NCBI GenBank assembly: GCA_029962745.1
Contig: CM057153.1
Span: 35,474,340 to 35,538,339 of the forward strand
Source: Echinometra lucunter
Lineage: Eukaryota > Echinodermata > Echinoidea > Camarodonta > Echinometridae
DNA length: 64,000 nt
Direction of reading: 5' to 3'
How positions within the stretch are numbered: the first letter of the stretch is position 1; the number at the start of each line of letters is the position of its first letter. Positions 1 through 64,000 of the stretch are shown here, piece by piece. The translations under genes and the position numbers were made by a program. The notes under the pieces are model-generated. The model was not told the origin of the DNA. It was given only the letters and a program-made list of their open reading frames with translations, and made no database searches.

Positions 1-1845
1 AGTTAGACATGCTAGATGCCATATTGATTACTACATAACGACATTCTAACGCAGGTCACACGGTGATCATATTGTGTAGGGGCATAGAAATTTCTTTTAA
101 CATGAGATGCAAGTTTTTCGCAGCCTTCGTTATGAATAGTATGAGTGAGAAATCCTTGTCGTCTATGCTACCGTGAGTATAATGTAGATCGGGAGCCAAA
201 GGGGTCACCTGGCGAAAAAGGGTACATAACAATGATCTTTGGACAAAACTATAATCGTCTACCATGCACAAAGTGGTGTCCACAGATCACTTCACGAAAA
301 GGGGTTTCTTTTTTCGCTTGTTTGACCCCCTCTGGCTCCCGGTCTAATGGTGCAAACAGTTTTCCCTTTCACCACGAAATAAAAGGAGAGTGTTGAGTCT
401 GTGTTGAGACATCACTAAATATGAACTTGAAATTATGTTGCCTATAATCATAATAACGGCAATGATAACAAATAAGTGTCATTTTGATGAGTAACCAGTC
501 GAATCATTAGTACGTCCCATTACTTCCCCCCCCCCCCAAAAAAAAAAAAACAACAACAACAACAACAAAAGCAACAATAAAACAAAACACACACCAAAAA
601 AAAAAAAAAAAAAATTGGCCATGACATAGGATACACTTACTGCTGATTTGGCCTTCTTACATGTCCTAAAGCCACGGCCTCGATGCGTCACAAAGAAAGG
701 TGCGATGTGTAGTACTGTTATTGACCTTCCACAAATATTTGTATATTATATAGGTCTTCGACGGGTACTGCTTTTGTCGATCTCAAATATACAATACCGA
801 AATAACGTTCACGTTCATGTCTTTTCATACCCAAGTAATGTGCAATCGACCTATTTCGCCTGTTTCATCTGAATTAAAGTAATAATTCAACATAAAAATA
901 GTTCGAAAGGAGGTAGTTATGTATGAGCTATACTTATAGTTGGTATCCCATTTGCGTGGCAATCTTCACAACAAGTGGTGAATCATGAAAAAAAAAGTTT
1001 CAGAGTTTCGTTCAAGAGATTTATTTTCATAACCTCATGAAGAACGAGGTGGTGACACACGCATAATAAAATTATGTAAATGAATAAACGTTTAAATTAT
1101 CGGTAGCTACAGAACCTTAATACAAGTAATAATTAGGAATGTACATTACACTCACAGTTTATTCCACTCACAGATTTCAGACATCTTATATTCATATGAT
1201 ATTTTTCCAAAGGCAGAAATGGAGGATTTTCTCAAAATACCCGTTTACTATAAACTGTATTCAAATTTATGCACATCTCTCGATCTCCAGAACGCTTGGC
1301 TACCAACTTTTCAGTTCATCTGTTATGCATAATGTTACCTAAATAGATGGAATCCAGTTTGCATATATTAGTTGCTGCAACGTCGAGTGAGCCTCTGGCA
1401 AGCTTCTCAGTTTTCAAGTGAAACTTTTGTTCAAAAAGACTTAGTATGCATAAAATTAGTAGGAGCAAGGAGTTTCCAGAGCTGGAGTCACATCTAAAAC
1501 ATTCCCTTTGAACCATGTTCGATGCCGCCAGGAGAAAATATGTCAGGCATGTGCTTAACCATGTTAACTGGATCTTCCTTGCAGATACGTAGACAAATAT
1601 TTTCTGCCTGGCTGCAAACTTACGGGCCATTTTCAAAGGGAAATGTGCTTTTGTAACGATAATTACTTTTCGCTACCACTCGTCTGATAATACGAGCAGT
1701 ACACAGTGCTTACCTTTACAGGAGGCAAGCGAAAGGAAATGGTGCAAAATCTCCTGAAATATAAATCAAAATTACTCGACTGGGCATGTGTGGGCACTAA
1801 TCTAACATAATAAATCGTAAATAACCGATACTAATATTCTTTTCT
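1..1845. other. intergenic, no gene recognised
   Basis: No reading frame here resembles a known protein family. The only visible structure is low-complexity sequence: a C-run followed by an A-run and CAA repeats at about 525-575, and an A-run at about 596-614. Confidence 0.6.
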
Positions 1846-2099
1846 CATCCAAAACAATTCAGATATTAAATAGAAGTCTCAATAATGAATTAGAAAAGGT
1901 GTCAAACTGGTTAAGAAGCAATAAATTGTGTTTAAATACCGATCAGTCTAATTTTATATAAACTATCAAATTCATCCCGTATTTCAATAGATGATATAAC
2001 TGTCGAAGTGAATGACAAAATTATAAAATATGTTCATTTTACTAAATTTTTGGGTGTGCTTATTGATGACAATTTATCTTGGAAAATTCAGATGTATAT

Positions 2100-2143
2100 C
2101 TGGGACAATATACGTCTGGGACCGACCTTTAACGTCACCATCC
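2100..2143 (-). repeat. SINE 3'-module fragment inside the LINE
   Basis: On the minus strand this reads GGATGGTGACGTTAAAGG followed by TCGGTCCCAG. The same module occurs at 13138-13170 (joined to a 7SL-like head) and at 4783-4814. Here it splits the reverse transcriptase between LSWK and HITKT. Confidence 0.6.
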
Positions 2144-2920
2144 ATATAACTAAAACTATCTCTCGAAATATTGGTATCATTGGCAGATTACGTTCTATCT
2201 TACCCAAGAATATTCTTATTACATTATATAACATACTTGTTTGACAATTTTTAAGCTATTACAATGTTGTATGGGGAAATACAAGTCAAAGCAAGTTACA
2301 TCCTTTATATTCACTTTAAAAAAGTAGTAAGAATTTGTACAAATTCTAAGTATCTTGCACATTCTAAACCATTATTTCAAGAACTGGACATATTTAACAT
2401 ATTCCAGCTTAATTATTACTTTTTAGCAATATTACTTTTTAAACATAGAAATGGTATTTTACCGCAAAGGCTGTGTAATATGCTAACTTTGAATACTTCT
2501 GTACATCAATATAATACTAGAAGTGCAAGTAAGTATCATTTGTGGGCTGTAAATAAGGCTTTTATTTCTTTCACTTTTAGACACAAAGCACCAGTTATAT
2601 GAAATTCCTTACCAAATGAAATTACATCAATCATTTTTTATAATAGCTTCAAGAGGAAATTAAAGGAATTCCTCGTATTTTCTGATTTTTCGCCCTGAAG
2701 TTATAATATTTGTTTCCAAACTTTGTCTAGGGTTGTGTGATTTTGTATTTGTTTGATTTTACACATCTTTTAAACTTTTGTTGTTGTTTTGTTTGTTAAT
2801 TCCTTTTACTACTCTTGCCTGTCAATTTTCAATATGTAAAGGGGACTGTCTTGACAAGACCATCCTGATCTTTTCATGGTACCCTTAATTCCATGAAAAT
2901 TATATTATTTTTAATGGTTT

Positions 2921-3293
2921 GGCGTCACCTGTGCCTGGGAAGGGAAAAGCGAATAGAATCACTGTAACTCTCAGGTCTCTCCTCCCGATATCACTGACTG
3001 GGGGTGTGCAGGTGGACCACATACACCGGGGTTTCCCCCTACTCTTATAAGAATAGTGCAGTGGGATCTTTAACGTGCAAAGGTGGTGACTCTCCTTTAC
3101 ACGGGACCTCCATTTAACGTCCTATCCGAGGGACGGAGTGTTTTCCACTGTAGCATAGCCTGCGTCTATGAAACAGGGGAGGGGCTCGATAACACACAAC
3201 GTAGGCTTCAGTCATCCGCCTTGGCTGGACTCGAACCCACGGTCTTTTGGTTCGAGAGGCAGACGCTTTACCGACTGAGCCAACTCGCTCCCT
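2921..3293 (-). mobile_element. tRNA-derived SINE
   Basis: Read on the minus strand, a tRNA-like head begins near 3292 with an A box (TTGGCTCAGTCGG) and, about 45 bases on, a B box (GGGTTCGAGTCC). A body of about 280 bases follows, containing GACGTTAAATGGAGGTCCCG and GCACGTTAAAGATCCC. It is nested in the 3' UTR of the LINE at 1846-3415. The tail boundary near 2921 is approximate. Confidence 0.7.
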
Positions 3294-3420
3294 CATTGAA
3301 TATGAATCTGGTTTTAACTTTGTACATGACATTGTATTACTATCCATTCAGATTGTAAAGGAATTATTTGTATATATATGATATGCTTTATTGGAATTGA
3401 ATTAAACTGAATTGAACTGT

Positions 3421-4782
3421 ACTTTAACAAATTCCCTTTTCATTTTCGTCCGCAAGTAATCGGAAAAGTGCCAAATTGCGGGTTTCAGGATTGTAAAATT
3501 TTACTATTTTTCACAAATTAAAGCTGCTATCATGCGACATGCGCAAAATTTCTGGACACAGTTAGGCTTTGTATTCATATTTTATCATCTGTTCGATTTT
3601 CTGTCTGTTAATTCAAATAAAAAGTGAAATGTAAAAGAAATTTTATATGTGACAAAATCACGCTTCAACCTTCCCCATAATGTTCGCGGCATCGAACCTC
3701 GGACTTCAAAGGCAACAGCACACCTGTAGATTCTATTGTGAAACCTTAGAAGGGAACAGCTGCTTGAAATGAATTGTTGCCAGTTGGGATTCTAGCTCTT
3801 AAAAGTCCTTAGTATAGGAGTGAAATCAGAGCAGATGACAGCTGCCGCTGCATCATATTTGCCATCAAAGAAAAGTTAATCATGGAGGGGCAATTACATG
3901 ACTCAAAAAAAAGGGGGAAGGCGACGGGACCTTTCTTCACTCTTCTCTCTAAAAATCAGCATGCCATTATACTCGATGATTTTTACAGTTTCAGCTAATT
4001 AACTTGATGTTAGACATCCAAAACGCAACGTTATTTTTCCGGGGTTAGTCATTTTCATGAATAATTACAACAGTGTACAAATCACGAGTTTCACACAAAT
4101 CAAATACCAAACCCAACACACGTCGTCAGTCCAAAGTGGATGTATATATAGGCTAAATGAAAGCTTCGACACCACGAAAGGACTCTAATAGCTTGTTCAT
4201 TCTCGGTATTATGGTGATTCATTGCGGAGCTGGTAAAAGCTCTGAAGATGATGTCATGATCAATTATTCAGCCATTCGCAGGGAGTTTCAGACCTAGGAT
4301 GTTCCGCCTAGACAATCATCACGATTATACGTCAAGCGAACAACACCGATGGGAATTTCGCAAAGAAAATTATATGTTTACAATGCTATCATCAAACCGT
4401 GACATAAAGTAGTAAAGAAACTTCGCAAATGCGAAGCAGAATTTGAACCTATGTCTTATCATGTAACCCGCTTTGTTGTGAATTTGAGATGTACAAGAGC
4501 CAAATATATAACAAAGAGCAATATATATTTAGATTTGTGTTTCATGAACATGCTTATAATTTATATAAATCCTCTCCTTTGTTCCTCGCGTTCGTTTCAT
4601 TTTTCTCTAAAGCAAATTATTTTCATTTTCTTTTACACTCTTATGTTGGACAAATTAAGTTGGATATGACGTTGGGTGAAAAGTCTTTATAATTTGCATT
4701 ATCTCTTAAAAGCAATGTATACACACACAATGGGTTTTACAGACGTGTATCAGTATCAATAAGATATGATTATTAGCGTTTT
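3421..4782. other. intergenic, no gene recognised
   Basis: I see no coding potential, tRNA or clear repeat structure in this stretch. The short open frames at 4451-4692 are AT-rich and unlike known proteins. Confidence 0.55.
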
Positions 4783-4820
4783 GTACCGACCTTTAACGTC
4801 AACATCCGAAAGACGGAGTA
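4783..4820 (-). repeat. SINE 3'-module fragment
   Basis: On the minus strand it reads GTCTTTCGGATGTTGACG then TTAAAGGTCGGTAC, matching the module at 13138-13170 and 2100-2143. No head is visible upstream because a foldback element abuts it. Confidence 0.55.
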
Positions 4821-4828
4821 AGGTTCGT

Positions 4829-4968
4829 TGGGTTGTGTTTCTCGAAACCGTCATGCATGTAAGTCTAAGTTCATGGACATCCAATTGAAACGCGTGTTAA
4901 TTCTAAAACACACGTTTCAATGTGATGTCCAAGAAGTATACTTATGGCGGTTTTGAGAAACAGCCCCT
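4829..4968. mobile_element. foldback MITE, TGTTTCTC-ended
   Basis: The two halves are inverted copies: GTTGTGTTTCTCGAAACCG at the left, and a right end that reads GGGGCTGTTTCTCAAAACCG in reverse complement. The inner arms GGACATCCAATTGAAACG and its partner at 4914-4930 also pair. Length is about 140 bp. It resembles the elements at 26516, 55101 and 56034 in having a short G-run followed by TTTC. Confidence 0.65.
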
Positions 4969-4984
4969 GGGTCCACACAGAGTA

Positions 4985-5545
4985 AGTTTGTTTGTTTATT
5001 TATTTTCACCATGCATAATAAACAATCACATTGACAAGAACAGCGTATTACATCAAAATAGAATACATAGTAGGAACAAAGCATAAACATAAATGTTTGA
5101 AGCGCAGAGTCCCTAGAATAACATAGTAGGTAATAAATTCGTTTCGTAAAACATGGCTTGAAATAAAACATTCATGATTTCGTTTAATCGACAGAAATAA
5201 AAACAAATAAAAATAAGAAAAAAATGTTAATCGTGCCCCTATATCGTACTATACCTCCTTACCCTGTCATAAAAAGACAGAAACACTTAGGTGTACCTCA
5301 AGAGCTATTATGATGAATATTTGGAGAGGAGTAATTCTTTCATATTCCTTTTAAATGATATAATAGTGCTACAATTTCGTATATGAGATGGTAATGCATT
5401 CCAAATGTCAGGTCCTACATATCTAATTGATTTATGTGCTAAAGCAGTAAGTAAGTTGTCAATGCACTGACAAAGCATATCGTGCTTGTGGCGTATACTG
5501 CCATCTGTGACCTTAAAGGTTTCTTCACAAAACACTGTTGGCAAT
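4985..5545 (-). mobile_element. CR1-type LINE 3' remnant
   Basis: On the minus strand the translation ends with GPDIWNALPSHIRNCSTI and FKRNMKELLLSKYSS, a typical end of a CR1-type reverse transcriptase. A 3' UTR of about 300 bases follows, ending in AAATAAATAAACAAAC-type tail sequence near 4990. It is truncated at its 5' side. Confidence 0.7.
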
Positions 5546-5707
5546 TTTTTATGAATGCAAATTATCCCAAATATGTAAGTACGGTGTCAATATTGACCTT
5601 CTGCATACAGATATAGTGTTCATAGCAGAATATACTGATATTCCCTAGCTCTCTACGGATCTGTAAATTATGTTGTGATGACTGAATCTTCACTTCATAT
5701 TTCTTTC

Positions 5708-5714
<7 letters not shown>

Positions 5715-5743
<29 letters not shown>
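5715..5743. repeat. (CA)n microsatellite
   Basis: About 14 uninterrupted CA dinucleotides. Confidence 0.9.
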
Positions 5744-5745
<2 letters not shown>

Positions 5746-5759
5746 CACACCCACACTAT

Positions 5760-8035
5760 CCTGATGATTTATTTCTTGCGAGGTTCAATGTCATAAACAC
5801 ATGAATGCTCAAGATCGATAGCTTTTATCTATGCTGCTATACCAGTACATTCTCTGAAATGATGGCATAGTAGTACCAACCCAGTCACACCGCCAAACCG
5901 CTTCCAGACCGACTTCAAAGTGGCTGAGCCTTTGACTTAAAGGATATTGTAATTTTTGTTCGTTCATTTATCGATCTCGTGTCGGTCTCCATGGTGTGAA
6001 AGCGATGTTAGACAGCATTTAGTGAATCTAAGCACATTATGATGGCAACAGCATTACAGCCATTGACAGCATGCAGCATGAGTTCCAAAATATACAAGTT
6101 AACATTTCCTTGTACAACCTGTAGGTTGCTCAAGCATGCCTCTAATAGCGTGAATAGTATTGTTTACACCGAGTCACCTGGTCAGGTGGTGCTCCTTTAA
6201 AAAAAATGCTGTGCAAATTATGACCAAGCAAGCCCATGCAGTGCTAGTGACAAGAAGATGAATTAATCATTGTTAATCAAATTCCTATTTTCATAACTTA
6301 ATCAAGTAATTACAACCACTTGGAGACGAATGTTACTTATTCATGAGTGAAGCACATAAACTATGAATGGAATCAACGTTCAGCCGTTCGAGGGATCAAG
6401 AGCGAATTTGGAGTTAAATTCAAGCATGGATGTATTTTAGGGCCAAGACAGTTTTCTCATCGTGATTACATATGTTTACCTGTACAGCCCACGCTCACAC
6501 CCACAAGAAAAAATCATTCCTCTTCCTCCTCCTTCTCCTCCTCCTCCTCCTTCTTCTTCTTCGTCTTCCCTTTTGTCTTCTGCTACATCCTCCTCTTTCT
6601 GCTTCTTCTGCTTCTTCTGCATGCTTCTTCTCTATCTTCTATCGAGATATGGTATACACATTGCAAGTTTACTGACTGCTGAAGTTCATTCATTACTAAA
6701 AAAAAATACAAAATCTTTCACCAAGGCAATCCACTCCAACCAAGGTAATGTACAGGCCATATTCTGATGTTGCTCATGATTGTGACGATTGAAAGAAAAG
6801 AAAATCTTACCAAATTCAGCCTTGCTTCAAGATTCTGAAGGCCACATGACGGTATCAGTGAGGTCATGATTCTTAGACAGAGGATCCGTGTTTTATGACC
6901 CAGTGATAATTCCCCCAAGACGTTTGCTCATTTGGTGGCGCCGGAGTCCAAATTCCGAATCTTGAACCGAGACCGGCTGTAGAACAGTAGTTATACTTGA
7001 GGATAGTGAGGAAGCGTTGACGTGAAAAAAAGGTAAATGAGTAAATTACTGTGTAATAATCCTCAATCAATGCACTTCCGATTCCAAGTGTCAAGGATTT
7101 TCAGAAGTATGCCTCTATACATCTAGAGTTCCATCAAGAATTATTATCTCTTTTATGCTTCAATACGAATTTAGTCAAATTTACTCGTGGAGCACTTTGA
7201 GTGATTAACTCAACTCGTTTACTCCGAAAATGAAAGTACGTCAGCAAGGAAAACAAAAATCAGGAGAAAATCTGCTCGACACGAGGTAATGAATTTCCCA
7301 AGCTTATCTGGTCATAGGTGACTGCCCCCACACAATGCAGGAGGTTCATTGGCTGTTGTACGGCGCACTCCATCATTATGTACGGAGCGTGATCTGCGGC
7401 GCTTTAGCCATTTCATGCTTCTGCCGACTGCAACTGGTCATTTGTATCTTAACGAGTTACACGCACTTTAATAACCTGTGCGTCACGCTCTGCTGTGAAG
7501 GACGTGAAACAGCCGCAGCGGATGGAATTGAAGGACATGAAATAGCCACTGGGAATGGGATGTACTACTTAAATAGGAAACTACTATACTCTCAATAAAT
7601 TCTTACATATTTATATCCAGTAATGTAAAAAAAAAAAAATTAAAAAATTTAAAAAAATTTAAAAAGCTAAAACGAAATAAGGAAGAAAGGGTCGTTTAAA
7701 AAAAAAAGATCTTTCAGATGTGAAAGTATTACAGGAGCCACAAAAGTTGGACTTAGCTTATCTTCCACAATGTGAAAACAAATGTTTGCAAACAGCAAAA
7801 TGCAAATAAGCTTCAAAGAAGGGAAGGGAATGAACAGACTGCGTCAGTGCATTCAATTCATCTCCGAACGATTTCCATTCATCGGCCACAAACATCGAAT
7901 TCCTTTGGCAGATTCCAGAGGCGTCGATCCATTTTTCGGATGGGGGGGGGGGGGCAAGACGGCCAAGCGGAGATGAACCCACGGCTACTGAGATATATAT
8001 ATGTATATGTTTATGTGTGTACATGTGTGTGTGTG

Positions 8036-8036
<1 letters not shown>
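5760..8036. other. intergenic, no gene recognised
   Basis: No recognisable gene. It contains a CTC/CTT-rich tract at about 6515-6625, an A/T-rich patch at about 7625-7665 and a G-run at 7941-7953. Open frames over the pyrimidine tract are low-complexity artefacts. Confidence 0.55.

Positions 8037-8074
<38 letters not shown>
8037..8074. repeat. (TA)n microsatellite, left border of tandem array
   Basis: About 19 AT dinucleotides directly abutting the first partial unit of the tandem array at 8075. Confidence 0.9.
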
Positions 8075-8077
<3 letters not shown>

Positions 8078-8351
8078 CATTTTTTCAACCCTTGATTCAA
8101 AATGGATGACAGCTGTGGGGAACATTGAGGGAGCTACGCAATTATTATTCTCCCATTTTCATTTCTTTCAGTATATATATATTGTCCCCTTATTCTGACT
8201 TATGCACGTATCCAGGCTTCTAGCTGAGATCCAACTGCGGCATGCGGCTTTTCATTGTTCATTAACTCATCTGCACCAAAATAAAGGATCAAAAAGGGTT
8301 GGAAATCTTTCTGTCGGTCAATTGGATTCGGTCACACCTAACTGCTGGCCC

Positions 8352-8421
8352 GCCTCTGTGGTCTAGTGGTAAGGCATTGGCGTTCTAAGCTAGTGACCCA
8401 GGTTCGATTCCCGGCGGAGGC
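8352..8421 (+). tRNA. tRNA-Arg(UCU)-like gene, copy 1
   Basis: The 70-nt segment folds as a tRNA: acceptor GCCTCTG/CGGAGGC (one G-U pair), D arm GTCTAGTGGTAAGGC, anticodon arm TTGGC-GTTCTAA-GCTAG with anticodon TCT, a 4-nt variable loop, and T arm CCAGG-TTCGATT-CCCGG with one A-C mismatch. A box (TGGTCTAGTGG) and B box (GGTTCGATTCC) fit Pol III promoters. A T-run follows directly. The T-stem mismatch, the G-U and G-T pairs in the anticodon stem and the repeat context suggest a SINE head or tRNA pseudogene rather than a housekeeping tRNA. Confidence 0.6.
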
Positions 8422-8747
8422 CTTTTTTTTAACCCTTGATTCAAAATGGATGACAGCTCTGGGGAACATCGAGGGAGCTACGCAATTATTATTCTCCCAT
8501 TTTCATTTCTTTCAGTGTTTATTATTTACAAGGGAGTTGCCAAAGTTGTTTGCATTTGTCAAATTTCTTTCAATGTATTGTCCCCTTATTCTGACTTATG
8601 CATGTATCCAGGCTTATAGCTGAGATCCAACTGCGGCATGCGGCTTCTCATTGTTCATTAACTCATCTGCACCAAAACAAAGGATAAAAAAAAGTTGGAA
8701 ATCTGTCTGTTGGTCAATTGGATTCGGTCACGCCTAACTGCTGGCCC

Positions 8748-8817
8748 GCCTCTGTGGTCTAGTGGTAAGGCATTGGCATTCTAAGCTAGTGACCCGGGTT
8801 CGATTCCCGGCGGAGGC
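8748..8817 (+). tRNA. tRNA-Arg(UCU)-like gene, copy 2
   Basis: Same fold as the copy 396 bp upstream, but the T stem is fully paired (CCGGG/CCCGG) and the anticodon loop is ATTCTAA. The anticodon is again TCT. A T-run begins 2 bases after the acceptor. Of the two copies this one is closer to a functional tRNA. Confidence 0.62.
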
Positions 8818-8965
8818 ATTTTTTTTCAACCCTTCATTCAAAATGGATGACAGCTCTGGGAAACATTGAGGGAGCTACCCAATTATTATTCTCCCATTTC
8901 CATTTCTTTCAGTGTTTATTATTTACAAGGGAGTTGCCAAAGCTGTTTGCATTTGTCAAATTTCT

Positions 8966-8969
<4 letters not shown>

Positions 8970-9036
<67 letters not shown>
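8970..9036. repeat. (TA)n microsatellite, right border of tandem array
   Basis: More than 30 TA dinucleotides truncate unit 3 of the tandem array. Confidence 0.9.
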
Positions 9037-9039
<3 letters not shown>

Positions 9040-9354
9040 TTATATCATACACACGCATATATAGATATACATATACATAACATAGGCCTATGTCATCGTG
9101 AAGCATTTTCAATGTGGGGAAAATACGCATCTTGCTAGACTTTGAACCATACTGTGTTGTTGTTGTTGTTTTAATTTTGCGAGCGAGCAAAAAAAAAATA
9201 ACAATTTTCTTGTTATGAGGGAAGTGTTTAGTTATCAAAATACACTATAGGCATAAATGATACATGATATAAATATATGGTTACATCGCTGCCAAATATT
9301 TTTTCACATCGCTGGTCCATTGTTGCTACCCCCGAAACCACTCTGTTCTTTAAT

Positions 9355-10185
9355 ATTACGAGCGAGCGAAGCGAGCGAGGAATCACACACTGTTTTTGAT
9401 GGTAGAAGTAGTAACCCCTTCGAAAAATTACACTGTGAGCCCATGGAACATTTACATTGTCTATTCGGTCTCATCTCACTAACCGAATTCGTTCACTTTT
9501 CAAAACCATTAATATCAAACGAGCGAGCGTAGCGAGCGAGGAAAAATATACCCTTTTCCATATGATAGCAGTGTTATTTCGTCATCATAATGCGCTACAC
9601 AAGAACGAAATGTTATCATTATCATCATCAGAATACACTCTAAACCTGTCATGATATCTAAATAATACATACGATCCCCAGTGTGCCGAATAATTATGAC
9701 ACTGTTTTAGCTACCTGGCTTGCAGTCCGAATCCATTCTGTTTCTACCAATAGCAAGTATTTCAACGACCGATCCCGGCAAAATTATATGGATTCGTCAT
9801 CAAAAATTTGTCAACCCCATCGCTGCCCAAATATTATGATATTTTGGAATCTCGCTGCTATAATAAGCTACTTGCTGCCCGGAATCATCTTGTATCTACC
9901 TTTTACCAGCGAGAGTAGCGAGCGAGCTAACGAAAAATATGTCTTTTTTCTTTAATCGAGGCTGTTATCTACTGAAAGTGTAGGCCTATCTATTTTTAGG
10001 TCAACTGGCGTTCAATTTCTTGGAGTGATATCTTGTTTGGTTATATTACTTCCTATGAGTAGAAGAATAGTATAACATTAGATAGGAACTGTAGATGCAA
10101 ACCGATTTCCTTTCATTAAAGTAGTAATTATCATCGGCATTGGTTAAAATACTTAAATGCGAGCGAGCGAAGCGAGCGAGCGCTT
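9355..10185. repeat. GAGCGAGCGAAGCGAGCGAG repeat array 1
   Basis: Four copies of a CGAGCGAGCGAAGCGAGCGA-like motif lie at about 9358, 9519, 9905 and 10160. They are separated by diverged sequence that also repeats (AAACCAtyCTGT before the motif, GAAAAATAT after it, GTTATTTCGTCATCA between). A second array of the same family lies at 41616-42425. Confidence 0.8.
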
Positions 10186-10189
10186 CCCA

Positions 10190-10310
10190 GTGTCCCATTT
10201 ACTTTCTTTTTCCTTGTTTTCCGCTTTCATTTCACTTCCTTCTTTCCTTTTCCTTTCTTTTCTCTTTCTTTTTCTTTTTCCTTTTTTCTTTTTTTTTTGG
10301 TTCGGTCAGA
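10190..10310. repeat. pyrimidine-rich tract
   Basis: About 120 bases of CTTT/TTCC-rich sequence directly after repeat array 1. A comparable tract (42560-42700) follows array 2, so it probably belongs to the same repeat structure. Confidence 0.6.
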
Positions 10311-10465
10311 CAAAACTAGTCCAGGATTGAGATTTGCCGATGCATTCTTCCCCTCCACTTATTGCGATGACTGGAGGCAGTGAAACTGTGAGGGAGAAAA
10401 AGGACTGGGATGAGCAAACATTGTATTATAAAGAGAACAATGCTTTGCCCCCTCCCCATCCACTG

Positions 10466-10468
<3 letters not shown>

Positions 10469-10523
<55 letters not shown>
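10469..10523. repeat. (CT)n microsatellite
   Basis: About 27 CT dinucleotides. The Leu/Ser- and Arg/Glu-repeat frames over it are artefacts. Confidence 0.9.
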
Positions 10524-10525
<2 letters not shown>

Positions 10526-10529
10526 GGTT

Positions 10530-12379
10530 CCAGCGCTACTGACTTGGGCGTATATCATTTGGCAGTCTGTGGTTCAGTCAGGGCCAAAACCCACGGCCAA
10601 AGCCAAGGCCAAGGCGTGAAAAATTCCAAGGTCGGTCAAGGCACCTTAGCGCTGATGCTCCGTTGAGGCATTTTTATCTCTGTTCTAATTGTTGGAGTTA
10701 AGACCAAATTTAGCATTAATCTATCAGGAAAAAATTACTCCAACTTTAACTGACGTTTAAAAAAATCTATCCTGATAGAATGCGTTCAGTTTGAAAAGAT
10801 GCCGAAATTGTAGTATTTCTATACTTATGAATGATAACAAACTCATTTCATCATTCTGCTTTTTGTGATTTCGTGTGAGTGGGGTTATACCCTTTTCTTT
10901 TATTTGTTATGAGAAATGTAATCATAGTAAGGCACGTCAATTTTATGGGTAGAATTGAATTCGGCGAATAGTGATGATTTTCTTTTGATACTCTGGATAC
11001 CGTATAGAGGAGAGACCATGAAGTTCAGATGTGATTTACAGAATTATCCAGAGTCTTCTACACACATAGTTTGACCAAATCAATAATTGTGGTGGAGCCG
11101 GTATATCCAACACCCTATTTGAATAGCTTCCAAGTTTCAAAGCAATATGTGATAGCTTTACGGCTTGTCGAACAGCCCAGATAAATCTTTTCTTTCGGCC
11201 CCCCCCCCCCACCCAACCGTTTACCAGTTTATGGATACGCCAGCGAATGGGTAGCAGTATGGCGCCAATTCCTGTTTACATGGTTTATGCTTGCGTGGGT
11301 TCATTCTCAATACAACTTGCGCCAAAATGCTTCGCCTACCATTTGATAAGTTGGCCAACCTTTCTGTGTCTATAAATAAATTCAGTTGTAAAGAACTACC
11401 GACTAACCCTATATTTCCAAATAGAACCTCGATCCGTAATATGGATGTGGGAGGTAAAATGATCAGGAACATGCGCTCGACAAAATACGTGCTACCAAGG
11501 GGGTGTCAACTGTCCTAATCCCCCCCCCCCCCCCCCACTTGCCCATCTCCTTTAATCTACCTGCGTCAGAACTCCTGAGGCCTCATAAGCGGGAACAGGT
11601 CAATCGTTCACTGATTGAGTCTCCAAACACGTATTTTTTCACGTCATAATAAAATGGATCATTCCACTTTCCATGCTTTAGTATAGCTCATGCAGATTAG
11701 TCGTGTACGTGTCGCAAAACCTAATGTGCATGCGTCGTTGACGTATCCACGTTCTACTAAATGACTCTTTAAGATAATTCTTGCTAGCGCATAAATGCAT
11801 TGAATTTTAGCAATTGAATTGGTTTTGACCCATAGTGCGTTAAGAATTGTTTTATTTTATTTTGAATTTGTTCTTTGCTTATAGTTCTGACTGGCATAAG
11901 GATAAATTTGACATGAAGTTCACCCTGTCTTTCAGATGATATCCGTATGAGCTAATTTAGTGTTACTTGAAAAGTTGAACATTTCGAATGATGAACACGC
12001 AGAAACAAAAATGTCTAAAATGATACCGTGCGCACTTGCATCAACTCTCCCTAAAAACGCTAAAATACCTTTTTTCAGATTGTCTATTTTAATGGTGACC
12101 CATTTGACTGATATCGGATCAGCTTCTCGACTGTCATGTAAACCAAACTCATTGGCTTAATTTGGATGAGACGCTTTGGCTCTTTGTGCAAACACACCCT
12201 TGGATGCGGTGATTAGAGTAATGGGGTAGCACGAGCTACTAATTAGATGAACCCATTACGACTTCGGCCGAGATGAATGGATAACGACACCGTGGAAGAT
12301 AAGATTCATTGAAACAAAAGCACTTCCACAAATTATCTACGCGCTACTGGCTGTTGACTAGCGGAGAAAAACGATCACC

Positions 12380-12414
<35 letters not shown>

Positions 12415-13030
12415 GAGAAAAAGAGCGGGAAAGAAAAAAAGAGGGTCTGTGGAGAGCAATGCGGGTTTCTATAATTTTGACTTGTAATTATTAGTGCATG
12501 ATACAATGTCTTCCGGTATGTCGCGAGATATACAAAGCTTATTCTCGTTCAAACATAACTATAAACTTATCCAAATAAATAGTTTTATTAGCCAAGCTTA
12601 AACCATAGAAGGCTACAAACTGTCCCAATTCTTGTGCTTGTATTTGTCTTTATTAGAGTATTGTCCCGGTCCATGTGGTCTTGTATCGTGCATCGTGTGT
12701 CGTGTATATGTTTTATTTCGTTTTTTTTTAATATATATTGTTATTGATGATACCATGATAGCATGTTTGGGAACCTGATTCACAAGCTATGCTTTTAAAG
12801 GTTCCTTCCACAATACAGCGAGCATTGTTTATTTATAATACTTATCAATTATTTGTACTGAATTGATGTCAATATGTATATTCGATATCACTCTAAACTC
12901 TTGATTTCATAGTGATTTTGATATGCGAAAGTTAATGTAAAAATTTTATTTGCTGTGATTGTGGAAATGAATGAAATGAAAGTAAAATGAAAAATTGAGA
13001 TATAAATGGACATATTGAGCAGTATCTCTG
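10530..13030. other. intergenic, no gene recognised
   Basis: No reading frame with family resemblance. Low-complexity features are a C-run at about 11200-11211, a C-run at 11521-11536 and a T-run at about 12381-12410. Confidence 0.55.
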
Positions 13031-13175
13031 CCACCACAACGCCACAACTAGGCGTTGTGGTGTGCGCCTGTAATCCAGCTAACAGTGGAAGTTATAAACT
13101 GATTCAGCGGACCCAGGTTCGAGTCTGAGCCACGTCTTTCGGATGGTGACGTAAAAAGTCGGTCCCAGACATAAA
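13031..13175 (+). mobile_element. 7SL-RNA-like SINE with shared 3' module
   Basis: From about 13048 the sequence reads GGCGTTGTGGTGTGCGCC then TGTAATCCAGCTA, which aligns with the 5' Alu domain of SRP (7SL) RNA, whose human form reads GGCGCGGTGGCGCGTGCC then TGTAGTCCCAGCTA. Weaker 7SL resemblance continues to about 13130. A B-box-like GGTTCGAGTC lies at about 13116. It is fused to the module TCTTTCGGATGGTGACGT that recurs at 2100 and 4783. An 11-bp inverted repeat (ACCACAACGCC / GGCGTTGTGGT) opens it. Clear tail and target duplications were not identified. Confidence 0.6.
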
Positions 13176-15598
13176 TAATCATCTGATGGATGATGATTGA
13201 TACACGTCTAAAGAAATCCAATAAAACAACAAGTACTTATTAGAAATCGCTTCTACATACATGAAAAAACATGTAATTCAAAATAATCAGCATGATTACG
13301 GAGCGTTTTATATCGCTCGCCTGAGTTTTAATTGCAATGACAGTGTATTCTCAATGTTTTTGGTAATGGAACTGCATGTGAACAAAAAATATGTTTATTA
13401 TAAACTGTTCATTGTGAACCAGAATGATTGTATAAACCGGTAAGTTGTGATATCTTGCTATAAATCATATTGAATCGGGAATTATACAAGTTGAAAAGCA
13501 ATGGTCGGGACTAGTGGCTATATTTGTCAGCAGTTAAAAGGGTTCCGGGAAGAAACTACAGTTTCAGACGATCTTTATGCCTTCGACTTTAGTACTTACG
13601 AAAGAAGAATAACAGAGTGTTCGATTTCATAAGGGCACGTCTTATACAAAGTTGACAACTTTAATGAGAATGTCCATTCATATCTATGTTTATTGGTGTT
13701 GGACTTCATTACATCAAGCGCAATAAGAATAGCAGAAAAGTAACACCAGTATTACACAAAATGAAACAAAAAATCAAACTGTTCATAGAGGAGGATCCAA
13801 GAATACTAATTATCTAACCAATTTTGAAAATTGATTTATCTCTTTTGACAATTAGATAAAGATATCCCTTTTTTCAGTTTTAAATCCATCAGTATTCATA
13901 CATATATATTTCAGATGCATCACAAATCGTACCTGCAAACAAAAAAGAACGATGCTTTGCTTGTTTTTTAAATCAAGAGAGCAATAATAGTTTGTCACTT
14001 AAAATCATTTCTCGGAATTTGCACTGACGATGCTTGCTCTCTTCTCAACATTTTTTTTTTTTTCTGGCTTTCCCTTCATACCAATCCAGGCTAATGACCG
14101 CAAAGGCACCCTCATCCGGAGATTGTATTAAGGACTTTATTTCACTATTCGTGCGGGGGCACGATTGCGAGTAATGGTAATAGGTAGGATAGTGACATAT
14201 GACAAAATGGGTACTCTCTTTTAATCGTGAAGTAGTATAATTAATCGTGGCGTATCCAGCTCAGGGTGACACCCCCTCATCCCCACACACACACATACCC
14301 TAAAATCCCCCACCCACCCCCCCCCCCACACACACACACATCTGTTGACAACTTCAGCGCAAATTTAAAGTTTCATTTAGAGGCTGTATAGTGAATTATC
14401 TTTCCAGAGACGTTATTCCAAAACCTAAGCTATAGGGTGTCTTTATTTGGGGTAGCATTTGAAAGGATAAATAATTTTTGTATCCATATTAGTATCTCAA
14501 GCATTCCCCGTTCCCTATACTAAGAAAACGAAAGGTGCAGAAAATAACATTTGGAAAAAAAATCTGTACACTATAAGAAATGTTGTTTTTTAAAGAAATC
14601 TTTAGGTTGGTTACAATATGAACCTACCAACTGTTGGTTAAAACAAATTTGTATGTAAAAAATGTGATTTTCTTTTAACCAAGAGTTGGTATAGGTTCAT
14701 ATTTTTAACCAACTAATTTTTTTTTCTGAGAGCGTACATGTAAGTAGGAATTCGCAAAGAAATTAATTGACGAGAGAACAAAGGTGGAGAAGGGTGAGAC
14801 AGAGAATTAAAGAAATATGATGACAGGGAGAGGAAGAGACATAGACAGACAATGGGTAAGCAGGAGGGAAGGGAGAGAAACAGGGAGTATGGACTGTGAA
14901 GAGTGTATGCCCGCATAATATACGCATCATGACCTTCCTTCATGTTGTTTGTGGACTGTGCATTTTTTTCCCTCTTTCAAGTCCACGTTTCTGTTGTGTA
15001 CTACTTTGTTACTAATTGATACATCTTCATTTTCTCTACTATATCATATTAGTTTCACTCATATCAGAATCAGTTTTCCCTTTGAGCGTGCTCTAATGAA
15101 GACAATGAAAATCGATAAATATCTTCAAATAGTGTAGAATTTTGTAACATCTGTTCTTAATACATGCTGAAACGGAATCGATGAAACAACGAATGGGAAA
15201 TAAGACAAACTTTAACTCAACACTTATTGTTACTATGTGACCCCCTCCCCCCCCCCCCCCCCCCCCCCCCCCCCTTTCATAGCAGTCTGACACGTGTCAG
15301 TGTTTCATATCACTGTGCAGGAAAATGCGGTGATTATCTTTGTATTTATATGTACGACTATACAGCATACAACAAACATTGAATAAACTTGGACGGTCTA
15401 AGCAAATGAAACTGGTCGTTAAATTTGATTCGTCTGTGAGCACAGAGTGAAATAGGTAATATCATCGAGAGAATGGATCTTATTCGAACCTATTTCAAAA
15501 GGTGACAGCCTCAGAACTCAAAGAGGATAAACAGAAAATATATAGGCCTAGCTTAGAGCAGAAATTTCCAACAAACGATCGGAGTGGGACTGTACTGA
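13176..15598. other. intergenic upstream of the GT31 gene
   Basis: Apart from the foldback at 14602-14716, CA/C-rich patches at 14283-14340 and a C-run at 15241-15274, nothing is recognised. No TATA box can be assigned with confidence to the gene starting at 15599. Confidence 0.5.
14602..14716. mobile_element. small foldback MITE
   Basis: Inverted ends TTAGGTTGGTTA and TAACCAACTAA, with inner arms AATATGAACCTACCAAC and GTTGGTATAGGTTCATATT. The whole 115-bp unit can fold into one hairpin. No coding capacity. Confidence 0.7.
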
Positions 15599-17626
15599 AT
15601 GAGAATGGGCCTTTTACGTTTTGCTTGGAAACACTGCGGAGGAGCAACTCAGGTTGTACTGCTTTTGCTCTCCCTGATGATATTGTCAAAGACGTTCAGA
15701 AGAAATGGAGATGATTTCAGTGATAGTGAGAGTATCGAAGCTCTGAATAAATTTGCGAATAAGATCATGAGACTTGCTCCAATGAACCTCGAGTCGCAGA
15801 GCAGAGTGGACAAGGTGAAGTCGTATCGGTACGAGGGGATGCATGCTACGTACCTTTCAGAGGCGTTGATGGACATGTTTTCCTTCTCCAGCAAATGTGA
15901 TGAATTCGACGACGCACGAAACGAGGGTCATTTTAGAGAAGGGGGAGTGAAGCATTTTACCACGATAGTCCTGTTGCATTCATCGGCGGTCAACCTGAAG
16001 AAGCGACGTATCGTCCGGGAGACGTGGGCCAAGTCAGAGTGGTGCAGGAAACACGGTGTCTTGGTGCGTTTCGTGATGGGTGTGCCAAGCACGGCTGAAG
16101 ACGTATCCAAGTTACCTGCAGAGTACCGTCGATACGGGGATATCTTGGTGGGAAACTTCAGTGATACGCCCAAAGCAACCTCGCTGAAATCATTACTTGG
16201 GCTTCGGTGGGCCCACACGTTCTGCACTTACGCGAAATATATTGTCCAAGCTACCGATGATAACATCATCCGATTTGATAAACTAAAATCGGTACTTCGC
16301 ATCTTTCGTCGTGAAGGGAACTCCGAGTCAATTTTAGGGAGACTCGCCCTTAAAACTTACCTCGAAGTTAAGAATCCTGCTAACCCTTACTTCCTTGAAG
16401 AAGGCGTTATAAACCGAGAACAATATCCTCCATTTTGTTTGTTGGACGCTGGATTCATCATGCCTATCAAGTTGACCAGAGATTTTTTTAAATATGCTTG
16501 GGGAGCAGTTGATCCACTGCCCTTTGCCGATGTATTTGTGGGACTCGCTGCTGAATCGTTCCACTGGAAGTTAAGGGATAGCAAGCACTTTTCGACGAGA
16601 CGAATCAAAGAGGCTTGTAGCATGAGTGACATGTTTACTTCAAAGGTGCCCGAGGATATCTTGGAGTTGAGGAGTTTTGTTGGGATGGTCTTTGACAAGT
16701 ATTTCATGAAAGACTGTGAAATGCCAGACCTTGACATAATCTATGCTGGGAAAGAGTCTGACAACACGAGGTATTTCCATGAAGTCCTCCAGCTCGCAAG
16801 GGCTCCTCCAGAGATTGTATGCAAGGATAACAGCGACCGTGATGCAACTCTAGTAGTATTAATATCTTCAAAACCAGACCAAGGGGATATACGACACATT
16901 ATTCGGAAAACATGGGCAAGTCATGCTTACATAACCGACCTACTAATGGCCATAAAGGTTATATTTGTCATCGGACAGCCGGACCCGAAAGACAAGGCTC
17001 TGAGGGAATCCCTCGACAAAGAACACACGATGAAGAATCACGATCTCCTGGAGGGGATCTTTGTGGACAGTTTCAAGAACCTTACCCTGAAGCATCTCTT
17101 CGGCTTGAAATGGGTCACGGAAAGTTGCAAAAAAGCCAGATACATTCTCAAGGCTGATGACGATACTTTTGCAAACCTCAAGAACATTGTCAACCTGCTA
17201 CTTGATAAGGAGAATGGAGGAAAAGCACTCAAGGAGCTATATCTTGGAAAAGGCGGGTCTGAAGTGAGAGACCTAGATCCAAAAAGCAGGTACCATGTTT
17301 CTTCAGAGGAATTCGACGGGAAGATAATCCCGCAGTATATGATCGGCGGTGGTTTCGTTATGTCCACAGATCTGGCTCCCCTTGTTCTCACGGAAGCTAC
17401 GCGGACGCCATTGATGCACTCACTGGATGATGCTTTCGTGGGTATCTTGATGAACAAGATGGGTGTTAAGCAGGTCATCAATCAGGGGTTTTATTACTCG
17501 GAAGAGTCCACCGATCCGTGCTTCTTGAGAGACAGTAAATTCATGACATCGCATCTGCATGGCCGGATGAAAGATGTGGTGGAAATATGGAGCAATTTTA
17601 TGGACCCCGCCATTGAATGCAAATAA
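15599..17626 (+). CDS. tandem-domain GT31 beta-1,3-galactosyltransferase-like protein
   Basis: Single-exon gene for a 675-residue type II Golgi-type protein: short cytosolic tail, membrane anchor at residues ~16-30 (ATQVVLLLLSLMILS), then two consecutive GT31 domains. Domain 1 (about 118-335) has RRIVRETWAKS (136-146), a weakened metal site QATDDN (217-222), DAGFIMP (283-289) and ADVFVGL (310-316). Domain 2 (about 415-650) has IRHIIRKTWAS (431-441), the canonical metal-binding KADDDTF (518-524), IGGGFVMS (582-589) and LDDAFVGI (609-616). In this family the DxD/DDD motif binds the metal-nucleotide sugar and the later E/D-D residue acts in catalysis. Domain 2 therefore looks active; domain 1 probably is not, or has changed specificity. 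Most GT31 enzymes have one domain and about 330-400 residues, and many are intronless as here. The first ATG of the frame is followed directly by the anchor, which supports this start. Donor and acceptor sugars cannot be predicted. Confidence 0.9.
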   Translation: MRMGLLRFAWKHCGGATQVVLLLLSLMILSKTFRRNGDDFSDSESIEALNKFANKIMRLAPMNLESQSRVDKVKSYRYEGMHATYLSEALMDMFSFSSKCDEFDDARNEGHFREGGVKHFTTIVLLHSSAVNLKKRRIVRETWAKSEWCRKHGVLVRFVMGVPSTAEDVSKLPAEYRRYGDILVGNFSDTPKATSLKSLLGLRWAHTFCTYAKYIVQATDDNIIRFDKLKSVLRIFRREGNSESILGRLALKTYLEVKNPANPYFLEEGVINREQYPPFCLLDAGFIMPIKLTRDFFKYAWGAVDPLPFADVFVGLAAESFHWKLRDSKHFSTRRIKEACSMSDMFTSKVPEDILELRSFVGMVFDKYFMKDCEMPDLDIIYAGKESDNTRYFHEVLQLARAPPEIVCKDNSDRDATLVVLISSKPDQGDIRHIIRKTWASHAYITDLLMAIKVIFVIGQPDPKDKALRESLDKEHTMKNHDLLEGIFVDSFKNLTLKHLFGLKWVTESCKKARYILKADDDTFANLKNIVNLLLDKENGGKALKELYLGKGGSEVRDLDPKSRYHVSSEEFDGKIIPQYMIGGGFVMSTDLAPLVLTEATRTPLMHSLDDAFVGILMNKMGVKQVINQGFYYSEESTDPCFLRDSKFMTSHLHGRMKDVVEIWSNFMDPAIECK

Positions 17627-17639
17627 TGATTTGGAGGCC

Positions 17640-18976
17640 ATTTCATATGATTTTAATCCTTACTTAGATTTTTTTAATATACGTATTCATATATTAATTT
17701 AAAAACGGTGGCGTGTAATGTATTTAGCCTTCATGCGTATTTGAACTATGAAGCGTATAACGGATATAGGCCATCGGGAAACTTATGTGATTTTTTTTTT
17801 CTTCTTCTTCTTTTTCTTGAAAACTCAAGACAATGCACTTTGGTCAGTGGGACTACACATAATACAAGGCTGTAGCCTAAAAGGACGCTATCTCCTCTAG
17901 GTATGACATACCTAACAAATTAATTTCACTTTGTCCTGGATGGTTAATAATAGTAACAAGATGTTATTCATGTCAATATTTAGTTTCTAAATTTCATCTA
18001 TACTTCTGAGAAATTATCTAAGCCCTTGAAAAAAAAGTTCCTGGGTTATTAAATAGCTGCAGATTTCACTATTTTACGAAGCTGATAAAAGCTGCTACAT
18101 AAACTTCATGTGGCTTTTCGCCCCTAACAAAATGTGTTTCTTTTTTTTTTTAATGGAAAAAGAAATCTACTTTCCCTGATAAACTCAAAGCCTAATTTAG
18201 TTCAGCTGTGGATGAAAGCATCCATTCGTTAATAAACTATTGTGCTGTACTGATATTTCCATGCTGAAAAGAGAAAAAAATACATCGACTTTTCACACCT
18301 GGGATATCGATCGTGAACTCACTGATCGGTACTGTAAACGAGGTTACGAAGGCTAAATGTTGTCGATTACAGCGATCTTTAGTGATTATGTGTGTACACG
18401 ATCAGTGGTCACAATGGGCATGATAGGGCAAAATTTGTGATCGAGGTATTGTTATTTGCTTGTTCGTTTGTTTGTTGTAGTTGTTGTTTTTCTTTTGTTT
18501 GTTTTGTTTGGGGGTTGGTTTTATTTGAATTATTCAGAAATTACCACTGTTGACATTTTCCTCTCATTTATGTAAAACATATAATGCAAACATATGACTA
18601 TTACTGCCATAACTTTTCCCCCTTTTCTTTCCGTTAAATTGACGCATGTACCTTTACATGGGAACAAAAAAGTATTAGCACATGGTGTTTACGTGCTGTC
18701 GTATTCTACTAGAGAACATCACCACTGTTGACGCTTAGCGTGCTGACAGCAAATGATAGGTCTCCTGCTAATTATTGTTATGGGGACCACGTAACAATAT
18801 GGTTATATCCTTTTATTATTACTAATTAATTGCATCTCCATGTTATGATATATCCTTTGTATGACTTCACTTCTTAATCAGATCTCAACTTCTCAATTTC
18901 TTTGTATAGTGGTTATTAACAGTCACGGGCATTATTTCTTGAACTCTCCTTTTATATTCCTCTCTCTCTCTCTCTC

Positions 18977-19018
<42 letters not shown>

Positions 19019-19261
19019 ATCCCTTCCCTTTGCTTTCTTTCTCTCGCTCTTTAACTCTTCTCTCTCTTTCTCTCTCTCATTCTCTCCCCTCCCCAATATT
19101 GATTCCTACATACAAAATTTAGTGTTACTTCCAAAACATATTTCATCTTACTTGTCTTTTGTTTCGCCATTCTGAATCTCACAACTGTTAGCAGCTGCAG
19201 ACTATTATTACCACAGATTGTCCTAACACGACCTGGTTCAAACCTACACCTGTCATCTACA
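17640..19261. other. intergenic downstream of the GT31 gene
   Basis: No gene recognised. Contains T-rich patches and a (CT)n tract at 18961-19014 followed by further CT-rich sequence to about 19085. Confidence 0.5.
18961..19014. repeat. (CT)n microsatellite
   Basis: CT dinucleotides with one interruption near 18979. Confidence 0.9.
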
Positions 19262-19659
19262 GCCCGCCGCGCACTACACGATCCGACTGCGACCGGATTT
19301 TCGAACAAATGGCATTTAGATAAAATATGAATGTTTAAACAAGTCAAAAAAACTTATTTGAAGTTCAGAATAATGATAGGAATACTGAAATCTAAATTAT
19401 GGTTATCTGCAAGCCTTGTGGTCGGAGTAAAGGCCAAATCAGCTTAAAATCGTAGCCGATCGCAAGATTGTTAGGATGTCACCTACGATTCTGAATCGAG
19501 TTCGCTTTTATTCCTACATGGAGGCTCGCAGTAGCCCAGAATTTCGATTTTTCTATTTATACTATTCAAAACTTTGATCATTAAGACTTGTTTGTGATTA
19601 AATGTTCATATCAAATGCTATAACAATTTTTTTCCAAAATCGTATAGTGTGCGGCGGGC
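19262..19659. mobile_element. TIR element, GCCCGCCGC-ended
   Basis: Left end GCCCGCCGCGCACTACACGA and right end, in reverse complement, GCCCGCCGCACACTATACGA form 20-bp terminal inverted repeats 398 bp apart. The interior has no open frame. Target duplication not evident. Confidence 0.7.
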
Positions 19660-22040
19660 TCAACAAACCTTGCTGTTGTAAACTTGGATAATAATAATCG
19701 AATGTAAATTTCACCTTCCAGTTGATATTGTGATTGCATGTAAATAGGTAGAGTTGTATGGCCTCTCACAGAATATCATTTACTTAATATGTTGAACAAA
19801 ATTAAGTTTCTTTTTTGAATATGTGTACTACATGTGTCATGTGGGATATATGTACCAAAAAGGTCCTTAAAAAGGGTATTTTAACAAGTAGTATTTTTTT
19901 TTTTAATGGAGGGAGGGGGAGGGTATCCTAAGAATAAAGACTGCTGAAAAGAGTAAAAACTTTAATTTGTAAAAAATGTCCAACAATTAAGGATTTGTTG
20001 GGGAAAAAAGTGAAGGTTATTACATTCCTATCACTGATCCCCATTTCCTACCAAAACCACTCTCACTCTCCCTCTCTCTCCCTCCCTCTCTTGCTTTCTC
20101 TTTCTCTCTTTCTCTGTCCACTTCAATTTAATTTCTACAATTTACCGATTACTTTCACTAAGAGTACATCTTTCAAAGCATTAGGTCAATCAATGTAGCT
20201 AAATCCATCTTGTTCTTTTAGTTTCATTTATTAAAATAATTATTTATCATTTCAATTATTTTCATTAGATCTGATATTCAAATCAATTTAAATCTGATAT
20301 TTAAATATTTTACATCAAGGATTTTCAGTAATAGGGAATGTTCATTTCACTTCCCAAAGACTGAATAATGAAATATGTACACGTACAAACATAAATATAA
20401 ATGTGTGGTACCACTATAATATAAATAAAATTTTTATATCACAGGCACAACCTCTACAAAGAGTTATTTATTATTTCATAAGTTTCTCATAAATAATTTT
20501 GTTATAGCCTGTACTTTGCAAGTGAATACTGTGGAATTTTGTTCTATAAAATATGAAAAATGCTTCTGTAAGTAAAGCTTAGTTCAAGACCATTAAATAG
20601 CATTTAGATTATTCAAAATATGGAATGTTCTTAAAGGCTTGAATTGAAAATACTGAATAACTGGCATGCATCACGCATGACTACCATGGAAGCACTGTAG
20701 TTCTGGCCAATTTGACTTGATAAACTTTTCTCAAAGTTAGATGAACAGTAAACAACAAATAATAATTTCATATTTTCATTTCCTTAAAAAATTTGGAATA
20801 GATTGGAAGAAAATGCATAAATTTTATGGGAGTTGAAACCCAGACTAGAGTTTACTCCACAAAAAGGTGGTATAGTCTTATGTAAATTACACAGGGTGTT
20901 CTCATATTTTCCCATGAACAGCTCTCAAATTATTCTAATGAATACATATATCTTTATTATTTGATTAGGTCAACAAAATTAGATTATCTGCCGACTTATT
21001 GTCTTCGATTCAAAATGAAATTTTATGGAAAAGCTAGATGACAGGATACTTGTCAATAATAGCACTAGATAACTGCTTATCAAGGTGAATTTTTCTCTAA
21101 ATAGCCTAGAAAAGTAAGTGGCATCTAAAACTGCAACTTTTGGACACAAAGAAAGCATCTGATCAGTCAGCATCAATCTCTTTCCAATCTAGAACTTTCT
21201 ACCCAATTCATCCCTGCATCAAAGTTTAAATTACAGTATCGGGTGAATGCTAGCCCAGACTAGCAAGATTCTAGGTAGATGAAAGATGACTGTTATGCGG
21301 TCAGATGAAGCTTTTCCTCTAAAAATTCAAGGTTTTACCTATTGCTAAGCTGCACGAACACCCTGATTACAATATATAATGAGAATTACTTGACTTTGTT
21401 CAAAAATACTACATGGTCACTTCTCTGTCATTTTTGCAAGTAAAGGCAACACAATATAACTTTTTTTTTCTTCTATTTACAGGTCACCATAACTCAAAAC
21501 TTAGCATTTGATCTTACGATTTATTGCACATAGTGATCAGTGCAATCAATTGTAAGAATAAATCCTATGATCAATTGTTAAGCTTGTGCTACAGGGTCCA
21601 GATGTGTGTGCAAAATGAGTTGGTAGTTATGTTCCTTCCTCTCTCCCAAAGTACCTGACAGCGAGGTCTCGAGGGGGCAGCTTCCCCCTGCCAGGGGCCA
21701 TGGGTTCCTTCCTAGGGGTAACTTTCTTGGTCTCTTTCCTGGGGAGTGAATTGATAGACAAAAAGATAAGGCAGGGTTTTAGAGACTGGGGGAAGAGGTA
21801 AAGAAAAGGAAATCAATGCATCAGTTGCAATGCATGCATGATGGCTACATAACACCTTTTTCCAAGGCACACACAGAATTATAAAGTCACACAGAATCAA
21901 AGTCACACAGAATTATAATGTAACATGTATTCAAATATGAACTTGGATACTTCATTGTTGTAAATACATGTAAATGTAATGATTCTGTCTAAAGATATTA
22001 TCCATTTTTATCAATGTTTGATAATATATTGGAATGTAAC
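19660..22040. other. intergenic, no gene recognised
   Basis: AT-rich DNA without recognisable genes or clear repeats. Confidence 0.5.
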
Positions 22041-22818
22041 TAAACACAACAAAAAAAGTAACTCCCCCCTAATTCAAAATAGCATAACTTTTTAACGAAA
22101 AAGTTTTGAGCAAAATAATTTGGCAGGAGTGTTTCTACACTTTTTGACTAACTTCTGTGTGAAAATGAGATTGATCTGTCAAGTCATGCATGAGTGAGCA
22201 AACATTAAAGGCAAAAATGTCACTTTTCAAAAGTCACAAGAGTCATTTGGGGCTCTGTGAAACAAACCTTTGGCGAATTTGAATTCTTCCATTGCTTGAC
22301 CCAGTCATGCCTATCCCTGACACTTTTCATGTTTATCACAGTTGGGTGAACACAGTTTTTTGAGAAAAATGATGTTCAGCCCTCCTAAATCTGCAAAATC
22401 CACTCAGTTTATGGAAAAAATTGGCATCAACCAACATGAGTCAGCACATTATGAGAAAATACCAGGTAGTCGTTTTTCCGGCATTAAACAGTAAATTTTC
22501 AGCATTCTTGCTTCATCGTTAGCAATTTTGTCACTCAACCATGGCACACCCTCGAAAAACATCAACAGCACTTAAACAAATGCCAGAAAAATCTTGTTTC
22601 ACAAACCCCCCAAAATGACTCTTGTGACTTTTGAAAAGTGACATTTTTGTCTTTAATGTCTGCCCACTCATGCATGACTTGACAGATCTCATTTTCAAAT
22701 AGAAGTTAGTCAATAAGTGTAGGAACACTCCTGCCAAGTTATTTTCCAAAAAATGTCTTCGTTAAAAAAAGTTATGCTATTTTGAATTAGCGGGGAGTTA
22801 CTTTTTTTGTTGTGTTTA
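22041..22818. mobile_element. Tc1/mariner-type MITE with ~215-bp TIRs
   Basis: Ends AACACAACAAAAAAAGTAAC (from 22043) and the exact inverse (to 22816) are flanked by TA on both sides, the target duplication of Tc1/mariner elements. The inverted arms run about 215 bp each with roughly 85-90% identity by eye, covering 22043-22260 and 22600-22816. The ~340-bp centre has no transposase, so the element is non-autonomous. Long, complementary arms would give an RNA hairpin if transcribed. Confidence 0.85.
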
Positions 22819-23027
22819 ATATCATATCAATGGAACTCTGCATATGCCTGCTTTAAAACTGTAAGAATGTTGTTCATCTTCTGTACATCCATACTGATGA
22901 AGCATTTCAGTCAACAGTGGCTTTACTATTTGAAGATGGTTCTGATACTAGTAGGTAAGTTCACACTTCTTTCTGTTTGTTTTCGAGAGATATGACTTTC
23001 ATGGTGACAGGAGGATAAACAAACTAG

Positions 23028-23934
23028 ATGAATCTTCGACCACGCGTGGTCGAACTTTATGCCTCCGCCATTACCAAATCAGAAATAAATGGGACTTCAT
23101 GTTGATTTATTTTCATTTATACAATGACATCTTTGACCTTGACCTTTGACCTTGTGACCCTCAAATCTAATCACTGTCTCTCCCATATGCATACATGTGC
23201 TAAGTTTGAGGTTGATCGGTCGAATGGTTGTTGAGTTATAGTGAAAACGAACCAATACTATGTACATAATGACCTCTAAGAGCTTTGACCTTTGACCTTG
23301 TGACCCCCAAATCTAATCAGATCATTGTCCCTTCCATGTGCATACATGAGCCAAGTTTGAGGTTGATCGGTCAAATGGTTGTTGAATTATGGTGAAAACG
23401 AACCATTTCTATGTGTATTATTACCTCTATGACCTTGACCTTTGACCTTGAGACCCCAAAATCTCATCAGATCATTGTCTCTCCCATATGCATACAAGTG
23501 CTAAGTTTGAGGTTGATCGGTCAAATGGTTGTTGAGTTATGGTGAAAACGAACCATTTCTATGTACATAATGACCTCTATGACCTTTGACCTTTGACCTT
23601 GTGACCCCAAAATCTAATCAGATCATTTTCCCTTCCATGTGCATACATGAGCCAAGTCTGAAGCCAATCTGTCAAATGGTTCTTAAGTTATCGCGAGAAC
23701 GAGCCATTTTTATGTGTATTATTACCTCTATGACCTTGACCTTGGACTATGAGACTCCAAAATCTAATCAGATCATTGTCCCTCCCATATGCATACACAA
23801 GCCAAGTTTGAAGTTGATCCGTCAAACGGTTCTTAAGTTATCGCGAGAACGAAAACGGGACGGACGGACGGACGGACGGACGACCCGAAAACATAATGCC
23901 TCCGGCAACCACCTACGGTGGGCGGAGGCATAAA
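23028..23934 (+). mobile_element. palindrome-capped repeat element, copy 1
   Basis: Begins with a 16-bp perfect palindrome CGACCACGCGTGGTCG (23037-23052), then the terminal repeat TTTATGCCTCCGCC (23056-23069), whose exact inverse closes the element at 23921-23934. Inside are five units of about 150 bp (register points 23145, 23291, 23441, 23592, ~23742), each with TGACCTTTGACCTTG-like sequence followed by AATCTAATCAGATCATT. Near the end come a GACG repeat (23859-23882) and a hairpin from 23896 to 23931. No protein is encoded. A second copy lies at 34087-34668. Confidence 0.8.
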
Positions 23935-24240
23935 AACAAATCATTCCTTTCTGAGAAAGGAGATAAAAGGATGACAACTTCACTCGATTGTATACCCAAG
24001 CCCCAAAACAGAGCCAGAACAATATAAAAAGAAATGCAAGTGCAATGGAAGGCCAGAATAATATGATAACAATCCATTTGACTAGGTTGAAACCTCACTA
24101 CTGACACTTCAGCATGCATGTGGGACTTTGGGTAGAGGTAAGGGTAAGGGTAAAGGTAAAGGAAGTTCCCAGACTGCTTTGAAGATAACAATATATCAAA
24201 CAGCGGTTTTCAGGAAAGGTCTAGAGGTGAAATGTCTCAC

Positions 24241-27200
24241 TCACTTCTTGTTGTTCGGCACAGGAGAAGAAAAGATGGTGGTCTTCGAGGAGTTGATGGC
24301 CCTCTGGACGACATTGGGTTGGTGAGCTTCCTCCCAGCAAGAGAGCTCGTAGTTATCATTACAGTGGGTGCATCTCACTTCATTGTTCACTGAATATGTA
24401 ATAAAACATATTTAAAAGGATACTGTGCAAATTGTAATACAATGACTTTCAGCTCTGCTTATCAGTCCCTGTGCATTATCCTCTCAGCAAAGGAGGCACA
24501 TTCTCAGAGAAGTCCTCTCAGCAAAGGAGGCACATTCTCAGAAAAGTGCTACTTTTCTGGAGGGCAAAAAGGCTCTATGATACTTAATACTGGAAACTAT
24601 AAGGTAGGACATGGTGGACAAAGTGTAGTCCATAACACTCTCCGTAAGGAATTGTTCCTTTCTTTAACGGAAGAATATTTCCCTGACTTATTCTGGGAAA
24701 GACTATACTGTCTTAGTATAAGATAGCTCTTTCACAGGAGTATGAGCTCAATTACAATGGTTCGTATTTCCACAAATGGATCAGGGCTTCTAATTCCGAA
24801 GTTTGATAGGGTTCGTAATCATAAACCTTCTAAATACTGAACCTTAATATGTCATTTTCAGAATTATGAACCTTCAGATTTAACAAACCTGAATAATGTT
24901 ATAAATGCTTGCAATTATGAACCTTGAACTACTTATGGAATTCAAAACCCCCTGGTATGGGAAGTATGTGTTGTAGACTTATGAACCTTTGGGGGGAAAA
25001 AATCTTCCCAAAAAGTGCCTTCAACCCACCTGCTTGTTCCATCTTGACAGGATGGCCAAACCTCCTAGCAGTGTCCATAGGAGTCTCCTTCTTGTTGTTA
25101 AGGATGGTGAGGTTACCGCCATGCTGCAGGCAACAGTTGAAGCAAAGGTGATGTCCCCCAGCTGCTGCAAGGTGAGCTGGGGTGTTGCCTAATTCTGCAA
25201 AGAAGAAATATCAAGAAGATTGATATTTAGCAAAGATGAAGTAGAGAAAGTCTAAGCAATCCTGTTCTGTTTGTTAGCAACCACATTCAAGATTTTAGTA
25301 TATCTGATGACAGTACCAAGCTGATAGCCCCACTAGAGCTTCAAAGCAGAAAAAAATATCAACTACAATGATATTCTATAGTCAACTGATGGTCATAATT
25401 CCATAATACAATTCCATGATTCTTTGTAAAACACATCTGACTTGCCCAGTGAAGTGTTTTTGAATCTCTTTGCTGGCTTCTATTAAACTCTTATCCCTCT
25501 TTTTTCAACCCATGGAATGTGTAACAGACTGATTACCGGTAAGTTGATTTTTGTAAGACGCAGAGCGTGCCACACACTTAACATTGTGCAATGCACAATA
25601 TGGCAGTCACAGGATTTGCTTGCTTGTCATGAATTTCGATGTCAAAGAACCAATTCCAAAACAGAGCAACATTGACTCTCTGGGAAATGTTTACATCATT
25701 GTAACCACTTACTTGACTACTGAAATATTCAAACTGCATAAAGAACAGGTACCACACGGGAGCCAAGTCCAGGATGGGTTCAGCGCATGCAAATTTATGT
25801 TTTCCTTCAGTTTCTTCATACTTTTTAACTGTTGATCTATAGAATGCGAGCTTGATTTTGAGGAAAATTTCTTACATTCTAGCTGTATAATTTTTAAAAG
25901 GTAATTTTGGTACATTTTAAAACTAACAAACCATGCTATCCACAGATCCGGGAGAGTTTCATCACAATGCACTGTACATAACGAAAAAGCTAGTACATGG
26001 TACTTACCGTCTTGAACATTGATATCACTGCCCTTCTCCAGCAACCAGTGAAGGCATGTCATAGATCCATGTGCTGCTGCCTGCACAATGACAAAATGAA
26101 ATCATAATCTACTTTACTGTATACAAATCACTATCAATTAATCTTGACAATATAAAAATGAATTGGTTTGTGAAAATATCAGAAATATGAATACATATTT
26201 ACCATATAATCATGTCTGCAAACTTGTACATAATAGTAATTTCTTTTACCTTTTATATCAGTCCTTGACTTCTAAGCCTGAGAAGTTAAAAAAGAAGCCA
26301 ACTTTGGCAAGGATTTGAATCAAATTGACCAATTCACATAATTCTTTTTTTTAAAGATTAACCTTAGCATTATACTGAAAATAATGTGACTGACTCAAAT
26401 CAATAGCAAACTGATATCAATTGTGGCACGTACTAACGAAATTTAAGTTCATAAGCATGGAACTGACTGGAGGACGTCCAATCCAGATAAAATGTTACTC
26501 TTTACAAGACAGAGTCCAGGGGAGTGTTTCACAAAGCTGTGCGTAGAGTTACGCATGACTTTTAAGAACGGCTCAACTATTATTAGCCCAAATTTTCTTC
26601 CTTTGTTTTCACAAAGTGTGACTGTATTCTCCATAATCTCAATTAGATTGTTGGCAAAAACTATACTTCCCATTACAAACGTTTTGTTGATAATACAGTG
26701 TAATAATGTTCAACTACATAGATATTTCAACTTTAGCTTATTTGACTGAATATGCTTGAGAATCCCATTTGGCTTTCCGTATTCAAGTCATACCTAAATT
26801 CATGCTTAACTTTGTGCACAGCTTTGTGAAACACCCCCCAGGTCTTTGATATCAATTTACAAATCAAATCCAAATAGCTTTACCAGATGAGCTAGTGTTC
26901 TTCCCTGGTTCTCTTTGGCCTCTTTGTCACTACCATGCTTGATAAGAAACCTTAGGCAGTCCAGGTGGTCTTTAGCAGCAGCATGGTGACCTGCAGTGAA
27001 ACCAGCCCCATCCTCTACGGTGGTATCACAGTCACTCTGGAGAAACAGCACTAAGCATTCCAGAGCTACAAAGAGAGAATAAAGACGAAAAGAAAAGTGT
27101 TCCAATGCTGTAACAATAAAAAGAAGTTACATTGGATATATGATATTTCAAGGACTATAGGTAATCCATGCCCAAAGACAAACTGGAAGGGAACATGGAT

Positions 27201-29635
27201 GGCACACAGGAAAAAGGTAGACTAAGAGCTGGGATGGTGTCTGACTTAAAAGGTGACCAAAAATATGACATAATGAAGAAGATGGCTTACAACAGTGAGG
27301 GATAGAGAAATGACCAACCAAAGTTTGATTACATACCTCCATGCATAGCTGCTACATGTTGTGGCCTACGTCCATTGTCATCAGCGCCCTCTATATCCAT
27401 TCCTTTAGAGAGCAGGAAGTTGAGGATGGAAGGATGATTGTGCTGGGCTGCAAGATGGCATGGAGAGCGCCCCTTATTGTCTCGCAAGCTACAGTCAGCT
27501 CCTAATCAAAAATTGACAAGCAGATAAATACTGATTATATTTCTTGAAGGCATGTTGGCTACTAAATTTCAATGAATATTTGTTGACTAGCAGTCATACA
27601 TGACTGTACCAAAAAAGAGAGACTTCTCATGGGGATGTACCACAAAAGATTTAATATACTACAAATTGCGAGTCTTAGCTTTCATAGTGAGTATAATATA
27701 TTAATGATAATACTAATACTAATAATAATAACAATAATAATGAGAAGAATAAAGAAGAAGAAGAAGAAAGAAGAAAAAGAAGAAGAATGAAGAAGAAGAA
27801 GAAGAAGAAGAAGAAGAAGAAGAAGAAGAAGAAGAAGAAGAAGAAGAAGAAGAAGACTATTGCTCTCCATATAGGCCCTACAATGATTATTATCCCAGAA
27901 ATGCCAGGGACTCATTTCATATATCTGGGTCAAGAGGGACACATGGAGCAAAACACCTTGTCCAAGGATGCAGGCACAAGCCAAGGTCAAACCCAGGACC
28001 TCTCATATGAGAGACAAGACTGAGCCTTGACCGCAATACCACAGTGCCCCCACAAATATATAACATTACAATAATTCAACATATGGCTGATGCTACACAT
28101 ATCTGTCAACTGTTCAGAGTATATCATCATACAACTTCAAACAAGCCCTATGATAAAATAACAGGGGTTATCTCTTTATCATCAAAAATAAACTGTGTTG
28201 CTCATCAAAATAATCAGTCAAGGAAAAGAAAGACAGACCGCCCCTGTATAAAGATTGTACATTTATCCCCTGCATGCTATCTTCAAGCTGCAGTATAATG
28301 ACTAAGTGCTGACTGTTTCTCTGACTCCAATCATAATTAACTGTGTTTGGGGGGTGAATTTTCAGTTTTTGTATTTTGCTGCTCAGTCTGTACCAGTATA
28401 TCCAGTGTCCACTTCACTCCCATTCACATTTAGTAGATTGATAGAGTTTCATTTAAAAGAACCAAAATATTCCTGTTTGTAAATTTGAGATATGCAATTG
28501 AATCTGCTAAAATATGATAAAAATAATACAAAAATAAGACAAAAATATATGATATTTTTTTTGTTCCTCATTCCTTGAAAGAATTCAATTCATTTCAATT
28601 CATCAATTTAACATGCTTTAAAATAGATAAAAAGATAAAACAATTCTTAAAACCACAGTGAACTGGCGCTTATATAGCTCTGAAATGATGTATTTATAAC
28701 AGCGCCAACTTGCGGCTACTCACAATCAGAGACTGTCTTAGAAACATTACGCCCTTCTTGGCTTTCAGTGAACTGCCTTAGTCTGAATACACATACATTT
28801 TGACAGATGTGTCTCAAAAATTAAACTCGCGTTGATCAGAATAATGCATGCTGGGAGAAAAAAAACGGGACAGAATCAGTAGCTCAGGACTGAGATGGCG
28901 CTATTTCGAAATCTCATACAAGGGTGCCAGTTCGCTCTGGCTTTAAGATCATAAATCCAAAATATTTCCTTGATATACGATAAGTGAGGTATCAAGTGGA
29001 AGGATTTATTTAGTTTCATATTTATAGTGGCATTACTTTATCAATGTATAAAATGGCCTTTATCAGTTTTGCAATCAAACTTTTCATTTATATTCTGTTC
29101 AAGGCCAGAAGGGCATTAAATGTGGGACAAAGTAATAAGCTTTGAGGCCCTTCTGACTCTAAACAGATGAAATCTTTCACCTGCTTCTTCTAAAAGTTTC
29201 ATACAGCCCAGTTCTCCATGGTAGGCAGCCGTATGACAAGCTGTCTGGCCGAGGCTGTTAGTGGCATCCATGTCTGTTACATGGATCAGTAGGAGCTTCA
29301 GGACTTCTGTGTGCCCCCCTACACAAGCCTCATGGAGCATGGTACGACCCCCTTGAACTTTGATGTCTGGGTCCGCCCCGGCCTGCGTGAATGAAGAAAA
29401 CAGGATAAGATTTTCAAGCACCTTCCTTTTGAAAACTGAACACTTAAACTTAATATCATCACAGAACACATCTTTTAAAATGGGCACTGAAATGCCAACG
29501 TTTGGGAGAATTTTAATCATCACCATTCAAAAATAGCATCCCCCTCCTCCTCCTGAACAATCTCCTATAAACCCATAATTCGGGAACAGTCACTCTTCCT
29601 CCAAGGAGATTACACATCCTGATAATTACCCAGGC

Positions 29636-29670
<35 letters not shown>

Positions 29671-32157
29671 ACTCGACCCCAAAAGTGGTAGGTATGTGCC
29701 GCGGGCGAGACAAAAAACGGGGGCTTTGGAATGGGCTTATTGTGAAAAGGAGGGTCTTCGGAACGGGCTTCGAAACTACAAATGTTTGTGAAAACGGGGG
29801 GTCTTTGGAACGGTTCGCCTGCGTGTGAGTGTGTATGTATCCCTATCCCCATACGTGCATGCAGCTAGCCCGGCGGCACGGCCGCCGGGTGCGCTCGCGC
29901 AGAGGTGATGGTCGGACAGCGCTCTGCGGGCCGCTTTTCACCAAAAATGCAGCTCATTGTAGCAGATCAATGCGGCCGGAACGGCGTAACGAAAAATATG
30001 CGAAGCTTTGGTACGGATTTCTTTCTTCTTTTTTTTCTCGATAAGAAGAAAATGCTATGCTTTGGAACGGCTTTCTTTGTTCTTTTTCTCAATAAGACAA
30101 AAATGCTATGCTTTGGAACGGAAATTTGAGTGTAAAAATGGGGGTCTTCTCCGCAGCACATACCCACCACGCATTATATACTGAGTGCCCCCCCCCCCCC
30201 CCCCCCCCGGGTACCCAGGAAGAAAACTCTTAATCAGAAGTATTTTCTACACAGGCTATTGTTAAGTTGATAATTTGTCATACAAAGGTAATTTTTAGGA
30301 GTAAATGTACTAATGGTTAAATATCAAAACCAGGGATGGAGTCGAGGCCGGCCTCGAGGCCACATTTTGCCGGCCTTGGCCTTGGCCTCGGTCCGAGTCA
30401 TATGTACAAAGTCTATGGGAGAAATTTTTATCCAGCGGCCTCGTGACTCGGAACTGCCGGCCTCGACTCCATCACTGATCAAAACAGGATTTGTTCTCTT
30501 GGACCAAGGGGATGGTAAAAGATATTAAAGTAAAGATTGATATCCAATAATTTAAAGGACATCACAGATAATATGAGTCAATAGCATTTGTATATCACTG
30601 CGCATCAGTTTCACCATTGAATAATCTAACATTTGTTTCAATATTTTCATCATGAAAAAAATGAATATCACTGCCCTCTTCATTTCTTTATGGCTTACAT
30701 TAAGGAGCTCTTGTAGCGCTTCAGTCTGGCCATACTGTACAGCTTTCTGCATCGCCTGATCATTGCCCTTTGACCCATAAGGATTCTTGGATATGACCTG
30801 TCTGACCATCTCAGTGTCTCCTTTCGCAGCTGCATCTAACAGGTCCATCGTTGTATCTAGGATGGAAGACAATGTTACTGTATGAAGAGGTGTTGTGGCT
30901 CAATGGACAAGTCCCCGGACTGTGAATGAGATCTGAGGTTCCAATGCCACCACGGCACTAATGTCCTTTGGCAAGACATTAATCTACATTAGCCACCCTC
31001 CACCCAGGAGCAAATGGGTACCTGTGAGGATTGCCGAAAGCCTTTGCCACTGCCCTGCATGCATGCATGTGAATGGTACGAATGGTAGGCATGGTAGGAA
31101 TGGTAGGCATGGTAGGAATGGTAGGAATGCTCCTATAAGGAGTGGAGATGGTACACACATGTGTGCAGGCTAGAAATCTGGTGATCAGGGGTAATAATAA
31201 AAACATCGAAAAGCACACTGAGCTATTCACATAATGCGATTGGTACATTGTAGCACACAGATTCATGTTGGAAAATCTATCAAAATTGTTATCTGGCAAC
31301 AAAAAAAATAAATAAATCAATAGGAAAGCTACATGTGTAATACTGAGAGGATACTTACAAAAGCGCTTAGGTACATGTTACATACATGTACATACTTATA
31401 GTGTTTAAAACTTTTCATACAAAATATTAGTGCAGATTTTGCCTATAGTAAGGAAAAGGCAAGAGGAAAGTGTTTCTGAAAAAGGTGCTACACTGAGGAT
31501 TATGCTACAAAAAATGTCATACTCATAGGTATTGAAACATGGTGATGAATTATAGGGTACTCAGAGTATGTACACCAGAGTATGTACACCTGTTACAATG
31601 TGCATGTACCATGCGTACAAACATGCTATCCCTTTCTCTTCCCTCTTTTGTTTGATGTCAATAAACTTTCACTTAGCCTTAGATATATACAATTTTTCCC
31701 TCTATTTCTAGACATTGTCTCTTTCTCATTCACTCAAAGTTCATCTATCCTTCATCTTTTCCCACTTTTTTTCCCCGTATGCTTTTTTACCTTTATCCTT
31801 TTACACCCTTACACTCTCTTTATCTCTCTTCTACTTTTGTCTCACCATTCATTTCCCATTTAATTCTTGCCGAGACTGACCTGCAACAGAAGCATGTGCC
31901 TCAAGACTAGAGGTTGTCAACTTTGAACCCTGGGTCATCGTTCTTGTTCTCCCGGAAGCCTGATCTTGGATATCATTAATGAACGACACATTGGCTTTTG
32001 CTCGTACCAAATCGCTGGCAAAACCAAACGGACGATGGTCGATGACCTTTGATGGAGAGACCCGCGAATTTTCTAGAAGGGTCATCTTCTCGCGATAGGT
32101 CATTGTCTTTTCTCGTTCCAAGAAAGACTGGACTTGCATTGTCCTTTTATTTTCCAT
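24241..32157 (-). CDS. ankyrin-repeat protein, eight exons, complete
   Basis: Exons (minus strand, 5' to 3'): 32157-31881, 30856-30699, 29382-29181, 27501-27337, 27065-26884, 26080-26008, 25194-25030, 24389-24241. All introns are GT-AG and all phases join to one 456-residue frame ending in TGA at 24241. Residues 1-93 are a polar N-terminus that I do not recognise. From about 97 to 405 run roughly eight ankyrin repeats, with hallmarks such as GRTMLHEACVGGHTEVLKLLL, GRSPCHLAAQHNHPSILNFLL, LAAAHGSMTCLHWLLEKGSD and GNTPAHLAAAGGH. The last ~50 residues hold CTHCNDNYELSCW and a basic Ser/Thr tail, not a named domain to me. Ankyrin repeats bind proteins, so a scaffold or adaptor role is likely but the partner is unknown. 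The start is the first in-frame ATG; upstream only a TTG extends the frame. Introns carry many insertions. No orthologue name is assigned. Confidence 0.85.
26516..26842. mobile_element. MITE, GTTTCACAAAGC-ended, in ankyrin-gene intron 5
   Basis: Left GGGGAGTGTTTCACAAAGCT and right, in reverse complement, GGGGGGTGTTTCACAAAGCT. The inverted arms extend about 40 bp. Located wholly within the intron between exons 5 and 6. Same end style as the elements at 55101 and 56034. Confidence 0.75.
27760..28050 (-). mobile_element. tRNA-derived SINE with (CTT)n tail, ankyrin-gene intron 3
   Basis: Read on the minus strand from about 28048: GGCACTGTGGTATTGCGGTC (A-box region), then GAGAGGTCCTGGGTTTGACC (B box), then CTTGGACAAGGTGTTTTGCT and GACCCAG...GAGTCCCTGGC. 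This central block resembles the domain widely shared by animal SINEs (cf. 30893 and 35590). It ends in a long CTT run (GAA on the plus strand, about 27755-27856). Confidence 0.7.
28651..28942. mobile_element. TTAA-flanked MITE in ankyrin-gene intron 3
   Basis: TTAA at 28647-28650 and 28943-28946 flank ends CCACAGTGAACTGGC and, inverted, CCAGAGCGAACTGGC. TTAA target sites are typical of piggyBac- and Kolobok-type transposons. No coding sequence. Confidence 0.6.
29635..30211. mobile_element. C/G-tract-ended DNA transposon A (non-autonomous), ankyrin-gene intron 2
   Basis: Starts CCCGGGG with about 30 Gs, ends with about 22 Cs and CCCCGGG, and is flanked by the 8-bp direct repeat TACCCAGG (29627-29634 and 30212-30219). 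Subterminal sequence has diverged direct repeats with GCTATGCTTTGGAACGG (about 30048 and 30106) and further TTTGGAACGG copies. The middle (29865-29990) is GC- and CpG-rich. Same architecture as the larger element at 46290-48266. No open frame of note. Confidence 0.8.
30331..30477. mobile_element. hAT-like MITE, ankyrin-gene intron 2
   Basis: Ends CAGGGATGGAGTCGAGGCC and, in reverse complement, CAGTGATGGAGTCGAGGCC are flanked by the 8-bp direct repeat ATCAAAAC (30323-30330, 30478-30485). CAG-type ends with 8-bp duplications fit hAT elements. 147 bp, non-coding. Confidence 0.8.
30893..31197 (+). mobile_element. tRNA-derived SINE, ankyrin-gene intron 1
   Basis: tRNA-like head with A box (GTGGCTCAATGG) and a degenerate B box (GAGGTTCCAATGCC). 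It is followed by the conserved SINE central block TTTGGCAAGACATTAATC ... CCACCCAGGAGCAAATGGGTACC. A short minisatellite of GGTAGGAAT/GGTAGGCAT units lies at 31078-31128, and the end is GGTGATCAGGGGTAATAATA. Confidence 0.75.
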
Positions 32158-34086
32158 GGCAGAGGCTGGTAAACTTTTCAAGGAAGTCAAATGTTAATCA
32201 CAGATGCCTACTGAAAGCTCATCCCAGATCTTACAGAAGTAGTTTCCTTGAAAAATTCCCTTTAGATTGACATTATCTGCTGATGCACTACTGTACCCAC
32301 AGCTATATAGCACTATTAAAGCAAAGCAACCACAAGGTATAGTCTGCATGAGTAAGATTGTCTGTAGGCTGGACTGCAACTCCAATTCCTACATCTGAAT
32401 CATTCTGGGGAAAGAATTTTGCAGATAAATGAGCTCTGTACAACTGCAATCATAAAATTTATGGTACTCAAATAAAATATATCTATGAACTCTAAATTGT
32501 ATTCTGGTGAGCAAGAGTGCTCTCTTTCCATGATGTGGAGTAGCTGAGGAAAATCTGGGCAATGTTTTTCTTATATAATCCGAGTTACAAATATGGATTT
32601 ATTTTTATTCTGAACTAAAGTTTCTAAAAAGAATCAACATACACTGTATAATCCAGCTGTAACAATGCATGGCACAAGGTTGATGTTCCTCTGCTTGTCC
32701 TATCAAATTTTCAACAAACTACTCAAACATGGAAGATCTTAACTAAACACAACTCCAATTAATCCTTCTCACTTCAGCGTGCCTTATGAACTCCTTTTTG
32801 GAAACACTACATTTGCTCCATGCAACCAAACACTGGGAAGCTTTGTCAACAGGCAGACTTGTAAGATAAAGTTGGAATTGCTCTCGCCACTTTTGTAAGC
32901 AAAATAGGTCATCATCACTATTCTGTTGTCCTGCTTGAAATGGAAGAACTACATTTACATGTATTCCAATCACCTTGCTTCATCAAACAGATCTCCCGTC
33001 ACTCTTGTCCAGCTAAATTATTGATTTTAGGTCAATCACTAATAGCTTGTTTGTTCTAAGAATCAACCACAAGTCCAAGAGACAATAGGAAAAAATCAAT
33101 TTTAGCTGGTTGTCACACAACGAAAGGACACAAATGTATACATGTATGTCAGTCCCTCACCAACAGAAACACTCCACATAATTAGTACTACATGTACCAG
33201 TACAATACACTACCACACTTATCTTCTTCAATGATCTGACTTCTTTAAAAATCAGTTGAATGCATTTATTGTATTTCAAAAGATGGCTCACTGACTCATT
33301 TTTTGCTGTTCTGGATGCGTGGAAAGCTTCTACTGTTGTCAAAGCAACTGATTTTGGCAACAAAAGGATGGGAATACATGTACCTCACTGGCATGGTCGG
33401 GTGAACTTGAACAGGAATCCTTAAGAGTTGTTCTTGATTAGGATTCCCAGTTCAGACTGTGAGAGTATAACACAGACAAACACAGACATTCACAGAAGTT
33501 TCCATGCATTCTAGAAAGTTTGTTTCACACTTTGTTCACTGTACATGTATATTCTGTCCAGACTGATAACGGGGCTATCTGGATGGCACCTGTACATGTA
33601 AGTATTGTTTTCATAGTAAAACTTTGTCTATCACAGTAATAAGTACAGATTCAACACTTCTGAACAGGATTCAACTTCTGCGTTCTTTTTTTTTTTTTAA
33701 TCTGAGTAGTCAAATTACAACAATAAAGAGGCTTTTTAAAGACAGTTAAGAAATATGAACAAAATTAATGATAGCAGGTGACAAGAGACAGTCAGTCAGT
33801 CAGTCTCACAGTATAGGTCCATTAACCCCCTGATAATTGTGTGGGCATACATGTAGTCTACTCACTAGTTGCTTTTGTGTTTATTAAGAGTAATCCATAT
33901 TAATAGAACTCTCAATATCTTTTTATATACATGTAAGTAATTTATGAAGCTCATATTTTGAAATGACATAGAACCCCTAACATCAGGGGCTGCACTCGGG
34001 GGACGGGGAGGAAGCCCCCCCCCCCCCCATGATTTTTCAAATGATCCAAAAAAAAGAAGAAGAAGAAAATGAAGAACTACATGTAG
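32158..34086. other. upstream region of the ankyrin gene
   Basis: Non-coding as far as I can tell. It should contain the promoter of the minus-strand ankyrin gene, but no TATA box or CpG cluster stands out. Contains a T-run at 33686-33698 and a C-run at 34016-34028. Confidence 0.45.
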
Positions 34087-34668
34087 ATGAATCCTCGACT
34101 GCGTGCAGTCAAAATTTATGCCTCCGCCCTCATCAGATTTGAATACATGTATATCCCTTTTAATTATTGGAAATGTATTAGGATACATTTAGAGCACAAA
34201 ACTGGAAAAAATTATTCCACTTTAACATTGTGTCAGCCACGTCTGAAGTTGATCCATTGAATGGTTAAGTTATCGCGACAACAAGCAATTTTCACATATA
34301 TGTCATCTACGACCTTTGACCTTGTGATCCCTCAAAGCTAACAGCATCATTATCCCTCCCATATGCATACATGACCCAAATTTGAAGTTGATCCATCAAA
34401 TGGTTCTTAACTTATCCGTCACAAGGTTCTTCAGTTATCGCGAGAATGAGCCATTTTCATATATATAAAATGACCTCTATGACCTTTGACCTTTGACCCC
34501 ATGACCCCAATTCTAATCAGATCATTGCCCCACCCCACATGCATACATGAGCCAAGTTTGAAGTTGATCCGTCAAATGGTTCTTAAGTTATCGAGAGAAT
34601 GAAAACGGGATGGCCGGACTGAAAACATGATGGCTCCGGCACCCACCTTCGGTAGGCAGAGGCATAAA
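34087..34668 (+). mobile_element. palindrome-capped repeat element, copy 2
   Basis: Same ends as copy 1 at 23028: GATGAATC, palindrome GACTGCGTGCAGTC (34097-34110), TTTATGCCTCCGCC (34115-34128), and a closing GGCAGAGGCATAAA (34655-34668) with one mismatch. It keeps about three internal units with GACCTTTGACC motifs, and a degenerate 3' hairpin. The palindrome differs from copy 1 at two base pairs with both strands changed together. Confidence 0.8.
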
Positions 34669-35589
34669 AAGGAGAAAGAGAAAGAAGAGTATGGGGAAGA
34701 GAGGGTAGGGTCATGCAACTATAGCCCTATCAAATAGCCCTATTTTTTCATTAAATCATAAATAAAATCCCCTGTGGGTCATCTGCCACCCCCCCCCCTT
34801 ATCAAAATACTCTGGCATAGCCCCTGCCTCACATACAAGGCAAAATATATTTCAAGAATCAGTACATGTACACTTAACAAAGCATATATAACACAACCTA
34901 AGCTCCTTCTTAAAATCTATGTGAATTACTAATTTTACATATTTCTGAATGTGTTTTATCTCTAGCATTCAACAGACTCAACTCTTTGTGGGTTTTTTTT
35001 TTTTTTTTTTTTTTTTTTTGGGGGGGGGGGGGAGGGGGTTCATTTTTCTGAAACTCTCATATAAAGTGCAAATCCAGAAACATCTACATCTACACTCAAC
35101 TTGTCCATAAGCTTGGGGGGTACTCCAATTTTTAAACAAGGCATGGCAGTTTTCAAACAAGAAAAATGCTAACCCGTTTTCTTCAGATAAGTTTACAGAA
35201 AATTCATTTCCTGATCTCGAAACACTCATCATAAACAGCTGTTATCTGAATTCAAAATATAAAAGAAGGACACAAAACATTCTTATGACATTTAAACTTC
35301 TAACAAGCAAATCAGAATAATATTACCACAATTTCCACACATCCATCTACAACAGAAGCAGCATCAGAAAGAAATCCCTATTCACAGACCAATACATATG
35401 ACAATGACAAATGTATTGCTCCCTGATTTTTTCCTTTTTCAAGCATACAGTAATGATGATTGCACGTAATTTCTGAAGAATAACTACTGAATGCCTTAAT
35501 GTCATTGTTTCCTTAATGGAAAGAAAATTAGGGTCTCCTTTTAATATATATATGCCTACAGCAGGTTGATTTATTAGATGAACGATAAA
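34669..35589. other. intergenic, no gene recognised
   Basis: Holds a GT-strand run of T (34994-35019) followed by G (35020-35031) and otherwise featureless AT-rich DNA. Confidence 0.5.
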
Positions 35590-35705
35590 AGAGTAATGTA
35601 GATAAAATGCCTCGCTCAAAGGCGTAAGTACCGTGTTGGGGGTTGAACCCCGAATTCTTGTATCTCCAGTCAAGTGCCTTAAACCACTCGACAACTGCAT
35701 TTTGT
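35560..35705 (-). mobile_element. tRNA-Ser/Leu-like SINE fragment
   Basis: On the minus strand from about 35702: GCAGTTGTCGAGTGGTTTAA resembles the start of Ser/Leu tRNAs, then GGGGTTCAACCCC (B-box region). TTTGAGCGAGGCATTTTATC follows, matching the conserved SINE central block seen at 27760 and 30893. Confidence 0.65.
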
Positions 35706-36763
35706 ACATCTTAACAGCTTTAATAATATTTAGCCTCAAAATGTTGTGGGGAAATTCATGATAAATCTATCAGGTTGTCATGGAGACTATGCTTTGTAGT
35801 CACTAGCAGACTCCTTAAGGCAAAAGCAAGTTTTTAGTTCAGACAATTTTTAATAAAATTTCCTCCTTTTTTTTTTTTTTTTTGACATTTCTTTTTTATA
35901 TTTCAGTGATAAACATGTGACCACGTAAGAGGCTCAAAACTGTATGAAAATGAATGGTATCAACGATTTTTTTTTTTTGTAACCTCATTGTCTCGGATTA
36001 AAATGAATTGAATTTCAGAACAAAAATAACAAAATAACACAAATTTTGAGGCACCGCACTGAGAAAAGGAAGGGGACAAGAAACTAAGAATTATTTTTAA
36101 TTTGGCCTAAGCTTAGTCAAAATAACGTTAGTTGATTTTTGTTGCTTTTTTTTTAGGGGGGTAGTTGGTTTTCTTAAAGTTTTGTTTTGTTTTGTTTTAG
36201 TTTTGTCTTATTTGGGGGTGTTTTTTGTTTTGTTTTGATTTGTTTTTTGTTTTTGTTTTGTTTTTGTTTTGTCTTGTTCTGTTGTTTCTGAAAGCATTAG
36301 GGAGCTAAAGGCCAAGTAAATAAAATTATTAGTTTCTCATCCTAACTTTTTAAAAAAAGGAGGATGAGGGCACTTTTTTTGGGGGGGGGGGGGGCCTTTT
36401 CACTGCACAACGCTATTCCGGTAGTCTAATTTCCAGTCATTTTTAAGTACGGTACGATATGTAGGCTGTGCATGTGCGAGGTCCAACGGCTGGAAACAGT
36501 GAAAATCAATCGAAATTTTGTCTTTTTATTATTTTGTTTGTTTTTTTTTTACTTTTTTCGATGCAGCGGCAAAAAACGATGCAGGCGGGGACAAGAAACT
36601 AAGAATTTTTTTTACTTGGCCTAATGGATTTAAGCCAGTCTTCTAAAAAGATAGAAAATGAAATATGTAATGGAAATTGTCACCAATTAGATTTAGAATT
36701 ACAGCAACAACAATTCTCTTCCTCTCAATAAAGTACATGTAGATCTACATTATATACCAAGTT
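35706..36763. other. intergenic, no gene recognised
   Basis: T-runs, a GTTTT-rich stretch (36178-36285) and a G-run (36380-36393). No gene seen. Confidence 0.5.
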
Positions 36764-37707
36764 GTTGGGTGTCCGGACAGATTGTGTATCCGGACAGTCG
36801 ATTTTAAACAGCCAGTCGAAAAAGTTCACAAGCAAATCTCTTAAAGACATTCAGTTGTGGGCTTTCATGGGGAGTGGATCATAATTTGCTGTCACCAGAC
36901 TTTGTGAAAAGCACTGGAAATACCTTAAATAGAGCTACATTTCTGGAGCACAGCAAAACAAGCTGTCCCACCATAAACATTCTTCGGCCTGCTTCGGGCA
37001 TTCTCGGGCCAGGGAAAGTGAGATAATGCCATTTGCCATATGGGGCAAAGGGTGGAATATAGAGAGCATTACATAAGGTCTGTTGTTCATAAAACTCATA
37101 GTGATGGACAACACCCACTCATCCTGTGTACTCGGTCAATGAATTGACCTCGTCCCACAAAAGTGACAATTCTGTACCGAAACCATACTCCATAGCATGC
37201 TTTTTTCTATTGGTTGCTTGACGGAAAGCTGTCGACCTACGAGTCTGACAAGCGTCTGTTTTCTTCTTAAAATTCACCATTTTCAGTTCATTCATCAGAT
37301 ATGAAGCAGAAAGCAGAAAATTGAGAGCCTCAGCTCAGGAACATTGCTGGTAAGTAAAATCAAAACTTTTCTTATCTATTTTAGAAGATCTAAGTTAATG
37401 AATTTCGCGTTCGCGTCGGCAATTAGTTTCGCTATTCAAAACGCCATTTTGAACTACGGGTGGACAACACCTGTTACTGAGTAAGCACCCATGGGCCATA
37501 TGGGCCATGGTGTCAAATTGCCCACGCCAGGGGAGCCCACGACCGAGCATCTTTAATGTTTTAGCACAAAAGTCAAAACGTTAGACAATATTATCGAGAA
37601 CAAATATTGATGATGATTAGCACAAATCAATGCATAGTTTTTGTTTAATCCAAAGACAAAAAAAAAAGAAGAAGGCTTCATTTTCATTACGTGTCCGGAC
37701 ACCCAAC
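36764..37707. mobile_element. TIR element, GTTGGGTGTCCGGACA-ended
   Basis: 16-bp perfect terminal inverted repeats GTTGGGTGTCCGGACA and TGTCCGGACACCCAAC, 944 bp apart. The inner part of each end is itself palindromic (TGTCCGGACA). A 79-codon minus-strand frame at 36879-37118 does not resemble a known transposase. A C-run follows the right end. Confidence 0.75.
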
Positions 37708-38806
37708 ACCTTCCCCCCCCCCCCCCCCCCCCCATATCCTACATACGCAGCACTCGATTCAGAACAGACATAAATGTCAGTACTTGGGACTGAATACCGA
37801 CAACTTGTGCAAATGATTCAAATTTGACCGTAATAACGGGCTTCTGCTTCAAAAACTATTTATTGCGTGTTCGTAATTTGTATACTTACCTCAAAGAATA
37901 GTCTTCCTTTCAAATTAGCATTTTATACGACCAACTTCAATTAAAAAATTATGTTATGGTTCAGTTGTTTACCGTTTCCACGCAAAGCTGTAGATTTACT
38001 TAGTCTTGGCTCCAGATCGAGATAGGGGCTCTTCGACTGTTGACTCAGTACTATTTCCCGTTGTTGTTCAGGGGGGGGGGGGGGGGCGGGAGGGAGGGAG
38101 GCAGTAACGGGGGTCATTGCATTTTATATTTTAGGGAGTTACTCTCAAAAAAAGGTTCTCAGCTAAATACTGGGGGATATTTCCCATTACGTACCCTACC
38201 CAAGTTTGGAGGAAGTGTCCCCATCCCCTCCCCTCCCCCGACTGACGCCCATGGCGAAGGTTGCAGTAAACGCCCGTGGGCAGCCGGGGCGTTTAAAATA
38301 GACCTACAGGAAAAGAGGGAGATGATTGAAAGGGAAGAGAAAGAAGAAGAGCAAGAGAAATGGAAGCTGATGTCGGTCTAAACTAGGCTCGAAGAAGAGT
38401 AAGAGAAGGGTTGAGGGGATCTCGAGGTATTTGGAGGAGAAAATGGATGAGAAGCAGCTATGGGATCAGGATCAAAGAACAGTGTTCCATTCTCAGGCCC
38501 ACACGAAGCTTTTTGAAAAGGGGAATTCATTAGTCCTCCAGTATTATGTGCATATATCGGGGCAGATCTCCCAACTTGAAGGGGCATATATCCACAATTC
38601 AATTCACAAAAATGAAAAAATAAAAAATAAGATAAAATAAAGCAAATAAGCAAATAAACAAACCGATGAAAAAAAAAAACAGAAAGGGAACTGAAAGAAG
38701 GTGTTCAACATTTTGTAAGCTTTTCTTACACCATGAAAACCTGAGCAATAGAGGGATATGCGAATTCTTCATCTCTACATGACCCAAGTTAACAAAAATA
38801 CATTCA
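37708..38806. other. intergenic, no gene recognised
   Basis: C-run at 37713-37732, G-run at 38069-38087. The frames at 38040-38653 look like A/G-rich chance frames. Confidence 0.5.
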
Positions 38807-39102
38807 CACTCTAAAAACAAACTAAAATTTTAATAGTATCCAAATCAAGTCGGACTTATAATTAGCTTCTAATCATATTTTGAATTGATTCTATTCATTT
38901 TTAATAGATTCTATTCATTTCTTAATAGATTCTATTCATTTCTTAATAGATTCTATTCATTCTTTATAACATTTCATTCAATTCTGAGTAGAATCTTTTT
39001 ATAAAATATGATTAAAATCTATTCCAGATTTGAATAGAAATTTCAATAAGTCCCCATTTGATTTGGATCCTATTCAGATTTGATTAGTTTGTTTTTAGAG
39101 TG
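38807..39102. mobile_element. MITE, CACTCTAAAAACAAACTA-ended
   Basis: 18-bp terminal inverted repeats CACTCTAAAAACAAACTA and its exact inverse, 296 bp apart. The interior contains four TAATAGATTCTATTCATT-like direct repeats of about 22-24 bp (38890-38960). Confidence 0.8.
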
Positions 39103-39493
39103 TATATGGGTATAATCTGACTGGTCATGGAATATAACTGTTAGGCCTAGTCGGAAAAGAGCAATCCAAATCAAAATGCGTTAGAACAAAAGTACAGAAA
39201 CGGGCAGCTTGCCACCCTAGACAAATTTTTAGACAAGAAAAGGAAAATGATAAATTTGGGGGCTATAAGTGGGTATATTTTGCTCTCAAATAAATAACCA
39301 TGGAATGTCTAGTGAAGTTCATAAAATGATGAAAGCCAAACTTAAAAGGAAAGGAGGCTCCAAAATTATGTTTCCTGATCAAAGGTTTAAAAGGGATATA
39401 CTTCACTCAGGGACGGCACGAGGGTGACCCACGGGTGAGTTTATTTACATTTTAAATGAATAAATACGGCTATAACATAATAGTTGCATGACC

Positions 39494-39776
39494 CTGTCCT
39501 CTTCTCCTTCTCCTTCTCCTTCTTCTTCTCCTCCTCCTCCTCCTCCTCTTCCTCCTCATCCTCCTCCTCCTCCTCCTCCTCCTTCTCCTTCTTCTTCTTC
39601 TTCTCTTCTTCTGCTTCTTTCTTCTTCTTCTTCTTCTTCTTCTTCTTCTCTGCTTCGTTCTTCGTCTCTTCTTCTTCTTCTTCTTCTTCTTCTTCTATTC
39701 TTCTTCTTCTTCTTCTTCTTCTTCTTCTTCTTCTTCTTCTTCTTCTTCTTCTTCTTCTTCTTCTTCTTCTTCTTCG
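39494..39776. repeat. (CTT)n/(CTC)n compound microsatellite
   Basis: About 280 bases of almost pure CTT and CTC trinucleotides. Ser-, Leu-, Phe-, Arg- and Glu-repeat frames over it are artefacts. A (CAT)n tract follows at 39891-39928. Confidence 0.95.
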
Positions 39777-40077
39777 GGAAATCATATAGAGACGGCCGCC
39801 CCCTGTCCCCTGTAGCGCCGTCCTAATTAGGCCTACTTTGTTGTTGAAATCAAATCAGTCTTGAACTGATGATCGTCAAATTTGCAAGTATCATCATCAT
39901 CATCATCATCATCATCATTATCATCATCTGGTACAGGATGAATTAGTCTGTAATTCTCGGTCACTTCTTCTAGATGAGCAAGAGGAGTCAGATAGGTCAA
40001 AATGCTTATCCCACAGATGCCCACCAGAATTTATGTATAAGCCTTTTGAATTTTTCAGTTGTGGTTGATTGGATCAA

Positions 40078-40078
<1 letters not shown>

Positions 40079-40160
<82 letters not shown>
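40079..40160. repeat. (TA)n microsatellite
   Basis: About 41 TA dinucleotides directly abutting the duplicated unit at 40162. Confidence 0.95.
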
Positions 40161-40161
<1 letters not shown>

Positions 40162-40791
40162 GGTGAGTTTCACAATCCGTCTGCCCATGAACAGACGTGT
40201 TTTTTCGTCTGTTTCAGAAACGGATTTTGATTTACATCTTTTTGTCACACCGTGGGCACTGACGAAGAGTGTGACTTCGCCTTTCATTTTTGAGAGCTAT
40301 GCTCCGTTTTCTTTTAAAATCTATGATTTTATTTTTTATGGCATTCTACCACCAACTCTGATTCCTGTATTTTCCAGATGCCACGCAGACTAATTTTCAT
40401 TTTATTTAGGTATTTTTTACCTGTTTACTGCTACTCTATGACTGTTGGCGGTGAGGTCCTTTTCAGATTTTCCTGTTTTGGAGCCGGAGATTCGCCATTG
40501 TCATCTTGCAGTCATGACAACGCGTCTTGGGATGCGTTATTTACTTCGCGCCATCTCCATCTTCAGCGCGTTGATTTCTTTTGAAAGGTGAGTTTCACAA
40601 TCCGTCTGCCCATGAACAGACGTGTTTTTTCGTCTGTTTCAGAAACGGATTTTGATTTACATCTTTTTGTCACACCGTGGGCACTGACGAAGAGTGTGAC
40701 TTCGCCTTTCATTTTTGAGAGCTATGCTCCGTTTTCTTTTAAAATCTATGATTTTATTTTTTATGGCATTCTACCACCAACTCTGATTCCT
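40162..40791 (+). repeat. tandem repeat, 425-bp period, 1.5 copies
   Basis: Sequence 40162-40366 is repeated at 40587-40791 with no difference that I can see over 205 bp, at an offset of 425 bp. Copy 1 is preceded by (TA)n and copy 2 runs directly into (TA)n. Each copy contains a hairpin ACAGACG-TGTTTTTT-CGTCTGT. No protein is recognised in any frame. Confidence 0.85.
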
Positions 40792-40799
40792 ATATATAT

Positions 40800-41615
40800 A
40801 TATTCAGGCATAAGCTGTTATCATCAAAAGAATTGATATGCGGCCCAATTTTTATCCCTCTCTTCACTTTCTCTAAATAGTAAATATTATATTTTGTACA
40901 AAATAATATGTACAAAACATGTATAGCCCCTTTCCTATACTGGATGCAAAGCAGCAGTCCTTATCCCCACCCCTACTGGCCTCAGGAAAAAAAAACCCGT
41001 AAAAATTATATTGCTAAAATGCTTAGTTGGTTCAGAGAATTATTTTTGCCCCGCCCCCAACGCTTATAAAAAGACAAAAAATACAAAAAAGAGTAAATAG
41101 TTAGACAATTCGGGAGTATGTTTTGTCTTTTCGTTTATGAAAAAATAAGCTATGTTGTATTGACGTAGGAAGCCTTTATAAACTGGGGGGCTGAAGCACA
41201 CACCCTGAAAATTTAGATTTAGGCGCTTATCACGAAGCGCGAGGTCCCTATAGGCTTGCGGGGGGGGGGGGGGTAACACCTAGCTGGATCACTCTTAGTT
41301 TAATGGAATATTTAATATCGAAGCTTTTTGTAAATTTGGTAAGAAATTACACTTCTTGATAGATTATGAAGCTTCCTGTTATTTTTTTTAATTTTAAAAC
41401 CGAGCCAAAAATAACCACTTCCTGTAGTGAAAGAAGTTATATTTTGTTATTGAAATACACTATGTAGGCCCATAAGAAAATTGATGATAATAATTTAATA
41501 ATAATAATAATAATGGTGGCTTCTTGTATAGCGCTCAGGTCCGTCATTTCACCTGCTGCCAAATGACCGTGACTCTGTTTTGACACCTCACTGGTCCAAA
41601 TATCTGCTGTCCGAA
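40800..41615. other. intergenic, no gene recognised
   Basis: AT-rich. G-run at 41260-41273. The patch around 41515-41540 (GGTGGCTTCTTGTATAGCGC) is a SINE-like fragment too short to classify. Confidence 0.45.
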
Positions 41616-42425
41616 ACCACCCACGAGCGAGCGAAGCGAGCGAGGAAAACCCATTCTTTTGACCGGAGAAGTGTTATTTCGCCATCAAAATACGCAATCA
41701 TAAACATGATAAATGGGCCTGTAAGATGTCTAGAAATGTGTATATATTCGGTCACCTCACTTGCAAATTTGTTTGCTTTCCGAAACTATCCTGTGTTTTA
41801 ATATTATACGAGCGAGCGAGACGACCAAGGAAGAATATCTATACTCTTTTCATGGTATAAGTGATAATTCGCTCTCAACATGCTCAAAATACACCACGGG
41901 CCTATTAGAGTATACGGCGACTTCGCTTTCCAAAATTATCCACTCTCTAATACGAGCGAGCGGAGCGAACGAGGAAAAAAATATATATACTCTTTTTCAT
42001 GGTATAGGTGATAACTCGTCATCAAAATACACCAGGGGCCTATCAGATATCTAATCATATAATGGTCAACTCGCTTGCAGATTTGGTTTGCTTACCCAAA
42101 CCATCCTGTATCTATACGTTTTATACGAGCGAGCGCAGCGGGCGAGGAAAAAAATAGGGTTTTTTTCCATGATAGGCATAATTCTGTTTCTACAAGCGAG
42201 CGTATCGTGCGACTGACAAAATATTTTCTTTCGAACATAGATCGTCACCAGAGTACACTACATGATTCATATAATGCACATCTTCCTGTAGAATTCGAGA
42301 ATAGTCGGACGCCTCGCTGCTCAAATATGATGATATTAGGGCTTCTCGCTGCTGGAGTAAGAGGTGCATGGACTGCTTGCTGCCGGGAATCATTTTATGC
42401 GCGAGCAAAGCGAGCGAACGAGGAA
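41616..42425. repeat. GAGCGAGCGAAGCGAGCGAG repeat array 2
   Basis: Motif copies at about 41622, 41808, 41952, 42122, 42194 (degenerate) and 42402, spaced roughly 70-210 bp. Spacer sequences repeat as well (for example CATCAAAATACACCAG GGGCCTATCAGAT). Same family as array 1 at 9355-10185, and likewise followed by a pyrimidine-rich tract. Confidence 0.8.
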
Positions 42426-42559
42426 AAACATTGTATACTGAGGTGAGGTTTTAGCGTATTGTTATTCCATTCTCAAAATTTGAGTAATACATTTTATCGA
42501 AACCAAGTAACTTTCATAACAATATAAAGACAGCATTGGTTACCTAAAAATGCGAGCTT

Positions 42560-44020
42560 CCAGGATTTCTCCTCTTTCCTTCTCTTTCCTATCCGTTTTC
42601 TTCTTTCCTTTTCTTTTTCTTTCATTTCTTATTCATTTTTTCTTCTCTTCTTTCCTTTCCTTCCTCTTCCTCTTTTTTTTCTCTTTCCTTCGCTCTTGAA
42701 ACCTCCCTTTTTTAGGCATGAAGAGTGGGGTGGGGCGGAAGGGTATTTCCGCCCCCCCCCCCCACACACATTTTGGACGGCGGGGTAACCTCGCCCTCCC
42801 CACCCCCGGTTCCCGGGGTTTTATGAAGCATAATAAAAATTCTTTATTTTTTTTAAACCGATAAAAGTATTCAAAATACTTTTGACGTATATGTTAACAG
42901 AAAAGAAAAGCATAATAAACAGTTAAAAAAGGACGCTCATCGCCATGGCCGACTGAATCTTTTGTTTAAAATAGCTATGATGTAATTAGATTTAGAATAC
43001 AAAGGATGTTGTCACATAGAGGTAAGGGGATGGAGAAGAGAAGAAGGGGGGGGGGGGCGGTGTACATGTGTATGCCTCGAGCTCTCTCAGCTCGAGGTAG
43101 ATTTTTATTTTTGGCGATGAATTCGAACGTAGAGAGCGCGCTACATTCACTAGGGAAATTTGGGATAGCCGTGCGACAAAGTTGTGCATGTTAAAATCTA
43201 GATCTACCCTTTTACCTTCAAGATCATAGTGATAGTCGACACTGCTTAAGACTGCTTTTTTTTTTCCTGTGTTAGTGGTAAGTGTACCAAACTACTCATA
43301 GTTGATACAAGACCGTGCAAACATTACCCGTCTTAACGACATGTCCCTTGCAAGAAGCAAGCCGCTCCTGTCCCCGGCATGCAAGGCAGAATACCCCGTG
43401 GCGTTGGGACCGGACGCACGTCGCAGGCGCAGGCTCCATCATCATGCTTGCAATGCAATGAAATACCCCCAATGCCCCAGTTCACCGTCTTCTTTCAAGA
43501 CTTGTCCGTCTTCCCACGGACTTGTAATAAAACCTGATATACTGTAGGTTTACATTGAGCTAGCGCTCTCAACTTGCGCCTGCAATTCTAAGGGGATTGA
43601 ACTTTCTTATGTCTTTTTGGTATGAAGAAATCCTTTAAACTGTTAAATGAGGACAATCCTGGTTAACGAAGACAATCTGCATTTACAGACCAGTGTCTCT
43701 ACCGATTTTATCCTCGGACAACTCTCATCTGGAACTAGACCGAAGTGTTCTGTCTCTAACAGTTGTCGTTAGCCTCGTATTTTGGTAGGCATGGTAGGGT
43801 CGGCACTCCTCCTTTTTAGAGACGGAAGCGCCCCAGTGCGTTGTGCATGCAATCTCATTGTCGTGGGCACGACAATGAAAAACTACCTCAAATCAGCGAT
43901 TTTCCCCCTTTATTCATGAATATAAAAAAATATCATTATACACTACAGAGTAGACCTATACAATGTAGCTTACCGATTTTATGTTTGATTCCTTTTAACT
44001 CTCCATTTTCAGGTAAATCC
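42560..44020. other. intergenic, no gene recognised
   Basis: Pyrimidine-rich tract 42560-42700, C-run 42753-42764, G-run 43047-43057. No gene recognised in the remaining DNA. Confidence 0.5.
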
Positions 44021-44355
44021 AGGGTCCTAACGTTACGTCCTATCGGTTGAAAATCTTGCAGCAGCTAACCTATATCTCTGTTTGCCTCCGCGCTTTTCAC
44101 AGGGAGATCAGCGAATTCGCTACTCCTTGCATTTCAACCGGCCGTATTCAAACGATCGACCACGTACATTTGGCCATATACGTACGAACGATGTTTTTGT
44201 TGTTGTTGTTTCGTATTGGTCGCTCATTAATACAGTTGAAATGCGAGGTGCAAATTCGCTGATCTCCCTGCGAAAAGTGCGGAGGCGAACAGAGATCGAG
44301 ATAGAGGTTGGCTGCTGCAAGATTTTCAACCGAGAGGACCTAACGTTAGGACCCT
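44021..44355. mobile_element. foldback element with ~130-bp arms
   Basis: Left end AGGGTCCTAACGTTACGTCC and right end, inverted, AGGGTCCTAACGTTAGGTCC. The arms continue with matching TCGGTTGAAAATCTTGCAGC and GGGAGATCAGCGAATT for about 130 bp each. 335 bp in total, no coding sequence. Confidence 0.85.
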
Positions 44356-44360
44356 AGATA

Positions 44361-44569
44361 TATTATAGTAAACTTTGCCATCAGTGGTAACTTTTATGGA
44401 ATACTGGATTTTGATTGGCTGTAGAGCAAAGTTACCATGGTAGTTACCATGGATAGCAAAGTTACTATAATAGCAAGTTTTAATGCAGTGGCACCCAGGT
44501 CTACCACCTGGGGGTATTGTTTATGAAAGATTTACGTGTAAAGGCTTCCTTATGTACATGCATTTTAGT
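44361..44569 (+). repeat. 209-bp block duplicated at 49151-49359
   Basis: Matches 49151-49359 over 209 bp with no gaps and about eight substitutions. It contains most of a small MITE (see 49149-49264) plus about 95 bp of flank with a hairpin CCCAGGT...ACCTGGG. The left end of the MITE is replaced here by the foldback element that ends at 44355. Confidence 0.85.
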
Positions 44570-45764
44570 CATCAGAGGGTTGAAACCTTCTGTAGCCTGT
44601 AGGCTCCAGGATGCACTGTAAACCTGGAGAGCATGTTTTTTTACTTGCACATCAGTGTTTTTATTGTAAATAAATTCTACATAATTGTCTGCACCATCAC
44701 TGACTATCACAGCACATCCCATCCTACTGTAGCTTGGAAAGAGCTGCTTAACCCATTCGTGACAGGAATTATTTAAAGCCTAATTTGATCAGCTTTTATT
44801 CTTCAAATTGGCAACACCAACATTTTTATTTTATTGCTACATTTTTCTTATAAAACGTCATGTATCTGAAATGAATATATATTGACAGAAATTATGATGA
44901 GAAGTCAAAAAATTGCCAATTTGCAGGGGAAAACAGTAATTTTAAACTTTCTATCACATTGCCAACTTCAGGATTTTAATGCTTATTTTCCTTTAAAAAA
45001 TTTTCAGCATCAAACGACGAATATTGACGCAACCAAAATGGGCACAGTTTGTGTAGAATTTTTTGCTCTTTCTGCTCATGTATTTGGTATGATTTTTAGG
45101 GCTTTGCATCAGAAGATATTAGGCCAAACCACAAAATGTGGACCTCTGTCACGAGTGATCGCAAGTAGAAGATCACAAGGGGTAATTTTTTAATGAGAAT
45201 CTGCTTATCACATTTTCATTTTGAGCTGAGGTAATCAATTTTTCCTTGTATTTAAACAGAGAAAATTGTTCTCCTAAATGGGAGACTCCCAAATAGGCCA
45301 CCAAAAAAGTTGACATAATAAGTCTCTGATAATATAGGCCTAACTTAGAGATGGTCTCCCAAATACTTGTAGGGAACAGTCTCCAATATCGGCAGTGCTC
45401 CTGTACTGTCCAGTCGCCTGGAAATGAAATTGTGACCGAGTCAGTCAACAGAATGATTAATTCACTTTGATTTTGAAAAGGTCCAGACTAGCTGTAGGCC
45501 TACGATGTTTGTAATATATACATGTAGGGTCTATATGAAATTTACATCAAGCTGTACATAGCTGCCATGTAGCTGCACGGAAAAGGGTGACAAAAACGGG
45601 TTCTACACTGTCAAAATCACCCTTTCTTGTGAGCGATTACCTCGAGTTTTGCAAAGACAAAGTTAACCACAATGTACATTCAAATTTTTTATTGTCCCCT
45701 GCTACTTACCAGCATCATAAAAACTAAAGACTGATATAAAAATCAAAACATGGGATTTTTTTTT
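44570..45764. other. intergenic, no gene recognised
   Basis: No gene recognised. The frame at 44501-44722 (minus) overlaps the duplicated repeat and has no family resemblance. Confidence 0.45.
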
Positions 45765-46281
45765 TATAGGAGAGGAAGGTTTGCCTTGCCTTACAATGTG
45801 ATTCCGAAGTCTGCATCTTTGTCATCTGAATACGATGACCTCTGAGTCGACATCGTATGGTCCTTTTGACTGGAGTGATGTGCCTTTTGGTGCTAAACTT
45901 GTGGATTTTATAGAAGAGGGTAAGGCTTGAATGCTCTCTTCAAATCTTCAGAGAAGGCCATCTCTGTTGTCAGATTATGTCCTCAATGCTTGAGGTGATG
46001 GGGTAGCGATGGAGGACAAATCTGACTGTACATCTTTGAACCATTTCCAGCAGAAGGGTCCCAAACAGCACTGCCATACTGTAAATGGACAAACGAGAGC
46101 CTTGTGCATGATAGTTGTTAGTCCTTGAGAGTTTGATTTTCCAGTTTCTCTGGAGGAAAGCTTGGGTCTTATCTGCTTTTTGGCAGATGCTGGCAGTGTG
46201 TTGATTCCACATCAGGTCCTGTGTGTGATGCTGAGGTGCTTTGTTAATGTCAGAGAGTCCAGAGCAGCACCATTCAGGGAG
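45765..46281 (-). mobile_element. LINE reverse-transcriptase remnant, 3' part
   Basis: On the minus strand, with frameshifts, one reads DLMWNQHTASICQKADKT, AFLQRNWKIK, MVQR...RFVLHRYPITSS and a further ~90 codons. This is the order of the C-terminal part of a CR1/Rex-type reverse transcriptase. The upstream continuation lies beyond the transposon at 46290-48266, at 48275-48345. Confidence 0.75.
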
Positions 46282-46290
46282 TATTAATGC

Positions 46291-46324
<34 letters not shown>

Positions 46325-46374
46325 ACTCTATGTACAACACTGTAACCATGCTCGTGCACACCCTTTCAAAAAGA

Positions 46375-46605
46375 ACCCTTAACTAGGATTCGCAGAGCTC
46401 AAAAAAGCTACCCTTAACTAGGATTTTTTCTCTCCAGCATACCCTTAACTAGGATTTTTCTCTCCAGCATACCCCTAACTAGGATTTTTTTTTCTCCACG
46501 TATACTCTTAACTAGGATTTTTCTCTCCACGCATACCCTTAACTAGGATTTTTCTCTCAACGCATACCCTTAAACTAGGATTTTTCTCTCTCCGTATACC
46601 TTTAA
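46375..46605 (+). repeat. subterminal tandem repeats of transposon B
   Basis: At least six units of about 28-36 bp with the core ACCCTTAACTAGGATTTTTC followed by TCTCCA(c)GCAT. Diverged units continue to about 46655. Subterminal repeats of this kind often bind transposase. Confidence 0.8.
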
Positions 46606-47378
46606 CAATGATTGAGAGCATTGGACTTAAAAAGCACCCTTAACAAGGACTAGGTCAAATATAACTCTTATCATTAGAGCAAGACTGTAGGAATAGTAAG
46701 AATGTATCAAGTTCTTTCAAAAGCAACAGGGACTAAGTTCATATTTTGATAATAAAAAAGGGGGTGGTAAACAATAATTGTAGTTTTAACATAATAAATC
46801 AAAAATTAACTAATTCTAAAATCATGCCATTTCCTCAGGTTGCATCAACAGAGCTGCCACATTTCACTGGAACATTTCAGTACTCCAATCAGTATTTGTT
46901 AAGGAAATCCGTGTTTCTCAAATACAGTGTAGATAAACAACAGAACAGAGAAACTGGACATTTAAAAATGAGTATTTTGTATTCTTCTCAATTACCACTA
47001 TGAACAGTATTCTTCACAAATTTCAGGATGAAATACTGAAAATCAGTACTACGTGGCAACTCTGCATCAATGTCATGAACACAGTGATATAAATGACACA
47101 CAATAAGTCAATACAGACAGTGTTGACATTCATTGAGTACTTTTTAATTCACAGTTAAGTGGCCATCCAACTTCTTCTAGAAAATGCATTATATAAATAT
47201 ATTTACAAATCTTACACGAAGAGGGAGTGGCGGGATTAAAACTGCCAGGCAAAACGGTGGTTTTGATACTCCACCATTGTTGTTGCATGGGACTATCGTG
47301 TTCTACACTTGATTGTGAAGCTCGAATACGACTATCAACATAACGCGATATAATGATACAATTCAATTCAAAACTTAC

Positions 47379-47504
47379 CTTTCGATGAAAGGCATGATTG
47401 CAATCTTTGCAATAATAAAGTGAGCAATCATAACACCAAAAGGTTGGCCCCTCCAGTTCACATTGGCCGCATTCCACGACCATGGATAGATCTGCTTGCG
47501 CCAT
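47379..47504 (-). CDS. partial gene: first coding exon with B-box/CxC-like zinc finger
   Basis: A 42-codon exon starts with ATG at 47504 and ends at a perfect splice donor (AAAG|GTAAGT at 47379/47378), phase 0. The peptide holds ECGQC, FWCYDCSLYYCKDC and HAFHRK, giving spacing C-x2-C-x8-C-x2-C-x4-C-x2-C-x4-H. That fits a B-box-like zinc-binding module and also resembles the Cys clusters at the N-terminus of KDZ-type transposases. No second exon could be found downstream (below 47379) within transposon B or beyond. The exon lies entirely inside the element, so it is either a captured host exon with its promoter or the first exon of the element's own deleted transposase. Function is unknown. 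Confidence 0.6.
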
Positions 47505-48124
47505 GGTTGTATGATCTACGCTAGCTTACCCGCCCGCGCCGGCTGGCGCGGCACGGGCCTGCTGGCCGTTGGGTCTATAGCTAGTCTAGTCAGCAAAATA
47601 TGCATGCATGCTCATATGCTGCGCGCGCTCGATATATACCGTGATATAGTTACTAAGCATGGCTCACTTACCGTAAACCGTACCATACTCGCATCGCTAT
47701 ATATCTCGTTTTGCTAATGATTGCGCCTATTGCATATATTGCGATACAGTATGCATGACGCACGCGTTTGGCGTATATACCAAAGCTATTTACACCCATT
47801 TTGTTTACACCTCGCTCCGGGGGTACAATGTCACAAAAATATGAATGATTCGACTGTAAATAAATTGAAAAATCAGTGAAAATTGGGGGAAATTGATGGA
47901 AAGGGGGAAAATCACTGTGAATTAGGTACATTTTTATTTCACTTCAGATTATGCAAAAAATGACCCTTAGCGCGGATTTAGCGCTGAAAAGACCCCCTTT
48001 TTCTCTCAAATCGGCGATTTTGATACCCTTATCGCGGATCCGCGCGGATCCGTGCTCTGCCTGAAAACACACCTATTTCCGCGTTTTTGTGCACGCGCAT
48101 GGTTACAGTGTTGTACATAGAGTG

Positions 48125-48152
48125 GCCCCCCCCCCCCCCCCCCCCCCACCCC

Positions 48153-48219
<67 letters not shown>

Positions 48220-48263
48220 ATCCCCCCCCCCCCCCCCCGCCCCCCCCCCCCCCCCCCCCCCCC
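48125..48263. repeat. ~138-nt cytosine tract
   Basis: Almost uninterrupted C on the plus strand (G on the minus), broken only by a few A/AA, T and G. It is the right end of transposon B and lies about 140 bp upstream of the DBR1 start codon. Such tracts can form G-quadruplex/i-motif structures and are also prone to assembly error. Proline- and glycine-repeat frames over it are artefacts. Confidence 0.9.
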
Positions 48264-48274
48264 GGGTATTAATG

Positions 48275-48345
48275 CAGGTTCTTTTCCTTGTGATCTTGGT
48301 GACGTGGCATTTTCGAGTGTTCTCTCTCCCTCTCTCTCTCTCAGG
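48275..48345 (-). mobile_element. LINE reverse-transcriptase remnant, 5' part
   Basis: On the minus strand it encodes KCHVTKITRKRTCIN, which leads into the SLNGAAL segment on the far side of transposon B. This matches the KCHV-x-RITRKR-x-LHG-x-L order of CR1/Rex-type elements. A (CT)n tract bounds it near 48324-48345. Confidence 0.65.
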
Positions 48346-48405
48346 ATAACTTGCATGTAAACACTGCTCTTAATTTTTCAGTGAGATAAGACTGACCCCA
48401 ACAAG

Positions 48406-51400
48406 ATGCGGATAGCAGTTGAGGGATGTGGTCATGGAGAGCTTGATAAGATATATGAGACAATAGCCTTTGCAGAGCAGAAAGAAGGTAATCATCATCT
48501 GAAATCTGTGCTAACTTTCTTTTTTCAGGTTCTTGAATAGATAAGTGGGGCACTTGTGAACCCGAGCCCCTGCTTGCTTGCACTCTAGTATTTTCAGGAG
48601 TAAGGAGTGACATAAGTGACATATTAAAAGGAATCTCAAAAGTTAGTGTAAAACCCTGAGTACATGTGGGTAAATGGATAAAGGATATGAATGCATTGAA
48701 TGCTAGAAATTTAGTGATAAAAGTAATAACATTATCATACAATTTCAATCTCAGATTGTACACATGTGAATACACGTTTTTGTAAGATCTCAACTGTCTG
48801 AATGACTTCTGAATGACTACTGTATGTACCTAATGCACTCATGGCTTAAGATGTTTAGTTATGATTAAGGCTCTTCTTAACTTGTCACCATTTATTATTG
48901 ATTTGAATCAGTATCCATGTTCATTTTATGTTTCAACTTGAATTTTGCTCGTGCCTTTTCTGCTCAATTTAGGCTTCAAGGTGGATCTGCTGCTGTGCTG
49001 TGGTGATTTCCAGGCTGTGCGTAATGAAGCTGACATGGAGTGTATGGCTGTTCCCAAGAAATACCGCCAGATGAACACTTTCTACAAGTATGTGTAGGCA
49101 AGATTAGTTTTATGCAGGGTCAATTCTAGGTGTTGTTGCATAAAACTTGCTATTATAGTAAACTTTGCCATCAGTGGTAACTTTTATGGAATACTGGATT
49201 TTGATTGGCTGTTGAGCAAAGTTACCATGGTAGTTACCATCGATAGCAAAGTTACTATAATAGCCAGTTTTAATGCAGTGGCACCCAGGTCTACCACCTG
49301 GGGGTATTGCTTATAAAAGATTTACGTGTAACGGCTTCCTTATGTACATGCATTTTAGTTGACCTCCTAGCTTGATTCAAAAGTGTCAACAAACGGCTAG
49401 CTCATCAAAGCCACCGTACACTTGTGATAAATGTTAGTGCCCCCCCCTCCCTCCAATCATGCCATTCTACCATGCACTTGATGTTATTTAATAAAATGCT
49501 TCTTCTGCTAATACTAACTACATGTATATATGAGTCGGTGATGTTGTCCTATTCACCGTTTTGCAGAATAGTCCTATGTGTTATTGTACAACACCTACCT
49601 AGCTTGTTGTACACAAGTCTATTGGAGCTGAACTTCTAGTATCGGTACCATTGCACACATACCATCCAAAATGTACCGCATTACACAGCTAGCATGACTA
49701 TACTATATACTTATATTGTTTCTGTTGTGACATCACAATTAGCTTGCGCAGTATAAGCGTATTCAATTTTTTAGGCAAGTCACGCTTTGCACTATAGATA
49801 CACGCTAAATGCTCATCCAGGCATTTTGCAGTTGGATCCAATTTCCCTGTTTTTTAAACCTTGATTTGTGAACAAGAATCTTTTTCTTGATTCTAATCAG
49901 TTTCTTCTCAAACTTCCAAGGTGTTGTGCAATACAAATAGCAACCATTTTAATACATGCAGTGGTACAAGATTTCACATTAGGTGAAAGAGCAGCGTAGC
50001 TTTTATTCAATTTGCCTTTGCGTTGTTGAGTAGATCATCACTCTTTCACCTTATGTGAATCTCGTACCATTGCACTTGTGTCTTTTCACTATTTATATAT
50101 TAGAACACGAAATAACTAGAAGGAACAACAACATAAAGATTTGTCACATACATGTATGAATCCTGTGCTCTGTACTATTCCTTGGCAAATCAAAATATCT
50201 GATTTACAGTATGACTATTCTTACTTACTTCCTGTCTCACCATTCCTTGCCTCTCAGGTACTATTCTGGGGAGAAGAAAGTTCCAGTTTTGACCATCTTC
50301 ATTGGTGGGAACCACGAGGCTTCCAACTATCTGGCTGAACTGCCTTACGGAGGGTGGGTCTGTCCTGGCATCTACTATCTAGGTGACTGATAATCATTTT
50401 TTTCTCAAGACAAGCAATGCTAATGATGAAAAAGTAATTAGACTTGTGGATGCATAATCATGCTATGGATCTAATGAATGTGGTGCATTAGATTATTTCA
50501 GAGCAAGTCCAAGGGATCTGATAAGTTTTGGTTTTCATAGATTGCCAAATACTGAGGAGTTCAGTTCAATTTATTTCAAACATATTAAATGACAGGTCAA
50601 ACGAATCCAAGGCATCGTACATATTCAAGGAATTGACAGAAAAGAGTACAACTACATGCACATATACAGTCCAACCTCACTTATCCTGTCTTCATTTATC
50701 CGGACTCCTCTATTAACTCTCCGCATGTTTCATTCGCACCAGTGCACACCCTTGGACGGGCTTCGTTTGCATTTTTGCACATCTACGTATTTCCCTATTG
50801 AAGCCCTTATTCCCCGTATTGAGCATGGATTGTTCATGTAATGTATGCTTTTACTTGTAGTTTTAGGGGTATTCAATTTCAAATTCAGTGATGAGGGAGA
50901 CTTACTGTCACTATCTTTACAATAAACAATTGAGAAAAAAAAAAAAATCAATACACCCTCCCGGGCCAGCATATATCCAGAAAGTCCGGTTTATTGTTGT
51001 GAGCCATGAGTCACAACACCTTTGAGCACACTTCACAACGGCTCTGCCACTGGGGTAAGGTCCAAATTCACTCCCATTTTCTTTTTCCCTTTTGTTAGGT
51101 CTTTTCTTGTCAGATTATCATGGTTTTGGTATCACTAGAAAGCTTATTCAATTATCTGTGCATATGAACATGCAATACACCTGCCACTGATACAGGAACC
51201 ACCCAAAAGTGCAGAAGTTTTTGTTGGAAAGACAAGAGTGTATGTAAAGTGTATGAAAATGAGTATTATACAGACAAAGCACACTAATATGTGAAATGGA
51301 TTATATTTGATAAAAATGCCTGTGAAACACTCTACAAGTTTGCTGCACAACATTTTCCTAAAAATGTTCAGGTGAAGTGTTATAGCCCTCTAAATAACAG

Positions 51401-52473
51401 TGTCTGTGAATCCAGATTAGTGGCCACTGCTGAAATAATGCAACGCACAGGCGGTATGCAGGTCAACGCATGAAGAGTTAACCAGCCGCGTCTCTAGTGC
51501 ACCTAAAAGCCTGGGAGACAGAAACATCGTGGGCAATTTTCTGTTTTATTTTATTTTGTTTTCATCTTGTACAAACAGAAAGATATTACTGATCATTTAC
51601 AATCATCCACAACACCAAGGAAATAGATATTTTACAGCAAATAGACCGTTCTACCCTATAAATTTTCGTAACAAAGGTGTCCCACTACATTACTCTCATA
51701 TCCGGCCATTTCACTTATACAGATGGGCGCCGGTCCATGATGAGGGAGCCGGTCCGTGACGTGGCCGGATATGTGAGGTCAGACTGTACATGAATATAAA
51801 ATATGTAACATTACATAGGCAAACTTATTATGGGAATGAGGACAGCTGAGAAGAACAACTCTATATTCAGCTGCCAAAAGGAAGATCTCATGGAGTTAAA
51901 TTGAATAACTACAAGAAAATGCAGTAAATTGCAAATGACATTTAATATGATGTGCATGTACATGAAAATTTTGTTGGTATCAGAAGTGTTAATTGCATTG
52001 TATTTCATCTGATCAAGGCAGGAGTAAGGTTGTCAACCAAATACAATTATCAGCTTTGCTCAAATCTGAAATTTGTCACTAATGACTTATAGGGCAAGAA
52101 GGTCTTAGCTTGGATTTGCCCTCCAATTTCAATTTCAGTAATTATCTGAACTACATGTAAGACCTAAAAATCATTGTATATATATATATATACCGGTATA
52201 TATATACATTTTTTTTTTTTTTCGTTGTTATAGTAGCTAGTGCTACAAAATAATTTGAAAGAGAATAATAACAAGGTCTTGTTTCTTTGATTGTTCACTT
52301 GAAGGTTATGCCAGTATAGTGAACTATGGTGGGATAAGGATTGGAGGACTATCTGGTATCTTCAAGAAGCATGACTACAGGAAAGGTCACTTTGAGAGGC
52401 CTCCATATTCCCAGGATGAGATGAGAAGTGCATATCATGTCAGAAACTTGGAAGTTTTCAGATTGAAACAGGT

Positions 52474-52507
<34 letters not shown>

Positions 52508-55500
52508 CGTCTCGTGCCTTCTCAACATTTAAATTGCCCCTGGATTTTCCATTTTCGTTTTTCATTCTTCATTTATCTGTTCTGCTTTTTTTTAATTATT
52601 TTTTTTTATTTGTTTATTTTTTTGAATTCATTTATGTTTTTTTAGCAGCATTGATTTGGCTAAGGTACTCTTGTAAAAGTTATTTTCATAAAAAAATAAA
52701 AGGTATATGGAATCTGAATATAGCTTACTCTGATGGCAGGCTGCCTTTAAAGGAAATCACACTAACATCTCTGTATTTCAGCCTTTGAGTACCCCCCCCC
52801 CCCCCCAAAATGCATTTTTTAATTCAATTCCCTTTCATTCACCAAGTTATTTTTAATTGCTTGACAGCATTCATGTAAAAATGACATCATCTATATGATT
52901 TATACTGCTCCCTGTTAGAAAAACCTGTGGGGGAAAAGGAAGGAAAAATAAACATTGGCTTATGTAAAGTATTGCTGTAGTGTGTTGAAAAATGAAGTGG
53001 GATAAACAAGGGATTGGAGTGCAAGCCTTGCCTTTCATTCCAAACAATGTATCTATCACAAATTAAGCGTTATGTAAGAGGGAATGATAGAAAGGACAAG
53101 CCTCATCCTTGGTTACCAGGTAGCTTAGTTATTAATTGATTTATATTTATAAGATTATAGCCTTTGGATGTACTTCTAGTATTGTACCATTTTGTGGTTC
53201 ATGTACAAATAATATATCTATGTACGCACATTTAGATTTGCCATGTGAGTGGATATTGGGGGGGGGGGAAATTAGATTGGCTAGAATTCCATATGCCCCC
53301 TGCCCCACTAAAATTGAGGGGAAAAGGGAAATTGCTCTCTTTCCCAGCCTGAGTTATCAGAATTGCCTATAACAAGTTAATTTCATTCATTGAATGCAGA
53401 TTCAACAGCCAATTGACATTATGATGTCACATGACTGGCCTAGGGGCATCTATCACCATGGAAACAAGGAGGAACTCTTCCGCAAAAAGAAATTCTTAGT
53501 GGAGGAAGCCATGAGCAACACATTAGGCAAGTTGTGAACATCTCTGACTTCTGTTCTTTGTAGTCTTAATGTAAAAATTAAGTTCCCAGCTAGATAGAGC
53601 TGTAAGCAACACATTGATTATGAATATCTCTGTTCTATTCTCAGTTGTGGTTTAAGAAATATAAGTCCTAGTTAGAGGACCTCCAAGGATTATCTAGAAA
53701 GCAACAAAGTTGAAGATTTTGGTAGTAAATTATCAATTACAATAACTTATCACTCTTAGAATAAAAGTAATACAGGTGAAAATAAAAACAAATTTTAATT
53801 ATTAATTTCTATTAGAACACTCTTACATATGTTAAATATGCTAAAAAATTTGTTGCTGGTAGTTACATATTTTTGCATTAGCAGATTTGTGTAACAAAAT
53901 CCCTGTCATCTTGCTGAATTTAGCACAAATTTAAAAGGAGCATGCTTCAGTTGCCCATGGGATATGTTGCAATTTCTGAATTTGGTATTGTAGAGCATTC
54001 CCTCCAATTTTCATAAATTTTCATATATACACTGCGACGATTACTTTCATCTAAAGTGAAGGGTTGAGGTTAGGCTTAGGGTTCGACTGGGTTCTAGGTT
54101 TAGGGTTTGTGTTGGGGTTGTGATAAGGTAAGTTGTAGTGTTATGTCCAGGGTTAAATTCAGTAATTCTGTTAGTGTCGGAAAGTGACTGTTGTGCAATT
54201 TTCACAGTCATGTGTTATAAAACCTTTTCAGATATCAGCTAATGATGTTATGGGTATGTTTTTACAGGTAGTCCACCTGCAGAAGAACTGCTTCATGATC
54301 TTAAACCGGACTACTGGTTTTCAGCTCATCTCCATGTCAAGTTCTCAGCTTTGGTGGAACATAAGGTAGGATACTATTTGCTTCATAATGTTCCCCATGA
54401 AAAAGCTGCTAGAAATGTTTGTGTTGTAGCAATCTTTAACCAGTCTCCTGATGGTGATGATGCATTAAAGAGTTCCTTGAAGGAAGGTGATATTTTGTTC
54501 TATGTAAAATCCCTCTTTGAGAGAGAAAATATAAGCCTTTTTTTTTTTCATTTAGATTTTCAGATTTTACTGATCAAAATCAGGGAATAATTACTGTGAA
54601 CAAAAACACAGACAATATAATTGAGTCAAGTGGCAATGGAGAACTTACATTTTTTGTAAACAAATACAATGTCAGTATACCTTAGCCAATTTTTTCTTTA
54701 TTTATTATTCTTCTTCTTCTTCCATGTATTCATACACAATGGGAAGGTATCTTGTTATAACAAATCATTACCACAAAAGCATTTTAATTGAGAAATGGTC
54801 ATTTACAGGAATACACGTATTACCTAATGACAGAAAAAAAATATCAAATGCTTATTCACTGTAAATCTTAGAAAAGAACCATTTTGCCTGTAATGATGTA
54901 TATCGACCACTCACATAAATCACGGTGATTGCATATGGATTGTAGGATGCTCTGCCTATTTGATGTATGACCCATGAACTTGGATTGTTGGGGTTTTTTT
55001 TGCAGGGAGATGATGGCACCGTGCAGAAGGCAACCAAGTTTCTCGCTACTGACAAGTGTCTGCCAGGCAGAGATTTTCTGCAGGTAAAGTAAAATAAATT
55101 CAGGGGAGCGTTTCATGAAGAGTTTTGTCAGTGATTTTCACTGACAACTGTTATAAGCTACTGAAAATCCTCGCATCTGATTGGCTGAGAACAAATTAGT
55201 CAGTGAAAATCACCGACAAGACTCTTCATGAAATGCTCCCCAGATCGGTTGTATATAGCATTAATGTTGAGCATAATTTCATTTCAGTATAACATGCATT
55301 TTCCATGGGCCCTAGCCTGAGTTATCGCGGATTTAGTGTTCAACTGGTTAAAACACATACCACATTATGATTCAGCTGTAATCCAATTTTCAAATAAATT
55401 GCAATATAAGATTGAAAAAACATCTACCAGATATTTTGTAAAGACATTACAAAGGTGTATAGTCTTCCAAGCTCTTGTTGTGATCATAGCAATTGTAAAA

Positions 55501-58500
55501 TTTAGACTGGAGGGTCAGTCCTGTTGGCCTTACAGTCAGAAAAAAGTCAAGGGTGATTCCAAACCATGTAGCCCTGCAAGTAGTTTGTCTTCAAGAGCAT
55601 GGTGTTTGGAATTTTAAGAACTCAAAGAACTCTAAGAGGAGCTTTTTCAGGCTCTTTTTTCCTCTCTAGCAATTCATGGTCCAATTCTCTTTGAAGAGTT
55701 GATCATATGGTCTGTAAGAATGATTTTAAGAATTGTTGTGAGGTCTGGGAATCCTCTCTGATTAAATTGAATACTAGTAAATCCTATTTTGTGCAAAGAA
55801 AAAAGTGAACAACAGCCTCACTATACATTTGTGGAATTCTTAATTGTGCTGAGCAGCAGACTCTCACCCAGAGCCCTGGTGGTGAAATCATATGATACAC
55901 TGCTTTTCTTACAAACTAATTGACTATGTGTACATGTCGTATGAAGCCTGGGAATAAAATGTTTGTACATGATGTGCACAAGCATGCGACATAGAATTTT
56001 GGTCCCAAGTCTTGAAGTATGATCAGTCATACCAGGGCCCCATTTCATTAAACTTGTTATCAGTAACAAATGCCACATATCTATGACAAATTTGCTCTCT
56101 GCCAATCAGATGCAAGGATTTCAGTAGCTTATAACAGTTATTACAACTTGTTATTGATAACAAGTTTTATGAAACGGGGCTCAATATGTGAAATAGGAGA
56201 GTATTTCCTGAGCAGTCATATTTGCAGATGACATCACTACAATATTGTTCCACATGGGAATGAGAAGAAAAAGAAAGTTCACAATTATTTTTTTTTTTGC
56301 AATATGAGAGTACTTCCAAGAGCACTCCTTTTTTGTGTGTGATAGCTATACTCCTTAATTCTTCCACATAAGAATGAGAATAATAAAATTTGCCTAATTT
56401 TTCACTATTGCTAGTACTCAGCATTGCATTTTCGGCATGGTACATGTATCCTTGTCACTCTAACTTTTTATCATATTCATTTGACTGTAATAGATCCTAG
56501 AACTACCGGATAAATCAGAGAGGCCATTTGATCTGAGCTATGATACTGAGTGGCTGGCAGTCCTGCAAGCGACGAATCATCTCTTGAGTACTTCCAGGGA
56601 CATTGTTCATATGCCTAACCCTGGCTACTTCTCAAAGTGAGTTAATGATAATAGCATTATGGACCCCCTATCAGTTAAGTAAATCAAAGATAATTCCTGA
56701 TTGGTGGGTATTAGTAAATTATACTTTGTGGGAATAATGGCTTTGTGATAGAACAGTTGTCTTGGGTTTTTCTCGAAAAAAATTCATTGAATTTGGGAAG
56801 AACGCAGAATTCACGGAATTTCACAGAAAACACAAATTTTTTTTTAGGCCAAAAATTTTGAATTATGAAAATACAGCAAAAAACAACAAAAACAAAGCAA
56901 AATCCTACAAAACAAACCGTGCATCAGCAGAAAATCTGAATCAAACCTGTTCGCAGTGTTTAACATGTGTTCTCAAAGCAGCTCCTGATGTTGAAATTTA
57001 ATGGAAATACTGAAGGGAAGATGAAAGATTTTGACTATTTTCAGTTGATTTGTCATATGTTTTGTATATGTCACCGAAGAACACGGAATTTGAAGCTTAG
57101 AACACCGAAGAACACAGAATTTGCATTTTAGAAAACAGAGAACTGGGGATTTTACATTTCCGTAATAATATAAAATAATATCACACATTATAAAGATTTG
57201 TTCAGATATTGGGGGGGGGGGGGAAGAAATGTCTTGCACTTGTTTTCACTTGTTTGTTATAAAATGCACCTAAAAGCCCCCTCAGAAAAAACCTGTGGTT
57301 TCCCCAGCCATATTTGAACAAGCCTATCTGGATCTTGCAAGGCAACTGCTCGTTACTGGGGGGACTCATTCACAACCAAATCACGTCACTAGTGCCTTTG
57401 GTAAAGCATTGATTTTTATTAACAAGCTCAAAAACTGTTGCCTCACATTGATCTGAAGATGGAATCGCAACCCCACTCATTTCAGCAAATGGCTCTTTAT
57501 ATCATATCCTGTATACACTTAAAAAGAGCAATTTAAGTGAAAAAAATAAAACGTGTCAAAATGTCTGTATTTGTGAGAATATTTACCAATCAAACTGTTT
57601 GGGATGTGTGCTTGGTTAACTTTCTGTATCTAGCTTTAGGTAGCTTATCGAAATGTATTGACATGAAAACTTAAAAAGATGCACAAAGAAAGCAAAATGT
57701 ATACTGTTGTCTTTACAAGTCACATCTTTCATCAGACATTTAAATGTTAACTTGTTTGGAGGAGACTCTCTACCTTTGAATGTTTTTGAAACAGATATAT
57801 GGCACCATACAAATGCTGTGAATCATCATCATCATCATTATTTGCATTCTGAATGCAACTTTTCGTGCCACTCCAGTTCGTCGAGTTACCGTAATTTTTT
57901 TTTAACCCTAACCAGGCTGGGCTTTTTGAGGGATGCTATACCTGGGGGGCATATTCCACCCCCCCCCTTGAGATCTCGGCCGTCGATCGCGCGATTGCGC
58001 TGAAAATCGGCACGCATGTCACCCGTGACGTCATCTACCAGTTTGCGTAGTTAAATTTTACGAAATAATTCATTAGGTAATTAATTATGCTAATTTATGC
58101 ATAAATCAGACTTTTTGCTAAAAATCACTAGATGAAGCTCCAAATAGTCTTACATGGTTTGTATTTTTGTTGTAAATACTCTTTGTAGTGTTGTTGACAA
58201 GTATACATGAAAAAAAAAATTGGAATCAATTTCAATTACTTATGTATTTCATTGTTTTTAAAATTTGTTATGTATTTCTTTGTTTTTCGACTTTTTGTTT
58301 TTTATTGTTTTTTCGATGAAATTCGTTGCCAATACTATTTGGATCATATCCAGACTAAAACTAATTGATTTTGATCATTAATAGTAAAAATAATCATACA
58401 TTTATGAATAATTGCTGAAAACACAGTTTGTATTGGATTTGTACATTAAATCACGTTTTTGAGCAATTTTTGATCCGATATGGGAGTACAAAATATTGCA

Positions 58501-59876
58501 TAACTCTGGTACTGCGTATCCAGACGTCACGTATTTAATCAAAAGATGCGCGAGATGCTACAGAAAAGAGTCATGCGGCGTCGTGGCGACATCTAAGCGT
58601 GTTGCAGACATATCGCGTGAAATGTCCAGGCGGGGTGGATTCCACCCCCCCCCCCCAAGCCTTTTTAGGGTTACAGTTACCTTAATGTCATGTCATACTA
58701 CTTTATAGTTCTGCATGAGGAAAGCTACTTCCTTGGAATTATTTTAACCATTGCCCAGTAATTGATTTGTAGATGTCTGTTGCAAACTTAATGCCTGCAG
58801 TTTTGACCAGGCAGATGCTTATAATCTTGATATGCCATGTGTAATGACTGTTGTTGGATTGTTTCATTCTGATCAGGTGGGATTACAGTGTTGACATGGG
58901 ACAGCTCGCAGCTGTGAAGTCTGCTTTTGGAGATGATCTCAAAATCCCCGACTCCTTCGAGCGGACGGTGAGGGTTTACGACCCCAACAACATGGACAGG
59001 AATGCCATGCAACCCAATCTGATGATCAACCCTCAAACCACAACACTCTGCTCTCGGCTCCAAGTTACAGACCCTTGTGTTGTTCTCATGGGTGGATCTG
59101 AGCCAGGGGAACTTGCTGGACCAGTGCTGCCACCTCAGCCAGAAACCCACTCAGACGATGGCAATGATGCGGATGATGACACCTCAGAGTCATCCAGGAT
59201 TCTCTTTGAGAGTTTCATCGATTCTGAAGCAGGAGCAAGTTTCTTAGACCTATCTGTCAATGACTCAAGAAGGAGCAATAATTCATCTCGGATGTCTGTT
59301 GACCCCGAGTCTAGTTTGAACCCAGAGGAAATCTGTCTCAGCGATGATGATGTTGTTGATGATGATGATAAAACAGAACAGGATGATGATGATGGGAAAG
59401 TTGAAGTCGGAAGGAAAGTTGCAATCGAATGTGAATCAAGTCAAGACTTTCCTCCTTCTCCCATCAAAAGAACTTCACTGTCTCTCCCAGTCATCACAAA
59501 AACTCCAAGCATTCCATCCCCTTCCTCAGGTCTGGACAATAGTGTCCTGCCAGCTAAACATGAACTAGCGAACAAACTTCTCTTTGATGAACTTGATGAG
59601 GAAGCCAAGGATCAACTCTCTGGTGTGGATGGTGACGTTTCTTCGTTTGACTCCAGCACTCCAAGACATGGGCAGACGAAGAGAAGGAATCTGGAAGTAT
59701 ACACATCTTCCTCTCGGGACGCCTCTGACGAGGCGAGTATTTCAGATGATAACGACCGAAGCGGCGTCTTGAGCGATGACGCAAGACCAGATGTTGTAAC
59801 CATTAAAGGGGGGAGCGGGTCAAAGAAATTCAAACGGAGAAATGTTGCCATATACACATCCAATGAGGATGACTGA
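48406..59876 (+). CDS. DBR1: RNA lariat debranching enzyme, nine exons, complete
   Basis: Hydrolyses the 2'-5' bond at the branch point of excised intron lariats in the nucleus. Exons: 48406-48487, 48973-49087, 50258-50382, 52305-52471, 53400-53526, 54268-54365, 55006-55083, 56494-56636, 58877-59876. Phases join to 644 residues. Metallophosphoesterase motifs are all present: GCGHGELD (7-14, with the family's Cys8 and His10), CGDFQAVRN (37-45), GGNHEA (82-87), SHDWPRG (173-179) and SAHLHVKF (224-231). The DBR1 C-terminal domain follows, then a long Asp/Ser-rich acidic tail ending in a basic KKFKRRN motif likely used for nuclear import. Human DBR1 is 544 residues; the excess here is mostly in the acidic tail. 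Intron 5 has a GC donor. The start ATG matches the conserved MR-x-AV-x-GC beginning. A TTTTTCAG just upstream (48381) may be the acceptor of a 5' UTR intron. Introns carry several transposons but none breaks the frame. Confidence 0.95.
49149..49264. mobile_element. MITE in DBR1 intron 2
   Basis: Ends GCTATTATAGTAAACTTTGC and, inverted, GCTATTATAGTAACTTTGC; 116 bp. The interior has GTTACCATGGTAGTTACCAT. Most of it recurs at 44361 as part of a larger duplicated block. Confidence 0.8.
49151..49359 (+). repeat. 209-bp block duplicated at 44361-44569
   Basis: Ungapped match to 44361-44569, about 96% identical by eye. It extends about 95 bp beyond the MITE, so both copies share a larger unit than the MITE alone. 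Confidence 0.85.
50667..51786. mobile_element. pogo/Tigger-type element in DBR1 intron 3
   Basis: Left end CAGTCCAACCTCACTTATCC and right end, inverted, CAGTCTGACCTCACATATCC are flanked by TA on both sides. These ends resemble those of pogo/Tigger elements. About 1,120 bp. I found no transposase motifs, so it is decayed or non-autonomous. It may contain unrelated insertions in the middle. Confidence 0.75.
52479..52507. repeat. poly-T run after DBR1 exon 4
   Basis: About 29 T directly after the donor GTAGGT of intron 4. Confidence 0.85.
53524..53533 (+). promoter_or_regulatory. GC-type 5' splice site of DBR1 intron 5
   Basis: The junction reads TAG|GCAAGT at 53526/53527. Using GC joins exon 5 to the acceptor TTTACAG|GT at 54267/54268 and keeps the frame (Leu-Gly-Ser-Pro-Pro). 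The nearby GT at 53531 would give an immediate stop. AG|GCAAGT is the usual strong context of GC-AG introns. Confidence 0.85.
54059..54130 (+). repeat. degenerate telomere-like repeats, DBR1 intron 5
   Basis: Spaced TTAGG/TTAGGGTT-like units (GGTTAGGCTTAGGGTTCGAC, GGTTTAGGGTTTGTG). This is an interstitial, diverged (TTAGGG)n-like stretch, possibly of microsatellite origin. Confidence 0.5.
55101..55243. mobile_element. MITE in DBR1 intron 7
   Basis: Ends CAGGGGAGCGTTTCATGAAG and, inverted, CTGGGGAGCATTTCATGAAG, with inner arms TTTTCACTGAC/GTCAGTGAAAA. 143 bp. Confidence 0.85.
56034..56182. mobile_element. MITE in DBR1 intron 7, second
   Basis: Ends GGGCCCCATTTCATTAAACT and, inverted, TGAGCCCCGTTTCATAAAAC, continuing TTGTTATCAGTAACAA / TTGTTATCAATAACAA. 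About 149 bp. Ends and a central CCAATCAGA/CTGATTGGC element are shared with the MITE at 55101. Confidence 0.8.
57890..58673. mobile_element. TIR element in DBR1 intron 8, TAACCCTAA-ended
   Basis: Left TAACCCTAACCAGGCTGGGC (57903) and right, inverted, GTAACCCTAAAAAGGCTTGG. Both ends have C- or G-runs with GGAATCCACC-like subterminal sequence. A 12-bp direct repeat with one mismatch, AGTTACCgTAAT and AGTTACCtTAAT, flanks it. The CpG-rich patch at 57975-58030 (GATCGCGCGATTGCGC) is unusual for this AT-rich intron. No transposase seen. Confidence 0.7.
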
Positions 59877-60540
59877 TATTGAAGGCCAACTTGCCAGTTT
59901 GCAATCTTCTCTTGATTATGTGCTGTCAGTGATGATAGCATGATGTAGAGCAAATACGTCAAACAGTCACTTCTTCGGAATTAACTAACACTCTTCGCAA
60001 TTCATTAAAATGTAATTGGATAATGGTGCTTTTTAGATTTTCCTCAATTCTTTTTTGTACATTTTAAGGTGTAAATATCAATTGAACATACATTTTTTAG
60101 ATATGTATATATTGTAAATTAATGTTGGGGAAAAAGATTTTTTATTTTGACTTCTACATTTTTATCCTTTCAGGAGGAAAGCAGTTTTAAAAATTGCAAG
60201 GAAGCAAGGGTTAAACCTGAAGAAGGAGCTAAAAGTTCACAAATGCACAACGGAATAAATGCAAGATTGTAATCCTGACACCGTACTCGGCCACTTAATA
60301 TTGAACTCAATACAGCTATCTGATTGCATAAAGCAGCCCCTTCCTATTAGGTTTTAGGAAGACCCTTGTATGGACATAACGTAAAATCGGACATTTGGAA
60401 GGCAGTAGCTATACTCATTACTTTGTTATCTCAACTTGCACACTTATAAGGAGAACTTTTCCAAGCCACTCCACATCAATGCTTACATTTTTTAAAAGAC
60501 AATAAATTCGTACAAAGTGCAACTGAGAGAACTTATTTAA
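59877..60540 (+). other. DBR1 3' UTR region
   Basis: Sequence after the TGA has no further coding signal. AATAAA polyadenylation signals lie at 60254-60259 and 60501-60506; either could end the transcript. Confidence 0.6.
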
Positions 60541-61359
60541 TGTTTTTAACCTTATGCTGATTTTGGTGGTTTCAAATGGCAGTTGATTAGTCTTCATATC
60601 AGTAATGTCATCTTTTTAGCTTATAAATGTTTCATATTTCCTAGTTTTATTTGATATTTAACATGACAAAGAAATTGTTAGTACATTGTATTATGAAGAT
60701 GAGAAAAAAGAATATAGTAAGAAATTAATACATCAGTCGCCTGTCTTGTAATAAGAAGCAATTGATGAGGATTGATTACAAGTCCCCCAAATTAATCACA
60801 AATTTACAAGCTCCATCTCTTTAGAGCAGAGTTGCATTTAATATCGAAATCAGATTGCTTCGAATCCATCACAAATTTTTGTAAGATGGGGCCCTGGCAT
60901 TTTTTGTTTCTTTTTGTTTGTTTTTTGTTTGTTTTTTGTTTGTTTTTTGTTTGTTTTATTTGTTTTCTATTTTTTTTTGGGGGGGGGGGGGGTTTAATCT
61001 CTGGGTAAACTAAGTGTATGCCCAACTGGATGTAGAATACATGCAAGAAAACAATATGCATTTGAATTAATGAATGATGCCATTTCACTCCAAAGCTGTC
61101 TCAAGTATTTTATTAAGATTGGTCATGATTTTGAAGAATATTCTACCATTTACATGCTGCCCACTTGCATCTTTTAAACAAATTTAACATTTACATAATA
61201 ATTTTGAAATGTCAATTTCCCTCCACATTCGCTATAATTGCTTTCCTGTCTGTAGAAATGAACTTATTTTATGTTGGGAGGACAGGTTCCTTCCATTCAT
61301 TTATTTTGTATTTAATGCTTGTTCGAATGTTTCATGAAGGAAGATTTTTGCATGGTGGT
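60541..61359. other. intergenic, no gene recognised
   Basis: Contains a GTTTTTT-rich stretch (60900-60975) and a G-run (60980-60992). No gene recognised. Confidence 0.5.
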
Positions 61360-61575
61360 TTAGATAGGATGAGAGGCTTACAGTATTCACCATGTGGTTT
61401 AGTCCTGAAAAGGGCTGTTGGGTTTGAAAATAGACTAGATGTGATTCTTTCATGAGTATGTGCTGGCCCTTTTCGGGACCACCACCACATAAAAGAATCA
61501 CACCCTATCTATTTTCAAACCAACAGTCCTTTTCAGGACTAACCACATGGTGAACACTCTAAACCTCTTATGTTA
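61360..61575. repeat. foldback with histone-3'-stem-loop-like hairpins
   Basis: Inverted arms of about 75 bp (61370-61450 and 61488-61565) pair closely. Each arm holds a hairpin followed by a CCACA tail: AGTCCTTTTCAGGACTAACC at 61525 (+) and AGCCCTTTTCAGGACTAAAC at 61416-61401 (-). A third, imperfect hairpin GGCCCTTTTCGGGACCACCA lies at 61465 (+). Canonical metazoan histone mRNA 3' ends have a 6-bp stem, a TTTC-type 4-base loop and a trailing ACCA. No histone coding sequence is nearby. Confidence 0.65.
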
Positions 61576-62630
61576 ATGCTCTGTTTTTTTCTCAGAAGTC
61601 TCAGCTGTCTACTCATATGTACATGAAATTGTGAATTACAAATTAAACATCTAAAAAGCTGATATTTATTCTAGTCTTTACTGGATATCTTAAAGTCATT
61701 ACTCGTATATCGCTGCCACAATATGATTGTGAAAATACATGTGTTCACAGGTGTGTGGTGTGAATCTCAGACAAGACTTGTCTGTGAGATAGATATGTTA
61801 GGTGAAGGTTGTGAGTTCTAGCAACCTTAAGTCCCATTGCTTGATCCATGTGTATGAGATGATGTAAGCCTACCTAGCCGCAGACAATAAAGTGGCAATT
61901 CCACACCAGGAAAATTACCCAGTTTGTTTGAAAATTGATTGAAATTTCATGAAAGTTTTGCATTACCTTTTCTTTTTAATTCGAAGAACAGAACACAGTC
62001 TTTCCATAATCTTATTGGGAAATGTGAGATATCAGGTTGTTGCTTCTGTTGTCGTTTCTTTGAACTAAAATTTTCTTGGTAAGCAATTTAATCATTCTTT
62101 CTTCGATTTAAAAAAATGCTCAGTCAAATAATTCAGTTGAATCCAAAAGTTTAATGGTTTACTTTAGCCAAAACCATGTAAAAAAGCTTAAAATTCTGAT
62201 CCAAGTATCAAAGTGAATTATCAGCCCAGCTTTGTTTCAAGTTATGCACGTTTCTCTCCAGAATCCATAGTTGCTATTAAACTATCCAACAAGACGTGCT
62301 CTGCATAGTGGAATGCACTTTGCGTTCATTACTTGTAGTTGTTGACTTCTTGATATGTTCTGCAAGCCTGTAGCAAACTTTTATGTCGTCAAGAACAACT
62401 TTTGTTCAAGAAGTACACATGCAGTCAGTAAATAGGCCTACTGCCCTGAAGCTGGAAGTTCCCAAATCTTCTGCAAAGACAGTGGTCATTAAGGACGGGT
62501 TTCTCTGTACTCTCATTCATTATTCTACATGTACATGTAGGACAAGAAATGTAACGGGGATTAATAGGGCGAGCATTTCGCAGTAGTCTTAAACAATTTT
62601 GACGCAAAGGTTACATTTGGCAGAGAGCAT
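61576..62630. other. intergenic, no gene recognised
   Basis: No gene or clear repeat seen. Confidence 0.45.
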
Positions 62631-62960
62631 TATGTCATGTGTACACTCTTAAAACAATCCAGTCGGATTTGACTACATTACTGGATCAACCGGGAACTTG
62701 CACTATTTCTCGTCAAAATGATCAGAATGCTAGTCATTTTCACTCATATCCGAGTCAGTTTTGACTAGAAAACTCTTAATGCTTATCATTTTGACTAGAA
62801 ATGGTGTAAGTGCCCGGTTGATCCGGTAATCTAGTCAAATCTGACTTGGATTCTAGTGAAAATGACTAGCATTCTGGTCATTTTGACCAGATATAGTGCA
62901 AGTTCCTGGTTGATCCGGTAATCTAGTCAAATCCGACTAGATTGTGTACACATGACGTAA
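62631..62960. mobile_element. TIR element, TATGTCATGTGTACA-ended
   Basis: Ends TATGTCATGTGTACA and, inverted, TACGTCATGTGTACA. Within are direct repeats of CCGGTTGATCCGGTAATCTA (about 62815 and 62908; the left arm holds a related inverted form) and many TCATTTTGACTAGAA-like units. About 330 bp, non-coding. Confidence 0.7.
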
Positions 62961-64000
62961 TAGAGTAATGGAAATCCTGCTATTGCTATCACTCAGTCAT
63001 ATGCAACCTTTGCTTCAGAGTTCTGTAGAGTGTACATGTGGATAGTGGGACAGCGGTAGGGTGGACCTCATTAGCAGTCGAATGTGACCCACACTTATAG
63101 CGGCAGGTTCCCAACAAGTGGTAACATTTCAGAGACATACAATTCGTTGAAACAAGACAATCCAGGAAGTTATGGTAAACAATATATCTGAGGTTGCTCA
63201 CATGTCAAGTTATGAATGTAGAACATGCATTCATCACATGTCAAGTTATGAATGCAGAAGATGCATTCAAACCCACCACAGTGACCTCATCTTCACCACC
63301 CCTCTCTCTCTCTCTCTCTCTCTGAAGACCACCTGTCTAGTATTAAAGGGGGTACCCAATGCTGAAACAATGTTAGTTCATTTAAAAGATCATGATTTTA
63401 TTAGTAGAAAATCATCTGCCTAAAAATTTTTAAGAAGTGTTGCCACGGAAACCCCCAAATGTGGTAAGATTTCAGGATATTTTTGACCCCTCAGCTGTGA
63501 CCCAGTTTCAACTGGGTACCCACTTTGACGTCAAAATGACGTCAAAGTGGGTACCTTGTCGCGCAATTCTAGCAAAATGCGCGCAAGGTATAATAATTGT
63601 ACAGTCTAGCGCTCACAACAACTGCAACTGCAAACCCCCCCCCCCCCCTCATTTTAAGGAAAAATGATATTATTGTTAATCAGTTGGTGAAGTTTTTCAT
63701 AAAATTGTTATAAACGACGGTCATAATAGAATTTTCATTTGAAATGTCCCTAAAAACCAAAAAAGTGGTTATTTTTCGCTCGCTAGCAAAATAAAAGAAT
63801 CATATGTGTGTGGGGGTCAGGTCGGATGAGTAAGGGTGTGTATTTGTATACTTAAGTGTGAGTTCACGCAAGAAATTTCGGCAAAAAAGTCGATTATCCC
63901 CCCACTCCTCAAAACGGATTTACGCCGGTGTCATAGGCATACATGTATTCGTGACCTAAGTGCTATTTTTCGATATAGAAATGTGGAGTGTGGTACACAA
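62961..64000. other. intergenic to window end
   Basis: Short CT tract at 63301-63323, C-run at 63636-63650, palindrome at 63515-63555. A pair of direct repeats (CACATGTCAAGTTATGAATG at about 63200 and 63236). No gene recognised. Confidence 0.5.
63515..63555. repeat. 19-bp-arm palindrome with two CRE-like sites
   Basis: Arms GGTACCCACTTTGACGTCA and TGACGTCAAAGTGGGTACC are exact inverses separated by AAA. Each arm ends in the full CREB/ATF site TGACGTCA. A second hairpin (CCCAGTT-TC-AACTGGG, 63501-63516) abuts it. Confidence 0.85.

What the first reader, a model, noticed from the sequence alone, without database searches (positions are those of the whole stretch)
46290..48266. Transposon with C/G-tract ends carries an intact zinc-finger first exon and its GC-rich upstream region
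Seen: exact 8-10 bp target duplication, inverted subterminal ends, internal tandem repeats, and a minus-strand 42-codon exon with a Cys-rich finger and a perfect donor, preceded by a CpG-rich block. Two readings are possible: (a) the element captured a host promoter plus first exon, a Pack-type transduplication; (b) the exon is what remains of its own transposase, since 8-bp duplications and an N-terminal Cys cluster both fit KDZ/Zisupton-like elements. Either would be noteworthy, the second as a possibly undescribed family with homopolymer-G ends.
Basis: partly seen in the sequence, partly recalled or inferred. Interest (0 to 1): 0.75.

Follow-up and report, generated by a model that had tools for sequence, protein, structure and literature searches.

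The report
Sea urchin transposon with G-run ends
A 1,977-base piece of jumping DNA with long runs of G at its ends sits just in front of a sea urchin RNA-processing gene and still carries the first exon of a zinc-finger protein, probably a leftover of the gene that once moved it.

Summary
46290-48266 (E1) is a DNA transposon: identical inverted ends, CCC + G run + CCACTCTATGTACAACACTGTAACCATG; an exact target duplication; a 31-bp tandem array; and a minus-strand 42-codon exon with a strong start context and perfect donor below a CpG-rich stretch. The peptide has B-box zinc-ligand spacing (0 of 60 simulated windows) and narrowly passes two Pfam B-box cut-offs.

New: a second, unreported element (E2, 29635-30211) has the same end design and an exact 8-bp duplication. 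CCCGGGGGGGG occurs four times in the window, at the four ends of E1 and E2. So G-run ends recur in two elements, and 8 bp is the likely duplication length.

The host is a sea urchin (DBR1 95% identical to Lytechinus pictus). E1 ends 139 bp before the DBR1 start codon.

Best reading: a non-autonomous, internally deleted cut-and-paste element that keeps the promoter and first exon of its own lost gene (0.6). Capture of a host exon is not excluded. KDZ/Zisupton membership is unproven: the duplication fits, but no KDZ transposase or KDZ-associated Cys cluster matched. The genome search did not complete (17 tries), so copy number and full-length relatives are unknown.

The parts
46282..46289 (.). 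left copy of the 8-bp target duplication TATTAATG
46290..48266 (.). E1, whole element, 1,977 bp, ends CCC...GGG
46290..46350 (+). left inverted repeat: CCC, 30 G, then CCACTCTATGTACAACACTGTAACCATG
46409..46613 (+). 31-bp tandem array, 6.5 copies, core ACCCTTAACTAGGAT
46614..47378 (.). AT-rich, mostly CpG-poor interior; intron and 3' part of the lost gene by the main reading; no coding piece recognised
47379..47504 (-). first coding exon, 42 codons, B-box-like zinc finger, GTAAGT donor just below 47379
47505..48097 (-). CpG-rich 5' region, putative promoter, with two diverged copies of the subterminal core (47956-47978 and 48023-48039)
   Evidence: promoter function inferred
48098..48266 (-). 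right inverted repeat with an impure C run of about 138 bp, then GGG
48267..48274 (.). right copy of the 8-bp target duplication TATTAATG
29627..29634 (.). E2 left target duplication TACCCAGG
29635..30211 (.). E2, second G-ended element, 577 bp: CCC + 32 G ... 21 C + GGG, imperfect inner inverted repeats, diverged direct repeats
30212..30219 (.). E2 right target duplication TACCCAGG
48406..54365 (+). host gene DBR1 (lariat debranching enzyme), six matched coding pieces; later exons not mapped

Best explanation
E1 is a non-autonomous cut-and-paste DNA transposon of a sea urchin. Shown: it is bounded by inverted repeats that begin with CCC and a long G run, and it lies between exact copies of its target. 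Inferred: it is an internal-deletion derivative. The 5' end of the parental element (inverted repeat, subterminal motif, CpG-rich promoter, first coding exon with a B-box finger) and its 3' end (array, inverted repeat) survive, and the catalytic exons are gone. A transposase made by a full-length relative moved it in trans, binding the inverted repeats and perhaps the ACCCTTA...GGAT repeats. The G runs probably lengthen by replication slippage and are tolerated because recognition lies inside them. If the promoter works, its transcript would splice the B-box exon to whatever acceptor lies to the left.
For: Exact inverted repeats and target duplication. The same end design in E2: CCCGGGGGGGG occurs only at these 4 ends, 0 in 100 shuffles. 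B-box ligand spacing once in the window's six frames and 0 in 60 simulated windows; Pfam ANCHR-like B-box 28.4 bits against cut-off 27, zf-B_box 24.3 against 24.1. Strong start context and perfect donor. Start codon about 0.6 kb inside the inverted repeat; CpG-richness from near the end to the exon. The strict subterminal core occurs 6 times in the window, 4 at E1's left side and 2 at its right, all in one orientation. No transposase domain left in the 10 longest stop-free frames tested.
Against: No relative of the exon was found, though the search needs three shared 5-residue words. No other genome copy was seen, because the genome search did not complete. E2 carries no such exon. The Pfam margins are thin, and in the longer 131-residue frame zf-B_box falls below its cut-off (21.4 against 24.1). 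A frame of a neighbouring stretch that I take for non-coding also passed a Pfam cut-off (zf-LITAF-like 26.4 against 23.8). The ligand pattern was written after seeing the exon. The 131-residue open frame is weak evidence (4.7% of 300 resamples reach it).
Confidence: 0.6

Rival explanations
1. Pack-type capture: a non-autonomous element picked up the promoter and first exon of a host B-box gene (TRIM- or ANCHR-like) and carries it as cargo.
For: B-box fingers are common in animal host proteins (recalled), and the best Pfam match is the ANCHR-like B-box. Exon and CpG-rich upstream block look like an ordinary gene start. E2 shows that such elements exist without the exon.
Against: No capture boundary seen: CpG-richness and the subterminal core reach from the element end to near the exon. 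The exon sits where an autonomous element would have its first exon. No second copy of the exon in the window.
Confidence: 0.22
2. The exon belongs to the element but to an accessory gene, not to the transposase.
For: KDZ elements often carry accessory genes (passages of PMC12477816).
Against: No second gene trace in the stop-free frames tested; the question cannot be settled from this copy.
Confidence: 0.12
3. The exon is a chance open frame; E1 is an ordinary non-coding element.
For: Only 42 codons; thin Pfam margins; an off-frame Pfam pass close by shows that such passes happen; no homologue found; low-confidence fold, mean pLDDT 64.4.
Against: Full ligand spacing once in the window and 0 in 60 simulated windows, joined to a strong start context and a perfect donor.
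Confidence: 0.05

Closest known systems
KDZ (Kyakuja-Dileera-Zisupton) DNA transposons
   Same: Zisupton, one Dileera family and Cryptococcus KDZ1 make 8-bp duplications, and Cryptococcus KDZs have inverted repeats and a zinc-chelating CxC1 domain (passages of PMC12730594; PMC12810828). Zisupton genes are multi-exonic, with relatives in lancelets and sea stars (passages of PMC9297572).
   Different: No KDZ transposase or KDZ-associated Cys cluster matched. Cryptococcus KDZ inverted repeats are 139-241 bp; two Kyakuja families have 7-bp duplications, CA..TG ends and no inverted repeats. The platyfish Zisupton cluster lies at residues 1333-1393, not at the N-terminus (passage of PMC12062965). 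G-run ends were not mentioned in the passages seen.
hAT and P superfamilies
   Same: About 8-bp duplications (passage of PMC3706591).
   Different: Ends CCC...GGG, not the CA-type ends that I recall for these; the targets TATTAATG and TACCCAGG do not fit the recalled hAT target nTnnnnAn; no transposase, BED or THAP match in the frames tested.
Mutator-like (MULE/Rehavkus) and Merlin elements
   Same: G-rich ends and 8- to 10-bp duplications (recalled).
   Different: No MULE or other transposase match in the frames tested; homopolymer G runs of this length are not a feature that I recall for them.
Sea urchin TU foldback elements
   Same: Sea urchin host, 8-bp duplications and tandem repeats near the ends (all recalled, not read here).
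   Different: E1 has one tandem array on one side and G-run termini; not compared by sequence.

Membership tests
[quoted passage not shown]
[quoted passage not shown]
   exact in E1 and E2; 8 bp fits both
[quoted passage not shown]
   The genome search unanswered 17 of 17 times
KDZ/Zisupton | KDZ transposase domain (PF18758) | tested here: not met
   not listed for the 10 longest stop-free frames of E1 at E up to 1; the parental element could still have it
KDZ/Zisupton | CxC-type Cys cluster | tested here: not met
   6 Pfam families at E up to 10, none KDZ-associated; B-box instead. The filters can drop weak matches
KDZ/Zisupton | 8-bp target duplication | tested here: met
   shared with hAT and P, so not diagnostic
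hAT | hAT transposase or BED finger | tested here: not met
   remnants only
hAT | target consensus nTnnnnAn (recalled) | tested here: not met
   TATTAATG and TACCCAGG
P element | THAP finger at the N-terminus (recalled) | tested here: not met
   one search lists no THAP match
Pack-type capture | an identifiable host gene donating the exon | tested here: inconclusive
   searches found no candidate; the search is insensitive for 42 residues
B-box zinc finger | C-x2-C-x8-C-x2-C-x4-C-x2-C-x(1-4)-H ligands | tested here: met
   Pfam cut-offs passed narrowly
B-box zinc finger | B-box fold | tested here: inconclusive
   single-sequence model, mean pLDDT 64.4; no fold search made

The most novel reading that the evidence does not exclude
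E1 and E2 stand for an undescribed lineage of animal DNA transposons defined by CCC plus long homopolymer-G termini, [CT]ACTC just inside them, 8-bp duplications and tandem subterminal repeats, moved by a transposase that begins with a B-box finger. The G runs may be part of the recognised end, for example through G-quadruplex structure, rather than a by-product of slippage.
Probability: 0.2. Interest if true: 0.65.

Novelty: new variant of a known kind. Interest (0 to 1): 0.4.

Why it matters
Two elements with unlike interiors but the same end design suggest that the G-run terminus is kept by the transposition machinery; a search for such ends beside 8-bp duplications could find the full-length element. 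A B-box as the first module of a transposase would add a protein- or chromatin-binding finger to the known set (inference). The insertion 139 bp before the DBR1 start codon, with a CpG-rich putative promoter pointing away from it, is a concrete case of a transposon placing a promoter and an exon with a donor beside a conserved gene. G runs of 21-138 bp at transposon ends are also a likely source of assembly and alignment error.

Tried and rejected
A 10-bp duplication for E1: disfavoured, because E2 with the same ends repeats exactly 8 bp and the CCC...GGG ends are symmetrical at 8. Kinship of the E1 and E2 interiors: inconclusive; the best local alignment was reached by 38 of 60 resamples on one strand and 1 of 60 on the other. 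Other G or C runs as element ends: 2 of 37 pairs passed, E1 and E2. RNA families in 28000-56000: 0 at gathering score. NCBIfam on the exon: 3 matches, all far below cut-off. Solved structures: best of 13 listed is the PML B-box chain, E 0.045 over residues 11-38, not significant alone. Sub-cut-off Pfam matches of E1 frames (Arrestin_C, CEBP_ZZ, HSM3_C, Iron_permease, EndoS_Ig-like, DyP_N, and a short peptide-toxin family at 22.2 against 25 bits) are taken as chance. Folding of 47500-47600 as DNA: z -1.65, not notable. The end pattern in viral and prokaryote contigs: 0 and 0, as expected for an animal element. Ten literature searches showed me no title or abstract start describing such G-ended elements; most listings were capped (for example 20 of 68, 40 of 65, 12 of 275). 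The founding KDZ paper is not held (PMC3918813); the founding Zisupton paper I know only from citations. Of seven papers I saw passages only: PMC12730594, PMC5718144, PMC3706591, PMC9297572, PMC12810828, PMC12062965, PMC12477816.

Full report
What is there. The window comes from a sea urchin: the DBR1 protein read from it (239 residues) is 95% identical to that of Lytechinus pictus and 93% to that of Diadema antillarum, against 77-78% for three sea stars in the list (best 120 of 5,343 shown). Six DBR1 pieces lie on the plus strand from 48406 to 54365. E1, at 46290-48266, ends 139 bp before the DBR1 start codon.

E1's boundaries. On both sides an exact TATTAATG touches an end that reads CCC plus G run on the left and C run plus GGG on the right. 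Inside the runs the two ends carry the same 30 bases in inverted orientation without a mismatch. The left G run is 30 bases; the right C run is about 138 bases with a few other letters. The exact repeat reaches 10 bp if each end is cut one base shorter. The second element speaks for 8.

The second element. At 29635-30211 lies E2, 577 bp, which the finding does not mention. It starts CCC plus 32 G and ends 21 C plus GGG, between exact copies of TACCCAGG that cannot be extended. It has an imperfect inner inverted repeat (27 nt, 81%) and diverged direct repeats around CTTTGGAACGG. CCCGGGGGGGG occurs four times in the 64,000 bases, at exactly these four ends, against none in 100 shuffles. [CT]ACTC follows the G run, directly in E2 and after one more C in E1. 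Beyond that the interiors are not convincingly alike. I recall similar G-run plus TACTC repeats from coral sequences; that is memory, not a result here.

Inside E1. Read on the minus strand, the right end holds the inverted repeat, two diverged copies of the subterminal core, a CpG-rich stretch, and then a start codon in a strong context, 42 codons and a perfect donor. The rest is AT-rich and mostly CpG-poor, without a recognised coding piece, and ends in the 31-bp array and the left inverted repeat. The strict core ACCCTTANCNMGGAT occurs six times in the window, four at E1's left and two at its right, all in one orientation.

The exon. Its peptide narrowly passes the Pfam cut-offs of two B-box families. 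That alone is not enough: a neighbouring frame that I take for non-coding also passed a zinc-ribbon cut-off, and within the 131-residue frame one of the two B-box scores falls below its cut-off. The ligand spacing is stronger evidence: one occurrence in the window's six frames and none in 60 simulated windows, though I wrote the pattern after seeing the exon. A single-sequence structure model was too uncertain to use (mean pLDDT 64.4). No relative was found among proteins of about 23-73 or about 448-1426 residues, but that search needs three shared five-residue words, so it says little.

The empty site. With the two flanks joined in a script, without E1 and with one duplication copy, the minus-strand frames read as broken pieces that resemble the end of a non-LTR reverse transcriptase on both sides of the junction. 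The likeness is recalled, and Pfam gave no reverse-transcriptase match for the two left-flank frames tested. If right, E1 landed in an old retroelement remnant upstream of DBR1.

How it most likely works. Shown: transposon ends, target duplication, a retained gene start. Inferred: E1 is a deletion derivative moved in trans by a transposase made elsewhere; the exon and promoter are the surviving start of the parental gene; the G runs grow by slippage. I prefer 'own gene' over 'captured gene' for its layout: promoter and first exon lie where an autonomous element would have them, and I saw no capture junction. Against it, no catalytic piece was found and E2 lacks the exon. I put own gene at 0.6, capture at 0.22, accessory gene at 0.12 and chance at 0.05.

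What it is not shown to be. 8-bp duplications fit KDZ/Zisupton (passages of PMC12730594 and PMC12810828), and Zisupton relatives exist in sea stars and lancelets (passages of PMC9297572). But hAT and P also make about 8 bp (passage of PMC3706591), and the KDZ-specific protein features tested were not met. I leave the superfamily open.

Limits. The own-genome search was asked 17 times and never answered, so copy number, full-length relatives and empty alleles are unknown. Statements on ends and targets of other superfamilies are recalled where so marked.

Noticed in passing
29635-30211: Second G-ended element E2 with its own 8-bp duplication TACCCAGG; now part of the argument.
   Followed up: yes
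45973-46289 and 48275-48370, minus strand: Broken frames on both sides of E1 resemble the end of a non-LTR reverse transcriptase, so E1 may sit inside an old retroelement remnant (likeness recalled, no Pfam support).
   Followed up: partly
45978-46211, minus strand: A frame that I take for non-coding passes the Pfam zf-LITAF-like cut-off (26.4 against 23.8 bits): a caution about short Cys-rich frames.
   Followed up: partly
44014-44362: Foldback-like inverted repeat: arms of 65 nt (91%) and 52 nt (88%), possibly another small transposon.
   Followed up: no
40162-40370 and 40587-40795: A 209-nt direct duplication, 100% identical, the first copy beside a (TA)41 run.
   Followed up: no
8352-8422 and 8748-8818: Two tRNA-Arg (TCT) genes 396 bp apart on the same strand.
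   Followed up: no
23123-23853: 150-bp tandem array, 4.9 copies, rich in GACCTTTGACCTTG.
   Followed up: no
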